From Clostridium thermosuccinogenes (GTDB lineage Bacteria > Bacillota > Clostridia > Acetivibrionales > DSM-5807): a stretch of 64,000 nucleotides of DNA. Shown one piece after another: positions 1 to 64,000 of the stretch; the first letter of the stretch is position 1, and each line of letters opens with the position of its first letter. The position numbers were made by a program, and so were the translations under genes. Under the pieces are notes generated by a model. The model was not told the DNA's origin and made no database searches. It was given only the letters and a program-made list of their open reading frames with translations. The stretch lies in contig NZ_CP021850.1 of NCBI RefSeq assembly GCF_002896855.1, forward strand, positions 2,939,665-3,003,664, given 5' to 3'.

Positions 1-1
1 A

Positions 2-1186
2 ATGATCAGCACTAATATAGTATTCTTAGCTACCTCGATTGCTTGCGGACTTAGTTGGAATATCTATTTGTTGATTATTTCCCGTATTGTTCAAGGCATA
101 AGCGCCGGTTTTATTATGACATTGGTGACTACTTTGGCTATTGAAGTCGCTGGAAGAGAGCGAATGGGACGAGTGATGTCGACCATTGGTATCCCAATGA
201 TTCTGGGACCAATCCTTGGCCCGGTTATCGGGGCTGTGATTGTCCAATTCTTGTCATGGCGTTACATTTTCTTTGTCAACATCCCAATTGGTATTCTTGC
301 CATCACTTTAATGTTTTTGAAGCTACCTGACTTCACACCGGCAAATTCAAAAGCCAAATTCGACTTCATTGGTATCGCTTTATTAGGCATCAGTTCAGCA
401 TCTTTGATTTATGGAATTACGCAAGCGTCAAAGAATGCCACTTTTAACAACGTCATGACTATTTCTTGTGTTGTTGCCGGTATCGTAATTTTAGCCATCT
501 ACATTGCTTACGCTGCTATCAAAAAGGAACAGGCAATTCTACCATTACACTTGTTTAAATTAAAAAACTTCAGTGCTGTCATAGTTGGCTTGTTCCTTGC
601 AGGGATTGCCACCAATGGTCCAATGTTGCTATTGCCATTGTTTTTCCAGAACATTAAAGGCTTCTCAGTCTTGAGCACCGGATTGATGTTAATTCCGCAA
701 GGTATCGGTATGTTAGTTGCCCGCCCATTGATTGGCAAGCTAACTGATAAGTTAGGCGCACGTAATGTTGTCCTGGTAAGTTTGGCATTAGCCATCATAG
801 GCACCATTCCATTTGTCTTTTTCAATGAGGCATCTTCTCTCATTGTTGTGGGTGTTGTCTTGCTTATACGCGGCATAGGCATCGGAGGTGTCACCATGCC
901 GATGATGACAGACGCGTACACAGGCATGGTCAAACAAGAAATCGCACAAGCCAGTGTCGGAACCCGGCTGGTGCAAAACATTGGTGGCGCGTTTGGTTCA
1001 GCAGTGCTTGCAACGGTTGTTAGCCTTGAGCTCCAAGGTAAAACACCAACGATTCCACTCATGACCACCGCTTACCATGACGGTTTTATGTTGGCATTAG
1101 TCCTCAGCTTGGTAATGATCATTCCATCTTTATTTTTAACTGATAAGAAATCCAAGAAATTATATTTTAAATATGATATTTTCTAA
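2..1186 (+). CDS. MFS drug exporter, DHA2 (14-TM) type, 5' end outside window
   Basis: This is a proton-driven multidrug exporter of the EmrB/QacA type in the cytoplasmic membrane. The reading frame is already open at the window edge, so the ATG at base 2 is probably internal and the first two or so membrane helices are missing. Visible family marks are the antiporter motif C region (GPILGPVIG near residue 70), SWRYIFFVNIP just after it, and about 11 further hydrophobic segments with a loop rich in charged residues (LTDKLGAR) in the second half. It ends with a short basic tail. A strong hairpin terminator follows 10 bases after the stop. The substrate cannot be told from the sequence. It may belong to an operon reaching further left. 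Confidence 0.88.
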   Translation: MISTNIVFLATSIACGLSWNIYLLIISRIVQGISAGFIMTLVTTLAIEVAGRERMGRVMSTIGIPMILGPILGPVIGAVIVQFLSWRYIFFVNIPIGILAITLMFLKLPDFTPANSKAKFDFIGIALLGISSASLIYGITQASKNATFNNVMTISCVVAGIVILAIYIAYAAIKKEQAILPLHLFKLKNFSAVIVGLFLAGIATNGPMLLLPLFFQNIKGFSVLSTGLMLIPQGIGMLVARPLIGKLTDKLGARNVVLVSLALAIIGTIPFVFFNEASSLIVVGVVLLIRGIGIGGVTMPMMTDAYTGMVKQEIAQASVGTRLVQNIGGAFGSAVLATVVSLELQGKTPTIPLMTTAYHDGFMLALVLSLVMIIPSLFLTDKKSKKLYFKYDIF

Positions 1187-1195
1187 TAATCGAAC

Positions 1196-1247
1196 AGGCT
1201 AAATATCATTTTTCACTCAAGTTCAATGATATTTAGCCTATTTTTTT
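1196..1247 (+). terminator. Rho-independent terminator after the MFS gene
   Basis: A perfect 14-bp inverted repeat (arms 1196-1209 and 1226-1239, 16-base loop) is followed by a run of seven T. It ends the MFS transcript. The opposite gene (1293-1631, minus strand) stops just beyond it, so the stem may also serve from the other side. Confidence 0.9.
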
Positions 1248-1292
1248 GACAATAATATCTACTCCCATGGTTCGAGTTGATGAAATTGAGTT

Positions 1293-1631
1293 CTATAAGA
1301 TGCTCACCATTCCGGCAATCAGCGATCCTATTATGTACAGCACGCAGGCTCCACAAATAAAGACTGGCAAGAAGATTAAAAAGAAATATAGTTTTTTGCG
1401 CATACTTCTTTTTATCGCGTTGAATTTATATACCGCCATACTCGCTAATAGCATGGGTATTGCCCCAAAGGTAAGCCATATAAACGCTCGCTCTTTCCAT
1501 GTAATAGGAAGCATCGCATCAGGGTTTGTGACTTGATTTGAACCAAAAAATGCGATACAGACAAGACTTACAACGGTTGCCACGCCTATACCGTAGACTA
1601 TATTGCTTATAATTCTTATGCCTTTATTCAT
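1293..1631 (-). CDS. small membrane protein, function unknown
   Basis: This 112-residue protein has three predicted membrane segments (about residues 8-28, 48-66 and 80-110) separated by a basic loop (KRSMRKK near residue 75). I recognise no family motif. The ATG has a GAGAAGAGG ribosome site about 9 bases upstream. The gene stands alone, convergent with the MFS gene, with an IS66 element starting about 65 bases upstream of its start. That element may have removed its promoter or supplied a new one. It is probably a real small integral membrane protein, but the role is unknown. Confidence 0.6.
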   Translation of the reverse strand: MNKGIRIISNIVYGIGVATVVSLVCIAFFGSNQVTNPDAMLPITWKERAFIWLTFGAIPMLLASMAVYKFNAIKRSMRKKLYFFLIFLPVFICGACVLYIIGSLIAGMVSIL

Positions 1632-1711
1632 AGCTTTTTACCTCTTCTCAATATTCCAAAATATCGCTGGGTTGGCAGAGACATTAACGTTTCCATAGTA
1701 AGCGCTTAATT

Positions 1712-3295
1712 TTAGGGTGCCTTGTATGAATCATTACGGCACCAGGAGGGTAGTTCAGGTGACCACGGTAGATAAGGTGTCAGAGATTCATGCGTCAATT
1801 CCTTTAAGCTTGGTAAATTTGTCAGTAGATGCACCAAATACATATATGGATTAAGTTGATTTGCTTTGGCAGTTTCTATCATGCTGTAGACAATAGCACT
1901 GGCCTTGGCTCCGCGAGTTGTGTCGGCAAACAGCCAGTTCTTCCTGCCTGTGACATACGGACGAATGGCATTTTCGGCTCGATTGTTGGAAAGCTCGATT
2001 CGTCCATCCAACAGGAAACGATTCAATGATTCCTTTTGATTCAATGCATATGTGATCGCTTTCCCCAGATTGGAGTTTGGCAGCGGATTTAGTTGTTGCA
2101 CCCATTCCCAGAACTCATCAAGAAGGGGTTTCATATTTTTAAGTCGTTCTTCATACCGCCTTTCAGCGGATAGTTCCTCCCATTTCTTGTCCATGGCAAA
2201 CAGACGGTTACAATAATCATATCCGATAGCCGCCTTGGAAGTCTTAGTGTCAGCCCCCTGGGGAATTGCTTCTTCGAATTTGCGTTGTAAATGAGCCCAA
2301 CATCCACAATGTATAACATCAGGCACTGCATTGTAGCCACTATAGCCATCTGTCTGAAGGTAACCCGAAAAACCCTCAAGAAATCTTCGGGCATGCTGGC
2401 CGGATCGTGTCGGTTGGTATTCAAATAAAACAGCCGGGGTTGGACTTCGCCCGGAAGTGTAGACCCACATCCGCGATTCTGTCGTTGCTTTCCGTCCCGG
2501 TTCTTTTAATACCTGCAGTACAGTTTCGTCTGCATGAATCAGGGGTTCGGAAATCAAGTGCTTATGAATGGCATTGTACATTGGTTCAAGCCATTCATGG
2601 CTTGGACGTATGATCCAGTTTGCCAGGGTGGCTCTGGAAAGTGTCACCCCCTGATTTGCCCAGTCTTTCTCCTGCCGGTATAAAGGCATTCCGTTGGCAT
2701 ATTTCTGATACATAACATAAGCAACTGTTGAGGCAGAAGCAAGGCTGCGTTTCATGACCGGGGCTGGAACCGGCGCTTTGACAATGTTGGCATCTCCGGT
2801 TTCCTTCTCGCAGACGGTACACACATAATTAAAACGAATGTATCTCAATACTCTTACTTGGGCAGGGATAATCTCAAGTTCATCCCTGACATGCTCCTTG
2901 CCCAGATATCTAAGGTCAGCCTGGCAAATACCGCAAGAGCGCTTGTCCTCGTCAAGGTCACAAACAACCTCCACTACAGGAACTGTCTGTGCCAGTTCTT
3001 CCTTTGTTCTTTTAGGTTTTCTGGTATGGGCAGCCACAATTGTCTGTACGGTAGGTTCTTCTGCTTTGTTGTTCGCTTCGACCTCTGCTTCGTTGAAAAG
3101 TGAGATTTGATCGTTGTCTTCTCCTAAAACATAACGACGCTTTTCGCTGGATTGGCCGTATAGAGCTTTTTGGGATTTGATAAGAAGCTCTGTAAGCTGG
3201 TTGATACGGATTTGCTGGTTTTCCACTATTTTTTCCAGAGTGGAAACATATTCAATTTGTTCTGGCGTAAGCCCTGTAAAATTTATCTTTTGCAT
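1712..3295 (-). CDS. tnpC: IS66 transposase TnpC (DDE)
   Basis: This is the catalytic transposase of the IS66 element. From the N-terminus it shows a coiled-coil start, the YGQSSEKR segment, a Cys-rich zinc-binding part (CGICQADL, then CTVCEKE) and a catalytic core with D in HADETVLQVL, D in LQTDGYSGY and E in NRAENAIRPYV. From the ATG at 3295 it has 527 residues, the usual size. A GTG at 3364 would add 23 residues that are not conserved in the family. Neither start has a good ribosome site, so translation is probably coupled to tnpB, whose stop lies 76 bases upstream. Confidence 0.93.
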   Translation of the reverse strand: MQKINFTGLTPEQIEYVSTLEKIVENQQIRINQLTELLIKSQKALYGQSSEKRRYVLGEDNDQISLFNEAEVEANNKAEEPTVQTIVAAHTRKPKRTKEELAQTVPVVEVVCDLDEDKRSCGICQADLRYLGKEHVRDELEIIPAQVRVLRYIRFNYVCTVCEKETGDANIVKAPVPAPVMKRSLASASTVAYVMYQKYANGMPLYRQEKDWANQGVTLSRATLANWIIRPSHEWLEPMYNAIHKHLISEPLIHADETVLQVLKEPGRKATTESRMWVYTSGRSPTPAVLFEYQPTRSGQHARRFLEGFSGYLQTDGYSGYNAVPDVIHCGCWAHLQRKFEEAIPQGADTKTSKAAIGYDYCNRLFAMDKKWEELSAERRYEERLKNMKPLLDEFWEWVQQLNPLPNSNLGKAITYALNQKESLNRFLLDGRIELSNNRAENAIRPYVTGRKNWLFADTTRGAKASAIVYSMIETAKANQLNPYMYLVHLLTNLPSLKELTHESLTPYLPWSPELPSWCRNDSYKAP

Positions 3296-3371
3296 AAGAT
3301 AATTGTACCATATTTCACCTGAAAAATCCAGCTTAAATGCTGTAAAATCAATACTTTTACGCACTTTTTTA

Positions 3372-3728
3372 TCAGTAGATTTCGCCTGTTCTTGCTTTTC
3401 GTATTGCTTTGGGTTGATCTATCGTCAGACCCTCCATCAGCCACCGGAATTCCTGCTGGGTAAGCCGTCTTGCTTGCTCCGGTGTACGGGGCCATTTAAA
3501 GTTCCCATTCTCAAGACGCTTATATAGCAGTACAAAACCGTCTCCTTCCCAGAAGAGAGCTTTGAGACGATCACGACGTCTCCCACAGAAGAGGAACAGG
3601 CTCGGAGAAAAGGGATCCATGCCAAATGTCTCTTTGATAATAGCCGCTAATCCATCAATTGACTTTCTCATGTCTGAGTACCCGCAGACAATGTAGATAT
3701 CTTCTGCCCTTGTAATATCGCCTAACAT
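3372..3728 (-). CDS. tnpB: IS66 accessory protein TnpB
   Basis: This is the 118-residue IS66 Orf2 protein, recognised by the family signature DMRKSIDGLAAII near residue 19, LFLFCGRRRDRLKAL and the WPRTPEQ segment. It is required for transposition of IS66-type elements, but its biochemical role is not settled. Its start overlaps the tnpA stop by 7 bases, which suggests coupled translation. Confidence 0.93.
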   Translation of the reverse strand: MLGDITRAEDIYIVCGYSDMRKSIDGLAAIIKETFGMDPFSPSLFLFCGRRRDRLKALFWEGDGFVLLYKRLENGNFKWPRTPEQARRLTQQEFRWLMEGLTIDQPKAIRKARTGEIY

Positions 3729-4069
3729 ATGCTTTTCAATGCCGACAGAACTGCCTCGATGGTTTCTCTGGAAGTTCCGTCATGTATATCAACACAAAAA
3801 GAAGGCAAGTGGATTGTGACTGCTGCAGATACCTTTGTCTGGTGAAATGGTACTGGGACAATTTCTTGTTCCGGTTTCTGAGGTACAAGTGATCCGGTCT
3901 CACACGCCAAGGTGCGGATTCTTCGCAGCCAGTAGTAGTACGATTTAATTTTTACATTGTTCTGGCTGCACCAACTGACAACTGTCATTCCACTGGTTTG
4001 GCAGGCTTGGATAATCTTGCTCCACTGCTTGAGTCGGAATTCAGTTTTGGCATTTGTGATTTTATCCAT
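3722..4069 (-). CDS. tnpA: IS66 accessory protein TnpA
   Basis: This is the 115-residue Orf1 protein of IS66 elements, a small helix-turn-helix type protein (W..II..CQTSGMTVVSWCSQNNV, then a YYYWLRRIR segment). AAGGAGG lies 11 bases before the ATG. It is the first gene of the element's three-gene transcript. Confidence 0.88.
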   Translation of the reverse strand: MDKITNAKTEFRLKQWSKIIQACQTSGMTVVSWCSQNNVKIKSYYYWLRRIRTLACETGSLVPQKPEQEIVPVPFHQTKVSAAVTIHLPSFCVDIHDGTSRETIEAVLSALKSIC

Positions 4070-4342
4070 ATTGAGATAGCCTCCTTAGAGATTCTAGACT
4101 TTTTAGTCAGAGTCGAAAAACTCGAAAAAGTCTAAAGACTTTTGGATGGATTATCTCATATGGACGGATAAACTTCTATGCGCACTTATATTAAGCGCTT
4201 ACTTTCCATACAAATAAATACCAAAATACGCCGAATTTGTCAATTACATCGAAGTGGCACATGGGAAAACTTTCCATGTGCCCTCAATTGTATAATATTC
4301 AGTTACTTCTTCCCGACTGAAATAAATTAAGCAATGATCATT

Positions 4343-5017
4343 TTAACTCTCAGTCCATACTTTTTTGCATAAGCTTTTTCTTGAACTTTTAGATTGACCT
4401 GTCCAGTAACGGTTAGCTAAAAACATATAGAGAAACTTGGGCATTGAAGGGTTTGTCATAATATTGCTGTGTTGAATGATTTCCTGGCTTTCCAGCTCAG
4501 TTGCTAGTTTAACCAAAGCATTGAAGATATTGCGATTTAACCCATTATTCATCGTGATTGCATCCATGTTTTGCTTTATATATTCCCCGGCACCAATGCC
4601 TATGCCAAATCTCCACCTATAGCCAATCCGTTTTGCATAGTGAGCCATAATTTGAAGGGCATTAATATTCTGTGTCCCTTCGAGAAAACCGTTGTTTATA
4701 ATTGAGTATACTCTTGGAGGAAGGCACTCTGTTGTTTGCGGATGGCTGGTGAGATATTCATCAAACGCATACATATACTCCAGCAGGCTTGATGGGATTG
4801 CATCAATATAGAGGGGGAATACAAATATGATGGAGTTCATTGTCCTCATTAGTGCAAAATCCTTTTCCGCTGTGTTATGCTTTAAACTCTCCATAACACA
4901 AATTTCATGAACTTGAGTTGTTTGCTTGTCGAGCATTTCAACCACTTTATCAATCAGACGTTTAGATGCGCTATTTTTACCTCTAGGGCTTCCATTTACA
5001 AAACATACTTTATTCAT
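4343..5017 (-). CDS. flavodoxin-fold NAD(P)H-dependent FMN oxidoreductase
   Basis: This is a cytoplasmic flavoprotein of the NADPH-dependent FMN reductase/flavodoxin-like superfamily. At residues 7-20 it has the phosphate-binding loop FVNGSPRGKNSASK, and around residue 65 the segment IIFVFPLYIDAIPSSLLEYM, which is the usual second flavin contact. The C-terminal 60 residues (basic, RYWTGQSKSSRKS) are less conserved. Its start lies 8 bases inside the end of the preceding flavoprotein gene (5010-5585), so the two are co-translated and may act as partners. Together with the Cys-rich protein at 5612 they form a three-gene operon. The physiological substrate is unknown. Confidence 0.85.
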   Translation of the reverse strand: MNKVCFVNGSPRGKNSASKRLIDKVVEMLDKQTTQVHEICVMESLKHNTAEKDFALMRTMNSIIFVFPLYIDAIPSSLLEYMYAFDEYLTSHPQTTECLPPRVYSIINNGFLEGTQNINALQIMAHYAKRIGYRWRFGIGIGAGEYIKQNMDAITMNNGLNRNIFNALVKLATELESQEIIQHSNIMTNPSMPKFLYMFLANRYWTGQSKSSRKSLCKKVWTES

Positions 5018-5585
5018 TGCACCTCACACTCCTTATATACTTGTCAAGAGAGTTCAATCTGCCCTCCAGTTCTGTTTCATTTCTGCAGATATATGTTTGA
5101 GCTTTTCTTACCTGAAAGTTCATTGCATTGGCATCGCACAGGGACCTAAAGGTATCTTCCTCATCGCTGGTAATATCTTCTCCGTATCCAAATACGACGA
5201 ATCTGGGATATTTCTTGTAACGGGGGGCATGATGCATCTCACCATTGACTTTTTTGAAAAAGGGTAGGATATTGGGTAGCATCCGATCCAGAGTTCTTCG
5301 AATAGCCGGAGTGTAGCAACCATATTTCACCGGGGATACAAATATGGCTATATTACTTCCGATATATTCTTTGTTTATATCAGTGCTAATATCCTTGTAT
5401 ACACATTCCCCCGGGGTTTTGATCCAGCATCCGAAACAGCCCACACAGTGATGCATATCCTGTGTTTGAATGTCATATACGGAAACCTTATGACCATTCT
5501 TTTGAAGAAAATCCTTTAATTCTTGTTTTATCTTCATCCCAAGTTTGCTAGTATCTGAGGCATCACTTATTACCAAAACCTTCAT
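5010..5585 (-). CDS. flavodoxin-family protein with CxxCxxC motif (iron-sulfur flavoprotein-like)
   Basis: This 191-residue flavodoxin-fold oxidoreductase carries HHCVGCFGCWIKTPGECVYKD at about residues 45-65. In this family that cysteine motif either binds an Fe-S cluster or lies beside the FMN site. The N-terminus MKVLVISDASDTSKLG is the flavin phosphate loop. The ATG at 5585 is chosen because GGAGGG lies 8 bases upstream, and an upstream ATG would add six unconserved residues. It overlaps the next flavoprotein gene by 8 bases. The likely role is electron transfer or reduction of quinone- or nitro-type compounds in an anaerobe, by inference from family only. Confidence 0.83.
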   Translation of the reverse strand: MKVLVISDASDTSKLGMKIKQELKDFLQKNGHKVSVYDIQTQDMHHCVGCFGCWIKTPGECVYKDISTDINKEYIGSNIAIFVSPVKYGCYTPAIRRTLDRMLPNILPFFKKVNGEMHHAPRYKKYPRFVVFGYGEDITSDEEDTFRSLCDANAMNFQVRKAQTYICRNETELEGRLNSLDKYIRSVRCNE

Positions 5586-5611
5586 ATTACCTACTCCCTC
5601 CAATGTTTACA

Positions 5612-5920
5612 CTATTCTGAGCTTTTGGATAGCTTTTCATCTTGCTCCTTAACATACATTCTATATTCGATAGGCGTCGGCTCTTTCTCAACAGCTATCA
5701 ATTCGCCAATTTTTACAATCTCTTTAAGCTTATCGTTTATAAATGATTGTAAGCAGGCAGGGACATGGTCTTTATGATATCTATGCAATGCGACGCATTC
5801 ACGGCAGCGTCCATGCCATTCGCAAAGTGTCTGTGTACATGTACACCTAAGTACTTCCGGATCTTTGACAAGTTCCCGATTTTTCAAAATCAACTCGTAA
5901 TATTCCTGTTTGGTTCTCAT
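5612..5920 (-). CDS. small cysteine-rich protein, unknown function (DUF6485-like motif)
   Basis: This 102-residue protein has a compact cysteine/histidine patch at about residues 26-56: RCTCTQTLCEWHGRC, RECVALHR and PACLQ. The pattern (CTC...C...G.C.ECV..HR....PAC) resembles the small metal-binding proteins grouped as DUF6485, but this is my motif reading and not a search result. The ATG at 5920 has a GGGGGG ribosome site 9 bases upstream, and the gene lies 27 bases before the flavoprotein pair. It is therefore probably the first gene of that operon and may be a metal or redox partner. Confidence 0.65.
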   Translation of the reverse strand: MRTKQEYYELILKNRELVKDPEVLRCTCTQTLCEWHGRCRECVALHRYHKDHVPACLQSFINDKLKEIVKIGELIAVEKEPTPIEYRMYVKEQDEKLSKSSE

Positions 5921-6142
5921 TTTATAACCCCCCATATGGATAATTTCCAACCAATTTCATTAACCCTGCTTTCACCAGGTTTTAGTGGAAATATCAAAGT
6001 ACCAGGACACAGGACCGGCCTCTACCTCAAGCCAATTAACGCTGCTTAATCAACATACCAGCAAGTTCTTGAAAGCTAGTAACAATGTTTCCATCATATC
6101 GGGCATTCGTACTATTAAAAGGTGTAGAGAGCAAGCTAGATT

Positions 6143-6667
6143 TTATCGTGATATTTGCCCTATGATATAACTTAAGTTTTCTTCAATAGGTTTGGTTCCG
6201 TCAACTCGAATGACAGGGCAATTAATAGTATTTACCCATTCTTCAACCATACTTTCAGTTCTGGACTCAACAAGATCAAAGAATCGTTTTTCTTGCTCAT
6301 ATAAATCCCCGCCTGGCATCATTCGGCTGCCGAATTTCTGAAAAGAACGATTTTTAACACGCTGCATGCGTATGTCTTTTGGAACATCAATCAATACAAT
6401 ATACTGTAAGAACGGATAAATAGCTTCTCCATAATCACCTTTTACAGACGCAAGAACGAAATTTTCATTTGCTTTAATTTCACATAGAAGGAGCTTTTCA
6501 ACCTCTTCTCGCGTACGTGGAGAGGCGTAGATATAATTTTGATCTGTCTTGCTGAAATATAGGTCTTCTATATCAATAAAATTGTAGTTTAACTTCTCTG
6601 CAAGGGCTTTTCCCAATGTACTTTTTCCGGAGCCATTTAAGCCACATATTATAATTCCCATTCCCAC
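6143..6667 (-). CDS. P-loop kinase, shikimate/adenylate kinase-like fold
   Basis: This is a 174-residue (172 if the ATG at 6661 is used) ATP-binding protein with a Walker A loop GLNGSGKST at residues 9-17, followed by an LGKALAEKLNYNFIDIEDLYF segment typical of small-molecule kinases. An LID-like basic stretch (RMQRVKNRSFQKFGSR) lies near residue 100. The GTG at 6667 has AAGGAG 7-8 bases upstream, and the ATG two codons later is the alternative. It is similar in size to shikimate kinases, cytidylate kinases and uncharacterised AAA_18-type kinases. The acceptor cannot be named. It is a single gene. Confidence 0.78.
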   Translation of the reverse strand: MGMGIIICGLNGSGKSTLGKALAEKLNYNFIDIEDLYFSKTDQNYIYASPRTREEVEKLLLCEIKANENFVLASVKGDYGEAIYPFLQYIVLIDVPKDIRMQRVKNRSFQKFGSRMMPGGDLYEQEKRFFDLVESRTESMVEEWVNTINCPVIRVDGTKPIEENLSYIIGQISR

Positions 6668-6728
6668 AGACCTTCTCCTTAAATCAATATTTCTTATTCG
6701 TTGTCACATTTATATAGTTCAGGAATGA

Positions 6729-6778
6729 ATTCAGCTAATGATGGATGTACATCAACCATCCATTTCAATTAGCTGAAT
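6729..6778 (-). terminator. hairpin downstream of the RCC1-protein gene
   Basis: Arms ATTCAGCTAA (6729-6738) and TTAGCTGAAT (6769-6778) pair perfectly, with a second inner pairing ATGGATG/CATCCAT. It lies 11 bases after the stop of the gene at 6790. The T run is weak, so termination is likely but not certain. Confidence 0.5.
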
Positions 6779-6789
6779 CCAGACCGATT

Positions 6790-8529
6790 TTAGTCCACAT
6801 AATTTTCCGATGTGTCAAGTACGATTGTATTGGTTTTTCCATCCCACTCAACACTAAAGTTAAATACCTTCGCAACATCACGCAGCTTGAAGTAGTTATT
6901 GCCGTTGATGGTATAGGCCCGAAGTGCAACCGGCACCCCATCCGTATATATCTTCGATTTACTGCGCGCAACAATTTTAGATTTACCATCGCCGGCAGTC
7001 AACTCTCCGCCTACCGTAGTGTATGGCTTTCCTGATATGAGGTTGATTGCTTTGTTTGCATTATCCCAAGTCACGTCAAACTGTTTCTCCGATCCACTCA
7101 AAACGGCTGCAAGGTCACGCAGTTTAAAATAGTTGCTACCGTTTATAGTATACGCGTCAAAGGATATTTTTCTTCCATCAACAAGGACAGCTGAGGTTGA
7201 GGGTTTGGCAATGGCTCTGTCGGCATCGACACCGCTCATAACCTTTTTGGGAACTGTCTGATAGTAATCACCCCATTTTGATATATCAGTAACACCGTTA
7301 TATCCAAGCTGTCCACTATCATTTAAACCCCATGACCTAAGCGTGCCATCCATCGTCACTGCCAAAACATGATGTTGACTTGCGCTTACCGAAGCCACAT
7401 TATCCATTATTTTCACCGGCTTGGTCTGCACAACAGTATTATCATTTTTAATGTCTCCTTTACCACCATTGCCAAGCTGGCCGCGATCATTAAGTCCCCA
7501 CGCCCAAAGCGTTCCATCGGTCTTTATGGCCATGGTAAAGCCATAGCCTGCACTTACCGCAGCAACATTGTCCATGATTTTTACAGGCTTTCTTTCATAA
7601 ATAGGCTCTTGCACATAAATATCTTCGTAGTATTCATGCTTTTTAGATATAGTTCCACCTTTTCCATTGCCCAGTTCATGATATTCATTTTTACCCCATG
7701 CCCAAAGTGAACCGTCGTTTTTTATCGCCATGGTATGGTACCCGCTTGTGCTTACCGAAACCACATTATCCATTATTTTTACCGGAGTTGTCTGTATACC
7801 GCTTCCACCATTGCCAATCTGGCCGTATTGATTATTGCCGCAAGCCCATAATGTACCGTCGGTTTTGATGATCATGGTAACCCGGTAAGCTGTGCTGACT
7901 GAAGCAACATCATCCATTATTTTTACAGGAGTGGTTTGTATTCTATGTCCTTCATCGCTAAAATTACCGATTTCATTATTGCCAAACTGACCGTAATCGT
8001 TGTGACCCCACGCCCATAGTGTGCCGTCGGTTTTTATCGCCATGGTATGGTTATAACCAGCGCTCACTGCCTCCACATCATCCATAATCTTTATTGGTAT
8101 GGTCTGGTAACTATACTCACGGCCATATTTGTCCATATTATTTACATTGCTCTCACCGTCGTTGCCTAGATCATATAAAGTATTACTTCCCCACGCCCAA
8201 AGTGTATGATCATTCTTTATCGCCATGGTAAAACCATCGCCCGCGCTTACCGAAATTACATCATCCATTACCTTATCCGGAACTATCTGCCATGCAAAGC
8301 CCATAAAGGGTCTATAATCGAATCTCATATCGGTGCCAAGCTGGCCATATCCAACGCTCCCCCATGCCCATAGCGTGCCGTCGGTTTTTATCACCATTGA
8401 ATGGTCTCCACCTGCACTAATGGTATTGTATTGTCCAACCGTTCCAGTCACATAAGCCGAAACATGAGAAACAGGAAGAACAGAAACCATAATAACAGCC
8501 ACAATAATAACACTTAAAAACCTTTTCAT
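6790..8529 (-). CDS. exported RCC1-repeat protein with C-terminal stalk (copper amine oxidase N-like) domains
   Basis: This 579-residue secreted protein has a Sec signal peptide (MKRFLSVIIVAVIMVSVL, then SHVSA) at residues 1-25 and about seven or eight RCC1-type beta-propeller repeats between residues 30 and 400. Each repeat carries a variant of MAIKTDGTLWAWGxNxxGQLGNG. Two copies of the stalk domain (YTINGxNYFKLRDxAxVL) follow at about 440-510 and 525-575. The ATG at 8529 follows GGGGGAG by about 8 bases, and the in-frame upstream ATG is not needed. Such proteins are common in Clostridia and Paenibacillus and are thought to sit at the cell surface. The ligand is unknown. The two ends of the propeller are clear; the repeats are strongly self-similar at DNA level. 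Confidence 0.88.
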   Translation of the reverse strand: MKRFLSVIIVAVIMVSVLPVSHVSAYVTGTVGQYNTISAGGDHSMVIKTDGTLWAWGSVGYGQLGTDMRFDYRPFMGFAWQIVPDKVMDDVISVSAGDGFTMAIKNDHTLWAWGSNTLYDLGNDGESNVNNMDKYGREYSYQTIPIKIMDDVEAVSAGYNHTMAIKTDGTLWAWGHNDYGQFGNNEIGNFSDEGHRIQTTPVKIMDDVASVSTAYRVTMIIKTDGTLWACGNNQYGQIGNGGSGIQTTPVKIMDNVVSVSTSGYHTMAIKNDGSLWAWGKNEYHELGNGKGGTISKKHEYYEDIYVQEPIYERKPVKIMDNVAAVSAGYGFTMAIKTDGTLWAWGLNDRGQLGNGGKGDIKNDNTVVQTKPVKIMDNVASVSASQHHVLAVTMDGTLRSWGLNDSGQLGYNGVTDISKWGDYYQTVPKKVMSGVDADRAIAKPSTSAVLVDGRKISFDAYTINGSNYFKLRDLAAVLSGSEKQFDVTWDNANKAINLISGKPYTTVGGELTAGDGKSKIVARSKSKIYTDGVPVALRAYTINGNNYFKLRDVAKVFNFSVEWDGKTNTIVLDTSENYVD

Positions 8530-8810
8530 ACTTAGCTCCCCCTTTGTTTGAATCAATATATGCCAAAAATAGTCATGCATCTAATTTTATCATTAGTTTA
8601 AAATAAAGAACATACTTTACCACATCCAATAATAAATTATCTGCGGCATTCCAACACAAAGGGTCCTTCCTCTTGAAATGATGCTAATTTCCTGTTTAAA
8701 CGTAATTATCATCTGATGAAATTCATAAATATGAAGTCTGTCATCGATAAGGTATAATAAATTAAGCAAATTCAATAGAGGGTAAAAACAGGCACGCCCT
8801 AAGCTTTGCT

Positions 8811-9248
8811 TCAATCCATTATTCTTTTAAGGATACTGGGATAATTGTTTACAAATAGCTTCATGAATTGAAATTGTTCTGTATCCTCATATTTTACTAT
8901 ATTTAAGCCGCATTCTCCTATTTCATATATTATCGAATTGGGATAAGATAATATGATCGGGGAATGGGTCGCCATCACAAACTGAGAATTATTTTTAACC
9001 AGCTCATGTAAACGGGAAACAAACGTTAATTGCCTTTGCACTGAAAGAGCAGCTTCTGGTTCATCTAAAATGTAAAACCCATTTCCTCTGAACCTGTTTA
9101 AGAAAAGCGAAAGGAATGATTCCCCATGGGACTGTTCATGGAGTGATTTCCCGCCATATGATTCGATTATCTTTTTTGCTGTTGATGGCACAACATCCAT
9201 TTCCTCAATGTTTGTTGCAACATTAAAGAAACTCTCTGCTCTTAAAAA
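8811..9248 (-). pseudogene. C-terminal stump of an AAA-family ATPase (RecF/SMC-like, AAA_21)
   Basis: The ORF from the ATG at 9200 has 129 residues and contains the Walker B segment GFYILDEPEAALS (about residue 42) and the switch region FVMATHSPIILSYP, but no Walker A. Reading upstream in the same frame, family-like sequence FLRAESFFNVATNIEE continues to about 9248 before meeting a stop. This shows that the gene once extended further and has lost its N-terminal half. Full-length relatives carry Walker A about 150 residues earlier. It is therefore a remnant and probably non-functional. About 280 bases without any convincing gene separate it from the RCC1-protein start. Confidence 0.75.
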
Positions 9249-9346
9249 TGTTATTATATCACAACAATTACCAATTCTCTAACAGTTCCGGATTTCTTTG
9301 TGAGTTTATCAAAAAATATACATACAGAACTGATTGTAGAATTATG

Positions 9347-10708
9347 CTACATATTCTTGTTGCCAGCTTTGGCGTGAGCTCTACATATAATTGCTCCTAT
9401 AACAAATCCCCCTAGTGCTGGTATGATCCAACCAAATCCATAGTCAAATCCCGGCAAATACATGTGAGCAAAATCAATTATGGCCTTAATAATTGGGGTT
9501 TCTTTCAAACCTGCCGGTAATGCATTACAAAAATCGAAAGATGCTGCAATAACTGTTAATGTAGTTGTCCACCTATATATCTCTCTTTGCTTATTGATAA
9601 TTGGCGTTAATAATGATAATATGATCAAAACAATTGCCAGTGGATAGAGAAACATAAGTACAGGCAAAGACAGCTGGATGATTTTATTTAATCCAAAATT
9701 AGCAATTATAAAAGAAAAAAAGGTAAATATTAAAGCATATTTATTGTATGAGATTGATTTTGGAAACATTTCGTTAAACATCTGAGAGCATGAAGTAATT
9801 AAACCTATTGCTGTTTTCAAACAGGCAACCGTTACTATTGCAGCCAGCAATACTTTACCTATGAAACCAAAATAATGCTCACTAACCATGGACATAATTT
9901 TCCCTCCGTTGTCAGCACTGCTGACGCTGCCTAAGCTTGTTGCTCCCATATAAGCTAATGATGCATAAATGGCGCTCATCCCAACAAGACACACTAAACC
10001 AGACTTACAGGTTTCAATTGCTTTCCGTTTTGGATTTTTTACTCCTAATCTCTCAATATTTGAAATAATAACAATTGCAAAAGCCAGGGAAGCTAAAGCA
10101 TCCATGGTGTTATACCCATTTAATAACCCTGTGAAAAATGGTTTAGCAATGTAATCCCTCTGTGGTGCATATTGACTTGCTTGTCCCATGGGACTTACAT
10201 ACGTCGCAATTAACAATATTGATAAAAGTACCACAAAAATAGGAGTAAGATATTTGCCAACCCAATCCAGAATCCTTCCCGGCTTAAGTGAAAAATAAAG
10301 GGTAACAGCAAAGAAGATTAATGAAAATACAAATAATCCAATTTGAAGATGTTTCTCATCAATAAAAGGGTTCAAACCTACCTCAAATGCAACAGTTGCA
10401 GTGCGTGGAATAGCAAATAAAGGTCCAATGGTTAAATACAGCATACATGTAAATAAAACTGGATATATCCTGCCAACAGGCTTTGCTAAATCAAATAAAT
10501 TTACGCTTTGAGCAAGGGTTGCTGCAATAACTCCTAACAATGGAAGCCCTACTCCGGTAATTAAAAATCCAATTGTCGCATGTAATGTGTTTTTACCGGC
10601 CAACTGCCCCATTTGAACAGGAAATATCAAATTGCCTGCCCCAAAAAATAGCCCAAATAATAATGACCCTATTAATAAATTCGATTTAAAACCAAGCTTT
10701 TCTTTCAT
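9347..10708 (-). CDS. brnQ: branched-chain amino acid:cation symporter (LIVCS family)
   Basis: This is a 453-residue, about 12-helix transporter that imports Leu/Ile/Val with Na+ or H+. The N-terminus LLFGLFFGAGNLIFPVQMGQLAG and the segment TIGPLFAIPRTATVAFEVG near residue 100 are the family signature. The ATG at 10708 follows AGGGAG by about 8 bases. It stands alone. I looked upstream for a T-box leader (regulation by uncharged tRNA is common for this gene in Bacillota) and saw no T-box consensus, so control may be by another route. Confidence 0.92.
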   Translation of the reverse strand: MKEKLGFKSNLLIGSLLFGLFFGAGNLIFPVQMGQLAGKNTLHATIGFLITGVGLPLLGVIAATLAQSVNLFDLAKPVGRIYPVLFTCMLYLTIGPLFAIPRTATVAFEVGLNPFIDEKHLQIGLFVFSLIFFAVTLYFSLKPGRILDWVGKYLTPIFVVLLSILLIATYVSPMGQASQYAPQRDYIAKPFFTGLLNGYNTMDALASLAFAIVIISNIERLGVKNPKRKAIETCKSGLVCLVGMSAIYASLAYMGATSLGSVSSADNGGKIMSMVSEHYFGFIGKVLLAAIVTVACLKTAIGLITSCSQMFNEMFPKSISYNKYALIFTFFSFIIANFGLNKIIQLSLPVLMFLYPLAIVLIILSLLTPIINKQREIYRWTTTLTVIAASFDFCNALPAGLKETPIIKAIIDFAHMYLPGFDYGFGWIIPALGGFVIGAIICRAHAKAGNKNM

Positions 10709-11044
10709 AATTAAACTCCCTGTATATTAAAATTAAAGTAAATAATATTGCTTTTAACACTAACAAAACTAAATATATTTTTCCAACGAAATAGCTTTTA
10801 TAGGTAAAAACATAATTTTGATTGTAGACAAATTCGGCAAAACTTGCAAGAAGCATAAGTAAATTTAGGATATAAGAATGCATTTATTGAATGACTCATA
10901 CATCCTATCTCTTACCTTTCCCAATTTTTATGCTCATTTTGCCACAAAAATATACCCACGACTTGTTCCTATGAACGCATATCGAGGGTATAAACCAGTG
11001 GGCGGAATTACCACAAAACAATGCCATATGTATATCGCTTCCTG
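10709..11044. other. intergenic region upstream of brnQ
   Basis: This 336-base AT-rich stretch lies between the brnQ start and the stop of the DinB-like gene. It must hold the brnQ promoter. A 65-residue hydrophobic minus-strand frame (10686-10883) overlaps the brnQ start, lacks a good ribosome site and is not accepted as a gene. No clear operator, riboswitch or terminator was seen. Confidence 0.5.
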
Positions 11045-11698
11045 TTACCTCTTAATCCTATTCTTAATCCGAAGGCTTGCCTCCACATGCATAATCCAGT
11101 GTCTTGATAAAGGCATTTGTATCAGTCCCTTGACATCCTTATTGCACCAGTAATCAACCAGCCATATTGCCCGTTCATCTGAACTTACAACATTCAGGTC
11201 CAGGATTCTACGTTTATCCGTTTCACCAAACTTTCTTCTAAGCTCAGCGGAATCAATTGATTTCAGCCATTCATCAGTGGATGCTTTCACTGCTGCGATA
11301 TATTCATACAAAGCATCCAAATTCAAGCACTTTGAAAATTCGGAAATCTGTTCTTTTACAAGCTCATTTCCTGTTGTAATAATAGGTGAATTCATTCTCT
11401 TCTGATAATTCCCCTTAAAGAAAACCTGCCCGTCATTTTTAATCAACGTATTAACGACAATATCCTCAATTCTGAAGATGTGCCACAGGGAATATGCAAT
11501 AGTCTTGCTATGATAACCTTCGGCATTTATAAATGGAATTGCGTAATAATCTTTTTCTTCCAGCTCATCTCTCCAGGAAACAGCCTCCTGCATCAGTGTT
11601 TCCCGAAGCTGCAAAAGCGTATTTATTCCTTCCGGGAACGATGCCTTGCACAGCTGCTTTTGCATTGCCTTGTTCATTTCCGACCATTCTTTGTCCAA
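11045..11698 (-). CDS. DinB-like (DinB/YfiT superfamily) protein
   Basis: This 217-residue protein has the four-helix-bundle pattern of the DinB superfamily: SLWHIFRIEDIVVNTLI near residue 70 and LSRHWIMHVEASLRI near the C-terminus supply histidines placed like the metal ligands of that fold. It starts with TTG at 11696-11698, preceded by a GGGGG ribosome site about 10 bases upstream. The first ATG (11677) has no comparable site. Members act as metal-dependent thiol transferases or are uncharacterised stress proteins, so no reaction can be assigned. It is a single gene. Confidence 0.7.
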   Translation of the reverse strand: MDKEWSEMNKAMQKQLCKASFPEGINTLLQLRETLMQEAVSWRDELEEKDYYAIPFINAEGYHSKTIAYSLWHIFRIEDIVVNTLIKNDGQVFFKGNYQKRMNSPIITTGNELVKEQISEFSKCLNLDALYEYIAAVKASTDEWLKSIDSAELRRKFGETDKRRILDLNVVSSDERAIWLVDYWCNKDVKGLIQMPLSRHWIMHVEASLRIKNRIKR

Positions 11699-11863
11699 TA
11701 TAATTGACCCCCTTTATCTTACCATCCAATCCCCTCACTTCACCCTATTAAATCGGTTAAGTTGCCAGATTAGACACCATCTAATCCCCTCACTCCGTTT
11801 GAGTTCGGAACCTGAATGTCCTTCTATTCACTTCCTTCCGGCACCCAATGAAATAAAGGAACT

Positions 11864-12610
11864 TTATACCTCCAGCATTTTTATAAAATCATCGATACTA
11901 TATTGAAGCAGGCATGCATTTCTATGAAGCTCCAAGGGATTCGTTTCCTTCGTGTTGAAACCGTCAAAAGAAGTAAAAGCAAGAAGGGTGCCAAATTCCA
12001 TTAACCAGTCTATGTTCTCCTTTTTATAGAGGCCAAAAGGATATGCAAATACCTTCTTTGTTGTAACAAAGGCTTCGCACCTGTTTAAGTCCTCCAGGAT
12101 GATATCTTTGTCTTCAGTTTGTAAAGCAGATTCCATTCCTTTTCTAGTATGAAGCAAATTAGTATGATTACAGTATTCAAAGACGTCGTCCATGCTTAAA
12201 AGCTCATCCTTGGACATGCAAACGGAGTAATCCTTCGTATACTCTTGTGCTTCATCAAAAAGCCAGCCTAATACTACGAAACTAACCGCATTAAAATTAT
12301 ATTTCTTCAGAATTGGATAAGCATTTAACAGCACCGATTTGTAAGCATCATCAAAAGTCAGAAGAACAGACTTTTCTGGGATTGGTTTGTCATTATAATA
12401 AAAATCAATCACTTGCTTTATTGTCAGAGTAGTATATCCATTCTCATATAGATAGGCCATCTGTTTTTCAAATTCATCCTTAAAGCAAAAAAGCTCTTCA
12501 GGAAGAACATCGTGATAATCTTGTTTTACTTTGATCCCTTTGTATTGCTGTCTGTCGTATCCTTCTCTATCAATTATTTCATGGTACATTAATGTATGAA
12601 ATCCATTCAT
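11864..12610 (-). CDS. polysaccharide deacetylase family protein (NodB fold)
   Basis: This 248-residue protein of carbohydrate esterase family 4 type contains MYHEI near the start, the catalytic TFDDAY motif at residues 85-90 and a metal-ligand-like stretch NHTNLLHTRKG near residue 145. There is no signal peptide, so it may be cytoplasmic or exported by another route. The ATG at 12610 is chosen because AGGAGG lies 6 bases upstream; the open frame extends 39 codons further through what looks like the promoter. A dispersed repeat containing a TATAAT box precedes it. It likely removes acetyl groups from N-acetylated sugars of the cell wall or a surface polysaccharide. Confidence 0.82.
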   Translation of the reverse strand: MNGFHTLMYHEIIDREGYDRQQYKGIKVKQDYHDVLPEELFCFKDEFEKQMAYLYENGYTTLTIKQVIDFYYNDKPIPEKSVLLTFDDAYKSVLLNAYPILKKYNFNAVSFVVLGWLFDEAQEYTKDYSVCMSKDELLSMDDVFEYCNHTNLLHTRKGMESALQTEDKDIILEDLNRCEAFVTTKKVFAYPFGLYKKENIDWLMEFGTLLAFTSFDGFNTKETNPLELHRNACLLQYSIDDFIKMLEV

Positions 12611-12625
12611 GGTAGTCCTCCTGAG

Positions 12626-12746
12626 TTTATACTTCCATTGAAACTTATATTGTTCATTATAACAACAATTTATTATGAAATCGACTGTAAATATGTAAGA
12701 TTTATCCTGTATCCTTGACCCGATCATCTTTAAGGTGTAAATATAT
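12626..12746 (-). repeat. upstream repeat copy 1 (shared with 14167-14283)
   Basis: About 120 bases that align with 14167-14283 over most of their length. Shared landmarks, read on the minus strand, are TAATATATTTAC, GGGTCAAGGA, TCGA/CCGA, TATAATGAA and CAATGGAA. Each copy lies directly upstream of a minus-strand gene, and each contains TATAAT at the same relative place. It may be a duplicated promoter region or a small mobile repeat. Confidence 0.65.
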
Positions 12747-13080
12747 TACATCAACCCATTAAAATAATGATGATCAAGCAAATTAATCGGACACAGCATA
12801 GAGGTTTTTTATGTCCATAAAATCATGTTAAGGTCAATATCTCATATTCTTATAGTTTTGGTATGCCATAAACTAGTTCCCCCATAATCATCTCCTAGCA
12901 GATTATAACACTAAATCTGCAATATTCCATCTAAAAATAACTGAACTCAAATATATCGATTAGCCGTCAAGTTAATCATATCTGAAGTTTCGTACTACAT
13001 TATGTTCTATCCAACGTCAATACCTTTTCGGCTTTTAGTTTTCTATACATCATTTTACTAGAAAACAGTGGTAATGATTA
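12747..13080. other. intergenic region without recognised gene
   Basis: This AT-rich stretch of 334 bases lies between the upstream repeat and the hydrolase stop at 13081. No open frame of interest, no clear hairpin terminator and no motif was recognised. Confidence 0.5.
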
Positions 13081-14127
13081 TTATTCATTATTTTCTTTTA
13101 TCCGTACAGCTAATTGGGCGAATTTTTCAGGTTCCTCAAAATGAGGGAAATGTGCTGATTCTTCAAACCATATGATTTCTTTTTTAGGAGCGGTTATATA
13201 ATTATAATAATTTTCTACCAAAATAGAAGGAGTATTATAATCATATCTGCCTACACAAAAGTAAATGGGTACTTTCACTTCAGGTAGATCTCTTATGAAA
13301 TCTACGTCACTATAATGTCCCCACATGGTATCTACGGTAAATTTACTTCCCAAAGCAAATTTTAGTCCATCAATGCCTGTATATTCAGGAGAAAAAATAC
13401 TTGAGAGAATGATATCTTTTAAGGTATTTATCTTTCTTTCCACACCCCCATATTTCCCAAGCCATTTTCTTTGTGTCATCGTATCTCTAACTATGTTTTT
13501 GTATGGTGGCCGTCCGATTTTCTTCAAATCCTCTAATGCTTTTTTATTATTCTCTTTTTGAGCCATCTCAAAAACAAAGTCATAAGAAATCACATCATTA
13601 TCAATCCCATTTACTACTTGTCCAATACTTATAAATGCAGTGATTTTTTCCGGATACCGATCTACGATATATAAGCCTAATTCACTCCCCCAGGAATGAC
13701 CGGCTAAATATATTTTTTCTTTGTTAAACTTCTTACATAGATAGTCTATCAGTTCTTTACAGTCTTTAATAAACTGCTCTCTGTTCATCGTTTCTTTAGG
13801 GATATTAAAGGAAAATGTCTTTCCAGCTCCTCTTTGATCCCAATTGACAACAATAAAGCTATCCTCCAGTTTCTCCTGATATTTTCTTGCATATGAGATT
13901 TGTGCGTATCCTGGTCCTCCATGTAAAAATAGAAGTATTGGATTATTAATATCTCTACCTCTTACCATTATATACTGCTCTATTCCACCTATTTCCACCT
14001 TTTGAATTGATGCAACACTGTTATTCCCTTCAATTTGTGGTGTTCTGGATGGTATAAAAAATACAAGTAATAAGAATATTATTAAAATAACTAAAGTTAT
14101 CTGAAAAAACTTTTTTATTCCTTTCAT
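13081..14127 (-). CDS. membrane-anchored alpha/beta hydrolase, proline iminopeptidase-like
   Basis: This 348-residue protein has one N-terminal membrane segment (residues 7-26) followed by an alpha/beta hydrolase domain outside the membrane. HGGPG (69-73) forms the oxyanion hole, GHSWGSELG (nucleophile Ser about 145) the elbow, and GRYDYNTP (Asp about 296) and SAHFPHFEEP (His about 326 or 329) complete the triad. HGGPG and WDQRGAG are typical of prolyl aminopeptidases (MEROPS S33), but the substrate may differ. It is a single gene preceded by the repeat at 14167-14283. Confidence 0.85.
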   Translation of the reverse strand: MKGIKKFFQITLVILIIFLLLVFFIPSRTPQIEGNNSVASIQKVEIGGIEQYIMVRGRDINNPILLFLHGGPGYAQISYARKYQEKLEDSFIVVNWDQRGAGKTFSFNIPKETMNREQFIKDCKELIDYLCKKFNKEKIYLAGHSWGSELGLYIVDRYPEKITAFISIGQVVNGIDNDVISYDFVFEMAQKENNKKALEDLKKIGRPPYKNIVRDTMTQRKWLGKYGGVERKINTLKDIILSSIFSPEYTGIDGLKFALGSKFTVDTMWGHYSDVDFIRDLPEVKVPIYFCVGRYDYNTPSILVENYYNYITAPKKEIIWFEESAHFPHFEEPEKFAQLAVRIKENNE

Positions 14128-14166
14128 ATAATCTCCTATTTGCTTACTGTTTCCAATTTCTATAAT

Positions 14167-14283
14167 TTATATTTCCATTGAATTCTTACATTCATTCATT
14201 ATAGCGCCTATAAAATCGGCTATAAAAATGTGAAACTTATCCGACCTCCTTGACCCTATCACCTTCAAAGCGTAAATATATTA
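14167..14283 (-). repeat. upstream repeat copy 2 (shared with 12626-12746)
   Basis: This is the second copy of the upstream repeat, ending against the left end of the IS66 copy at 14291. It includes GGGTCAAGGA, a TATAATGAA box and CAATGGAA, in the same order as copy 1. It probably carries the promoter of the hydrolase gene at 13081-14127. Confidence 0.65.
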
Positions 14284-14340
14284 CCTACTTGTAAGCGTCA
14301 AATAGCCCCCACCTTTGATTTAGCAGGGGCATAATATATA

Positions 14341-15912
14341 TTATTTATTGGGCACTTTGCAATGACCCGGAAGATTTGCTGACCATGGCAACAAGGTGTC
14401 TAATGCATGTTGATCCTTGATATTTATATTCGGTAGACGTTCAAAGAGATAAGTAAGATATTCAAACGGGTTCAACCCATTCTCTTTTGCCGTCTCCACA
14501 ATACTGTAAATTGTTGCGCTGGCATTGGCTCCTTTAGGCGTGTTGCTAAACAGCCAATTCTTCCTCCCGATTACAAAAGGCTTTATCGACCGTTCACTTC
14601 GGTTGTTATCAATCTCTAGCCTGCCGTCCAGCATAAAGGCCTCCAGCTTGTCCCACTGGTTCCGGCAGTATTGGATTGCTTTTCCTAATGAACTTTTGGG
14701 AGTTACTCTTGGACTCCAGTATTTGAGCCATTCCTTGAATTTATCAAGCACTGGTCGGCTGTGTTTCAATCGGCCCTCATATCTTTCTTCCGGTGTAACA
14801 TCATGAAGCATTTTTTCTATCTCAAACAAGTTATTGCAAAATGCCAAACCTTCTTCTGTTACTGTGGGCTTGTCATCTTTTTTTGGAGGCATGGCTTTTA
14901 AGGCGTCGACAAAATAACGCCTTGCATGTGCCCAGCAACCAACCTGGATGATTCCGGGCATGCCACTATAACCATCATACCCATCCGTATGAAGGTAACC
15001 TTTGAATCCTTCAAGAAATTTTTTAGGATGTTTGCCAGCCCTGGTAGTTTGGTAGTCATAAAGAATAATCGGAGGCCCTTCCCGGCCGGTCCGGTATAGC
15101 CACATGTAGGAGGTTGAATCTGCGGCTCGCCCGGGTTCCTTGAGTACTTGGAGGGTAGTATCATCGGAATGGAGGATGTCCCTTTGCTGCAAGTGTTCCC
15201 GCATTCGTTCATATATCGGCCGCAGCCACCTGTCGGAGCTTTGTATCATCCAGTTCGCCATGGTTTGCCTGGATATTTCAATCCCCATCCTCTCCCAGTC
15301 CTGCTCTTGACGATAAAGAGGAAGCCCTTTTACAAATTTCTCCGTCATTACATGAGCTATGGCGGATGCCGAAGCCAGGCTTCCAGGAAGTGCCGGCTTT
15401 GGCATTGGGGCTGTTACTATCGGTGTAGATATTTCATTCTTCTCGCAATTACGGCAGCCATATACATACTGCACATGTTCCTTTACACGCACCTGAGCCG
15501 GAATAATTTCTATTTCCCGCCTTACTTCCTTGCTCATTTCATGCAGTTTGCCGCCACAGCAATCACAAACCTGCTCTTCTTCAGGCAAGCGATACTCTAT
15601 GGTCTCTACAGGAATGTCTTTAAGCATTTCTTCTCTGTGCCCCTGCTTTTTACGACGTTTATATGTAATTTCCTCTAATGTTGGTTCGGGAACTGCAGGC
15701 TTGGCTTCTGATTCCGCCTCGTTGAAAAGATTTAGCTGTTCAGGGACTTCCGTCTTTTCACTTGAACGCCCAAAAAGCTTATGCTGATGCAGCCGGAATT
15801 GTTCTTCAAACCATTTGAGTTTTGCTTCAAGCTCGGCTTTTTCCTGCTTCAATATTTCAATTTCTGTTTGGAGTTTTTCTATTGTAACCGTTGATTTCAC
15901 TGTGTTTTCCAT
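14341..15912 (-). CDS. tnpC: IS66 transposase TnpC (copy 1)
   Basis: This is a 523-residue DDE transposase. It has a coiled coil at residues 10-45, LFGRSSEK at about 46-53, zinc-binding cysteines CDCCGG (about 115) and CRNC (about 152), and catalytic D in LHSDDTTLQVL, D in LHTDGYDGY and E in NNRSERSIKPFV. It is intact and identical in sequence to the proteins encoded at 27473 and 41566. Confidence 0.94.
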   Translation of the reverse strand: MENTVKSTVTIEKLQTEIEILKQEKAELEAKLKWFEEQFRLHQHKLFGRSSEKTEVPEQLNLFNEAESEAKPAVPEPTLEEITYKRRKKQGHREEMLKDIPVETIEYRLPEEEQVCDCCGGKLHEMSKEVRREIEIIPAQVRVKEHVQYVYGCRNCEKNEISTPIVTAPMPKPALPGSLASASAIAHVMTEKFVKGLPLYRQEQDWERMGIEISRQTMANWMIQSSDRWLRPIYERMREHLQQRDILHSDDTTLQVLKEPGRAADSTSYMWLYRTGREGPPIILYDYQTTRAGKHPKKFLEGFKGYLHTDGYDGYSGMPGIIQVGCWAHARRYFVDALKAMPPKKDDKPTVTEEGLAFCNNLFEIEKMLHDVTPEERYEGRLKHSRPVLDKFKEWLKYWSPRVTPKSSLGKAIQYCRNQWDKLEAFMLDGRLEIDNNRSERSIKPFVIGRKNWLFSNTPKGANASATIYSIVETAKENGLNPFEYLTYLFERLPNINIKDQHALDTLLPWSANLPGHCKVPNK

Positions 15913-15989
15913 AATTTTATTATATCATTTTTCTACGGTTTTTTCCAGGAAAATGATAAAAAATATAAATATTTTTGTCTTGAAAGTAT

Positions 15990-16346
15990 TCATATTACTG
16001 CACTTACTGTCACTTTTTTGTGTGCCTGCTTCTGCTCCAAGGATAGTCCATCCAGCAGCCAACCCAGTTCACGGACACCAACCTTCATTGGAGTGCCGCA
16101 ACTTTCTTTAGGCCATTGGAATTTGCCTTTTTCAAGCCTCCGGTAATATAGCCAGAAACCATTATGTTCCCATTGGAGGATTTTAAGCTTATCACGTTTT
16201 TTATTGCAGAACACAAATAGACAAGACGAGAAGGGGTCTAATGCGAAGCTTTGCTGGACGATGGCAGCCAGGCCATCGATAGACTTACGCATGTCGGTAC
16301 TTCCACAGGCAAGGTAGACCTTGTCGGTGCCGGCTATGCTCAGCAT
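15990..16346 (-). CDS. tnpB: IS66 accessory protein TnpB (copy 1)
   Basis: This 118-residue protein has the IS66 Orf2 signature STDMRKSIDGLAAIVQQSF and LFVFCNKKRDKLKIL. Its start overlaps the tnpA stop by 7 bases. It is identical to the other two type-B copies. Confidence 0.93.
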   Translation of the reverse strand: MLSIAGTDKVYLACGSTDMRKSIDGLAAIVQQSFALDPFSSCLFVFCNKKRDKLKILQWEHNGFWLYYRRLEKGKFQWPKESCGTPMKVGVRELGWLLDGLSLEQKQAHKKVTVSAVI

Positions 16347-16660
16347 AATTCCCTCAGCACCATTAGCACATCCAACAGATGCTTCTGGTCAAAGCCTGGT
16401 TTGACTTGAACTTCAGCTGGGCCAAATTTGATTTCGATTGATTGGCCTTTGCCTGTATGCTCTTTATGATCTACTTCTACCGGAATCCATTTGGGAGATT
16501 CTGATTGTATGATTCCGTTTTGTCTTTCTTTTCTCAACCAGTAGCTTAACTGACGAAGACTTATCCCCGCGGATTTGCAAAATGAAGTTTGCGTCTGTCC
16601 GCTGGATTTGTACTCTGCAATTATGGATGCCCATTTTTGATAAAGATCTGCTTTGGTCAT
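16340..16660 (-). CDS. tnpA: IS66 accessory protein TnpA (copy 1)
   Basis: This is the 106-residue small helix-turn-helix type protein of IS66 elements (SGQTQTSFCKSAGISLRQL, then SYWLRKERQ). GGAGG lies 10 bases before the ATG. It is identical to the copies at 29472 and 40818. Confidence 0.88.
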   Translation of the reverse strand: MTKADLYQKWASIIAEYKSSGQTQTSFCKSAGISLRQLSYWLRKERQNGIIQSESPKWIPVEVDHKEHTGKGQSIEIKFGPAEVQVKPGFDQKHLLDVLMVLRELC

Positions 16661-16744
16661 AAAGTTATACCTCCAGTATATTTTCTGGAGAGATTATCTC
16701 ATAAGCCTGTTTGCATTTAAATGTGGGTATTATTTACCGCTTAC

Positions 16745-16875
16745 AATGGAACAGTATTTTCTACGATGAAAAGCTAACAAGCGCAATCATTGATAGAATT
16801 ATTCATCACAGCCACTTAATTGTATTTGAAGGTTCAAGTAATCGTTTAGAGAACTCCTTGATGAAAGTACGATAA
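16745..16875 (+). pseudogene. 3' remnant of an IS21-family helper ATPase gene (istB)
   Basis: Directly at the right end of the IS66 copy, a plus-strand frame reads WNSIFYDEKLTSAIIDRI, then HHSHLIVFEGSSNRLENSLM, and ends at a TAA at 16873-16875. The DR..HHSHLIVFEG stretch is typical of the C-terminus of IstB helper ATPases. Everything upstream was replaced by the IS66 copy. After the stop, two short related sequences (TGCATTTTTCTTGTCA, TGCATTTCTAGTTGACA, about 16918-16960) could be the transposase sites of an IS21 right end. Confidence 0.75.
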
Positions 16876-17161
16876 AAATTCATACCTTATATTAACAAAA
16901 TTGGATTGCTTGGGTGCTGCATTTTTCTTGTCATTTTGATGCATTTCTAGTTGACAAAACACAGTTATATATTCTAAGCTACTTGCATTTTGGGTTGAAA
17001 CAGGCAATTTTAAACCTACAGCAAACTTACACCCTCAAGGTAAATGTTTTATGTTTTCTTAGCAAAATATATGTGCTATAATTATTCATTGGCTTCAAAA
17101 GGAAGTTAATATGAGCAATTTGAGCCTGATTTATGCAAGTTATTAAGAAAGGCATGATTTT

Positions 17162-17911
17162 ATGAAATTGAAAAAGCTGCTTAGTTATACACGTAGAGCA
17201 CTGGATGATTATAACATGATTGATGATGGGGATAAAATTGCTATTGGAATCTCCGGTGGCAAGGACAGTCTGACACTGTTGTATGCTTTATCTCATTTAA
17301 GGCGTTTCTATCCAAAAAAGTTTGATATTGAAGCGATAACGGTCAGCATGGGCTTTAAGAATATGGATTTTTCACCCGTTGAGCAACTTTGCAAAGAGCT
17401 TGGTGTTAATTATACAGTAGTAGAAACACAAATAGCTGATATTATTTTTTCGCACCGAAAGGAGACAAACCCCTGCTCCCTCTGCGCCAAGATGCGCAAA
17501 GGCGCATTTAACATCAAAGCAAAGGAGCTTGGTTGCAATAAAGAAGCATATGCCCACCATTATGATGATGTAATAGAAACCATGATGATGTCCTTGATTT
17601 ATGAAGGAAGATTCTACTGCTTTTCTCCTGTTACATATCTTAGCAAATCAGATATAACCTTAATCAGACCGCTAATATATGTACATGAGGCAGACATAAA
17701 GGGCTTCCGCAATGCATATAACCTGCCAGTCATTAAAAATCCGTGTCCAGTTGATGGTTATACCAAGCGCCAATATACAAAGGAGTTAATAAAAACCCTG
17801 AACTCTGAAAACCATGGACTTAAGGAACGGCTTTTCCATGCTATTCAGACGAGTAATATACCAGGTTGGAATAAGTCGGATTTATTGCTAAATACTAAGC
17901 CTACTCGATAG
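17162..17911 (+). CDS. ttcA: TtcA-like PP-loop tRNA 2-thiocytidine synthetase
   Basis: This 249-residue ATP-pyrophosphatase-fold enzyme likely thiolates cytidine 32 of tRNA. The PP-loop SGGKDS lies at residues 31-36, the cluster cysteines CSLC at about 104-107, and a further NPCPVDG Cys at about 194; these three cysteines are the usual Fe-S ligands of TtcA-type enzymes. KAKELGCNKEAYAHHYDDVIETM is the second nucleotide contact. The ATG at 17162 has AAAGG about 11 bases upstream. A TATAAT at 17077-17082 may be the -10 box, with a weak -35 upstream. Shorter than E. coli TtcA (about 310 residues) but complete. It could be a related thiolase rather than TtcA itself. Confidence 0.82.
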   Translation: MKLKKLLSYTRRALDDYNMIDDGDKIAIGISGGKDSLTLLYALSHLRRFYPKKFDIEAITVSMGFKNMDFSPVEQLCKELGVNYTVVETQIADIIFSHRKETNPCSLCAKMRKGAFNIKAKELGCNKEAYAHHYDDVIETMMMSLIYEGRFYCFSPVTYLSKSDITLIRPLIYVHEADIKGFRNAYNLPVIKNPCPVDGYTKRQYTKELIKTLNSENHGLKERLFHAIQTSNIPGWNKSDLLLNTKPTR

Positions 17912-18106
17912 CTACAGTGATATCGCCTGCTATATATTATCAGGCACAAGTTATTAAGCTTAAGCCTACTGTTTTGATAATCTTCAATTAGTTTTTTCTA
18001 TCTCTTTATGAGGCTTAGTTTTTACATATGTTTTAGAACTCTTATTTTTTAGCTTAGATTTGATAGAAAGACACCAAATGAGAAAGCAATAAAATTAAAA
18101 CTTTGA

Positions 18107-18136
18107 CCCAATTTCCGTTCCGTAAGGGAAATTGGG
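18107..18136 (-). terminator. terminator after the DinB-like gene at 18194
   Basis: A 10-bp perfect stem (CCCAATTTCC at 18107-18116 with GGAAATTGGG at 18127-18136) has a 10-base loop. On the minus strand it is followed by a T-rich stretch (GTCAAAGTTTTAATTTT). Confidence 0.7.
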
Positions 18137-18193
18137 CCAATACTCTTTTATGCGTTGTTTTAAAGACAATAACACGTAAAATGCTAAATGCGC

Positions 18194-18730
18194 CTATTTG
18201 AATCCATGTTTTCTATACGCTTCATATAAAAATCGTCCATAACCTATTTCCGCTGCATTTTTCATTAATTCTGCATTCAGCCAAAGTGCAATATTGGCAA
18301 AGTTCGTATCTTCTAACGGCCATTTAGCATAATGTTTTAATTGAAAATCTTCGTCGGACAAATCATTTAATCTGGATATCCATTTATTATGTAATGACTC
18401 TATGGTTGCTTTTGCCTTTTCAACACTTCCCGGCCAAAGGATATCTTCTTTTTCTAAAGTGCCTTCTCCAAAGTTTTTATCTAATGCAATACTCCACCAA
18501 TAAATGATATGCCACATTATCCATGCAATACTAGACGGTCCAATCTCATAGCTTTCGGTTTCAGGCCAATCTATACACCATTTACCATCTTTCTTTCTCA
18601 CCTGTAACCCTTTGGGATTGAATGACCAATGAGCCTCTTCCTCCCCTATGTTGTCCGTATGATAAAGATAAAGCTGCCAGCACATATCTAGCTGAAACAG
18701 TATACTTTCTTTTATTCCAAAATCCTTCAT
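18194..18730 (-). CDS. DinB-like (YfiT/DinB superfamily) protein
   Basis: This 178-residue protein has a helix-bundle pattern and the segment SSIAWIMWHIIYWWSIALD around residue 65, where the histidine corresponds to a metal ligand of DinB-type proteins. WCIDWPETE just before it is also seen in family members. The ATG follows AAGGAG by about 10 bases. A hairpin terminator lies 58 bases downstream. It is unrelated in sequence to the other DinB-like protein at 11045 apart from the fold signature. The reaction is unknown. Confidence 0.7.
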   Translation of the reverse strand: MKDFGIKESILFQLDMCWQLYLYHTDNIGEEEAHWSFNPKGLQVRKKDGKWCIDWPETESYEIGPSSIAWIMWHIIYWWSIALDKNFGEGTLEKEDILWPGSVEKAKATIESLHNKWISRLNDLSDEDFQLKHYAKWPLEDTNFANIALWLNAELMKNAAEIGYGRFLYEAYRKHGFK

Positions 18731-19051
18731 TGATTATGACACTCCTTATACATTCACCTTTTTGATTAACTAATATTATGCACATATCGAGGGCTTAAAT
18801 TGTGTTGCTAGATTCGCTCATATCGGAGCTTGATTTTTGTAAAAATATCCATGGATACCTGCTTGCTCGCAATTCTAAAGATGCACCTTTCTATAATTGC
18901 TTCGAAACAAGCGACAGCTACATTGACTGACATACTGAGAACTTTTCAACTTTGGGAGTATGTAAAATTCCTATTGCAAAGAATTAGATGCACATGATCA
19001 CCTATTCAAAATTAGGGTGACTGTGTTACCAATAGACTGTGCGTGCCTTCG
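18731..19051. other. intergenic region left of IS256-type element
   Basis: This 321-base stretch holds the promoter of the DinB-like gene and then sequence without recognisable genes. Its last bases (GTGCCTTCG, 19043-19051) are the left target duplication of the IS256-type element. No regulatory motif was recognised. Confidence 0.5.
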
Positions 19052-19184
19052 TTATAGTCTTATGTAGTGGTGTAAAATCGGCAGCGTAATTCCGGTGGTA
19101 AATATTGTCCTTTGACAAACGAGCCACGATATGGCATCTACTTTATTAGGTCTCACAAATCAATAAGGTAGAGGAGGTCATATC

Positions 19185-20414
19185 GTGGCTACAAAAGATA
19201 TAATGCCATTAATCGAAGAAATTTTCAAGGTTTATGGAGATGTAAAAAATGGAGATTTTATGCGTGAGACCATGGCATTCATCCTACAAAAGCTGATGGA
19301 GGCTGAAGTAACGGCAAAAATCGGCGCTCAAAAGTATGAGCGTACCGATGAACGGAACAACCATCGCAACGGTACCCGTACCAGACCCTACGAGACCCGT
19401 CTGGGAACAATTGAACTAAAAATACCGAAGCTGCGTGAGGGAAGCTATTTCCCAAGTTTCTTGGAGCCTCGCCGCATGTGGGAAAAAGCACTGGTCAATG
19501 TAATTCAAGAGGCCTATGTCCATGGGGTCAGCACTCGCAAGGTGGATGAACTGGTTCAAGCGCTTGGGATGGAAGGGATTGATAAGAGCGCCGTATCCCG
19601 TATCAGTCAGGAGCTGGACGAACATGTCCAAGGGTTTGTTCACCGCCCTTTGACATTACAATACCCATATTTACGGCTAGATGCAACCTTTCCAAAGGTC
19701 CGTGAAGGCGGGCATGTAGAAAACATGGCACTGGTGGTTGCAGTAGGTGTGAATGAAAATGGGGAACGAGAAATACTGGGCTTTGATATAGGTATGGCAG
19801 AGAGTGGTCCTTTTTGGACAGACTTTTTACGCCGTTTGGTAAGCCGAGGCCTAAGAGGAGTGAAACTGGTCATCAGTGACGCCCATGAAGGCCTGAAAGG
19901 GGCAATAAACGAAGTATTAAGCGGTTGTGCATGGCAGCGGTGTCGGGTGCATTTTATGCGTAATGTATTATGCCAGGTACCTCGCAAACAACAAGGAATG
20001 GTATCGGCCATTGTTAGGACTATTTTTGCTGCACCTGATCAGAAGGCTGCAAAAGAACAACTATACACGGTTGTTTCCCAGTTGAAGGACCGATTCCCCA
20101 AGGCAATGGAAATCCTGGAGAATGGGTGCGAGAATGTGCTGCAGTACATGGCCTTTCCATCGGAGCATTGGGCACAGATCCATTCGACAAACCCGTTGGA
20201 ACGGTTAAACAGAGAGATACGGCGAAGGACAGATGTTGTGAGCATATTTCCAAACCGCCCGTCGGTACTACGACTGGTAGGGACATTACTCATTGAGCAG
20301 CATGAGGAGTGGCAGATTGGCCGTAGATATTTCAGCAAGGAATCAATGAACAAGGTAGTAAATCCAGCGCTTGCTCCCTATACTCTGTCGTCGACATCAC
20401 TGCTGCACAAATAA
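19185..20414 (+). CDS. IS256-family (Mutator-type) transposase
   Basis: This 409-residue DDE transposase shows YPYLRLDATFPKVREGG (first Asp about residue 165), LVISDAHEGLKGAI (second Asp about 229) and STNPLERLNREIRRRTDVV (Glu about 335), all in the expected order. The GTG start at 19185 follows GAGGAGG by about 8 bases. Length and motifs are those of an active enzyme. Confidence 0.95.
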   Translation: MATKDIMPLIEEIFKVYGDVKNGDFMRETMAFILQKLMEAEVTAKIGAQKYERTDERNNHRNGTRTRPYETRLGTIELKIPKLREGSYFPSFLEPRRMWEKALVNVIQEAYVHGVSTRKVDELVQALGMEGIDKSAVSRISQELDEHVQGFVHRPLTLQYPYLRLDATFPKVREGGHVENMALVVAVGVNENGEREILGFDIGMAESGPFWTDFLRRLVSRGLRGVKLVISDAHEGLKGAINEVLSGCAWQRCRVHFMRNVLCQVPRKQQGMVSAIVRTIFAAPDQKAAKEQLYTVVSQLKDRFPKAMEILENGCENVLQYMAFPSEHWAQIHSTNPLERLNREIRRRTDVVSIFPNRPSVLRLVGTLLIEQHEEWQIGRRYFSKESMNKVVNPALAPYTLSSTSLLHK

Positions 20415-20572
20415 AATGCTTGCTTTTTTAGCTGATTCCTGAGGTGGTTTTCCTATACGGACTTCCGCATAGGCAGCGTCCGCCATGCTATAATGGAAAA
20501 TTACGGGGGATGTGGTAAACTTAAGCTTGCTTCTTCCCTTCATCCCTCGGCACTAAAAACAGGGCATGGCGG

Positions 20573-20621
20573 AATGTGGTTGTCAAGGAAAAGCCTGTTT
20601 TTGGCCCTTGACAACCACATT
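20573..20621 (+). terminator. strong hairpin in the 3' end of the IS256-type element
   Basis: A 16-bp perfect inverted repeat (20573-20588 with 20606-20621, arms AATGTGGTTGTCAAGG and its complement) surrounds a 17-base loop. No long T run follows. It may end transcription from the transposase gene or block transcription entering the element from the flank. Confidence 0.55.
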
Positions 20622-20728
20622 AGCGATAATATCAGAGACCAAAGTAGATGCTAATTTACACCACTTGACAAGACGCTATCGTGCCTTCGAATTAAATTTC
20701 TATGTGTTCTTGCTTCCACTTACTTATT

Positions 20729-21562
20729 TCACGGCTTTCTACCCATATACAATTGAAAAACATAATCCACCTTATGATGGCCGCCATGCTTTAATATGAC
20801 TTCCTTTATTCCTTCGTACAAGGCTACCCTGAGGTCAACCGGCAAGCTTCTATGGTCTGAAAAGGTATCAAGAAGCTCTATATATTCGTCTGCACTGTAT
20901 GTTCGCGATGCATCATATAGCTTTGTAGTAACTTGACTAAACCCATACCGCTCTAAGCAATCGAATCCAAATCTCTTACAGATTTCAGACGGCTTCAAAA
21001 AATCGTCCTTGGATTTTCTAACCGGCCTTTCTTTTGAAACATAATAGCTATAATAGTATTTTTCATATACCGTTTGGATTTCCTCATAGAGTTCTTCACC
21101 TTGGGCTGGAACAGGATTACCGCGAAACAGGGCGAATACCCCTACTTTTTTTAAAAGACGGAAAACCTTTGGACACCCTATTTCCGCATCCACCCAATGG
21201 AAAGAGGTTGCGGCATATATCAAATCAAAGTTTTCATCATCCAATGAAACATCCTCGAAAGTAGATGTAATTACATTAAAGTTATTGTATTCTTTGAATT
21301 TCTCCAATAGAAATTCTGTCATATTCTTACTTATCTCCACAGCAGTTACAACGTACCCCGAGTCAAGGAAGGGGGCAGTTGCTTTCCCGGTCCCCGCGCC
21401 TATCTCAAGGGCTTTTTTACCTTTTCCCGGCCAGGAATATCGAATAACGTCTGCAAAAAGTTCATCTGGGTATCCCCACCGTATCTTGTCATAGTTCATG
21501 ACAATCTCGTCAAAGATCATCCTATTGTTACGCTCCCATCCTGTTTTATTTTGTGTACCCAT
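20729..21562 (-). CDS. class I SAM-dependent methyltransferase
   Basis: This 277-residue cytoplasmic methyltransferase has motif I LEIGAGTGKAT at about residues 52-62, an acidic motif II (VTAVEISKNM) and FDLIYAATSFHWVD around residue 115. The last is common in small-molecule methyltransferases of the Methyltransf_11/25 groups. The ATG follows AAGGAG by about 7 bases. The acceptor is unknown. The IS256-type element lies 40 bases beyond its stop and does not cut it. Confidence 0.85.
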   Translation of the reverse strand: MGTQNKTGWERNNRMIFDEIVMNYDKIRWGYPDELFADVIRYSWPGKGKKALEIGAGTGKATAPFLDSGYVVTAVEISKNMTEFLLEKFKEYNNFNVITSTFEDVSLDDENFDLIYAATSFHWVDAEIGCPKVFRLLKKVGVFALFRGNPVPAQGEELYEEIQTVYEKYYYSYYVSKERPVRKSKDDFLKPSEICKRFGFDCLERYGFSQVTTKLYDASRTYSADEYIELLDTFSDHRSLPVDLRVALYEGIKEVILKHGGHHKVDYVFQLYMGRKP

Positions 21563-21660
21563 TTTAAACTCCTTATATATAGTTGGCTTATATAATGATC
21601 ACAGTTCGATCTGTCACGTTTTTCCACACAACAGACTGATTGATCGGGAGTTAACTTTTA

Positions 21661-21776
21661 GCAATTTGATTATTGAGCTATTATCGTCTAATTGGAAAAT
21701 CATGGCTTCATCATTATTTCATACTTTTCCCCTATAGTCAATTTTAAAGTAAAAATTCAGAAGGAATCTTCCACCT
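21661..21776. repeat. intergenic repeat shared with 38725-38818
   Basis: Within a 297-base gap, this stretch resembles 38725-38818 with small gaps. Shared pieces in order are GTC..TTAATT/CTAATT, AT-ATC, TTATTATTTCATA, TTTTCCC, CAATT and AGGAATCTT. It is too degenerate to define ends. No gene is visible here. Confidence 0.45.
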
Positions 21777-21859
21777 TGATGTTCATTAGTGCAATATTAT
21801 AATGACACAAATAAACGGATGTCTAAAGTCTATATGCCTATATGCATATTTAATTTTTC

Positions 21860-22363
21860 TCACCATATACAGACCATAATTAATGCGCTAACTACACCGC
21901 CGATGGCAAACACCGGAATCATTGGCAGCATAGCCTTAACGTGGAACAGTTTCTGATGATACTCCTTGTCCATATGCTCTGTTCCCGGAAGACGAACTCT
22001 CTTAATCCTTGGGAACAGCACCCAATCCAAAATGCAGGTATCAAAGACTACAAGCACAATAATATATCCATACACAGCGAACAACCCCTGGACAAAGCTT
22101 ACTGCGCCTGCCATATGAGCCATCCATGCAAAAATAAAAGCAAAAAGGATCAATGCAACCACTTTTTTGATTATCATGATTACGGTAAGTTTCTTTTTGA
22201 TTTTCTCTTTGTGCTGTGAACGGTAGTATTCTTCCTGTATTTCCGGAGGGTAATCATTGATAAAGCTGATGGGATTTATCAGCAGCATACCGAACACCAA
22301 AACTCCAAATACAGCCATCATGATTACACACTCAATAATGTAGGTTGTTATGCTGAACATCAT
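21860..22363 (-). CDS. four-helix membrane protein, function unknown
   Basis: This 167-residue integral membrane protein has hydrophobic segments at about residues 6-30, 62-85, 88-112 and 143-166. A cytoplasmic-looking charged loop (YYRSQHKEKIKKK) lies near 46-58, and a second loop carries LPGTEHMDKEYHQK. The double ATG at 22363 follows AGGAGG closely, so expression should be strong. No motif links it to a transport or enzyme family. It lies alone between the methyltransferase and the adenylyltransferase. Confidence 0.65.
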   Translation of the reverse strand: MMFSITTYIIECVIMMAVFGVLVFGMLLINPISFINDYPPEIQEEYYRSQHKEKIKKKLTVIMIIKKVVALILFAFIFAWMAHMAGAVSFVQGLFAVYGYIIVLVVFDTCILDWVLFPRIKRVRLPGTEHMDKEYHQKLFHVKAMLPMIPVFAIGGVVSALIMVCIW

Positions 22364-22485
22364 GTACCTCCTGTGAAAAACCGTCTCTTTACAAAGCCGG
22401 ATTTCTGTTTGCAGATGTTTTCATATATATAAACTTATCTATGTAATGAGCACGGGGCAGCAGAACTTACAGCCGATCTTAAATA

Positions 22486-23334
22486 TTACGAAATTTGCTC
22501 TTTCACCATTCTCAAATATTCCCTTATTCCGTCTTCTTCCTCCTGCCGATAAATGAACCCAAAATGGGAGGCCACCTTCAATGCCAGCGTGTGGAACAAA
22601 TTACACATCGCATCAATAGCTGCCCAAACATCGGTATAATTGCTGCCGGAATAGGTGGCGGCATATTGTGCATATAGCTCCGGAGAAAGATATTTTTTAA
22701 AATATTTGCCGTTTTTGCCTGTGGAAAGGTTGTATCCATATTGCGTACCGATATAGTAGTTAATCATATCGTGCAATTCAGAACGAACATAAACATTCAG
22801 CATATGCATGACATAAGGAAGCTCATCTCGTGCTATGCCTTTTGCCACATTATTTAAGCACCACCAGAAATTATTACAGCAGGAGTAAAAGAAAAGCGGT
22901 GATGGCGGTTTTATATGCCAATATTTGCCGTTTGGAACCACCCGGGGAGGTAAAAAGCCTCTGCCATTGTCTTTATCGAGCAGAACAACAGCTGGCTCTC
23001 CGTCGTCAATGTATTTATTAAAAACAAAAGAAAGGTCAATGCGAACTCCATCAGGATAAATCATCATATAGTTAAAATTACCGTCTCCGACAGGGTTACG
23101 CATGGCTTCCGGCATCTGCATAATCAAAGGCTTGCCAAAGCGTTCTTCAATCCATGCAGGATTGTTGTAGAAGGGTGTAATGTCTTCTACAAAATAAGTG
23201 ATATCATAATCCTGATATATATCCTTTGGCACCTCGGAGTTTGCCCGCGAACCGGCCAGCAGTACTGCCCGAATACGCTCATCAGCCTTGGCCACGTCTA
23301 ATATCAAGTTCATAACTTCTTGTTCTGTCCGCAA
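22486..23334 (-). CDS. aminoglycoside 6-adenylyltransferase-like nucleotidyltransferase, ANT(6) family
   Basis: This 282-residue protein matches the streptomycin adenylyltransferase family (AadE/ANT(6)-I), which transfers AMP from ATP to streptomycin. It shows AVLLAGSRAN (residues 24-33), the metal-binding DYDITYFV (about 42-49), GVRIDLSF (about 96-103), and the later HKPPSP-like stretch and YVRSELHDMINYYIG. The start is TTG at 23332-23334 with GGAGGAG 8 bases upstream. It could be an intrinsic relative without resistance function, so phenotype cannot be claimed. The N-terminal stump of a methyltransferase gene precedes it. Confidence 0.85.
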   Translation of the reverse strand: MRTEQEVMNLILDVAKADERIRAVLLAGSRANSEVPKDIYQDYDITYFVEDITPFYNNPAWIEERFGKPLIMQMPEAMRNPVGDGNFNYMMIYPDGVRIDLSFVFNKYIDDGEPAVVLLDKDNGRGFLPPRVVPNGKYWHIKPPSPLFFYSCCNNFWWCLNNVAKGIARDELPYVMHMLNVYVRSELHDMINYYIGTQYGYNLSTGKNGKYFKKYLSPELYAQYAATYSGSNYTDVWAAIDAMCNLFHTLALKVASHFGFIYRQEEEDGIREYLRMVKEQIS

Positions 23335-23371
23335 TATTTATCTCCTCCTACATACCAACATAATATTAGTC

Positions 23372-23488
23372 TTAAGTAGAAGGATATCTTTCATTTCTAA
23401 TCCGGTCAACTATATCTTCGCCCCACCCTGCTTTTCGATTATCAAAGGCCTCTTCCCAAGCCATCTTGTTTAATTTATTGAAATTCAT
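23372..23488 (-). pseudogene. N-terminal remnant of a SAM methyltransferase gene
   Basis: A 38-codon frame starts at an ATG with GAGGAG about 11 bases upstream and reads MNFNKLNKMAWEEAFDNR, KAGWGEDIV and DRIRNERYPST before a TAA. This opening (NK.AWEEAF..R..GWGEDIV..L..E.YPF) is typical of the first 35 residues of a class I methyltransferase. The catalytic domain is absent. The start signals are intact, so a short peptide may still be made. Confidence 0.6.
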
Positions 23489-23778
23489 AATGTATTCATC
23501 TCCTCTTGTTCAAATTTGATTATATCATATAGGTATTATAAAAAGTGCAGATGTTTGCATTGAGTGTACATCCATCCTGTCTCCTCAACCTATGATTTTA
23601 TAAAGTATGAGCTATACTTCAACCTTTTCTGTTTATATTGAGTAAAAAGACGGCATCAACTTATTACTATCCCTTGAGATTCCTGTAAAGCTACAAAAAT
23701 TCTTTTTGACATAGACAATAAAAAATATATTGGGTAAGATAGGTGTAAAGAATGGTATAAACTACTGGAGGGGGACAA

Positions 23779-25959
23779 ATGAGTTTTAATCCAGCTAAAT
23801 GGGTGAGAGCAGGAAGCTGCGAAGCTCCATACATACGAAAAACTTTTACTGCCGATGACTTTACTGAAGCAAGGATCAATATATGTGGCCTGGGCTTCTT
23901 TCAACTGTACATCAATGGAAATCGTGTATCAGATCATGTTCTCGTTCCTGCATGGACAGATTATGAGGATAGGGGCAAGCGCAGACTTCTTTATCCAATT
24001 AACGACAAATTCACACACCGTATTTATTATCTAAGCTATGATATAACTTCATACCTTGTAAAGGGCAAAAATGGTATAGGAGTTCTTTTAGGCAACGGAT
24101 GGTACAACCAAAATAAGAGAAATGTAGAAGGAGATCTTTGGTATGACAAGCCAAAGCTCATTTTTAACATAATATTAAAAACTAAAACCGGTGAAGAATA
24201 CGTGGTATCCGATGAAACTCTAAAATGGACTCAAAGCCATGTTATAGAGAACAATATATATTTTGGTGAAAAACACGACTTAAGCCTTAAGCTTCCCGAC
24301 TTCAGCCTAAGCACTTTTGACGATAGCAGTTGGAAAGCGGTTTCAATACTGGAGGACACCCATTCCATTATGGAACTTCAAACCTGCCCTGCTGATAAAA
24401 AAATCCGTACGATAAAGCCCACTATAGTTAAAAGACTTAACGACTCTATTATCTACGACTGCGGTGAAAATACTGTAGGGTGGGTCAAGCTGGAATACCA
24501 GGGGGAGGATGGAGGCTTCGTCAAGGTAGCACACGCAGAAGTATTAGCTGAAGACAACAGTTCCCTGTCCTATGACAGTGCTGGTGGAAATGACCAGATT
24601 CAGACGGATACATATATTAATATTCCAAAGAATACTATCTTAGAGCCAGAATTTGACTGGCACGGTTTTAGATATTTTCAGGTATATGGCGACGCTAAGC
24701 CTTTAGAAGTTGCAGTTATCCATACAGACATACCTGTTACATCTTCCTTTGATAGTGATAATGAAATGCTCAACTGGCTATATAAAACCATGATAAATAC
24801 CTTTTTATGCAATGCGCATCTGGGAGTTCCTTCTGACTGCCCCCACCGTGAACGCCTCGGATATACAGGGGATGGCCAGCTAGTTTGTGACACAGGTATG
24901 CTGCTATTGGGAAGCCGTTTGTTCTACAAAAAGTGGATGCAGGATATTGCCGACTGTCAGGATCCCAACACTGGTCATGTTCAGCATACAGCACCGTTTT
25001 ATGGCGGCGGAGGAGGCCCTGGGGGCTGGGGATGTGCCATTGTGGAAGTTCCATACAGGTATTATAAGCATTTTGGAGACAAGGAGATACTAGAGAAGTA
25101 TTATCCTCACATGGTCAAATATATCGAATACCTTTACAATCATTCGGAAAATGGGCTTGTAGTTTCAGAAGAAAAGGGTGGCTGGTGTTTAGGTGAGTGG
25201 TGTGCTCCCCCTCATGTAATGCTGCCGGAGCCTTTTATAAACACATACTTTTATATCAAGTCGATGGAGAAGATGAAGGAGATTGCAGATGTACTGAATA
25301 TCCCCTTCCAGTTTGACGAGCGGATTGCATTTTCCAAGCAGGCTCTAATAGATACTTACTACGATGAAAAAAACAACTCCTTTTGTGGATCAGTGCAGGG
25401 GGCAGATGCTTTTGCATTGGATTTAAATATAGGTAATGCTGAGATGCTAAGAAATCTAGTGAAGAAATATAACGAAGCAAAGGTTTTGGATACAGGTATT
25501 TTCGGTACTGATGTGCTTATAAAAGTATTGTTTGAAAATGGGTTTGCCCAAACAGCATTTGACTTATTGACGCAAGACGGGTATCCATCCTTTGCTCATA
25601 TGAAAAATAATGGAGCAACAACATTCTGGGAGGACTGGCACGGTAAGAGTTCCCACAACCATCCTATGTTTGGTGCCTGTGTAAAATATCTGTACTATGG
25701 TTTGCTGGGCATTAAGCAGAATGAAGGCAGTGTAGGTTTTAGCTCTGTTACTATTTCACCCCAGTTTGTGAACGGACTTAACCATATAAAGGGTGAAATT
25801 GAGACAAAATCTGGTAAGATAGCTGTTGAATTAACTAAAAAAATCTCCACTGCAGATTGCTACATTTTAATTGACGGGTCAATTGATGCCAGCTTTAAAT
25901 ATAATAGGAATTGCCGTAAGCTGGTTATCGGGAAAAACCGTTTTACCATTGAGCTATAA
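23779..25959 (+). CDS. alpha-L-rhamnosidase, glycoside hydrolase family 78
   Basis: This 726-residue enzyme hydrolyses terminal alpha-L-rhamnose from plant or microbial glycans. It has N-terminal beta-sandwich domains (GFFQLYINGNRVSDHVL near residue 38, LGNGWYNQNK near 113) and a catalytic alpha/alpha barrel with SDCPHRERLGYTGDGQ at about 350-365 (general acid region). The stretch TTFWEDWHG at about 613-621 is where the catalytic base is expected, and a C-terminal beta domain follows. There is no signal peptide, so it acts in the cytoplasm on imported oligosaccharides. The ATG at 23779 has GGAGGGGG 6 bases upstream. It is a single gene; no transporter or regulator for rhamnosides lies beside it. 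Confidence 0.93.
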   Translation: MSFNPAKWVRAGSCEAPYIRKTFTADDFTEARINICGLGFFQLYINGNRVSDHVLVPAWTDYEDRGKRRLLYPINDKFTHRIYYLSYDITSYLVKGKNGIGVLLGNGWYNQNKRNVEGDLWYDKPKLIFNIILKTKTGEEYVVSDETLKWTQSHVIENNIYFGEKHDLSLKLPDFSLSTFDDSSWKAVSILEDTHSIMELQTCPADKKIRTIKPTIVKRLNDSIIYDCGENTVGWVKLEYQGEDGGFVKVAHAEVLAEDNSSLSYDSAGGNDQIQTDTYINIPKNTILEPEFDWHGFRYFQVYGDAKPLEVAVIHTDIPVTSSFDSDNEMLNWLYKTMINTFLCNAHLGVPSDCPHRERLGYTGDGQLVCDTGMLLLGSRLFYKKWMQDIADCQDPNTGHVQHTAPFYGGGGGPGGWGCAIVEVPYRYYKHFGDKEILEKYYPHMVKYIEYLYNHSENGLVVSEEKGGWCLGEWCAPPHVMLPEPFINTYFYIKSMEKMKEIADVLNIPFQFDERIAFSKQALIDTYYDEKNNSFCGSVQGADAFALDLNIGNAEMLRNLVKKYNEAKVLDTGIFGTDVLIKVLFENGFAQTAFDLLTQDGYPSFAHMKNNGATTFWEDWHGKSSHNHPMFGACVKYLYYGLLGIKQNEGSVGFSSVTISPQFVNGLNHIKGEIETKSGKIAVELTKKISTADCYILIDGSIDASFKYNRNCRKLVIGKNRFTIEL

Positions 25960-26453
25960 CTGATACCATATGGTTAATTGCTTAGTACAGGTCCAATGTA
26001 TCCAATATCTTCCACCGCCAAACGGAAAATATTTAACATTATTGTGACATAATGGGAAAGGTATCTGGATAATTAAAGAGCGGTTGGTATGTTGCCTCAA
26101 GCAATAAAATAAGGGTTTCCTGATATGGAAACCTCCGGCAAATTAATCTGGAGAAAAGCCATATGTCTGGAAACCCTTTATTTACAATCTTTTCAGTTCT
26201 GTATTTCTCAACCTCTGGCATCAATGTTACGCTTTCCACATGCTAGAGTTACCATTTCAATGTATTCGTTATCGGGAGCATGCTAAACATTATTACCATT
26301 TTCAAGGTATATGGAAACATATAAATAATTCCATTCTATGGTAACTGCATGCAAAGAGTGTTCCTTAAAAGCCTCAACGAAGTCTCTGTTTGAACTAATG
26401 TGGCAGCCTTTATCTCACCTGACCTTAATTCTATGTCAAACTTATTGCAATGT
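25960..26453. other. intergenic region between GH78 gene and ABC permease remnant
   Basis: This 494-base stretch has no accepted gene. The only clear structure is the inverted repeat at 26110-26179, reported separately. A 66-residue minus-strand frame (26039-26239) runs through that repeat and has no ribosome site. Confidence 0.5.
26110..26179. terminator. inverted repeat, probable terminator region for convergent genes
   Basis: Arms TAAGGGTTTCC (26110-26120) and GGAAACCCTTA (26169-26179) pair perfectly. The long spacer itself contains another GGAAACC copy, so alternative shorter hairpins are possible. T-rich sequence flanks both sides. It lies between the GH78 gene and the oppositely oriented permease remnant, as expected for a bidirectional stop. 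Confidence 0.45.
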
Positions 26454-27422
26454 TTAGTAGAACACAGCATCCCTTTTTCTATACCAAATGAAGCCTAATA
26501 CAGAGAGTACTGCAGCAATAACAGTGAGCACAACAAGCCCACCCCATTTCATACTTTCAACCGGAATTTTGGGAATATATGCAAATGGCGACAGTACCTC
26601 TAGCCATTCAGGTAACCCGAACATCATTACTGTAAACTGCGCGAAGAAGCAATACCCCAAGTAGCCGAATGCCGCACCTGCAGCTTTCGGAAACATCCCA
26701 ATCAATGCAGAGGTCAAACCAACCATTGTCCAAATTGCAGGAAGATAGCTCATACTAGCACTGAAGAATGTCGCTGCAGACGGCACATCTTCAACCGTTG
26801 CAGAGGCAAGTCCCCACAGTGACAGCGTACCAAGAGCTATCAGAAACACAGGCAGTATCATGGCAGGAATATAAGCAGAAGCAAGCAATTCACTGCGTGC
26901 TACCGCACGTGCTAACAAGTGTTCAGTTCGCATATTCCTTTCCTCTATGCGCAGCCTCATCAGAAAAGACACAGCTGCGACAGTGCTGATTATTGCCATG
27001 ATGCCTGTCAGCATTGTTAGGAACTCCTCAACAATTGTAAAATCTAAATTGGAATAAAATGCCGTTAATGATGTGTTCTCGCCGATCATTGTTTCAAGTT
27101 CTCCGAATAGAGACCCGAGTACAGCGCATAGCACGAATAAGACTGCCGCCCATGCTATTGCAGTGCCTCGTATCAGCCTTATGCTCAACGCAAGAGGGTT
27201 TTTCAGAAGTGCACTCGCCTCCTGTCTGCCTAAACGAGCGGAAATAAGTCCTTCACCCAAATCACGCCGAACACCCAGATAAAATGCAAATAGGGCTACC
27301 AAGCATGACGTTACGATTATTATAAGAATTGGCCACCATAAATTACGAACGTAGCTTTCTGTCATATGCATCAGCCCAAAGGGTGACGTGACAGTAAGAG
27401 CTTTTACTCCGCTACTATCACC
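26454..27422 (-). pseudogene. ABC transporter permease, 5' end removed by IS66 copy 2
   Basis: About 320 codons of a multi-helix ABC-2-type export permease read into the left end of the IS66 copy at 27423. The first intact native stretch is YGDSSGVKALTV, and the preceding residues are encoded by the element. Six or more membrane segments and the large charged loop VRRDLGEGLISARLGRQEAS near the start are visible. There is no N-terminal signal anchor, no start codon of its own, and no matching half on the other side of the element (29877 onward is unrelated). It is thus a truncated gene left by recombination. Confidence 0.8.
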
Positions 27423-27472
27423 GTAAGCGTCAAATAGCCCCCACCTTTGATTTAGCAGGGGCATAATATATA

Positions 27473-29044
27473 TTATTTATTGGGCACTTTGCAATGACCC
27501 GGAAGATTTGCTGACCATGGCAACAAGGTGTCTAATGCATGTTGATCCTTGATATTTATATTCGGTAGACGTTCAAAGAGATAAGTAAGATATTCAAACG
27601 GGTTCAACCCATTCTCTTTTGCCGTCTCCACAATACTGTAAATTGTTGCGCTGGCATTGGCTCCTTTAGGCGTGTTGCTAAACAGCCAATTCTTCCTCCC
27701 GATTACAAAAGGCTTTATCGACCGTTCACTTCGGTTGTTATCAATCTCTAGCCTGCCGTCCAGCATAAAGGCCTCCAGCTTGTCCCACTGGTTCCGGCAG
27801 TATTGGATTGCTTTTCCTAATGAACTTTTGGGAGTTACTCTTGGACTCCAGTATTTGAGCCATTCCTTGAATTTATCAAGCACTGGTCGGCTGTGTTTCA
27901 ATCGGCCCTCATATCTTTCTTCCGGTGTAACATCATGAAGCATTTTTTCTATCTCAAACAAGTTATTGCAAAATGCCAAACCTTCTTCTGTTACTGTGGG
28001 CTTGTCATCTTTTTTTGGAGGCATGGCTTTTAAGGCGTCGACAAAATAACGCCTTGCATGTGCCCAGCAACCAACCTGGATGATTCCGGGCATGCCACTA
28101 TAACCATCATACCCATCCGTATGAAGGTAACCTTTGAATCCTTCAAGAAATTTTTTAGGATGTTTGCCAGCCCTGGTAGTTTGGTAGTCATAAAGAATAA
28201 TCGGAGGCCCTTCCCGGCCGGTCCGGTATAGCCACATGTAGGAGGTTGAATCTGCGGCTCGCCCGGGTTCCTTGAGTACTTGGAGGGTAGTATCATCGGA
28301 ATGGAGGATGTCCCTTTGCTGCAAGTGTTCCCGCATTCGTTCATATATCGGCCGCAGCCACCTGTCGGAGCTTTGTATCATCCAGTTCGCCATGGTTTGC
28401 CTGGATATTTCAATCCCCATCCTCTCCCAGTCCTGCTCTTGACGATAAAGAGGAAGCCCTTTTACAAATTTCTCCGTCATTACATGAGCTATGGCGGATG
28501 CCGAAGCCAGGCTTCCAGGAAGTGCCGGCTTTGGCATTGGGGCTGTTACTATCGGTGTAGATATTTCATTCTTCTCGCAATTACGGCAGCCATATACATA
28601 CTGCACATGTTCCTTTACACGCACCTGAGCCGGAATAATTTCTATTTCCCGCCTTACTTCCTTGCTCATTTCATGCAGTTTGCCGCCACAGCAATCACAA
28701 ACCTGCTCTTCTTCAGGCAAGCGATACTCTATGGTCTCTACAGGAATGTCTTTAAGCATTTCTTCTCTGTGCCCCTGCTTTTTACGACGTTTATATGTAA
28801 TTTCCTCTAATGTTGGTTCGGGAACTGCAGGCTTGGCTTCTGATTCCGCCTCGTTGAAAAGATTTAGCTGTTCAGGGACTTCCGTCTTTTCACTTGAACG
28901 CCCAAAAAGCTTATGCTGATGCAGCCGGAATTGTTCTTCAAACCATTTGAGTTTTGCTTCAAGCTCGGCTTTTTCCTGCTTCAATATTTCAATTTCTGTT
29001 TGGAGTTTTTCTATTGTAACCGTTGATTTCACTGTGTTTTCCAT
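27473..29044 (-). CDS. tnpC: IS66 transposase TnpC (copy 2)
   Basis: This 523-residue DDE transposase is identical to the protein encoded at 14341, with all three catalytic segments (LHSDDTTLQVL, LHTDGYDGY, NNRSERSIKPFV) intact. It is the third gene of the element's transcript. The 77-base gap between tnpB and tnpC is the same as in the other copies. Confidence 0.94.
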   Translation of the reverse strand: MENTVKSTVTIEKLQTEIEILKQEKAELEAKLKWFEEQFRLHQHKLFGRSSEKTEVPEQLNLFNEAESEAKPAVPEPTLEEITYKRRKKQGHREEMLKDIPVETIEYRLPEEEQVCDCCGGKLHEMSKEVRREIEIIPAQVRVKEHVQYVYGCRNCEKNEISTPIVTAPMPKPALPGSLASASAIAHVMTEKFVKGLPLYRQEQDWERMGIEISRQTMANWMIQSSDRWLRPIYERMREHLQQRDILHSDDTTLQVLKEPGRAADSTSYMWLYRTGREGPPIILYDYQTTRAGKHPKKFLEGFKGYLHTDGYDGYSGMPGIIQVGCWAHARRYFVDALKAMPPKKDDKPTVTEEGLAFCNNLFEIEKMLHDVTPEERYEGRLKHSRPVLDKFKEWLKYWSPRVTPKSSLGKAIQYCRNQWDKLEAFMLDGRLEIDNNRSERSIKPFVIGRKNWLFSNTPKGANASATIYSIVETAKENGLNPFEYLTYLFERLPNINIKDQHALDTLLPWSANLPGHCKVPNK

Positions 29045-29121
29045 AATTTTATTATATCATTTTTCTACGGTTTTTTCCAGGAAAATGATAAAAAATATAA
29101 ATATTTTTGTCTTGAAAGTAT

Positions 29122-29478
29122 TCATATTACTGCACTTACTGTCACTTTTTTGTGTGCCTGCTTCTGCTCCAAGGATAGTCCATCCAGCAGCCAACCCAGT
29201 TCACGGACACCAACCTTCATTGGAGTGCCGCAACTTTCTTTAGGCCATTGGAATTTGCCTTTTTCAAGCCTCCGGTAATATAGCCAGAAACCATTATGTT
29301 CCCATTGGAGGATTTTAAGCTTATCACGTTTTTTATTGCAGAACACAAATAGACAAGACGAGAAGGGGTCTAATGCGAAGCTTTGCTGGACGATGGCAGC
29401 CAGGCCATCGATAGACTTACGCATGTCGGTACTTCCACAGGCAAGGTAGACCTTGTCGGTGCCGGCTATGCTCAGCAT
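29122..29478 (-). CDS. tnpB: IS66 accessory protein TnpB (copy 2)
   Basis: This 118-residue IS66 Orf2 protein (DMRKSIDGLAAIVQQSF) overlaps the tnpA stop by 7 bases. It is identical to copy 1. Confidence 0.93.
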   Translation of the reverse strand: MLSIAGTDKVYLACGSTDMRKSIDGLAAIVQQSFALDPFSSCLFVFCNKKRDKLKILQWEHNGFWLYYRRLEKGKFQWPKESCGTPMKVGVRELGWLLDGLSLEQKQAHKKVTVSAVI

Positions 29479-29792
29479 AATTCCCTCAGCACCATTAGCA
29501 CATCCAACAGATGCTTCTGGTCAAAGCCTGGTTTGACTTGAACTTCAGCTGGGCCAAATTTGATTTCGATTGATTGGCCTTTGCCTGTATGCTCTTTATG
29601 ATCTACTTCTACCGGAATCCATTTGGGAGATTCTGATTGTATGATTCCGTTTTGTCTTTCTTTTCTCAACCAGTAGCTTAACTGACGAAGACTTATCCCC
29701 GCGGATTTGCAAAATGAAGTTTGCGTCTGTCCGCTGGATTTGTACTCTGCAATTATGGATGCCCATTTTTGATAAAGATCTGCTTTGGTCAT
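29472..29792 (-). CDS. tnpA: IS66 accessory protein TnpA (copy 2)
   Basis: This 106-residue small DNA-binding type protein is identical to the one at 16340. GGAGG precedes its ATG by 10 bases. Confidence 0.88.
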   Translation of the reverse strand: MTKADLYQKWASIIAEYKSSGQTQTSFCKSAGISLRQLSYWLRKERQNGIIQSESPKWIPVEVDHKEHTGKGQSIEIKFGPAEVQVKPGFDQKHLLDVLMVLRELC

Positions 29793-29876
29793 AAAGTTAT
29801 ACCTCCAGTATATTTTCTGGAGAGATTATCTCATAAGCCTGTTTGCATTTAAATGTGGGTATTATTTACCGCTTAC

Positions 29877-30023
29877 TTTTGCTTAGCCGGCCACAAAAAA
29901 GTATTTCGTTTCTCTTATTTGTGACATTGATTTCTTTCACGTCGATTCCACTTGGAATAACTACTGGCTCATCAAACGAAATCGGATATGTTTTTAATAC
30001 CTGCTCCGCTGTCCATTTACTAT
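29877..30023 (-). pseudogene. glycosyltransferase (GT4-type) internal fragment
   Basis: About 48 codons lie between two insertion sequences: SKWTAEQVLKTYPISFDEP, then VVIPSGIDVKEINVTNKR and NEILFCGRLSK. The combination IPSGID...ILFCGRLSK is the hinge and start of the second Rossmann domain of GT4 family glycosyltransferases. The 3' side is cut at the IS66 end (29876) and the 5' side at the IS630 end (about 30023). No continuation was found beyond either element. Confidence 0.7.
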
Positions 30024-31218
30024 ATAGTTTAGGTTTTAAAGTATCTATATAAATGTAAACTTTAGTAAATATAAGCACATAACCTTTTCACCTTTGCCGG
30101 ACTCCTTTGTACAGTCATGAAATATTTGCGTATTGCCTGCACTATATGCTTAATAGATTCAAACAAATGATTATGTGTAACGCTTTTACGAATGTCTTTC
30201 CATAAATGCTCGATCGCGTTTAAATCGGAGCTGTAAGGAGGTAAATGCTTAAATGTAATATTCTTGATAGAGCTCACAAACTCCTTTACCTGGTTTGTAT
30301 GATGATACCGTACATTATCGAGTAATAATACAACTTTCTTGTTTACATAATGTGAAGGAAGTCTATTTTAAAAATCCTTAAAGGTATCCGAGTTGTCGGC
30401 ATCATAGGTTGAGTAAATTACTTGACCATTTTTGGGGTTTACAGCTCCAAACATTACGGTTCTTTCCCGGGACTTACTACTTTCAGTCGCCACTATCGGT
30501 TGATTACCTTTAAGTGCCCATTTAGCAGTTGTTGTAGGTTGATCAGTTATTATTGCTTCATCCTCATATGGAATAACTGTATCATCATCAGTTGTATCAA
30601 GGAGTTCTTGTAACTTCTGCTTAAATTCATCCTGTAATTCCTTTTTAGCATTCCTACTTTGATTTTTAGGACGCTGCAAGGTGAAACCGAGCTTGTGGAC
30701 TACATCATAAAGGCTTGAAGCTTTATAGATGATCCCCCATTGTTTATTAATCCATATTTTTAAAAGGGGTATTGTCCAGTTACTTCGGTTAAAACCGCAT
30801 TCTCTAGGGGATTTCTGTAGTGCTTCTGTTACGGCTTGCTTTTGTTCCTCTGTTAAATAACTGACGCGATTACCACCACGGGTGTCTTCCAAACCAAGAA
30901 GACCATTATCATTATATTTGTGAACCCACCAACGGACATAGAAATCAGATTTATGCAGATTCTTTGCTACATCCGTACTGGTAAGACCGTCCCAGATTTG
31001 CAGGATTGCAAGTAATTTAGTTTTCATTGCAGAATCCTGGCACTGGTCGTAGGTACTTTCAAGTTCAGTATATTTACAGTGTTTTCTATTTATTTCAAGT
31101 TTTCGTCTACTCATAATATCATAACCTTTCAAGGCTTATTAATATTATGATACTTCACTCAATAAGTTACTTTTTACCAGTAAATCATGGTAATTGGATA
31201 AGTTGATACCTAAACTAT
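30024..31218 (-). mobile_element. IS630-family insertion sequence (inactivated)
   Basis: The ends are inferred from the 14-bp inverted repeat CTATATAGTTTAGG (30020-30033) and its complement (31209-31222). IS630-type elements insert at TA, and TA steps are present in both ends, so borders are uncertain by about 4 bases. The length of about 1.2 kb fits the family. The transposase frame has an internal stop codon. Confidence 0.75.
30062..31114 (-). pseudogene. IS630-family transposase with in-frame TAA
   Basis: The ORF from the ATG at 31114 (AAAGG 11 bases upstream) carries an N-terminal helix-turn-helix and catalytic segments VIPYEDEAIITDQP, VVLLLDNVRYHHTN and LPPYSSDLNAIEHLWKDIRK, the DDE triad of IS630. 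Between DTFKDF and NRLPSHYVNKK a TAA codon (about 30368) interrupts the same reading frame; no frameshift is needed to join both parts. A single base change (for example TTA to TAA) would explain it. The protein is split after about 248 residues and loses the last two catalytic residues. Confidence 0.82.
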
Positions 31219-31443
31219 ATAGGATTCGATGAAATTGTAAACAGTGCAAGCAGTGTTTCGATAATAACACCCCTGTCGAATGAACCTTTTACTCTGAAAG
31301 GCGGTATTGGCACAAACGTCCTTTATTTTGAAGGAACGGTAAGCGGCTACGGCGTCACTGCCCCGTCAAAAGATAACATCATCATAAACAACAGCGAAAA
31401 TATTAAAGATATGGTTAATTGGAGTTTATTGGGCGGGTACTGA
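31219..31443 (+). pseudogene. 3' tail of an unidentified gene cut by IS630
   Basis: A plus-strand frame emerges from the IS630 right end and runs to a TGA at 31441-31443: YIGFDEIVNSASSVSIITPL, GGIGTNVLYFEGTVSGYGV and ending ENIKDMVNWSLLGGY. It has no start codon of its own. Codon use looks gene-like, but I recognise no family. A terminator hairpin with a T run follows at 31563. Confidence 0.45.
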
Positions 31444-31562
31444 TTTGGTGTTCATGCAGTGAGCATATCTCCCGCATCGTTGAATCACAGCAGATGTATG
31501 GAAATTTTTCTATAAATGAAAAATTTCCTTATGAGCCTATGCGTTATAATCTCAAAAGAGTT

Positions 31563-31597
31563 CGGCATAGCCGTTGATTTGCGGCCATGCCGTTTTT
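31563..31597 (+). terminator. GC-rich terminator hairpin, bidirectional position
   Basis: Arms CGGCAT.GCCG (31563-31573) and CGGC.ATGCCG (31582-31592) form a strong stem with one mismatched pair, followed on the plus strand by TTTTT. It lies between the plus-strand gene tail and the convergent CPBP gene. A second AT-rich 10-bp hairpin is at 31501-31527. Confidence 0.75.
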
Positions 31598-31669
31598 CGC
31601 TTAGTTTGGCAAGTCGGTAGCACCAACTGTCTGTGCATTTTATGCCACAGTTTATTTTGAAGAGACAAT

Positions 31670-32437
31670 TTATGCAAAAATCCACCAAACAGTTTTGCTG
31701 ACAATGTGAAGCAGGGCGTGTGCAAGCATGGCGTACTGAATACCGTATTTGCGGTACATCCCACCGAAGAACAAGCCGAAAGCGCCGTTCAGAAGGAAAC
31801 AGCGAATTAGAAGTAGTGGTGTAATTGCTCCGAAAAACGATACTGTTGCAGGCAAGTGACCTGCCGCAAACGACAGCGCAGCAAGCACATTGGCAGCGAT
31901 AATAACACCGTCGGGAACTGCATCCTGTTTTCGGAAAAATAGCTTCCATCCGATCCAGGCAAGCATACTCATGAGAAACAAACGCATCATTACTTCTTCA
32001 ATTATACCGCCGTAAAATATTGCTCCAAGCCAGCCGGAAAGTGTCAGGCCTGCAGACGTTGTCTCAGAAATGTTGAGTTCCGGAATCCACCTGCCAAATG
32101 TCCAGTAATCAAGGCTAAATACTATGCCGAATATAACAGACAGTAATACAGTACGTAATAAGGCGGATTTCTCAAACCGAAACGGTTTCATGAGCCCGAT
32201 TTTTTCAGAAAGAAAATACCCGAAGAAACCGAGAACACAGGCGTAAAGGACAGTCTGCATAACAGAAATCATTATAAGGTTGCCTGTGTTACCGACCTGA
32301 CTGAGAATTTGGTCAATTGTAGTCTGGTCATACATGTTAAGCTGATAAGATGTTATAAAGTATCCACCGGCAACCGCAATGGGCAACATTGCAAGTGCAA
32401 ACAGCAGGGATTTTTTCATTTCTTTTATTTCTTTCAT
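31670..32437 (-). CDS. CPBP-family intramembrane metalloprotease (Abi/CAAX type)
   Basis: This 255-residue protein with about seven membrane helices has the conserved CPBP/Abi motifs: EEVMMR (Glu 147, Glu 148, Arg 152), FAAGH (His 194) and HALLHI (His 240, His 244), which build the metal-dependent active site in the membrane. Such proteins cleave prenylated or membrane substrates, or act in bacteriocin self-protection. Its ATG overlaps the stop of the MerR gene (ATGA) and GGAGGTGA precedes it, so the regulator and protease are translated together. The substrate is unknown. Confidence 0.85.
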   Translation of the reverse strand: MKEIKEMKKSLLFALAMLPIAVAGGYFITSYQLNMYDQTTIDQILSQVGNTGNLIMISVMQTVLYACVLGFFGYFLSEKIGLMKPFRFEKSALLRTVLLSVIFGIVFSLDYWTFGRWIPELNISETTSAGLTLSGWLGAIFYGGIIEEVMMRLFLMSMLAWIGWKLFFRKQDAVPDGVIIAANVLAALSFAAGHLPATVSFFGAITPLLLIRCFLLNGAFGLFFGGMYRKYGIQYAMLAHALLHIVSKTVWWIFA

Positions 32438-33159
32438 TTCTCGTCACCTCCGTAGGTTTCCACGCAAAATCCGTGATGCCCGCAACAGGTGCAGGTGAGT
32501 TTTCTTGTATTAGGTGTGTGCCTGGCCCACATCGCTTCCTTCAATACCGGTCTGAATACTTCATGACACTGCGGACAGATGTAAGTAACCCGCTTCCAGT
32601 AGTATCGAGAAGCCAATATTGCATAGGGACCTACCCCCAACAAAAAGACAAAAAACGGCCACCATATGCCGGTTACGACCCACAGGATGATCAAAATCCA
32701 GTGCAGAATCATCATCGGGATACCTGTCAGAAGTATTGTTGAACGAATCTTTTTGAGTTTTTTCTTGTTTTTCATGATAAAGGCTATGTCACCGATGGAT
32801 TCAACGGAGAAACGGTCAACTCTCTTCAGTTCCTGTTTCAACATAGTCAGCTTATCCAGCTTCATCAGCTTATCGCTGATTTCTTCCCGCAGTTCCTGCT
32901 CCTGTTGCCCAATCAAAAGATAGATAACACTTTCGGGATTTTCTTCTGAAAGGAGCTGTGATATCGAATTGATGGGCAAATCCAGTTCCCGAAGGAAACA
33001 GATAATTTTCATCCTTCTCAAATCATCTTCCGAATACAGACGCCGTCCGCCCTCACTCAACTCACTTGGAACCAAAATGCCGCGCGTATCGTAATACTGC
33101 ACCGTCCGGACCGTAACACCGCAGAGCTTTGCCAATTCTCCCGTTGTGTATTTTGGCAT
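32434..33159 (-). CDS. MerR-family regulator with two membrane helices and C-terminal zinc ribbon
   Basis: This 241-residue protein has an N-terminal winged helix-turn-helix (YTTGELAKLCGVTVRTVQYY, residues 4-23; RRLYSEDDLRRMK at 39-51), a dimerisation helix (80-115), two membrane segments (about 140-160 and 163-183), and a Cys pair CPQC (195-198) with CTCC (223-226) suggesting a zinc ribbon. This architecture makes a membrane-tethered transcription factor likely, sensing the envelope or signalling with the CPBP protease encoded next to it. AAGGAGGTGA, an ideal ribosome site, lies 6-9 bases before the ATG. It is probably autoregulated. Confidence 0.85.
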   Translation of the reverse strand: MPKYTTGELAKLCGVTVRTVQYYDTRGILVPSELSEGGRRLYSEDDLRRMKIICFLRELDLPINSISQLLSEENPESVIYLLIGQQEQELREEISDKLMKLDKLTMLKQELKRVDRFSVESIGDIAFIMKNKKKLKKIRSTILLTGIPMMILHWILIILWVVTGIWWPFFVFLLGVGPYAILASRYYWKRVTYICPQCHEVFRPVLKEAMWARHTPNTRKLTCTCCGHHGFCVETYGGDEK

Positions 33160-33567
33160 AACCTTTCACCTCCTTACAATGCCCATCGTACAACATGACG
33201 CAGCGTAACAAGCAATACCTTACGCAGGGGGATTTTTAAAACAATTAAAAATCCTTCTCGATTCGGTTGATAAAGACAAATATAATAGCTAAAATTAAAT
33301 AATTCTTAAAACTATGTTTCTTGCTACTTCGATGTGTACCGTCATCATCCGTAACCATATTGCTTCGCTTCTTTTTTTCTTCCCGTGCCGACCGAAACTC
33401 ACTCTCCTAACAAGTCGAAAAAATTAAACCATGGAGAAAGTGACATGCGAACGACCTGTAGTTCCCTAAATACATCTATAAAATGTATGTAGGTGTATGT
33501 AAGAAGTGCTTATATAAAATTAAAGGAGACGGCTACATACCTACTCTTGCATCAACTCTGTCTACTG
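33160..33567. other. intergenic region with AT-rich hairpin
   Basis: This 408-base gap holds the MerR promoter region (33160-33220) and a perfect 10-bp stem GGATTTTTAA/TTAAAAATCC (33230-33239 with 33245-33254, 5-base loop). The hairpin could be an operator or a terminator of upstream transcription. No gene was recognised in the rest. Confidence 0.5.
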
Positions 33568-33774
33568 TCAATTCACTTGCCTAATGCTATAGGCTATCCC
33601 CTCAATAACACTGGAGTCAATATCTTTGAGCGCTTTGATTAAGTCATCTTCTTTTCCGACTATATTTTCACCATTGAAAATCAGATCATTCCATAGCTCG
33701 TGTAATGCGGTATTCAGGTCTCCATCGTCAGTAAATTGTACTGCAGCATAGACATTACTAATTAATGCTTCCAT
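33568..33774 (-). CDS. small acidic protein, unknown, coupled to MATE gene
   Basis: This 68-residue acidic helical protein (MEALISNVYAAVQFTDDGDL, LHELWNDLIFNGENI, then DSSVIEGIAYSIRQVN) starts 13 bases inside the end of the MATE gene, so it is translated by coupling. No family is recognised and the own ribosome site is weak. It may be an accessory protein of the MATE operon. The overlap and gene-like composition support it being real. Confidence 0.55.
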   Translation of the reverse strand: MEALISNVYAAVQFTDDGDLNTALHELWNDLIFNGENIVGKEDDLIKALKDIDSSVIEGIAYSIRQVN

Positions 33775-35153
33775 AATGTCTGCATCATATCCATTTTTCT
33801 GAAATTAATGGTTATCATGATAAGAGACAGAAGGCAGGCCATGAAATCCGCTATAGGACCAGCATAAAGGATACTAGTCAGCCCTAAAAATCGTGGCAGA
33901 ATCAAAAGCAAAGGAATAAGAAAAGCACCTTGCCTTGATAATGTCAGTATAATTCCCTGTTTTACATTTCCCGTACCGGTAAAGTAATTTATTGTCAATG
34001 GCTGTATACCAAAAACACATACCATGAACATATAAATTCTCAGATATTGCTCTGCAAACTGAAAATAGAGATCACTTCCACCTCCGAAAATTCCAGTAAT
34101 CTGTCTCGGAAATCCTTGGAACAAAACAAAGGTTAGAATACTAATGGCCAGAGCGATGGAAACAGCCTTTTTATAAGTTTCCTTTACTCGGGAATAGTTT
34201 TTAGCCCCCATATTAAAGCCCAAAATTGGCTGACAACCCTGGGCCAAACCAACGGAAACAGCAGTGAGAATGCTGTTTAATTTTGCAATAACACCAGATA
34301 CTGCCAAGGGAGTATCACTACCGTAAATGGACATAGCACCATAGATTTTCAGGCTATTATTTAAGACAATATTTACAAGCATCATAATGGTATGATTAAT
34401 AAAATTAGAGGTTCCTAGTTTTACAATCTGTTTTACATAATGCCATTCTATGCTTAACATTCCTCTCGTAATTTGAAAAGTTTTGAACTTAAAATAGTAG
34501 ATTGCACAAAGAAGAAAAGATATAACCTGTCCAACCACTGTTGCTATCGCAGCTCCTTGAATTCCCCAACCAAATAGAAACATAAACAGCCAATCTAAGA
34601 ATATGTTCAATATAGCTCCGGTAATATTACATATCATGGAATAGGTAGGGCTACCGTCAGCTCGAATCAGACTACTGCTGGCAGTAGTAAAGAGTTGAAA
34701 AGGCAGTCCTATGGCTGTAATGCTTAGATAGGCCATTGCCAAAGGAAGCACATTCTCAGTGGCACCACAAGAAAGAAGTATTGGTCTCTTCAGAACAAAT
34801 ACGGTACAGAAAATAAATAGCCCGATAACAGACATCAAGCTAATACCTGTTCCGATAAAATGTTTTGCTTCCTCCTCTTTTTTCGCACCCATATTAATAT
34901 TGAAGTTTGCAGCAGTTCCCACACCAATCAGCTGCGCAAAGGCTGTCGTAAAGGTTACAACTGGAAATGCAACATTAGTTGCACCATTGCCAAGCATGCC
35001 TACCAAATGACCAATGAAAATCTGATCTGTAATATTATAGGCTGATGCAACCAGCATACTGATAATGGACGGAATGGCGAACCTGCCAATTAACCCAAGT
35101 ATAGGTTCATAACCAAGTGGATTGCCATTTGTCCTTGCAGTCATGTCTTTCAT
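33762..35153 (-). CDS. MATE-family multidrug/cation antiporter
   Basis: This 463-residue, 12-helix exporter is of the NorM/MepA type. The N-terminal half has IPSIISMLVASAYNITDQIFIGHL, the conserved first-repeat pattern; the central loop is basic, and the second repeat includes GLAQGCQPILGFNMGAKNYSRV. It likely exports cationic drugs against Na+ or H+. Its ATG overlaps the stop of the marR gene (ATGA), with GGAG about 8 bases upstream. The regulator-transporter pairing is like the MepR-MepA type of unit. The final 13 bases overlap the small gene at 33568. Confidence 0.9.
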   Translation of the reverse strand: MKDMTARTNGNPLGYEPILGLIGRFAIPSIISMLVASAYNITDQIFIGHLVGMLGNGATNVAFPVVTFTTAFAQLIGVGTAANFNINMGAKKEEEAKHFIGTGISLMSVIGLFIFCTVFVLKRPILLSCGATENVLPLAMAYLSITAIGLPFQLFTTASSSLIRADGSPTYSMICNITGAILNIFLDWLFMFLFGWGIQGAAIATVVGQVISFLLCAIYYFKFKTFQITRGMLSIEWHYVKQIVKLGTSNFINHTIMMLVNIVLNNSLKIYGAMSIYGSDTPLAVSGVIAKLNSILTAVSVGLAQGCQPILGFNMGAKNYSRVKETYKKAVSIALAISILTFVLFQGFPRQITGIFGGGSDLYFQFAEQYLRIYMFMVCVFGIQPLTINYFTGTGNVKQGIILTLSRQGAFLIPLLLILPRFLGLTSILYAGPIADFMACLLSLIMITINFRKMDMMQTLWKH

Positions 35154-35614
35154 TCGTTTTCTCCATTTCCCAGATATATTTTTTCATTATAAATTTTATT
35201 TATATTTTTTTCCAATTGAAGTAAAAAAGAATAAAGCTTATCTATGTCTTCCTCTTTCATATTCTGGGTTAAAAGCTTGTTAAACTTCATTAATTCTCCT
35301 CTTACCTCTTTCCCGATTTCTTTTGCCTTTTCGGTTGGATAAACCCGGTTTTGCCTTTTATCCTTTTCATCTTGCATTCGCAGAAGATATCCTTTTTCCT
35401 CTAAAGTTTTTACTGCCCGAGCCGTAGCTGCTTTGTCAACGCAAACAATGGCGGTTAATTCCTCCTGGGTCATTCCCTCATAGTGTTGCATCGCCATAAA
35501 AAAGGGTTCTTCTGCTGCCGTAAGATTGTATTGACTGAGAACCTTACCAAGATATATCTGACTTTTTCTTGCCAAAAGATTAATTAACCTTCCAATACTT
35601 TTGTTCAATCTCAT
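35150..35614 (-). CDS. MarR-family transcriptional regulator of the MATE operon
   Basis: This 154-residue winged helix-turn-helix protein carries the recognition region LTAAEEPFFMAMQHYEG, then MTQEELTAIVCVDKAATARA, VKTLEEKGYLLR, and the wing DKRQNRVYPT. The ATG at 35614 is chosen because the open frame further upstream runs through a perfect promoter. GGAG sits only 3 bases before this ATG. A palindrome over the promoter is the probable binding site, so it represses its own gene and the MATE gene until a ligand releases it. Stop and MATE start overlap. Confidence 0.88.
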   Translation of the reverse strand: MRLNKSIGRLINLLARKSQIYLGKVLSQYNLTAAEEPFFMAMQHYEGMTQEELTAIVCVDKAATARAVKTLEEKGYLLRMQDEKDKRQNRVYPTEKAKEIGKEVRGELMKFNKLLTQNMKEEDIDKLYSFLLQLEKNINKIYNEKIYLGNGENE

Positions 35615-35627
35615 CAACTCCAAAAAA

Positions 35628-35661
35628 ATTATATTAGAAATTAGTTGAGGTGTCAACTAAT
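35628..35661 (-). promoter_or_regulatory. sigma-A promoter overlapped by MarR-type palindrome
   Basis: On the minus strand, TTGACA (35656-35651) and TATAAT (35633-35628) are separated by exactly 17 bases. The perfect inverted repeat ATTAGTTGA-N4-TCAACTAAT (35640-35661) covers the -35 box and part of the spacer, the position expected for an autorepressor. The -10 box ends only 13 bases before the ATG, so the transcript leader must be very short. Confidence 0.85.
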
Positions 35662-35743
35662 TTTCTTTCTAAGGCTTACTGGATAATATCTTTGACAGAC
35701 TTCTGGCAGTCAAAAAGATGCTTACCTGTTCATATATCTATTC

Positions 35744-35790
35744 TGTCAACTCAACCCTATCACTTTCAGGGCAGTCGATATATTGCCGCA
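35744..35790. repeat. dispersed intergenic repeat, partial copy
   Basis: Begins TGTCAACTCAACCCTATCAC and continues with a degenerate match (CAGGGCAGTCGATATATTG) to the copies at 37446, 38920 and 40300. Only the left half is recognisable; a terminator follows directly. Confidence 0.55.
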
Positions 35791-35799
35791 AACGATAAA

Positions 35800-35837
35800 A
35801 AATAAAGGTTTTCCCGATGCCTGGAAAACCTTTATTT
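35800..35837 (-). terminator. Rho-independent terminator of the MATE gene at 35902
   Basis: A 15-bp perfect stem (35800-35814 with 35823-35837; AAATAAAGGTTTTCC and its complement) has an 8-base loop. On the minus strand it is followed by TTTTTATCGTTT. It sits 65 bases beyond the MATE stop. Confidence 0.88.
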
Positions 35838-35901
35838 ATAGCCTTTTTCATTTCTTTTATTTTTCAAACCATACATCAAAACTATACAATCCCGTTCCTC
35901 G

Positions 35902-37266
35902 TCACATGCTAGTTTTGACAACCGTATTCTTTTTCCATTTTCCTGTAACATAATAAATCAGTAGAATCAAACCTGAAGCTAAGCTGGCGATAGGTGCTGC
36001 AAGACCCAATCCCCCCAGTCCTTTTTGCATGACTAATCCAAAAAGTATAGCTATCGGGACACGGAAACCAATTGATGACAGAATTCCGCATATTGATGAT
36101 ATAATTGTATGTCCTGAACCAGTTACAAGACCATTCAAACAGAATGTCGCAGGTACAATCAGGTAATCGAAAGAAAAGGTCCTGATATACTCTACTCCGG
36201 CAGAAATCGTATTCGGATCATCATCAAAAACAGATAAGATCTGTTCAGGAAAAACCTGTGTAATAATAAATACTACAAAGGTAATTGAAAAAGCAAGTGC
36301 AAAACCGGTATAGAATGTCTTTTTGGCGCGATCAATAGCTCCTGCACCCATATTCTGCGCAACCATTGCCGAAACTGAAGAGCCAACTGCAATAGCCGGT
36401 AATATTGCAAAACCGTTATATTTACCGACAATACCGACAGCCGCAGATGCATTTACACCCATACTGTTCGCAATAGTGGTAAGCACGAGAAATGAAAAGT
36501 TCACAATTACATTCTGGATTGAGATAGGTATACCTACCTGTACAATTGTGATGAAATGTTTTTTCAGGAATCTAAATGAACAAAGTTTAAAATCAAATAT
36601 GAAATCACTTCTCATTAAACTAATAATACATAAAATCATGCTTATAGCCTGTGAAACAACAGTTGCGATCGCTGCACCCCTTGCTGCCATGCCATAAACA
36701 CCAACAAGCAATAAATCCAAAACTACATTTATTGTGCATGCTATGGATATGAAAATCAATGGTCTCCTGCTATCACCAAAACCTCTCAGAATAGCAGAAA
36801 ACGCATTATATCCAAAAATAAATACCGTACCCAACAGTGTAATGTCAAGGTAGTCCCTTGCCTGCTGATAGGACTCTTCCGGTGTTTGCAATAGCCAGAG
36901 TACTTTATCTGAAACCATTAACATGATAATGGTAAAGGCAATACCGACAATAAGAAGAAAAGTGAGCAGTGTGCCAATTGTTTCTTTCACGCTTTTTCTA
37001 TCTCCAGAGCCCAGATACTGACCAATAATAACGGTACCACCAACCGTCAGGCCAACTATAATATTCGTCAAGATAAATGTAACCTGTCCGCCTATATTCA
37101 CCCCAGAAATGGCAGCAGTCCCCGAATAATAACCGACTATCAACATATCTGCTACGTTGTAAAGACTTTGTATCAGATTTGACAACATAAAAGGCAATGC
37201 AAACTGTATAAGAAGCTTAACAACATTACCCTCAGTGAGATTCCTTTCAATCGATGCTTTTCTCAT
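35902..37266 (-). CDS. MATE-family efflux transporter (second)
   Basis: This 454-residue, 12-helix antiporter shows LLIQFALPFMLSNLIQSLYNVADMLIVG (read at residues 17-44), the MATE first-repeat signature, and SAMVAQNMGAGAIDRAKK in the second half. It is only distantly similar to the MATE protein at 33762. GGAG lies about 6 bases before the ATG. A TATAAT box and a 10-bp dyad lie 50-100 bases upstream, so a dedicated regulator (not adjacent) is likely. A strong terminator follows. Export substrate unknown. Confidence 0.9.
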   Translation of the reverse strand: MRKASIERNLTEGNVVKLLIQFALPFMLSNLIQSLYNVADMLIVGYYSGTAAISGVNIGGQVTFILTNIIVGLTVGGTVIIGQYLGSGDRKSVKETIGTLLTFLLIVGIAFTIIMLMVSDKVLWLLQTPEESYQQARDYLDITLLGTVFIFGYNAFSAILRGFGDSRRPLIFISIACTINVVLDLLLVGVYGMAARGAAIATVVSQAISMILCIISLMRSDFIFDFKLCSFRFLKKHFITIVQVGIPISIQNVIVNFSFLVLTTIANSMGVNASAAVGIVGKYNGFAILPAIAVGSSVSAMVAQNMGAGAIDRAKKTFYTGFALAFSITFVVFIITQVFPEQILSVFDDDPNTISAGVEYIRTFSFDYLIVPATFCLNGLVTGSGHTIISSICGILSSIGFRVPIAILFGLVMQKGLGGLGLAAPIASLASGLILLIYYVTGKWKKNTVVKTSM

Positions 37267-37311
37267 ATGGCTCCAACCATTCCTCTCTCCAATGCGTCAA
37301 TAAGATAAAAA

Positions 37312-37367
37312 TAATGCAATTATTATGCTAAGAATTGCATTAAAAATTAATTAGCTTAATCATTATA
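37312..37367 (-). promoter_or_regulatory. promoter with operator-like dyad upstream of MATE gene
   Basis: TATAAT is present on the minus strand at 37367-37362, with TTGCTT 18 bases before it. Just downstream, TAATGCAATT (37312-37321) and AATTGCATTA (37333-37342) form a perfect 10-bp inverted repeat with 11-base spacing. This would let a bound repressor block transcription. Confidence 0.6.
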
Positions 37368-37429
37368 CATGAATAGCTTTCCATAAAGCAACTAGTATTT
37401 ATTGATCATTACATCATGTCTCCTCTACC

Positions 37430-37540
37430 TATACGTTATCTAACCTGTCAACTCAACCCTGCCTATTTTCGGGTCCAAATTTCACGCCCAAAATACCACG
37501 TCGATATGTTTACATGTACGCATTTTGCCTTTTTAGGTTT
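37430..37540. repeat. dispersed intergenic repeat, copy
   Basis: Contains CCTATACGTTATCTAACC, TGTCAACTCAACCCTGCC (from 37446), TATTTTCGGG, AAAATACCACGTCGATATGT and CATTTTGCC in the same order as the copy at 40260-40400. It runs straight into the 3' end of the eroded isomerase gene. Confidence 0.7.
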
Positions 37541-37901
37541 AGTGGAAGTGATTTAAGACTTGACCATTCCAAAATTTGTCCGCCATAATCATTTACATGA
37601 AAATGCCTGATATGTCCATCTTTCCAAAGCCAGTCATACTCTTTTTCATATAGAGGCTCAAGCTGTCCATGAAAGGCAGCCATCTTGGTATCAAAGACAA
37701 AAAGAATACCGGTATATTAAGTCCAAGTTTTTTAAATATAAACATTACATCTATTTTGTCATACCGGTCTCTGTACATCATAATTTCAAATCCATCACAA
37801 TTAATCTGCTTAGACAAGGTCTCCAGCAGCCCGTAATTTCTTCCATTTGGTTTGACTATTAAAGCACCTGTTGAGCATAGAATCCCAGCCATTTTTTCCA
37901 C
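37537..37901 (-). pseudogene. eroded sugar phosphate isomerase/epimerase (xylose isomerase-like TIM barrel)
   Basis: The 5' frame (from 37901) reads MAGILCSTGALIVKPNGR and CDGFEIMMYRDRYDKIDV, an N-terminal barrel strand pattern. After about residue 60 the meaningful sequence moves to another frame: MAAFHGQLEPLYEKEYDWL, WKDGHIRHFHVNDYGGQ and SSLKSLPLN. This second part is the C-terminal metal-site region of the family (HVNDYGG). The middle of the gene, roughly 100 residues, is missing. It is thus a deleted and frameshifted remnant, ending at a dispersed repeat. Confidence 0.8.
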
Positions 37902-38098
37902 CTAAATTTACTTATGTGGTTTATACCTGTGGCTTATTTTTTCTTAATCATGATAACTTTTAATTATGCTCATTGTGCTCAAACCTCATAATCTGCTAGT
38001 TTTTAGGTATCCTTTATATGAAAGATTATACCAAGTTAAAAGCTATATTGAAAGGGCTGACTGATTAAGGAAGCCCTGTAACATATTATAAAACTATT

Positions 38099-38132
38099 GG
38101 TTGCAGTTTCGGGTCCCGATATATCTGCAACC
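38099..38132 (-). terminator. hairpin beyond the metallophosphoesterase remnant
   Basis: GGTTGCAG (38099-38106) pairs with CTGCAACC (38125-38132), with an inner CGGG/CCCG pairing. On the minus strand AATAGTTTTATAAT follows. This 299-base gap (37902-38200) has no gene. Confidence 0.6.
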
Positions 38133-38200
38133 ATAGTTATTTGTAAATTTATTTTGAGTTTGCGTTTGCTCAACGCAGGAAGAAATTTGAGGCCTCGCTT

Positions 38201-38626
38201 TTACTTTGCATTAAAGTTGATGTATCTATTGGTTGAACTGTCCATACAATAATGCATTACAGCGAAATGAAATCCACCCAAAGCAAAATCCTTACGATAA
38301 GGGAGCCCTTTTAAAAACTGAACAGATTCATTGGATAATAGCGAATGCTCCCATTTGTGGTGCTCCATTTCTTCGTATCCCATATCTTCTTCATTGGGTG
38401 CTTGCGTTGGCATACCCTCTAACAAATATCTTTCATGATTCCCTCGAACCGCAATGATATCAGGAATTTGCATAATACGTTGAACTGTTTCTTCCGGGTA
38501 TGGACCAATACCGATAATGTCTCCACAGCAAATAACCTGCTCACAGCCCTCTGTATGAAATTTTTCGAGCACAGCATTTAATGCAACTACATTGTTATGA
38601 ACATCTGATATTACACCAACTCTCAT
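38201..38626 (-). pseudogene. truncated metallophosphoesterase (YfcE/ApaH-like)
   Basis: The 141-residue frame has the first three metal-site motifs of the calcineurin-like phosphoesterases: GVISDVHNN (D8, H10), CCGDIIGIGPYPEE (GD at about 35) and VRGNHERYL (GNH at about 60). A later His lies in FAVMHYCMD. It stops at RYINFNAK, before the GHTH motif that completes the two-metal site; relatives are about 230-250 residues long. AAAGGTG precedes the ATG. It is probably an inactive stump. Confidence 0.7.
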
Positions 38627-39095
38627 ATAGCACCTTTCTTACATATAGAGTAATCGATGACAAGCCTGATCAAACCGATTGAGCAATCCAGAATATGATT
38701 ACATTACAAAGCCCAAACAGTTGGAGTGTCGGTTAATTAAAATACATCGCTGAGTTTATTATTTCATATTTTTCCCTTTTAGGCAATTAAAACTGAAAAG
38801 CGCAGCAGGAATCTTTAGCTTTGCATAGCAGGTCACAAAAATTGTCATGGATGAGAATCAAATTTATATAACATCAAGCCTGTTTCCTTAACTCCTACAA
38901 AATTGGCCATTATCTTATTTGTCAACTCAATCCTACCTGGCCTCAGATTCAAATTTTACCCAAAAAATACACTTTCTACATGCTCCCGCAAATGCATTAA
39001 GAAAGCAGAAAGCTTTTACAGTATGATAAGCAGCTTCCCTGACCATGCCCCGGATATAACAATTTCCGATGACTTTGAAGAACAATTGTTACTGG
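38627..39095. other. 469-base intergenic region with two repeat segments
   Basis: The region holds a stretch similar to 21661-21776 (about 38725-38818) and a copy of the TGTCAACTC repeat from 38920 to about 38990. A 77-residue plus-strand frame (38903-39136) crosses the repeat and has no ribosome site. No gene was recognised. Confidence 0.55.
38920..38990. repeat. dispersed intergenic repeat, copy
   Basis: TGTCAACTCAATCCTACC (from 38920) is followed by degenerate matches to the other copies (CAAATTTTACC, AAAATACAC, CTACATG). It lies upstream of the truncated metallophosphoesterase gene. Confidence 0.55.
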
Positions 39096-40067
39096 TTATT
39101 TTGCCTTTATTGGTACCAGCAAATCGAGTTGAATAAACTGTGCCGCCTTTTCATCGCCTGCAAAATATGAATATGCGTTAAGATGCTCTTCTAAGCAACC
39201 ATTCATTCCGAATGGCTCCCGTGCATCATATTCATATTCACTACTGTTCATAACCCATTGACCAAGAAGTTGCCACTCATGGAAATCACCCATCTTAATG
39301 CAATGAGCCGCATACAATCCGCCCTCAAAGTATTTTTTTTGCAGAGGAGATGGAACATCCAAATCATCAGGAATGGTCACCCAAAATTCATATCCATATG
39401 TTTCATTGCCAGTTGGTGAAGGATTATTAAATCCGAACACTCTCAAATCGGGTTTGATTTTTTGAAGCTCAATGCTTCTAACAAACTCCTCTAACGGTTT
39501 CCCTGCATTTTCTTCGGGATCTTCTCCGAAATAGTGGCTTGCCGCAACGGTGCAAGGTGGCAAATAAATAATACGCACATTCTTTAAGGTCGATAAAATT
39601 TCATTAGCTTTGTTCAGGTCGTCCATAGAACATTCCTCCTTTAATTTGATTTTTGAAAGACTAAGCGTTTGAATTACACTTATGATATCAGCATCATTGA
39701 GCATGTCAAGCTTGATATGCGTATGCACCATCGAATTTAATCGCGTAATAAATGCATTCAGAATATCTCGTATTGTTTGGAGCGCAGTTATTTCGGTATT
39801 AAGCTCATCAATAGTTTCCTGAAAGATTTCAATAATTTTTGTTTGCTCAATATCACTAAATATCAAGGCAATCTTTTTCAACGGAATACGCAATTTCCGC
39901 AGCGCGATAATCTGTTGAAGACGTCTTAAGGCAGATTCATCATACACACGATACGCATAATTCTGCTTGCGAGTGCTGGGTAATAGACCGATTTCATCAT
40001 AGTATCGAAGCATTCTTGTTGTAACATTGAAGGTCTTTGTAACCTCGCTGATGGTCATGAGCTTCAT
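39096..40067 (-). CDS. MerR-family regulator with GyrI-like ligand-binding domain (BmrR type)
   Basis: This 323-residue activator has an N-terminal winged helix (MTISEVTKTFNVTTRMLRYY, residues 4-23; YAYRVYDESALRRLQQI at 37-53), a dimerisation coiled coil (about 75-115) and a C-terminal GyrI-like/effector-binding domain (about 155-323) containing YEFWVTIPDDLDVP and YFEGGLYAAH. It binds hydrophobic or cationic ligands and activates promoters with an over-long spacer. AAGGAGG lies about 7 bases before the ATG. The gene's own promoter has that spacing, so autoactivation is likely. No target transporter lies directly adjacent. Confidence 0.9.
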   Translation of the reverse strand: MKLMTISEVTKTFNVTTRMLRYYDEIGLLPSTRKQNYAYRVYDESALRRLQQIIALRKLRIPLKKIALIFSDIEQTKIIEIFQETIDELNTEITALQTIRDILNAFITRLNSMVHTHIKLDMLNDADIISVIQTLSLSKIKLKEECSMDDLNKANEILSTLKNVRIIYLPPCTVAASHYFGEDPEENAGKPLEEFVRSIELQKIKPDLRVFGFNNPSPTGNETYGYEFWVTIPDDLDVPSPLQKKYFEGGLYAAHCIKMGDFHEWQLLGQWVMNSSEYEYDAREPFGMNGCLEEHLNAYSYFAGDEKAAQFIQLDLLVPIKAK

Positions 40068-40090
40068 CTGTTCGCCTCCTTTCCGAAATC

Positions 40091-40121
40091 ATTATAATGG
40101 ACGACACGACGTCAAAGTCAA
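40091..40121 (-). promoter_or_regulatory. MerR-type promoter with 19-bp spacer
   Basis: On the minus strand TTGACT (40121-40116) and TATAAT (40096-40091) are 19 bases apart. The spacer contains the dyad GACG...CGTC around TCGTGT. A 19-bp spacer with a central dyad is the hallmark of MerR-activated promoters. It lies 24 bases before the MerR start codon. Confidence 0.82.
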
Positions 40122-40259
40122 GAGATATTGATGAATTTTTAAGCAAATCTCCACGTGGCGAAGAGGATGAATAACCGTTCAAGATATAATGTTTAATGAC
40201 AACTCTTAACTTATAAACCTTAGTTGATAGTTTTGATGCTGTCATTACATACCTACTTT

Positions 40260-40400
40260 TACATCTAACCTGTCACCTCAACCTATGCGTTATCTGTTCT
40301 ATCAACTCAACCCTACATATTTCCGGGCAAAAATCTTACCAAAAATACGCCTTCGATATGTTTCTTTATACACATTTTGACCTTTTAAGTCGAGTTGACA
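40260..40400. repeat. dispersed intergenic repeat, longest copy with terminal inverted repeat
   Basis: Contains CCTATGCGTTATCTG, then TATCAACTCAACCCTAC (40300 on), TATTTCCGGGC, AAAATACGCCTTCGATATGT, CACATTTTGACC and GAGTTGACA (40392-40400). The outer TATCAACTC and GAGTTGACA form an inverted repeat with one mismatch, delimiting about 101 bases. This is the form of a miniature mobile repeat. Confidence 0.7.
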
Positions 40401-40711
40401 GTTTGAATGTAATCCAGCAAATCCAGTAAAATTAAGTCTTACAGCTTTGTAATAAATACCACGCACTCAACATGGTTCGAGTTGATGAAATTGATGCCTG
40501 CGGGCTATTTTTTATAGTATCTGTTCGCTGGAACATGTCAATGATTTCTTTGCTGTTTTGAAAAATCGCCATTCAAGGGAACATATCAATTGTTTTAGTA
40601 TTTTTCCGAAAACATCTGTTTCAAGGAACAAATCAATACAAATTCATTGAATCATCTCCATGGAAGCGGGGGGATGGTTTGTTTCCTGCTCGCTAAAATG
40701 AAGCAGTAGAA
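40401..40711. other. intergenic region with three direct repeats at 47-48-base spacing
   Basis: The region holds three related 17-base repeats: TTCGCTGGAACATGTCAAT ending at 40542, TTCAAGGGAACATATCAAT ending at 40590, and TTTCAAGGAACAAATCAAT ending at 40637. It also holds a 24-base sequence at 40471-40494 that is repeated exactly at 1266-1289. Spaced repeats of this kind occur in the ends of IS21-type elements. No gene was recognised. Confidence 0.55.
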
Positions 40712-40817
40712 CTAAAATAAAGTCATTTGTTCAGTAAGCGGTAAATAATACCCACATTTAAATGCAAACAGGCTTATGAGATAATCTCTCCAGAAAATAT
40801 ACTGGAGGTATAACTTT

Positions 40818-41138
40818 ATGACCAAAGCAGATCTTTATCAAAAATGGGCATCCATAATTGCAGAGTACAAATCCAGCGGACAGACGCAAACTTCATTTTG
40901 CAAATCCGCGGGGATAAGTCTTCGTCAGTTAAGCTACTGGTTGAGAAAAGAAAGACAAAACGGAATCATACAATCAGAATCTCCCAAATGGATTCCGGTA
41001 GAAGTAGATCATAAAGAGCATACAGGCAAAGGCCAATCAATCGAAATCAAATTTGGCCCAGCTGAAGTTCAAGTCAAACCAGGCTTTGACCAGAAGCATC
41101 TGTTGGATGTGCTAATGGTGCTGAGGGAATTATGCTGA
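40818..41138 (+). CDS. tnpA: IS66 accessory protein TnpA (copy 3)
   Basis: This 106-residue protein is identical to those at 16340 and 29472. Its ATG follows GGAGG by 10 bases. It is the first gene of the element's transcript and overlaps tnpB by 7 bases. Confidence 0.88.
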   Translation: MTKADLYQKWASIIAEYKSSGQTQTSFCKSAGISLRQLSYWLRKERQNGIIQSESPKWIPVEVDHKEHTGKGQSIEIKFGPAEVQVKPGFDQKHLLDVLMVLRELC

Positions 41139-41488
41139 GCATAGCCGGCACCGACAAGGTCTACCTTGCCTGTGGAAGTACCGACATGCGTAAGTCTATC
41201 GATGGCCTGGCTGCCATCGTCCAGCAAAGCTTCGCATTAGACCCCTTCTCGTCTTGTCTATTTGTGTTCTGCAATAAAAAACGTGATAAGCTTAAAATCC
41301 TCCAATGGGAACATAATGGTTTCTGGCTATATTACCGGAGGCTTGAAAAAGGCAAATTCCAATGGCCTAAAGAAAGTTGCGGCACTCCAATGAAGGTTGG
41401 TGTCCGTGAACTGGGTTGGCTGCTGGATGGACTATCCTTGGAGCAGAAGCAGGCACACAAAAAAGTGACAGTAAGTGCAGTAATATGA
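41132..41488 (+). CDS. tnpB: IS66 accessory protein TnpB (copy 3)
   Basis: This 118-residue IS66 Orf2 protein (DMRKSIDGLAAIV, LFVFCNKKRDKLKIL) is identical to the other type-B copies. Confidence 0.93.
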   Translation: MLSIAGTDKVYLACGSTDMRKSIDGLAAIVQQSFALDPFSSCLFVFCNKKRDKLKILQWEHNGFWLYYRRLEKGKFQWPKESCGTPMKVGVRELGWLLDGLSLEQKQAHKKVTVSAVI

Positions 41489-41565
41489 ATACTTTCAAGA
41501 CAAAAATATTTATATTTTTTATCATTTTCCTGGAAAAAACCGTAGAAAAATGATATAATAAAATT

Positions 41566-43137
41566 ATGGAAAACACAGTGAAATCAACGGTTACAATAGA
41601 AAAACTCCAAACAGAAATTGAAATATTGAAGCAGGAAAAAGCCGAGCTTGAAGCAAAACTCAAATGGTTTGAAGAACAATTCCGGCTGCATCAGCATAAG
41701 CTTTTTGGGCGTTCAAGTGAAAAGACGGAAGTCCCTGAACAGCTAAATCTTTTCAACGAGGCGGAATCAGAAGCCAAGCCTGCAGTTCCCGAACCAACAT
41801 TAGAGGAAATTACATATAAACGTCGTAAAAAGCAGGGGCACAGAGAAGAAATGCTTAAAGACATTCCTGTAGAGACCATAGAGTATCGCTTGCCTGAAGA
41901 AGAGCAGGTTTGTGATTGCTGTGGCGGCAAACTGCATGAAATGAGCAAGGAAGTAAGGCGGGAAATAGAAATTATTCCGGCTCAGGTGCGTGTAAAGGAA
42001 CATGTGCAGTATGTATATGGCTGCCGTAATTGCGAGAAGAATGAAATATCTACACCGATAGTAACAGCCCCAATGCCAAAGCCGGCACTTCCTGGAAGCC
42101 TGGCTTCGGCATCCGCCATAGCTCATGTAATGACGGAGAAATTTGTAAAAGGGCTTCCTCTTTATCGTCAAGAGCAGGACTGGGAGAGGATGGGGATTGA
42201 AATATCCAGGCAAACCATGGCGAACTGGATGATACAAAGCTCCGACAGGTGGCTGCGGCCGATATATGAACGAATGCGGGAACACTTGCAGCAAAGGGAC
42301 ATCCTCCATTCCGATGATACTACCCTCCAAGTACTCAAGGAACCCGGGCGAGCCGCAGATTCAACCTCCTACATGTGGCTATACCGGACCGGCCGGGAAG
42401 GGCCTCCGATTATTCTTTATGACTACCAAACTACCAGGGCTGGCAAACATCCTAAAAAATTTCTTGAAGGATTCAAAGGTTACCTTCATACGGATGGGTA
42501 TGATGGTTATAGTGGCATGCCCGGAATCATCCAGGTTGGTTGCTGGGCACATGCAAGGCGTTATTTTGTCGACGCCTTAAAAGCCATGCCTCCAAAAAAA
42601 GATGACAAGCCCACAGTAACAGAAGAAGGTTTGGCATTTTGCAATAACTTGTTTGAGATAGAAAAAATGCTTCATGATGTTACACCGGAAGAAAGATATG
42701 AGGGCCGATTGAAACACAGCCGACCAGTGCTTGATAAATTCAAGGAATGGCTCAAATACTGGAGTCCAAGAGTAACTCCCAAAAGTTCATTAGGAAAAGC
42801 AATCCAATACTGCCGGAACCAGTGGGACAAGCTGGAGGCCTTTATGCTGGACGGCAGGCTAGAGATTGATAACAACCGAAGTGAACGGTCGATAAAGCCT
42901 TTTGTAATCGGGAGGAAGAATTGGCTGTTTAGCAACACGCCTAAAGGAGCCAATGCCAGCGCAACAATTTACAGTATTGTGGAGACGGCAAAAGAGAATG
43001 GGTTGAACCCGTTTGAATATCTTACTTATCTCTTTGAACGTCTACCGAATATAAATATCAAGGATCAACATGCATTAGACACCTTGTTGCCATGGTCAGC
43101 AAATCTTCCGGGTCATTGCAAAGTGCCCAATAAATAA
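41566..43137 (+). CDS. tnpC: IS66 transposase TnpC (copy 3)
   Basis: This 523-residue DDE transposase is identical to the proteins at 14341 and 27473. All catalytic segments are intact, so the three copies could act on one another's ends. Confidence 0.94.
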   Translation: MENTVKSTVTIEKLQTEIEILKQEKAELEAKLKWFEEQFRLHQHKLFGRSSEKTEVPEQLNLFNEAESEAKPAVPEPTLEEITYKRRKKQGHREEMLKDIPVETIEYRLPEEEQVCDCCGGKLHEMSKEVRREIEIIPAQVRVKEHVQYVYGCRNCEKNEISTPIVTAPMPKPALPGSLASASAIAHVMTEKFVKGLPLYRQEQDWERMGIEISRQTMANWMIQSSDRWLRPIYERMREHLQQRDILHSDDTTLQVLKEPGRAADSTSYMWLYRTGREGPPIILYDYQTTRAGKHPKKFLEGFKGYLHTDGYDGYSGMPGIIQVGCWAHARRYFVDALKAMPPKKDDKPTVTEEGLAFCNNLFEIEKMLHDVTPEERYEGRLKHSRPVLDKFKEWLKYWSPRVTPKSSLGKAIQYCRNQWDKLEAFMLDGRLEIDNNRSERSIKPFVIGRKNWLFSNTPKGANASATIYSIVETAKENGLNPFEYLTYLFERLPNINIKDQHALDTLLPWSANLPGHCKVPNK

Positions 43138-43187
43138 TATATATTATGCCCCTGCTAAATCAAAGGTGGGGGCTATTTGACGCTTAC

Positions 43188-44057
43188 TTTGTTCAAATTG
43201 CACAGCTTCTTCGTACGTATGAAGATATTTGAATATTTCATCGTTATTGTGAACTATGCCATGTTTCTCTCATTCGTGATGAAATATCTCCATCAGTTTT
43301 TCGTTATTATCACTTTTCAGTTCATAGCTAAAGCCGTATTTTTTATGATAAATTTGCCTTAAGCCCGGAAAGTGCTCATCAAGTTTTTATAAAAGTATTC
43401 TCTGCTTCCCTCTCTCAAAGTTAATCCCATTCCAAAGCAAATTATTCCAATCACTTCAGCATCAATGCAATAATCAAGTATGCCTTTAAGATTTTCCTCC
43501 GTATCATTTATAAATGGTAAAATTGGATCAAGCCATACTATAGTGGGAATCCCATTGTCCCTCATTTTTTTCAGAACTTCGTAACGCTTTTTAGTTGTGC
43601 ATACTGCAGGCTCAATTAATTTGCACAGGTTCTCATCATATGTTGTCATAGTCATCTGAACAACGCATTTCGATTTGTTATTTATGCTTTTTAATAAATC
43701 CAAATCCCTTAGTATTCTGTCTGATTTGGTCTGAATACTTAGTCCGAATCCATACCTGTCAATAATTTCAAGGCACTTCCGTGTATGGTTGAGCTCTGTT
43801 TCAATATGCATGTATGGGTCGCACATGGAACCAGTTCCTATCATGCATTTTTTGCGTTTTTTCCTGAGGGCATTTTCCAGAAGCTCAGGAGCATTTACCT
43901 TAACCTCTATATCCTCAAAATCATGCTCCATCTTATAGCACTTGCTTCTACTATCGCAATAGATGCAGCCATGGGTGCAGCCACGATATACATTCATTCC
44001 GTTATTGGCAGATAAAATTGTCTTTACCTCTTTGTAGTGCATATTGCCCATCCTCAC
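43188..44057 (-). pseudogene. SPL-family radical SAM protein, frameshifted and cut by IS66 copy 3
   Basis: The 5' frame (GTG 44057 or, better supported by GAGGATGG, ATG 44042) carries the radical SAM cluster motif CTHGCIYC (about residue 27) and runs to a stop at 43359 after YKNLMSTFRA. In the next frame the true C-terminus continues: LDEHFPGLRQIYHKKYG, a TGA in HHE*EKHGI, then YLHTYEEAVQFEQ up to the IS66 border. Beyond the element the last codons read MTLF-stop (40712-40733), rebuilding the typical end EQ(M)TLF. So three lesions are visible: a one-base shift in an A run, a nonsense codon and the insertion. Intact relatives are DNA-photoproduct-lyase-like proteins of about 300 residues. Confidence 0.88.
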
Positions 44058-44185
44058 TGCTTTTCGTATAATTCCAAAAGCTTTCTTGCCCTATCGGTAA
44101 TAATGTTCATGATATGCTGGGGCTCCAAAACCTTCACATAACTGCCGAATGATAGTAAATGCCCGTAAACCCATTCATCTACAAT
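44054..44185 (-). pseudogene. C-terminal remnant of a WYL-domain transcriptional regulator
   Basis: A frame without start reads CGGIIVDEWVYGHLLSFG, SYVKVLEPQHIMNIITDR and ARKLLELYEKQ, ending in a TGA that overlaps the GTG of the radical SAM gene. The LLSFG..VKVLEP stretch is the end of WYL (YafY-type) regulators. Upstream the frame is closed by a TAA. The overlap implies that regulator and radical SAM gene were once one operon. Confidence 0.65.
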
Positions 44186-44400
44186 TATACCGCATTAATA
44201 TGACAACAGATAGTCATATTTGGAAACTTTACCTGCCTATTGCTTACAGTTCACACCCGCACCGGCAAAAAGCAAAAAGAAACGCCTGTAGACCCTTGAT
44301 ACTGTTCCATTTAGGTCATTACCTGCTAATAGTTTTCTGCATACTCCCTGCCATCTTACAAATGCATAGGTACCGTCAAGATTTTTTCGCAAAATCAATT

Positions 44401-45670
44401 ACCGGTTGGTAAGCATTGATTAGCCGACAGTCATTAATGAATCATCCATGTCGAATTCTTCAAGGTGTTTCATGCTCATGTAGCGCTTAGTTCCCCAGTC
44501 CTTGCTTGCAACATAGCGTAACCTTGCACAAACTAACATTAAGGCTGAGTTTCCATCAGGGAAGGTTCCTACAACCCTTGTCCTGCGCCTGATCTCTCGA
44601 TTAAGTCGTTCAATAACATTATTACTCCGCAATTTTTGCCAATGGGCATAGGGGAAATCCATGTAAGCCAGCGTTTCCTCGATGCCCCTTTCTATCTTAT
44701 CAGCTGCTTCTTTAAGTTTCATTTCTCGTAGTTTCTTAACCACACTCTGTGCCTTTTGCCTTGCTGCTTCTTTATTCTCTTGCGCATGAATGGCTTTCAG
44801 CATTACGGCTACCTCTTTTATCTTGGAACTTGGGGTAACTGTAAATACATTTCGATAGAAATGAACGGTACAACGCTGATACTTTGCATCCGGATAAACC
44901 TCATTTATTGCCTCTAAGAGTCCCAGGCACTTATCTCCTATGAATAGCTGGACTCCAGTTAGTCCTCGCTCCTTTAAACCTGCAAAAAGGCTAGCCAGCT
45001 TGCTTTATCTTCTTTCATTCCTTCAGCGGCACCAATGACTTCTCTGTAGCCTTCTTCGTTTACCGCCATTGCTATGAGAATGGATACATTCTCATATTCG
45101 CCACCCCAGTTGCGTTTTAAATAGATTCCATCCAGGTAGACATACGGATATCTATTTTTCAGTGGTCTATTACGCCATGCATCAATATGTACATATACTT
45201 TCTTATTTAGTTCACTGATAGTGCCAGGAGAGACTCTTGTCCACCAAAGGGCTTCGGTAATATCCTCGACTCGCCGTACCGATACACCCGCCAAGTACAT
45301 TTCTATTAGAGCTTCTTCCACTGAACTTTCACTCCGACGGTATCGTTCAATTATTGCTGTTTCAAAGGCTATCCCTTTTAATTTAGGCATCTTTAGCCTC
45401 ACATTTCCCGATGTTGTGGTCAGATTTCTTTCATAGTGACCGGATCTATAGCCCTGCCTTTCCGAAGTGCGCTCATAGCGTTCTGCTTTAGTTAGTTCTG
45501 CCGCCTCTTGCTCCAATAACTGATTAAGAGTTTCCTCAACACTACTGCGAACTAAATCTTTTAATTCCTGCTTTATTACGCCTTCATTTAGTTGTATAAT
45601 TTTATCTGACATGGTTCGTAACCTCCTTTGGTTGGTTTTTGTGTAGCAACTTAATTCTACCAAACGGTTA
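44401..45670 (-). mobile_element. IS256-family insertion sequence, inactivated
   Basis: Outer sequences ACCGGTTGGTAAG (44401) and its imperfect complement (CTACCAAACGGTT, ending about 45668) could be the terminal repeats. The borders are approximate and no target duplication was found. It encodes a frameshifted transposase different from the one at 19185. Confidence 0.7.
44420..45612 (-). pseudogene. IS256-family transposase with frameshift
   Basis: The first frame (ATG 45612 after GGAGG) gives MSDKIIQLNEGVIKQELKDL to KASWLAFLQ, including the first catalytic Asp in YVYLDGIYLKRN. It then ends near 44975. The frame shifts at a T run: LFAGLKERGLTGVQLFIGDK, CLGLLEAINEVYPDAKYQRC and VHFYRNVF follow in another frame, carrying the second Asp, and the Glu lies in NVIERLNREIRRRTRVV. 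One deleted T explains it. IS256 elements do not normally use programmed frameshifting, so this is read as a dead copy. Confidence 0.85.
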
Positions 45671-45833
45671 CGTCCATGTCATTTTTTATTGGACTTTTAT
45701 GAATTTGCGAAAAATATTATACTTTATCAATGCATACAGAAGCCTTCGATCTACTAAATTTAATAATTAGACCCTCATGCCACTAAAGTAGCACCATCAA
45801 ATTGATGAAAACGAGCAGCCGTTACGGTATACT

Positions 45834-46009
45834 ATAGACATACGGTGAAGAAGGTCGAACTATCTTGGTGCGTGAGAGCCCGTGGATTAGACTGATTTCA
45901 GCTTCCTGCTTGTACCACAAATTGTTGCCCCTTACAGGGAGCACGCAGGGTAGAATAATGAAGTACAGGGAGCTGCGCCGGAATATTACAACCATAGGAG
46001 TTGATATTA
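45834..46009 (+). ncRNA. candidate bridge RNA of IS110 element 1
   Basis: The noncoding leader starts after a TATACT box (45828-45833) and ends at the transposase start. A long-range pairing links CAGCTTCCTGCTTGTAC (45899-45915) with GTACAGGGAGCTG (45963-45975), and TACAGGGAGC occurs twice (45933-45942, 45964-45973). In IS110-type elements this region is known to give an RNA that guides the recombinase to donor and target DNA. Assignment here is from position and pairing only. Confidence 0.5.
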
Positions 46010-47218
46010 ATGGAAGTAGTATACCAGCGTTGTTGTGGGTTGGATGTCCATAAGGACAAAATTGTTGCATGTGTGATTACTGAAAGCAAGAAAGAGATTC
46101 GCAGTTACGGGACAGTAACCGAGTCGTTGATTGAGCTGGTAGATTGGCTGAAAGAAGAGAGCTGTGAGAATGTTGCAATGGAAAGTACAGGATCTTACTG
46201 GAAGCCAATATACAATCTACTTGAATTGGAGGAGATACCGGCAATGGTAGTCAATGCCCAGCATATCAAGGCGGTGCCGGGCAGAAAGACGGATGTCAAA
46301 GATGCAGAGTGGATAGCGGAGCTTTTAAGGTATGGACTTCTTAAAGGTAGCTATATACCAAACCGGGAGCAACGTGAATTAAAAGAGTATATACGATATA
46401 GGCGAAGCATGATAGAAGAACGTGCCCGCGAATTAAACCGGGTACAAAAAGTGCTTGAAGGGGCAAATATTAAGCTTTCATCAGTAGTAAGCAACATAGA
46501 TGGAGTATCATCAAGAAGAATGCGTGAGGAAATCATAAAAGGTACTGAGGATACAGAAGTGCTTGCAGCCTTGGCTAAAGGTAAAATGAAGCAAAAGACA
46601 GATGAACTTAAGAAAGCTTTAAAAGGACTTATAGGAGAACATCAGAAAAAGATATTATCCACCATGCTAAGACACATTGACTTTTTGGATGCTGAGATTG
46701 AAAAGCTTGATGCAGAGGTCAAAGAACGTATGCGCCCTTTTGAGGAACAGGTGAAGCGTTTGGATTCAATAGCCGGGGTTGGAGAGCGGAGTGCACAGAC
46801 AATAATAGCAGAAATAGGAACTGACATGAGTGTATTTCCGACAGCGAATCACCTGGCATCCTGGGCATGGATGTGTTCCGGTAACAATGAAAGTGCGGGA
46901 AAGAAAAAGAGTGGAAAGACTAAAAGCTTAAGAAGTACGCTGGTGGAATGTGCAAAAGCGGCAGGTAGAAGCAAAAACAGTTATCTTTCAGCACAATATA
47001 AACGAATCGCAGCACGAAGAGGACGTAATAGAGCAACGGTTGCAGTTGGGCACAGTATTTTAGTAATAGCATATCATCTGATAAAAAACAACGTAGACTA
47101 TCAGGAGCTTGGAGCAGACTATTTTGAACAGCGCAGGAAGCAAGATATCGTAAAGAGAAGTATAAAGCGCCTTGAAGCCTTAGGCTTTAAAGTAACTATA
47201 GAAGAGAACGTGGCATAA
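46010..47218 (+). CDS. IS110-family DEDD transposase/recombinase
   Basis: This 402-residue enzyme has an N-terminal RuvC-like DEDD domain (CGLDVHKD, Asp 12; VAMESTGSYW, Glu about 58; KTDVKDAEW, Asp about 99 and 102), a coiled-coil linker (about 130-240) and a C-terminal Tnp_20 domain with LDSIAGVGERSAQTIIAEIG and the catalytic-Ser region. The ATG at 46010 follows AGGAG by 10 bases; an upstream TTG would add three residues. The gene is intact. Confidence 0.94.
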   Translation: MEVVYQRCCGLDVHKDKIVACVITESKKEIRSYGTVTESLIELVDWLKEESCENVAMESTGSYWKPIYNLLELEEIPAMVVNAQHIKAVPGRKTDVKDAEWIAELLRYGLLKGSYIPNREQRELKEYIRYRRSMIEERARELNRVQKVLEGANIKLSSVVSNIDGVSSRRMREEIIKGTEDTEVLAALAKGKMKQKTDELKKALKGLIGEHQKKILSTMLRHIDFLDAEIEKLDAEVKERMRPFEEQVKRLDSIAGVGERSAQTIIAEIGTDMSVFPTANHLASWAWMCSGNNESAGKKKSGKTKSLRSTLVECAKAAGRSKNSYLSAQYKRIAARRGRNRATVAVGHSILVIAYHLIKNNVDYQELGADYFEQRRKQDIVKRSIKRLEALGFKVTIEENVA

Positions 47219-47527
47219 GAAATTTTTTTTCAAAGCCAGTACTGTTTGGGTAGTGGCTTGGGTGGGTGTTTTTGTGCCTTCGAAGTAACTAAAATTTTTC
47301 AGGATAGAGATATCAGCAAAGCAGCTGAAAATTAAATTTCTAAGTATTTTTCTTTGCATTCCTATTATGCACTCCACGTGGCTTGTGTTTGTAGAATTGA
47401 TGTTATTTGTTATTGCCCGTTCTCGGAAACATATCCACTGCATTTTTGTCACTTTTGGTAGACGAAAACATGTCCATTACGACGTGAGATATAAAGGATG
47501 CGTTTTAATAAATATTAATAATAAGTA
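47219..47527. other. right noncoding end of IS110 element and flank
   Basis: This 309-base AT-rich stretch is without a gene. The first part is presumably the IS110 right end. Near 47410-47480 a sequence similar to IS21-type ends (TGCATTTTTGTCACTTTTGG, and AAACATGTCC) is seen, but no IS21 gene is present. Confidence 0.45.
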
Positions 47528-47812
47528 TTAATAATAAGGTTTAGAAATAGGTAAAATTTTTCTGATTTCAAATATCAGACAAATACTAAATAATATTTCT
47601 ATGGCTATCATCATAATTGCAATCACATAAGGCCCAAAATTAACACCAATTATAAGGGATACAATGGGTATTAAGATAGCGAACACTATATAAGATTTAG
47701 ACTTATATAGCCAATCATATGGTAACAAAAGTGCTACAAAAATCACTGCGATTATCATTGGCATTTTTTCAGGTAATGTTGGATATATCCACATAGCAAT
47801 TAATAAATATAA
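47528..47812 (-). pseudogene. 3' part of a membrane-protein gene split by the nested insertion
   Basis: The 88-codon frame from the ATG at 47794 has three membrane segments (MIIAVIFVALLLPYDWLY, YIVFAILIPIVSLIIGV, YVIAIMMIAIEILFSIC). The frame is open further upstream (MLYLLIA...) up to the left border of the IS4-like element and continues in phase on the far side of that element (50950-51126). The gene was therefore longer before insertion. It could still be translated from the internal ATG, but the ribosome site is poor. The family is unknown. Confidence 0.6.
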
Positions 47813-48884
47813 CTATAAATGAGCAAAAACGCTAACATAATTTGGTAAAACTAAATGAGGCACCTGAAAAATCCGATATTTTTGTTGCTTACACAAAAGA
47901 TAAAGGATTGAAGATGCCCCGATGAACATTATAACATGCACAGAGAGTTTAAGAAAGTTCCTTATTGCATTAAGATTGACATTTTTACTTACAAAGCCTC
48001 AAATTGCTAATCTTGCAAGCATAATTGCTTCTGCAATGCAAGGAGGTTTTGACGGTAAAATAACAAATGTCCCGGAACTCAGCATGCGTAATGTTCACCG
48101 GACTTCTATCGGGAAATTTTTATCGAAATCACCATGGCCTACAAGCCTTGTAATGGATAAATACCAGCTATACGTACTGGCACAAATAAACTTGCAAGCC
48201 CGGAAAACAGGCTGCCCTGTATATGTGATACTGGATGATACGATTTCCGAAAAGACAAAGCCCTCGTCAAAGGCTTTGAGACCAACTGAAGGCTGTAGTG
48301 TCCACCATTCACATCTCAGGCGCAAGCGTGTTTACGGTCACCAGATTGTATGTGTCCTTCTAGAATGTGGAGGGTTAAAATTGCCTTATTACATGGAGCT
48401 TTACGATAAAGCTGTCCAGAGTAAAATCAGCATGGTTCGTAAAGTCATTGAAGGATTGCCGGATTTTCCGACAAAGGTATACGTTTTGGGTGATAGCTGG
48501 TATAGTGCTTGTTCTGTTATTCAAGCTGCTAAAGACAGAGGCTTCGAGTACATCGGCGCTTTGAGAGCGAACAGGGTTCTTTATTCTGTAGGAGGACCAA
48601 GATTAGGCCAAAAAGTTAATGCATACGTTAAAACCCTTACTGAAAAAGATGTCCGCCTTGTCACCGTGGGCAATCAGAAGTATTGGGTACACCACTATAA
48701 TGGCTATATCAAAAGGCTTCCAAAGAACGGAGTAATTTTACTCAGTTGGCCTGAAAGCAAGCTTTTTGAAGAAAAGGCTGTACATGTATTCTTCAGCACA
48801 AGCAATCTTACGGAAGAAGAAATTCTTACAACTTATATCGAAAGGTGGACGATAGAAATCTTCTTCAGAGACAATAAGATGCAG

Positions 48885-50667
48885 GCTCGAGTAAAATTAC
48901 TGTAGGGAATCAATTGGAATAAATATCCAAAAAATTGAAAAGAAGATGACATCCTGTTAAGATATAAGTCGCCAAATCAAAATACTCAACGAAAGGATGC
49001 ATCTTCTATGTACAATAGTATACAACATTTTATTGGTTTTGGTGTAAAAAAGATTGAAGAAAAGGTAAAAAAATTTGTTGAAAAGCCTACGGACCTAGCT
49101 GACCTTGTTTTGGGATTGCATGAAGAACTTCTTGAATTAGGTAGAAACATTGTTACAGAAGTTCTTGAAGATATGGATGATTATCTGCGGGAATCGGCTT
49201 CTCGCAAGCAGAACTGGGAAATTGTAAGAAAGGATAGAACAGGACTTTTAACAAGCTTTGGACCCATCAGTTATGAACGAACATATTTTAAGCCTAAGAA
49301 AGGCGGAAAAAGGCAATATCTTGTGGATAGAATAGTTGGTATCAATCCTCATGACCGAGTAAGTGCTGATGTTGTCATAAATGCTGTGGAAGAGGCTGCG
49401 GAGAGCAGTTATAGAAAAGGTGGAGAAAAAGCTGCATACATGGATGAGGTAAGCAAACAGGCTGTAATGAATAAAGTACATGAACTTGAAGTTGTTCAGC
49501 CATCGGTGGAAAAGAGAAAGGATGAGACACCAAAGATTCTGTATATTGAGGCTGATGAAGACCATGTAGCGCAGCAAGGGAAAAAGAGACATAAGACAGA
49601 AGATGAATGGGGAGCAAGTAGCACACTAATGCCTAAGCTTGTATACGTTCATGAGGGAATTGACCATGAAAAAAGCACGAAGAAGAGAAAAGTATTGAAG
49701 AATCCCCGTTATTTTGGAGGAATCAGAGATAGTGAAGAACTGTGGCTAGAGGTTTCCCAATACATAGATGATACTTATGATGTGGATAAGATTGAAACTG
49801 TATATATATCTGGAGATGGAGCAGCTTGGATAAAACAGGGATTAAACTGGATTGGTAAAAGCAAGTTTGTATTGGATAAGTATCATTTGAGCAAATACGT
49901 AAAAGTAGCAACGGCACACTTGGAAGACGAAGATATCGAACAGGAATTAGATGATGCCTTGAAAGAAGCTGATAAGGCGGGGCTTAAGAAGGCATTTGCT
50001 AAAATTCTTGAAAAGACAGAATCGGAGACAAAGAGGAAAGCGGTTAACGATGCAAAAAGATATATATTGAATAACTGGGCAGGAATAGAGATAAAGGTAG
50101 ATAACTATGAAATTGTAGGATGCAGTGCTGAAGGGCATGTAAGCCATATTCTATCCGATAGGTTAAGCAGCAGGCCAATGGGTTGGTCAAAAAATGGTGC
50201 GGACAAGATGGCCCAACTCAGAATTTTCAAGAAAAACGGAGGAAAAGTATACGACTTGGTAATGGCTCAAAAGAAGAAAGAACAACGGGAGCAGGCACAG
50301 CAGCTACAAGATGAATTAATTCGTGAATTGAGAACAAATAGGAATAGATATGATGGTGTTTGGGACAGTAATCTAACAATAATCAGTAAAGGCCATAAAA
50401 CACTGCTTTATAGAGCGCTAAGAGCCTTTGTAGGGTAACAATGAACGAAGGGAACGGCGAAGCGAACCCTTTACAATAAGAGGGACCCATATGGTATAAT
50501 GGGCTAAAGTGGCAGCCAAAAGCTCCAGAGACATTCCCCTGTTACAAGGGGTGCCGCCCTGGCTGACAAACCATATGGGAGATGCTTGTTGTCAAGGGCG
50601 TGACCGGAGTGGACTTATTTTAGGAAGTCGTCTTATCTTCAATTCCCTACAGTAAATTGACTCAATC
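48885..50667 (+). mobile_element. ISLre2-family insertion sequence, complete
   Basis: This 1783-bp element has ends GCTCGAGTAAAATTACTGTA at the left and, read from the right, GATTGAGTCAATTTACTGTA, followed at both ends by GGGAAT. It is flanked by a perfect 9-bp duplication AAGATGCAG (48876-48884 and 50668-50676), the usual size for ISLre2. The 3' noncoding part (50439-50667) is rich in potential hairpins (for example CCATATGG repeats at about 50488 and 50572) and holds a TATAAT box. Confidence 0.92.
49008..50438 (+). CDS. ISLre2-family transposase (UPF0236 type)
   Basis: This 476-residue protein is recognised by the family pattern: RTGLLTSFGPISYERTYFK near residue 80, LYIEADEDHVAQQ near 183, VYISGDGAAWIKQGLNWI near 262, then FVLDKYHLSKYV. 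It ends with EGHVSHILSDRLSSRPMGWS, the typical C-terminal part. The ATG follows AAAGGATG by about 10 bases. It is intact and probably the only active gene in this nested block. Confidence 0.93.
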   Translation: MYNSIQHFIGFGVKKIEEKVKKFVEKPTDLADLVLGLHEELLELGRNIVTEVLEDMDDYLRESASRKQNWEIVRKDRTGLLTSFGPISYERTYFKPKKGGKRQYLVDRIVGINPHDRVSADVVINAVEEAAESSYRKGGEKAAYMDEVSKQAVMNKVHELEVVQPSVEKRKDETPKILYIEADEDHVAQQGKKRHKTEDEWGASSTLMPKLVYVHEGIDHEKSTKKRKVLKNPRYFGGIRDSEELWLEVSQYIDDTYDVDKIETVYISGDGAAWIKQGLNWIGKSKFVLDKYHLSKYVKVATAHLEDEDIEQELDDALKEADKAGLKKAFAKILEKTESETKRKAVNDAKRYILNNWAGIEIKVDNYEIVGCSAEGHVSHILSDRLSSRPMGWSKNGADKMAQLRIFKKNGGKVYDLVMAQKKKEQREQAQQLQDELIRELRTNRNRYDGVWDSNLTIISKGHKTLLYRALRAFVG

Positions 50668-50949
50668 AAGATGCAGCTTGAACTTGACAGATACCAGGTT
50701 CGTAGCAAACAAGCAATAAAACGCTTCCTTACGGTTATTATGCTTACTTATGCCTTTTGTGTAAGCTTATCATCAGTGGGATATAGTACATTGAATAGCC
50801 AGCGTAAGCATGTGCGTAATGAAATCAAATATAACCTGGTTGCCTATGTTTACGAACAAGCGTGCCATGGTATTCCGTTGTCAAAGGTCAATGAATCGCT
50901 TAGTATCACTGTATAACCATTTATTGGTAGCGAATTTGCTCAATTATAG

Positions 50950-51126
50950 ATATAACATTTGGTTTACAGAAAAAGGAACACCCAAATTAGTTAGGGGATT
51001 TTCTTTATTTTGAAAATTCACCTTTATTTCCTTCGATATTAAGTCAGCAATCCCCCAAAACCACGGCTTAAATTTTCTATAACCTCGTAGATTTGCAATG
51101 CTTTTCAGTGCTTGAAATAATATCTC
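50950..51126 (-). pseudogene. 5' part of the membrane-protein gene split by the nested insertion
   Basis: The minus-strand frame in phase with the gene at 47528 reads FQALKSIANLRGYRKFK, PWFWGIADLISKEIKVNF, QNKENPLTNLGVPFSVNQ and then joins MLYLLIAMW across the insertion when one ATATAA copy is removed. Upstream a TAA at 51129-51127 closes the frame. The amphipathic start and the later hydrophobic helices look like one small membrane protein. No start codon with a ribosome site is visible, so the 5' end may also be damaged. Confidence 0.55.
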
Positions 51127-51513
51127 TTATGTCAATTCTTCCGGTTCCTCTCACGAAAAGGTACGGGAAATTGACCATGCAAAAGTTTTATCAAGCATTT
51201 CAGAAAAACACTTATAATCCACTTTTCACCTCCTCTAATAATGAAGTGCAATAAAACACCCTGTTCTGTTTATTGCCATGTTCGTAAGCCAGTGTCATCT
51301 GTATAACAAGACCTATACCGTGGCTTAAAAGGAAAGCGCCAACCGAAGAATTGTTTTGTCCAAGAAGCTTCGCAGACTGCCATTGTCCTTCCTTGGTTAG
51401 AAAAATTTCGCCGACTTAAACACGCAAATGGTGGCGCTTCAACAGGAGAGACCACTGAACCATACATAAGATTGGTTTGCTTTAAAAACAAAATGAGGGT
51501 GATAGATAAATAG
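51127..51513 (+). other. region with an unassigned gene-like plus-strand frame
   Basis: From 51307 to the TAG at 51511 a plus-strand frame reads QDLYRGLKGKRQPKNCFVQE, ASQTAIVLPWLEKFRRLK and HANGGASTGETTEPYIRLVC. It has no start, and one in-frame TAA at 51304 separates it from further gene-like codons (VRKPVSSV). It may be the tail of a decayed gene. I recognise no family. Confidence 0.35.
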
Positions 51514-51551
51514 AAACTACCCCAAAATATGATAAAATTTTGGGGTAGTTT
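51514..51551 (-). terminator. terminator of the fructan operon
   Basis: A 15-bp perfect stem (51514-51528 with 51537-51551, AAACTACCCCAAAAT and its complement) has an 8-base loop. It starts 3 bases after the fructokinase stop and has T-rich flanks on both strands. It can act in both directions. Confidence 0.9.
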
Positions 51552-51553
51552 TC

Positions 51554-52525
51554 TTATTCCTCAATGTTTTTTGTCAGGAGGTACTCAATTTCTTCTTTCT
51601 TTGGCATCACTCTCAACGCTCCTTTCCTTGTTGTGATGAGTGATGCGGCAGCATTAGCGAAAGTGAGCATACTCAAGAGATCTTCATAACTCAGATTTTC
51701 AAGATTGTGCTCTAGAATATAGTTTAACGCGCATGCGCAGAAAGTATCCCCCGCCCCAGTTGTATCTATGGTGTTCTTCAGCGGAAAGGTTTTTACCTCT
51801 GCCTTCATACCACCATAATATGCACGACTTCCGTTTTTTCCCATAGAGAGCAAAATCAGCTTAATTCGATAGATGTCCTGCAGAAAGCTTACTCCTTCGT
51901 CGAGATCCAACCGGTCGGTAAACCATTGAAGTTCGTTATCCGAAATTTTCAGAATGTCGCATTGGCTAAGTCCAAACGCGATCTGCTTTCTGGCCTCATC
52001 CAACCTGTCCCACAACGGCTCACGCAGGTTGGGGTCGAAGGAGATCAGACAGGAGTTTTCCTTCGCGATTTGCAGTGCTTTCTTTGTTGCCTCCCGCACA
52101 CCGGGATGAGTCAGAGAGAGCGAGCCAAAATGGAATATCCTGGACTGTACAATCAGTTCTTCCTGTACCTCGTGGGCACATAGTTTCATATCTGCGCCAG
52201 GGTCACGATAAAAGATGAAATCCCGGTCACCGTCAGGATGGTTATGAACAAAAGCCAAGGTTGTATGATATTTCTCATCCAAAAGAAGATTGCATGTGCA
52301 AATACCTAATTCTTCCAGAACCATTTTCAGATGCTTTCCGAAAAAGTCGTTGCCCACTTTGCCAATAAAAGCCGTCTTTTTCCCAAGTCCTGAGAGCATT
52401 GCCAGCACATTGCAGGGAGCACCGCCGGGATTGGCCTCCAGCAGGATATTGCCCTGTTCGCTTAGACCGTTTTCTGTAAAATCGATCAGGAGTTCTCCCA
52501 AAGCGGTTATATCGTAACGTTTCAT
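51554..52525 (-). CDS. fructokinase, PfkB/ribokinase family
   Basis: This 323-residue cytoplasmic sugar kinase phosphorylates fructose released by the neighbouring hydrolases. It has the N-terminal PfkB signature GELLIDF and PGGAPCNVLAMLSGLG (about 32-47), and the C-terminal ATP/catalytic signature DTTGAGDTFCACAL (about 256-269, base Asp 262). The ATG at 52525 follows GGGAGGAG by about 9 bases; an upstream start would add nine residues. It is the last gene of the operon, 16 bases after the GH32 stop and directly before the terminator. Confidence 0.93.
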   Translation of the reverse strand: MKRYDITALGELLIDFTENGLSEQGNILLEANPGGAPCNVLAMLSGLGKKTAFIGKVGNDFFGKHLKMVLEELGICTCNLLLDEKYHTTLAFVHNHPDGDRDFIFYRDPGADMKLCAHEVQEELIVQSRIFHFGSLSLTHPGVREATKKALQIAKENSCLISFDPNLREPLWDRLDEARKQIAFGLSQCDILKISDNELQWFTDRLDLDEGVSFLQDIYRIKLILLSMGKNGSRAYYGGMKAEVKTFPLKNTIDTTGAGDTFCACALNYILEHNLENLSYEDLLSMLTFANAAASLITTRKGALRVMPKKEEIEYLLTKNIEE

Positions 52526-52541
52526 TCCATTACTCCTCCCT

Positions 52542-54017
52542 TTACAAATCATACTTTGTTACATCCATAATAACCTCACCAATAGAACTGAACGAAATTT
52601 TTTTTGCAGCAGTATCAGTCATGATGGTGACAGTCATTACTTGTTCACCATCATTGATGAAGACTTCTGCACTGAATCTATCCAAAATGACTCTTAGCTT
52701 TAATTCACCTTTTTTGTCGGAAACCATACATTGACGCTGGTGAATACAAGCCCTACGAGAACCAGAAAACGAACGGTCAATTTTCAGTATGGACTCATAT
52801 GGGCAGAAGCTCAGCACCGTTCTGTACAGTTCGTTTTGCGCAAAATTGACTTCAAACTTCTGGTATAACTTATCTTTATCCACTGCTCGAATCGAGATTT
52901 CCATCTCTACGGTTCTGCCCTCTATGCCATTCAAGGATAGTTCTCCCTGTAAAAGAACATGTTTATATTCGACCTTGTTACTTCTGTATAATTCCAGCTC
53001 TCGGATCGGTTGTTGATATAGCCGTCCATTTTTGACAGACAGTTCTCTCGGCAGGCTCATCTGTCCAAACCACGACAGGTTCTTTGCATCGACCAGTTTA
53101 CAGGTATCCCAATTTTGCATCCAGCCTATCATAATACGCCTTCCGTCCGGTGCCAGCAGAGTCTGAGGTGCATAAAAGTCAATACCATAGTCAACGGCCT
53201 GATAATATTCATTGGTAAAATGCTTTTGTTCTTTATCAAGTTCACCTATCAGGCAGAGCGTACCGTTACCGTTATGAAACTCAAGCCCCTCGGGCAGCAT
53301 ATCCTGCGGGCTGGTAAGGAGAATATACTTTCCGTCTAAAAGGAAAAAATCCGGACATTCCCACATCAATCCAAAGCGGCCATCATTCCTTACAAGGACA
53401 CTCTCATATTTCCAGTTAAAGGCGTCTTTGCTGCTGAAAAGAAGAATAACTCCGAGATTTCTTTGATCGCATCCTCCCACGACACAACGATAGCTTCCGT
53501 CCTTTTCCCTCCAGATCTTTGGATCTCTGAAATTGCTTCGACTCATTCCTTTGGGTAGATGATTCCCATCGATCACCGGATTCTGAGAGTATTTTCTATA
53601 ATTCAAGCCATCTCCAATAGCAATGCACTGTGTTTGGAATTCCTCTCCGGTATTGCTGTCCTTGTGTACACCAGTGTACATAAGTAAATGCTCTCCATTG
53701 GGAAGCTCAACCGCACTTCCAGAAAAGCAACCAAACGAATCGTAGGATTTATCAGGTACCAAAGCCACAGGCATATAGTGCCAGTGAATCAAATCTTTGC
53801 TAACAGCGTGACCCCAATGCATGGAACCCCAAACCGTGTCATAAGGATTGTATTGATAAAACAGATGATATTCACCTTTATAATAAGAAAATCCGTTTGG
53901 ATCGTTCATCCAGCCCACATAAGGTGATAGATGGAATTTGGGCCGGGATGTATCCGGGATACGTCTTGCCGCTTCTTCTTCATATGCTTGCGCAAGTAGT
54001 AACTTTTGACTTATCAC
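52542..54017 (-). CDS. cytoplasmic GH32 beta-fructosidase (sucrose/sucrose-6-P hydrolase type)
   Basis: This 491-residue enzyme has the complete GH32 triad: nucleophile in WMNDPNG (Asp 39), the transition-state Asp in NFRDPKIW (about 165) and the acid in MWECPDFF (about 220). A five-bladed propeller is followed by a C-terminal beta-sandwich. The start is GTG at 54017, with GAGGAGG 6 bases upstream; earlier in-frame codons run into the preceding gene and are rejected. There is no signal peptide. It splits imported fructo-oligosaccharides or sucrose to fructose, which the next gene product phosphorylates. Confidence 0.93.
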   Translation of the reverse strand: MISQKLLLAQAYEEEAARRIPDTSRPKFHLSPYVGWMNDPNGFSYYKGEYHLFYQYNPYDTVWGSMHWGHAVSKDLIHWHYMPVALVPDKSYDSFGCFSGSAVELPNGEHLLMYTGVHKDSNTGEEFQTQCIAIGDGLNYRKYSQNPVIDGNHLPKGMSRSNFRDPKIWREKDGSYRCVVGGCDQRNLGVILLFSSKDAFNWKYESVLVRNDGRFGLMWECPDFFLLDGKYILLTSPQDMLPEGLEFHNGNGTLCLIGELDKEQKHFTNEYYQAVDYGIDFYAPQTLLAPDGRRIMIGWMQNWDTCKLVDAKNLSWFGQMSLPRELSVKNGRLYQQPIRELELYRSNKVEYKHVLLQGELSLNGIEGRTVEMEISIRAVDKDKLYQKFEVNFAQNELYRTVLSFCPYESILKIDRSFSGSRRACIHQRQCMVSDKKGELKLRVILDRFSAEVFINDGEQVMTVTIMTDTAAKKISFSSIGEVIMDVTKYDL

Positions 54018-54111
54018 TGTTTTCCTCCTCTTAAGTCTAGATTTTATCCGGTTTACTGAAAGATAATATTCAATTGATTTATACGCACAATACATGGACA
54101 CAAGCAAATAC

Positions 54112-55854
54112 TCACATGGTATACTCCCGCAGAGACGAAAATACAACGCTGTTGTTCTCTGCAAAGAGTCGAATTGCTTTCCCGTTTACCCCATACAGTC
54201 GTACAGTAAGCGCCGCCAAACCGTCAATGTAGAAGATCCCGACGGAACCCTCCTGGATATAGGTGAAAGAATAGTCTCTACCGGCTTCCAGAACAGCATC
54301 TGTTTCAGAGATCAGTGTTTTCCCGCCGTTGAAATATAGCTGCAGCTTGTTATTAGCAGGATCAATGGAAATGAGTTTATAATTATCAGCCTGGCCGTCG
54401 TAATCAAAGGCAAGGCCAAAGCTACCATTGCCTGTAAAACAGAACTCACCGGTTAGCATAAATCTCTCAAAGGCAGTAAATACTTCTTTATAACTATAGA
54501 GGGCACCTGACTCTAACAGAGCGCCTGTACCATCCAAAATCAAAGCACGACGTACGGCAAAGGCATCATAAAACTTATCCAAAGGAGAAAGAATCAGGCT
54601 GCGGTCTTCTTTTTGAACAAGTTTCTGTACAACAAGGTTACCGCCCCATCCGGAGACCTCCTGTGTGGAAGATGGGGATTCTGATCTTCGTGCCCAGCCT
54701 ACCATATAAGTATACTCTCCATCCGAAACGTGCTTGGCTGCATAAAAGAGCTTTCCTTCTAGGCGCTTTGGCTCTGAGTAAGGGCCAAATTGATTGTCAG
54801 CGAAAGCATACCAAAGCGTATCGTTTTGTGCTGAGTAGGTGATATACCACTTGTTACCAAGTTTAAAGGTGTCGCTACACTCAAGATTCCAAAAATCACC
54901 TGTGGGATCGGTAAATATGATGCCATCATACTGCACGTTCATTAAATCAGCACTAATTGTATATTTCAGGATCCGTGCCACATTATTCTGAGAAGCCGTT
55001 ACAGTAAGTGTGATCACGTTATTTTCAGCATCATAGTATGCTTGCGGGTCACGAAAATCATTTTTCTGTCCAAGTTCAGCAGGTGGTGTTATCTCCCAGC
55101 CAACAATCTTTTTAAACTCAGTCGGACTCCTTCCTTCCGCTATCATTATTTTTTCTTTATACTCGTAATGATCGGAAGAAGCGTGCCCTGTATAGAAGAA
55201 GTAATACTTCTCTCCGACTTTTACAACAGAACCCGTACCGATCCATCCATCCTGGCCACCGCTGCGTGAAGCCTCCAACACCGGTTCGTCATATTCCTTA
55301 TAGTTGAGGAAATCTTTTGTGGTAACAAGATAAATCGAGTGATTGTAGGAGTCTCCACCGTCTTTCAAATAATAAATATAATAGACACCGTCTTCATAGT
55401 AAGGCATAGGATCGCCTACATAGGGCTGATTCACACCGTCTTTTTCAGGAAGGAAAAAAAGTCTATAATCATAGGCCATTTCCTGACTGCCTGGCGTTCT
55501 CAAGTTTGTGAAATCTTTGTCTGTATCAGGATATTTGATCTCGTCTCCGCTATCCCTGTCCCAGCCTGCATACAGCGTAAGTTCAGAGTAAACTTTGTCT
55601 TTTTCAAAATCCCACTTTTCAATCAAGCCTTTATCCTTAAACCATCCGAGAAACACATAACCATCCCGTGTGGGAGCATCAAGTTCTTCAAGTTTCGATC
55701 CCATGTGTACCGTTTGGCTGCCTATCTCTCCGCATCCATAATAGTTTCCATTGAAGTGAACGGTGACTGGTGCTCCGGACTGTCTGCAACTACAAAGCAG
55801 AACACTGACAATCAAGCACAGGGCAATCCATAGTACAACATCCTTGTTTCTCAT
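54112..55854 (-). CDS. surface lipoprotein GH32 fructan hydrolase with InlB-type repeat
   Basis: This 580-residue protein has a lipoprotein signal (LLCSC, anchor Cys about 23) and a Listeria-Bacteroides/InlB B-repeat (VTVHFNGNYYGCGE to LTLYAGWD, about 30-100). A GH32/clan J propeller follows, with Asp 148 in VGDPMPYYEDG, the RDP motif in NDFRDPQAYYD and Glu in WNLECSDTF. A C-terminal beta-sandwich (about 430-580) ends it. The less usual GDPMPY in place of WMNDPNG places it in a divergent GH32 branch. AAGGAGTC precedes the ATG. It probably trims fructan at the cell surface before uptake. Confidence 0.85.
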   Translation of the reverse strand: MRNKDVVLWIALCLIVSVLLCSCRQSGAPVTVHFNGNYYGCGEIGSQTVHMGSKLEELDAPTRDGYVFLGWFKDKGLIEKWDFEKDKVYSELTLYAGWDRDSGDEIKYPDTDKDFTNLRTPGSQEMAYDYRLFFLPEKDGVNQPYVGDPMPYYEDGVYYIYYLKDGGDSYNHSIYLVTTKDFLNYKEYDEPVLEASRSGGQDGWIGTGSVVKVGEKYYFFYTGHASSDHYEYKEKIMIAEGRSPTEFKKIVGWEITPPAELGQKNDFRDPQAYYDAENNVITLTVTASQNNVARILKYTISADLMNVQYDGIIFTDPTGDFWNLECSDTFKLGNKWYITYSAQNDTLWYAFADNQFGPYSEPKRLEGKLFYAAKHVSDGEYTYMVGWARRSESPSSTQEVSGWGGNLVVQKLVQKEDRSLILSPLDKFYDAFAVRRALILDGTGALLESGALYSYKEVFTAFERFMLTGEFCFTGNGSFGLAFDYDGQADNYKLISIDPANNKLQLYFNGGKTLISETDAVLEAGRDYSFTYIQEGSVGIFYIDGLAALTVRLYGVNGKAIRLFAENNSVVFSSLREYTM

Positions 55855-55935
55855 ATTTATTGACTCCTTGACTTATTTTGCATACTTATTTGCAGGGAGA
55901 TGCGCTTATCATCCCCCTGCAAGCAGATAATAGGA

Positions 55936-57762
55936 TCAGATGACACTCATCTGGTAAATCGTAATATCGCTGAACTCAACGGTTACTTCACCAAGCTGCG
56001 CCAAGTCTTCAGACCCGAACTGGAACAACAGCTCAAAGTCCATGTCTGTAATAAAGATATCGGTTGTGGTGAATTTGAAAGTCTGCTCCTCGGTGGTAAT
56101 ATCCAGTCGTTCGGATAGACGGGGGTCCCAACCACCGATGGGGTTGAGGAACAGGCCACAGGAAACATTCTTTGTTGCCTTTACTTTAATCTCAATTGCG
56201 TAATAGCTGTCGGCTTTCAGCATCAGAGGATTGCCGTTATATCCGCAGATAAGTTTATTATGCCAGTCAGTGGTACCGCCTTGATCAATTCGGTAGAATA
56301 AGCTTCCATTTTCGGTCCAGATGGTGCCGACACCACGATCATAGTCCTCATCAGTGCCATTGAAAACAGCCCACGGATACTCAGGATTTGTGGCATTATA
56401 GCTGCTGTTACCAAAGGCAATGAAGTTGTCAATGGTCTTTTTGACCTCCTTATCACCCTCAACCTTACCGAATACCACATCACTGATGTCCAGTGAATTG
56501 GAGCTTACACCGTCAGAGGGATTACCGATTTGCAGGCGGATGACAGGATCAGAGATCGCACGGTCAGCGGTAAAGGTCCCGGATATTTCAATTTCCTCAC
56601 CAGCTGCCACAGTAAAGCCGTTGAAGTGAACTCGGTTTTTATCGTACTGGGCGGCGCTCTCTACAATGCACTCGCCGGATTGCGCATTCTTAGCTTTCAG
56701 CTTTAAGCTGTAATAATATTTTGTACCATTTTCTATTGTCTGATCACCCAGCTCAATATTGGACTTGATGCTCCAAACACCGCCGTTGGTGGGATATGAG
56801 GTGATATTCACAGTCGCAGCATCATCACTAAAGCTTACATTGGCCACTGCACCGTCACCGGCTTCCACCGTAACACCTTTACCGGTAGAAAAATTTGATG
56901 TATAGGCTGGTATCAGGGTTTCATCACCGGTAATTTCATATATCTCAATCTTGTCGATGGTCACTGTAAAATTCTCAGGAGTGGTATCGGAGGGGTTATC
57001 GGGATTCGGAGTGATCTTGCCCAGATTCAGCAGAAGTTCGGCACTGCCCTTACCTTTGGAAGTAAAGTTGAGTTCCAGAGGTGATATCTCCTTACCAATA
57101 ACGACATTGTAGGCGCCACCAAATGTAGCCCAGCCATCTGCATCTTCATCACGAGCAATGATGTGGCAGTATGTATCAGCTGTGGATTTTGCCCAGATCT
57201 TGATACGATAGTCAGCTGCTTTGAGAGCAAAACCGGGTTTTGCAAGCTGAATATCGCCGTCACCGTTTCCAGGAGAAGCAATCTCAAACACATAAGCTCC
57301 CTGCTTCATCTCGGCGCTGGCATCAACACCATCGGCAATACGCGCTTCCCAGCCCCTGTTATCAGTGGCGGGCTGTGTACTGAAATCAAAGTCCTTATAA
57401 ACAACGGCATCGCCTGTCTTTCTGGTCACAGTAAGGGTCGCGTAAGCCTCAGCCTTCAAGCCACCCTTGTCAGCAACGGAATAAGTGAGCTCATAAGTGC
57501 CTTCTTCTTCAGGAGTAACCTTACCATTTTTAAATTCAAGAGGAGGGTTGGAGTCGATAACAATCTTCGAGGTCAGATCTCCATCCTCAGCATCTAAGGC
57601 AGTGACACCTTCGAATGCATCAAACTCGGAGCCAACGACAACCGTCATATCACGAACACCAGAAATAGTCGGCGCAGTATTCTTACTGTTGCCGCATGCG
57701 GCAAGAGAAAGGAGCAGTGTAAAGGCTAAAACGAGCGCTAGGATCTTACGATTGTCTTTCAT
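55936..57762 (-). CDS. lipoprotein with Ig-like and carbohydrate-binding-type domains, fructan operon
   Basis: This 608-residue surface lipoprotein (LAAC, anchor Cys 23) starts with a bacterial Ig-like domain of DUF5011 type (APTISGVRDMTVVVGSEFDA to ATLTVTRK, about 30-113). About three beta-sandwich modules of CBM4/9-like pattern follow (about 125-275, 285-445 and 455-605). No catalytic motif is visible. Its start overlaps the stop of the binding-protein gene (ATGA). It likely holds fructan near the surface hydrolase; this is inferred from domains and position. GGGAGG precedes the ATG. Confidence 0.72.
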   Translation of the reverse strand: MKDNRKILALVLAFTLLLSLAACGNSKNTAPTISGVRDMTVVVGSEFDAFEGVTALDAEDGDLTSKIVIDSNPPLEFKNGKVTPEEEGTYELTYSVADKGGLKAEAYATLTVTRKTGDAVVYKDFDFSTQPATDNRGWEARIADGVDASAEMKQGAYVFEIASPGNGDGDIQLAKPGFALKAADYRIKIWAKSTADTYCHIIARDEDADGWATFGGAYNVVIGKEISPLELNFTSKGKGSAELLLNLGKITPNPDNPSDTTPENFTVTIDKIEIYEITGDETLIPAYTSNFSTGKGVTVEAGDGAVANVSFSDDAATVNITSYPTNGGVWSIKSNIELGDQTIENGTKYYYSLKLKAKNAQSGECIVESAAQYDKNRVHFNGFTVAAGEEIEISGTFTADRAISDPVIRLQIGNPSDGVSSNSLDISDVVFGKVEGDKEVKKTIDNFIAFGNSSYNATNPEYPWAVFNGTDEDYDRGVGTIWTENGSLFYRIDQGGTTDWHNKLICGYNGNPLMLKADSYYAIEIKVKATKNVSCGLFLNPIGGWDPRLSERLDITTEEQTFKFTTTDIFITDMDFELLFQFGSEDLAQLGEVTVEFSDITIYQMSVI

Positions 57763-59465
57763 TTTAATTTCCTCCCATCATTTTTTATATATCTGTCATA
57801 GGCATCCTGATAGACCTGACGGATACTCTCAATGTTGAGCTTCCCTTTTAATTCATCCTGGAAAGATGCCCATTCGGAATCGGATACGCCACCGTTAAGC
57901 AGCCAGCGGATCAGGTTCGTACGAATGTAGTCATTTAGATTACTCTCATATTTTGTAAGCTTATTGAGCTCCTCAAGGGTAAACTGCAGATTTACCGGAC
58001 AGGGTTTCACACCTTCAGGCACATAGGGTTTTACATAAGCATCCAGACGTTCCAAACGCAGCTTAGCACGAGGTTCCATATTAACCACATTGTTCCATGC
58101 GTAATCAGAGAGATAAATAATACCGAGCGGGGCGTTCTGCAAGCGAAGCTCGTCAGCAGTCATACCTTCGGGAATTTCTTTCTGAACGAGCATTCCTTTT
58201 TCGTCCAACTCTTCCTTATAAACGATGCCAATGGGACCGTAGTTAATCTGAGCTGAAATGAAAGGATCGTAATAGCGATCAAAATAAGCGAGAAGAACTT
58301 CAACATTCGGGCAGTCGGCAAAAATAACTAGTTCTCCTGTACCGACCTCCGGGTTGTTGGAAACGCAAACCGTCTGATCTCCGTGTGGGCCAATGATTGG
58401 AGCACAGACTATGTAATTTTCTGGGTTGGAAACCACGGTTTCGCTCTCCCACCAGTAGAAAGCTCCATAGATTTCAAGACCCTTGCCGTTGGCCAAGAAG
58501 TTATCCTGTGACTGTTCAAATGAGACCTTATCGATAAGACCTTCGGAAACCCATCTGGCAATAAAATTGGTTGCCTCTTTGAATCTCTCATCCTGTATGG
58601 TATAGATCACCTGATCGTTCACAACAACCCGATGCTCCAGATTGTCGTTGAGACCGAACATTCCATAAAGATCACATTGGTTGCCTTGCCAGTTGTTGTA
58701 GACAAAACTCAGGGGACGCTCATCATTGACATCGCCGTTGCCATTCATGTCGTTTTCCTTGAAATAGCGGAGCATGGCTTCCATCTGTTCACAAGTGAGA
58801 GCAAGGCCATCCTTAAGATCATCCACACTGAGACCATTTAGTGCGCTGGCCTCAATGGCTTTGGCAGCCCAGTTCTTATTCAAGTAAAGAATGTTGGGAT
58901 GCTGCAGTAAACCCATCTCTTCAATGCGCGGAAGGGAGTAAATTTTTCCGTCTTCCACATTAATAAGTTGATTTTTGATGTCGGGACGCTCCTCCAGGAT
59001 TTTGGAGAAGTTTGGCATGTACTCGAGATAATCACTGATGGGAAGCAATACTTTTCGTCTTGCATACTTGATGATCTCACCAGTAGTCATACCTGCATGA
59101 TAAATAGCATCCGGACGGTCTTCCGAGTTGCCAAAAATCAGGTTTTTCTGCTGGGAGTATACGGACTCTGACACGTTCTCCCATACTACATTGACATTTG
59201 TCATCTTATACAGATCCTGCATGACTTTCATGTCGTTGTAGTCCAGAGCGGAAGCATTCTTTGAGGAATAGACTCTGAAAGTCAGCTCCTTAGCGCCCTT
59301 TTCATTGAGGATAGGAGCAGAAGTATCCGTCCACTGGAAACCGTATTCGGAAACCAGTTTCTCAACACCAGCACCCTCTTTCTTGTCGGATTTCTCGCTG
59401 TTTCCACAGGCCACCAGAGACAGAACTAGCACCCCCGAAAGCAGGATCGCTATCCACTTTTTCAT
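57759..59465 (-). CDS. sugar-binding lipoprotein of ABC importer (LipO-like, family 1)
   Basis: This 568-residue extracellular solute-binding protein has lipobox LVAC (Cys 20) and a two-lobe periplasmic-binding fold. Stretches such as ELTFRVYSSKNASALDYNDM, GDVNDERPLSFVYNNW and QINYGPIGIVYKEELDEKGM are characteristic of the long LipO-type binders that pair with LplB/LplC permeases. It hands fructo-oligosaccharides to the permeases encoded just upstream. AGGAGG lies 9 bases before the ATG. Confidence 0.9.
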   Translation of the reverse strand: MKKWIAILLSGVLVLSLVACGNSEKSDKKEGAGVEKLVSEYGFQWTDTSAPILNEKGAKELTFRVYSSKNASALDYNDMKVMQDLYKMTNVNVVWENVSESVYSQQKNLIFGNSEDRPDAIYHAGMTTGEIIKYARRKVLLPISDYLEYMPNFSKILEERPDIKNQLINVEDGKIYSLPRIEEMGLLQHPNILYLNKNWAAKAIEASALNGLSVDDLKDGLALTCEQMEAMLRYFKENDMNGNGDVNDERPLSFVYNNWQGNQCDLYGMFGLNDNLEHRVVVNDQVIYTIQDERFKEATNFIARWVSEGLIDKVSFEQSQDNFLANGKGLEIYGAFYWWESETVVSNPENYIVCAPIIGPHGDQTVCVSNNPEVGTGELVIFADCPNVEVLLAYFDRYYDPFISAQINYGPIGIVYKEELDEKGMLVQKEIPEGMTADELRLQNAPLGIIYLSDYAWNNVVNMEPRAKLRLERLDAYVKPYVPEGVKPCPVNLQFTLEELNKLTKYESNLNDYIRTNLIRWLLNGGVSDSEWASFQDELKGKLNIESIRQVYQDAYDRYIKNDGRKLK

Positions 59466-59505
59466 GTTATCAATCCTCCTTATTCTTTATGATATGGATG
59501 CGATA

Positions 59506-60396
59506 TTAGTTTTTCAGTGAGCCGATCATGATACCCTGGGCGAAGTATTTCTGCACAAAAGGATACAGCATCAAAATCGGCAGACTTGACACAATAACGG
59601 AAATATATTTGATCTGATTCGCCAAACGATACTGTTCAAGGATTGTCTCACCGCTGCCACCAACGGTACTTTCCGTGGCAATCAAGATCTCTTTCAGAAC
59701 GAGTTGCAGTGGATACATACTTTCGTCTCGAAGGAAGATCATTGCATTAAAGTAGCTATTCCACTGACCCACACCGTAATACAGAGCCATGGTCGCGATG
59801 ATTGCCTTGGACAGGGGAATAACTATCGAGAAGAATATTCTAAACTGGCCCGCACCATCGATCTTAGCTGCTTCGATCAGGCTGCTGTTAATGCTCGATT
59901 GAAAGAAAGCCTTCGTCATGAACAGATTCCACACCGACAATATTGAAGGCAGTATGACTGCCCACATGGTGTTGTTGAGGCGCAGGCTGCTCATGACGTT
60001 GTAAAAGGGAATCAGGCCGCCACCAAAGAACATGGGGATGATGAAATAGATCATAAATGTCTTTCTTCCCAGGAGAGTTTTTCGGCTAAGCGCCCAACCT
60101 GCAGGAATTGTTACGACGAGAGAAAGTATAACCGTAAGAGCCGTATAAATGATGGTATTGAGATAACCCCTCCACACATCCTGCCGCTCCATGATCTTGG
60201 CATAGCCTGAGAATGTGATCTGTACAGGATAGAGAATTACCTTGCCGGAGAGCACCGCGTCTGGGTCGGAGATCGAGGCGATAATGACAAAGTACAGAGG
60301 ATAGAGGATAACTAAAGTTACCAGGACGAGGAAGACTTCAATGATGGCGTAGAATATCTTATCACCAAGTGTATCTTTCAAATCTTTTTGTTTCAT
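59506..60396 (-). CDS. carbohydrate ABC permease, LplC/YtcP type (MalG-like)
   Basis: This protein of about 296 residues has six membrane helices. The EAA loop reads LIEAAKIDGAGQFRIFFSIV, then IPLSKA (about 200), the contact site for the ATPase. The open frame begins at 60423, overlapping the previous gene by 7 bases, but the ATG at 60396 has GAGGG 6 bases upstream and fits relatives best. It forms the import channel with the product of 60417-61400. No ATPase gene is present, so a shared MsmX-like ATPase is expected elsewhere. Confidence 0.9.
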   Translation of the reverse strand: MKQKDLKDTLGDKIFYAIIEVFLVLVTLVILYPLYFVIIASISDPDAVLSGKVILYPVQITFSGYAKIMERQDVWRGYLNTIIYTALTVILSLVVTIPAGWALSRKTLLGRKTFMIYFIIPMFFGGGLIPFYNVMSSLRLNNTMWAVILPSILSVWNLFMTKAFFQSSINSSLIEAAKIDGAGQFRIFFSIVIPLSKAIIATMALYYGVGQWNSYFNAMIFLRDESMYPLQLVLKEILIATESTVGGSGETILEQYRLANQIKYISVIVSSLPILMLYPFVQKYFAQGIMIGSLKN

Positions 60397-60416
60397 TGAC
60401 ACCCTCATGCCCTCCT

Positions 60417-61400
60417 TTACCATAAAGAGTTCTCTGAGAACTTCCTAGCCATTGTATTAGCAATAATAAGAAGTACCAAATTAATCAAGGAATTAAAAGA
60501 ACCGATGGTTGTCGCATAAGCTTGATCAGGTACACCAGTTAAACCACGTTTATACACGTATGTGGAAATCAGCTCGCTGACAGCAAGGTTGCCGTCAGTC
60601 TGCATCAACAGCGCTTTCTCATAGCCGACACCCATCAGCCCACCGATGGACATGATAAGCATCACGCTGACCATGGGCATTATAGCGGGCAAGTCAACGT
60701 GGATAATGCGCTGAAACCGGGTCGCGCCATCCAAAATAGCTGCTTCATGCTGCTCATGATCAACATTAGCGAGGGCCGCAATGTAAATAACTGAGCTCCA
60801 GCCAAAATCCTGCCAGTTGCTGGACAAGATATAGAGCGGACGAAATGCCGAGGCCTCAAGAAAGTAGGAAATACGTTCGCCACCCAGGCTTACCGCAATA
60901 TTATTCACAAGTCCGTAGCGGCCGAAGAAAAGCTGCAGCATACCGACCAAAACGACCAAAGAGATAAAGTGAGGTGCAATGAATATCGTATGCAACGTCT
61001 TGCTCATCTTCCTGCTTTTGAGTGCATTGAGCATCAGAGCCATGATGATCGGTAGTGGAAAACCGATGATAAAACCATAGATACATAGCAAAAAGGTGTT
61101 CTTCATCAGCGGCCAGAATTGGGGATCATTGAAAAAGCGGGAGAAGTTTTCAAAGCCCACCCAGATTGTTGTATCTGAAAGAATCTTATCGCCGGGCACA
61201 AAATCCTGAAACGCAATCAGAATACCGTAGATGGGCAGATAGCTGAACAAAAAAACGACCAGCACCGCAGGAAAGAGCATAATCATAAACGGTAGATTTT
61301 CTTTTAAATGTCTTAGCTTTTCGCTCTCAGGCGTCATTCTCAAAAACGCTTTCTGGCGGGAGAGAAGTGATTCCTTTGGAGCTCTATTTGTTGCTTCCAT
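60417..61400 (-). CDS. carbohydrate ABC permease, LplB type (MalF-like)
   Basis: This 327-residue, six-helix membrane protein has the EAA loop HEAAILDGATRFQRIIHVDL followed by PAIMP (about 220). The N-terminal 40 residues are cytoplasmic. AGGAGG precedes the ATG by 7 bases. It is the first gene of the seven-gene fructan operon. The next permease gene overlaps its stop. The IS110 element at 61.6 kb lies shortly upstream of the operon promoter region. Confidence 0.92.
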   Translation of the reverse strand: MEATNRAPKESLLSRQKAFLRMTPESEKLRHLKENLPFMIMLFPAVLVVFLFSYLPIYGILIAFQDFVPGDKILSDTTIWVGFENFSRFFNDPQFWPLMKNTFLLCIYGFIIGFPLPIIMALMLNALKSRKMSKTLHTIFIAPHFISLVVLVGMLQLFFGRYGLVNNIAVSLGGERISYFLEASAFRPLYILSSNWQDFGWSSVIYIAALANVDHEQHEAAILDGATRFQRIIHVDLPAIMPMVSVMLIMSIGGLMGVGYEKALLMQTDGNLAVSELISTYVYKRGLTGVPDQAYATTIGSFNSLINLVLLIIANTMARKFSENSLW

Positions 61401-61415
61401 TGATTCTCCTCCTTG

Positions 61416-61455
61416 TACAATTAATATTGTATTAAATCAGTGACCAAAGCCACTG
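61416..61455 (-). promoter_or_regulatory. operator-like dyads in the leader of the fructan operon
   Basis: Two inverted repeats lie 15-60 bases before the first start codon: TACAAT-N4-ATTGTA (61416-61431) and CAGTG-N8-CACTG (61438-61442 with 61451-61455). They are suitable sites for a repressor, but no regulator gene is adjacent. Confidence 0.5.
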
Positions 61456-61598
61456 TTTGACCCATCAATTTTTATAGTTAACATAACATTTTAAGCTTCA
61501 TACTTTTCCAAACATCAAGCACATCATCCGGCTTCACATCTTAGCCATTATGCCAGCATCTGTTGGCCTGAACTTTGACAATCATGTATAATATTTTC

Positions 61599-61814
61599 CG
61601 GACTTGGAAGGTGTGTGTTTCACCTCCTGGGACGGACCTTAGCGGGCCGATTACCCGTAAAAAAGAGTATTTATCCATTCCGGTAAGTCTACATGATTTG
61701 GCTGGTTGAGGCCAGCTTAAAGCTGGTTCCTCGTGTCACATGCAAGGTTGTTTGCTTACATGGGAAGGAATGGAGACTTTTAAGTCCATTCATCTTGTAA
61801 AGGAGGCATTTTTT
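61599..61814 (+). ncRNA. candidate bridge RNA of IS110 element 2
   Basis: A TATAAT box (61587-61592) precedes a leader with several hairpins: AGGTG/CACCT (61609-61613 with 61621-61625); GCTGG/CCAGC (61701-61705 with 61712-61716), which can alternatively pair CCAGC with GCTGG at 61722-61726; and GAATGG/CCATTC (61768-61773 with 61786-61791). Position and structure match bridge RNAs of IS110 elements. The RNA may end near the ribosome site at 61801-61806. Confidence 0.5.
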
Positions 61815-63104
61815 ATGAATTTCAGACCTATGGCAGGAATCGATGTAGGTAAATTCTTTAGTGAGATGGCAATTCTTTCTCCATCCAATGAAGTAATTGC
61901 CCGCATGAAGATCCGCCATGATTCCAGTTCTGACGTTGAAAGAGCCGTTAAATTACTGAAAAAAACGGAAAAGGACTTTGATTCTAGGCCTTTCGTCGTC
62001 ATGGAATCCACCGGGCACTATCACAAAATCCTTTTCCATTCACTTTGTAAAGCTGGATTTGAGGTTTCCATCATAAACCCCATCCAAACTGATTCTATCA
62101 AAAATATTGGAATCAGGAAAGTGAAAAATGATAAAGTTGATGCCCGGAAAATTGCCCTGCTATACAGATTTCAGGAGCTTAAAACTACTAATATCCCAGA
62201 TGAAGATATTGAATGTCTGCGAAGCCTTTGCCGACAGTACTACAAGCTCTCTGACGAACTTACTGCCTACAAAAACAGGCTTACAGGTATTGTTGACCAA
62301 CTCATGCTAAACTTCAAGGATGTATTCCCTAACATCTTTTCAAAGGCTGCTCTCGCAGTATTAGAAAAATATCCTACGCCTGTGCATATTCTTAAAGCCA
62401 ACAGAAACAAGTTGATTGCACTGATACAAAAGAATTCCCGCAGAAGCCTTAAGTGGTCAACTGCAAAGTATGAGCTTTTGGTCTCCAAGGCCAGAGAATT
62501 TGCACCTTTGAGCATTAATAACTCTTCAAATATTGCCATGCTTGGGGTGTATATCTCTATGATTAAAACCTTGGAGGAAAACCTTGAGAAAGTCCTCAAA
62601 GCCATTCGTTCATTGATTGCTGAAGATATGGCAAAGGACATACCCATGCTGGCACTGACTCTCGAGCTTCTACAAAGCATTCCAGGTATAGGACTTATCT
62701 CTGCTGTTACCATTCTGGCTGAAATTGGCGACTTTTCAGCTTTTTCAAAGCCAGGCAAGCTAGTTGCTTATTTCGGCATTGACCCCTCTGTAATGCAGTC
62801 CGGAGAGTTTACCGGCACACAAAACAAGATGTCAAAAAGGGGGTCAAGGCTGCTTCGCAGGGTACTTTTCACAATTGCTCTTGCTAATATCCGCACTAAG
62901 CGTGACAAAACAGCTTGCAACCCTGTACTGATGGAATATTACAAAAACAAATGCCAGAACAAGCCTAAAAAAGTGGCCTTAGGAGCTGTTATGCGTAAGC
63001 TTGTTAATTATATTTTTGCTGTTCTTAGGGATAGAAAGCCTTATCAGCTACGTAGCCCTCAGGAACATGCGAAGAATCTTGCAGCAAAGCATACAGCAGC
63101 TTAA
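61815..63104 (+). CDS. IS110-family DEDD transposase/recombinase
   Basis: This 429-residue recombinase has a RuvC-like domain with Asp 10 (AGIDVGK), Glu about 65 (VVMESTGHYHK) and Asp about 104/107 (KNDKVDARKIA). A central helical region and a C-terminal Tnp_20 domain (LLQSIPGIGLISAVTILAEI; KMSKRGSRLLRRVLFTIA) follow. The ATG at 61815 follows AAAGGAGG by 8 bases; earlier in-frame ATGs lie inside the leader RNA region and are rejected. Intact. Confidence 0.94.
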   Translation: MNFRPMAGIDVGKFFSEMAILSPSNEVIARMKIRHDSSSDVERAVKLLKKTEKDFDSRPFVVMESTGHYHKILFHSLCKAGFEVSIINPIQTDSIKNIGIRKVKNDKVDARKIALLYRFQELKTTNIPDEDIECLRSLCRQYYKLSDELTAYKNRLTGIVDQLMLNFKDVFPNIFSKAALAVLEKYPTPVHILKANRNKLIALIQKNSRRSLKWSTAKYELLVSKAREFAPLSINNSSNIAMLGVYISMIKTLEENLEKVLKAIRSLIAEDMAKDIPMLALTLELLQSIPGIGLISAVTILAEIGDFSAFSKPGKLVAYFGIDPSVMQSGEFTGTQNKMSKRGSRLLRRVLFTIALANIRTKRDKTACNPVLMEYYKNKCQNKPKKVALGAVMRKLVNYIFAVLRDRKPYQLRSPQEHAKNLAAKHTAA

Positions 63105-63218
63105 TAGTACTGTTACTTGATGTTTAGTTTTCAAAGAGCAACTTACTATTTTGGACCAGCTATTTTATGTCTACTTCACCTGGGTGGTCTTGTTGTCATG
63201 CCTTTTTTAGCTCATGTG

Positions 63219-63250
63219 TTTTTTGAAAAATTCTTTTATTTTTCAAAAAA
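63219..63250 (+). terminator. AT-rich hairpin after IS110 transposase
   Basis: TTTTTTGAAAAA (63219-63230) pairs with TTTTTCAAAAAA (63239-63250), with an 8-base loop and an AGCT extension on the outer side. It is probably a terminator for the transposase transcript. It is composed only of A/T-rich pairs, so its strength is uncertain. Confidence 0.5.
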
Positions 63251-64000
63251 AGCTCTTGACTTTAATTAGCTGGTCTTATTGTATGTATTGAGTATCAGAA
63301 GCCCACTTTTTTTATAGACAGGAGCGTTGTTCGGGACTGAATTGTCATAACAACAGTTGAGGTTGTTTCCTTTTCTCTTGTCGAAGCGCTAGGTGAGATA
63401 TAGCTTTATGACTTTTGACATGCTTTCCTTTTCCTCCTTTTTATACACAACCGGAATATTTAGAAGCGAGTTAGAACAATGTTTACATTATTATGTTTTT
63501 TGTTTACAAAATGTAAACCTTATTACAAAAATAGTATATAATATACTGTGCAAAATGTCAATATGCAATTGTGCAATTTATAAATTTTTAAATGTAGGTT
63601 AATCTTATGCCTGAGATAATAATAGAACAAAATAATAATATAATCAATTATATAAAAATGCTAAAATTGCCTTATCTGCATAAACATTTACAATTTACTG
63701 CACAACACTAATAACGACACTTAATTTACAATTTGCTGTATTGTGCAATTTTACCATTTTGTAAACCGCTTAAGTAACTCTTATTTACACTAAAATGATT
63801 ATCACTCGATTTCATAAGTTTACATTATTAAGTGAATTGTTATAGGGTATAAGGATTCTTGCGCCCAACAATATAATATTGCTAAAAAGATGACATCCTG
63901 TTAGAATATAAAATAAACAATAGATTTTACAGTAGATGACATGTAAACCAATACAGCATTTCAAGGTGCTTTGGGTAATGAGATTTGAAAAACAGTGAAA
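63251..64000. other. AT-rich noncoding tail with repeated TTTACA/TGTAAAC motifs
   Basis: There is no gene in 750 bases. GTTTACA-AAA-TGTAAAC at 63502-63518 is a perfect palindrome, AGTATATAATATACT (63533-63547) another. Further TTTACA/TGTAAA and TGTGCAATT/TGCACAA motifs recur between 63480 and 63950. Near 63893 the sequence AGATGACATCCTGTTA matches the leader of the ISLre2 element (about 48946). Confidence 0.55.

What the first reader, a model, noticed from the sequence alone, without database searches (positions are those of the whole stretch)
45834..46009. Candidate bridge RNA in the leader of IS110 element 1
The leader has a TATACT box, a long-range complementary pair (45899-45915 with 45963-45975) and a 10-base direct repeat TACAGGGAGC, and contains no reading frame. 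IS110-group elements encode a bridge RNA here whose two loops pair with target and donor DNA. If this one is real, the two guide loops can be read off by comparison with the insertion site.
Basis: partly seen in the sequence, partly recalled or inferred. Interest (0 to 1): 0.72.

Follow-up and report, generated by a model that had tools for sequence, protein, structure and literature searches.

The report
Bridge RNA gene of an IS110 element
The stretch before this jumping gene's transposase encodes a conserved folded RNA whose loops carry short guides matching the insertion site and the element's right end, like the recently described 'bridge RNAs', but with the two target guides in the opposite order from the best-studied relative, IS621.

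Summary
Supported. The leader of the IS110-family element at about 45769-47307 carries a structured RNA at 45839-45984. A covariance model built without the window or its closest kin finds it at 105 bits (E 2e-19 in the 4.7-Mb genome, single hit). Across 47 relatives, 19 of 28 pairs show compensatory changes. The 10-base direct repeat is incidental.

With 79 elements of defined ends, the guides can be read. The core is AG. A left-target guide lies at 45884-45890, a right-target guide at 45858-45865, a left-donor guide at 45946-45953. Target guides co-vary with the flanks (mean 7.45 of 9 bases against 3.1 for mismatched pairs) and replicate in hold-out elements. In Thermoanaerobacter wiegelii the flanks rejoin into an exact CRISPR repeat.

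One twist: the right-target guide precedes the left-target guide, the order reported for IS1111 elements, although the RNA lies upstream of the transposase and the protein groups with IS621 rather than IS4321. A second: the 5' arm of the donor loop copies a left-end segment in the same sense, unexplained. This single copy matches its own site poorly (5 of 9), so its activity is uncertain. Expression is untested.

The parts
45769..47307 (+). IS110-family element, AG core at both ends (45769-45770 and 47306-47307)
   Evidence: Ends inferred from multi-copy relatives and from intact CRISPR-repeat targets in T. wiegelii. No empty site for this copy.
45776..45796 (.). Left-end DNA hairpin (CATGCCACTAAAGTAGCACCA), conserved shape in relatives
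   Evidence: Alignment of left ends; arms co-vary. Role unknown.
45790..45806 (+). Left-end segment that the 5' arm of the donor loop resembles in the same sense
   Evidence: Element-specific match: own 8.40 against 7.21 cross, z 8.6; hold-out z 3.5.
45805..45833 (+). Putative promoter ATGAAA-17-TATACT
   Evidence: not above chance by sequence alone. A -10-like box within 30 nt upstream of the RNA in 23 of 51 clusters against 26% in shuffles.
45839..45984 (+). Bridge RNA core
   Evidence: Independent covariance model R2: 105 bits, E 3.2e-21, single hit in the genome; covariation in 47 sequences.
45853..45897 (+). Loop 1 (target loop): stem 45853-45856 with 45894-45897, hairpin 45866-45871 with 45878-45882
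45858..45865 (+). Right-target guide (antisense to the top strand right of the core), AACTATCT; 45864-45865 face the AG core
   Evidence: Concordance at four positions .67.74.54.61 against .28.36.27.29; hold-out 2.22 of 4 against 1.21. This copy 2 of 4.
45884..45890 (+). Left-target guide plus core, GGATTAG (same sense as the left flank)
   Evidence: Concordance .75-.96 against .26-.55, z 7.5-10.7; hold-out 3.76 of 5 against 1.72. This copy 3 of 5.
45899..45975 (+).
   Evidence: Six of the seven core pairs have compensatory changes.
45911..45927 (+). 5' arm of the donor loop, same sense as left-end segment 45790-45806
45946..45953 (+). Left-donor guide CAGGGTAG, same sense as right end CAGGATAG (47300-47307), 7 of 8
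   Evidence: Concordance .90-1.00 over five positions.
46010..47218 (+). IS110-family DEDD recombinase, 402 aa, intact frame
   Evidence: PF01548 5e-35, PF02371 1e-14; aligns with IS621 of known structure over the catalytic residues.
47294..47307 (+). Right end, ATTTTTCAGGATAG
   Evidence: Conserved TTTTCAGGRYAG ending in nearly all relatives.

Best explanation
The leader is the gene of an IS110-type bridge RNA (seekRNA), about 146 nt, on the transposase strand. The RNA folds into two internal loops. Inferred mechanism: it binds the element's DEDD recombinase. In loop 1 a 5'-side guide (45858-45865) pairs with the top strand right of the insertion point, and a 3'-side guide (45884-45890) pairs with the bottom strand left of it, both including the AG core. 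Loop 2 recognises the element's own ends: a guide at 45946-45953 pairs with the right end, and the 5' arm probably recognises the left end. The recombinase then exchanges strands at AG, so the element leaves and enters without duplicating its target. Shown here: the fold, its strand, and its co-variation with target and ends. Inferred: transcription, protein binding, physical pairing and catalysis.
For: RNA covariation: 19 of 28 pairs changed on both sides against 8.1 in shuffles, 96.1% of cells paired against at most 44% in slid structures. An independent model finds the window RNA at 105 bits, uniquely in the genome. RNA hits in other genomes sit directly before IS110 transposases in 26 of 31 loci. 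Guides co-vary with target flanks and right end and the target guides replicate in hold-out elements. Exact empty site in T. wiegelii; uninterrupted target sites in P. brasilensis. Frequent G-U pairs fix the RNA strand. IS621 control recovers its published guide order.
Against: No transcript, binding or recombination data. This copy's target guides match its own flanks at only 5 of 9 positions. No antisense right-donor guide was found. The promoter is weak by sequence. Single-sequence folding is not significant.
Confidence: 0.92

Rival explanations
1. A bridge RNA gene that is no longer functional in this copy: a single relic whose guides and flanks have drifted apart.
For: Single copy; target match 5 of 9 against a mean of 7.45; the flanks are crowded with other, partly broken insertion sequences.
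Against: Intact 402-aa frame with catalytic residues; RNA helices intact, including the lineage-specific outer and donor stems shared with L002 and L006.
Confidence: 0.35
2. A conserved leader that only regulates transposase expression (attenuator or translational control), not a guide RNA.
For: It lies directly before the transposase and would be transcribed with it; small RNAs of the related ISPpu9 were once thought to act this way (cited in PMC11208160).
Against: A regulator would not co-vary with host DNA flanking the insertion or with the element's right end.
Confidence: 0.04
3. A conserved DNA end that the recombinase binds, with the RNA-like fold a by-product.
For: The left end has its own DNA hairpin and a short subterminal inverted repeat TGAAAA/TTTTCA; the donor-loop 5' arm resembles a left-end segment.
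Against: Many helix positions use G-U pairs, which would be A-C mismatches on the other strand, so the fold belongs to one RNA strand; guides co-vary with host flanks.
Confidence: 0.02

Closest known systems
IS621 bridge RNA (Durrant et al. 2024, PMC11208160; Hiraizumi et al. 2024, PMC11208158)
   Same: RNA in the left end upstream of the recombinase; two guide-bearing loops; left guides same-sense, right-target guide antisense; guides overlap at a two-base core; recombinase related.
   Different: Here the right-target guide is 5' and the left-target guide 3' (reverse order); core AG instead of CT; recombinase 402 aa instead of 326; no antisense right-donor guide found, instead a same-sense copy of a left-end segment; the putative promoter lies inside the left end rather than across the joined ends; the RNA model does not hit IS621.
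ISEc21 seekRNA, IS110 type (Siddiquee et al. 2024, PMC11187229)
   Same: Upstream non-coding region gives an RNA with matches to both target strands.
   Different: There the bottom-strand match precedes the top-strand match; transposase 358 aa.
IS1111-group seekRNAs (ISEc11, ISPa11, ISKpn4; PMC11187229)
   Same: Top-strand match precedes bottom-strand match, as here.
   Different: Their RNA is downstream of the transposase, they have long subterminal inverted repeats and 330-350 aa transposases; the protein here groups away from IS4321.

Membership tests
IS110 family (broad) | DEDD RuvC-like domain PF01548 plus PF02371 with conserved serine | tested here: met
   5e-35 and 1e-14; catalytic positions align with IS621.
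Bridge RNA / seekRNA | Conserved structured RNA in a non-coding end | tested here: met
   Covariation; independent model hit.
Bridge RNA / seekRNA | One loop with guides to both strands of the target, overlapping at the core | tested here: met
   at family level; this copy 5 of 9 bases.
Bridge RNA / seekRNA | Second loop with left and right donor guides | tested here: inconclusive
   Left-donor guide clear; right-donor guide antisense to the left end not found, same-sense arm found instead.
Bridge RNA / seekRNA | RNA is transcribed, binds the recombinase and directs recombination | not testable with these tools
   Needs experiment.
IS110 group (IS621/ISEc21 type) | RNA upstream of the transposase | tested here: met
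IS110 group (IS621/ISEc21 type) | Left-target guide 5' of right-target guide | tested here: not met
   Order reversed; IS621 control gives the expected order.
IS110 group (IS621/ISEc21 type) | Transposase groups with IS621, apart from IS1111-type | tested here: met
   100/100 branch separates IS4321 and ISKpn2 from the rest; long branches, so caution.
IS1111 group | Top-strand guide precedes bottom-strand guide | tested here: met
IS1111 group | RNA downstream of the transposase; long subterminal inverted repeats; 330-350 aa transposase | tested here: not met
   RNA upstream; 402 aa from the ATG at 46010; only a short TGAAAA/TTTTCA repeat, about 35 nt inside the left core.

The most novel reading that the evidence does not exclude
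A widespread Bacillota branch of IS110 elements with roughly 400-aa transposases uses left-end bridge RNAs whose target guides are in IS1111 order and whose donor loop reads the left end in the same sense (bottom strand): a third loop geometry that breaks the rule that guide order follows the IS110/IS1111 divide.
Probability: 0.5. Interest if true: 0.62.

Novelty: new variant of a known kind. Interest (0 to 1): 0.5.

Why it matters
Bridge RNAs are the basis of programmable recombinases. This gives a clearly delimited family (52 of 398 sampled genomes of the phylum carry it) with readable guides, a different core (AG) and a reversed guide order in an upstream RNA. It is therefore a test case for how the two loops are arranged in the recombinase and how the IS110 and IS1111 groups are related. 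It also shows natural elements of this kind sitting in CRISPR arrays.

Tried and rejected
Rfam scan: no hit. Single-sequence folding: not significant. The TACAGGGAGC repeat as a functional unit: not conserved. Reading the left-junction bases (e.g. TATTAG) as element end rather than target: rejected, because the flanks reconstitute intact CRISPR repeats and uninterrupted sites exist. Right-target guide by column alignment: failed because of length variation; a first anchoring without the CT-core rule gave a weak signal; recovered by anchoring on the apical hairpin and the CT that faces the core, chosen from the RNA alone. Search for an antisense right-donor guide: no credible signal. Empty site of the window copy: the left flank is the end of an IS256-type element plus about 40 unique bases and the right flank is unique at the junction, so none was found in the genome. 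An IS110 relative of 38% identity with 5 copies in the same genome does not carry this RNA. No phage record matched.

Full report
What is there. The ORF at 46010-47218 (402 aa) is an IS110-family recombinase: PF01548 at 5e-35 and PF02371 at 1e-14. It aligns with IS621 of known structure over the catalytic aspartates, glutamate and serine. It is a single copy in its 4.73-Mb genome. A scan of GTDB genome contigs gave 80 relatives at 56-66% protein identity, mostly from Bacillota, several of them multi-copy within one genome. The leaders that could be aligned (78 sequences) carry the same architecture.

Element ends. Comparing copies within genomes shows where identity stops. The left junction reads xxxxxAG-ACnCCCATG followed by a DNA hairpin; the right junction reads TTTTCAGGRYAG. 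For the window this gives 45769-47307 with AG at both ends. Two Thermoanaerobacter wiegelii copies (L061, L062) prove the assignment. Their left flank GTTTCAATTCCTTATAG and right flank GTAGGCTAAAAAC, joined, make the 30-nt CRISPR repeat GTTTCAATTCCTTATAGGTAGGCTAAAAAC, with the AG counted once; it stands uninterrupted many times alongside. In P. brasilensis, sites of the form AAAGTATT-AG-ACTG occur uninterrupted: 13 with at most one mismatch, against 2 for the control.

The RNA. Alignment of 47 leaders and a 28-pair structure (outer stem; loop 1 with stem and hairpin; loop 2 with stem and hairpin) gives 96.1% paired cells (shuffled 89.8), 19 pairs changed on both sides (8.1) and a covariation score of 0.288 (0.165); 0 of 500 shuffles reach any of these, and slid structures pair at most 44%. 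G-U pairs are frequent, so the folded strand is the transposase strand. A covariance model from 42 leaders that excludes the window and its nearest kin finds 45839-45984 at 105 bits, the only hit in the window (E 3.2e-21) and in the genome (E 2.4e-19). Run on about 400 genomes of the phylum it hits 52, the window's own among them. In 26 of 31 fetched loci, which include two from the class-level search, an IS110 transposase starts within about 75 nt downstream. It does not hit IS621, ISKpn2 or the IS4321 genes, but gives weak hits directly upstream of two other roughly 410-450-aa IS110 transposases from Rhodococcus and Citrobacter (25 and 18 bits).

The guides. I applied the concordance idea of Durrant et al. 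(PMC11208160) to 79 elements in 51 RNA clusters, permuting RNAs between clusters. RNA 45884-45888 has the same sense as the five bases left of the core (0.75, 0.89, 0.90, 0.96, 0.95 against 0.30, 0.26, 0.36, 0.35, 0.55). RNA 45947-45951 has the same sense as the last five bases before the core at the right end (0.90-1.00). On the 5' side of loop 1, the bases before the CT that faces the core are antisense to the four bases right of the core (0.67, 0.74, 0.54, 0.61 against 0.28, 0.36, 0.27, 0.29). A clean example is L028: RNA GGAACTTCT is the reverse complement of its right junction AGAAGTTCC, and RNA ATATAAG equals its left junction. Over both target guides the mean match is 7.45 of 9 bases; mismatched pairs give 3.08. 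New elements found by the RNA model alone replicate this: left guide 3.76 of 5 against 1.72 (sd 0.23, 21 elements), right guide 2.22 of 4 against 1.21 (sd 0.31, 9 elements).

Guide order. In IS621 the left-target guide is 5' and the right-target guide 3' (PMC11208158); my control on two IS621 copies recovers that order. Siddiquee et al. (PMC11187229) report the opposite order for IS1111 elements, whose RNA is downstream of the transposase, and the IS621 order for ISEc21. Here the RNA is upstream, the transposase is 402 aa and groups with IS621 away from IS4321 (100/100 branch, with a long-branch caution), yet the order is the IS1111 one. Guide order therefore does not follow RNA position. I could not see the published figures of six further bridge RNAs, so an earlier example may exist.

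A second oddity. The 5' arm of loop 2 (45911-45927) is a near-copy, in the same sense, of a left-end segment (45790-45806) between the DNA hairpin and the putative -35. The match is element-specific: own-pair score 8.40 against 7.21 for cross pairs (z 8.6), and z 3.5 in hold-out elements. The variable bases tend to change together (CAAA, CGGA and CGAA types), with exceptions. [quoted passage not shown] I have no firm explanation: it may be a left-end guide of different geometry, or a motif the protein reads in both nucleic acids.

This copy. Its own guides match its flanks at 3 of 5 (left) and 2 of 4 (right), towards the low end of 71 elements. Its left-donor guide matches its right end at 7 of 8. 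The frame is intact. I therefore accept the RNA gene but leave open whether this copy still moves. The promoter candidate (ATGAAA-17-TATACT) is no better than chance by sequence alone, and transcription is untested.

Verdict. A new member of the bridge-RNA kind, in a variant with reversed target guides. Confidence is high for the RNA and its target guides, moderate for the claim of a new geometry, and low for the activity of this particular copy.

Noticed in passing
L061:1713 and 3324; L062:1714 and 3324; L002:1474-1505 and 3082-3118: Relatives of this element sit inside CRISPR arrays in two different genomes: within the repeat itself in T. wiegelii (two copies), and one base after a repeat, in a spacer, in the window element's closest relative L002.
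   Followed up: partly
L013-L017 (same genome, outside the window): A second IS110-family element of about 415 aa (38% identical) is present in five near-identical copies with a different leader; right end ...TTTTCACACTA. The RNA model does not hit it.
   Followed up: partly
L020, L022, L032, L058, L074 left flanks: The bases left of these elements look like the right end of another copy (TTTTCATGG-AG or TTTTCAGGRT-AG), suggesting insertion next to, or into the end of, a sister element.
   Followed up: no
L123, L141, L145: The RNA model hits here without a recognisable IS110 transposase in the fetched flank: possible orphan bridge RNAs or eroded elements.
   Followed up: no
window 40818-50438: Dense insertion-sequence neighbourhood: IS66 genes (40818-43137, transposase of the same length and Pfam scores as that at 14344-15912), a broken IS256-type transposase (44423-45663), the IS110 element, a DDE transposase (47922-48905) and a UPF0236 gene (49008-50438).
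   Followed up: no
window 45776-45810 and 47296-47301: Conserved left-end DNA hairpin and a 6-8 bp inverted repeat TGAAAA/TTTTCA between left and right ends, placed about 35 nt and 4 nt inside the cores; function unknown.
   Followed up: partly
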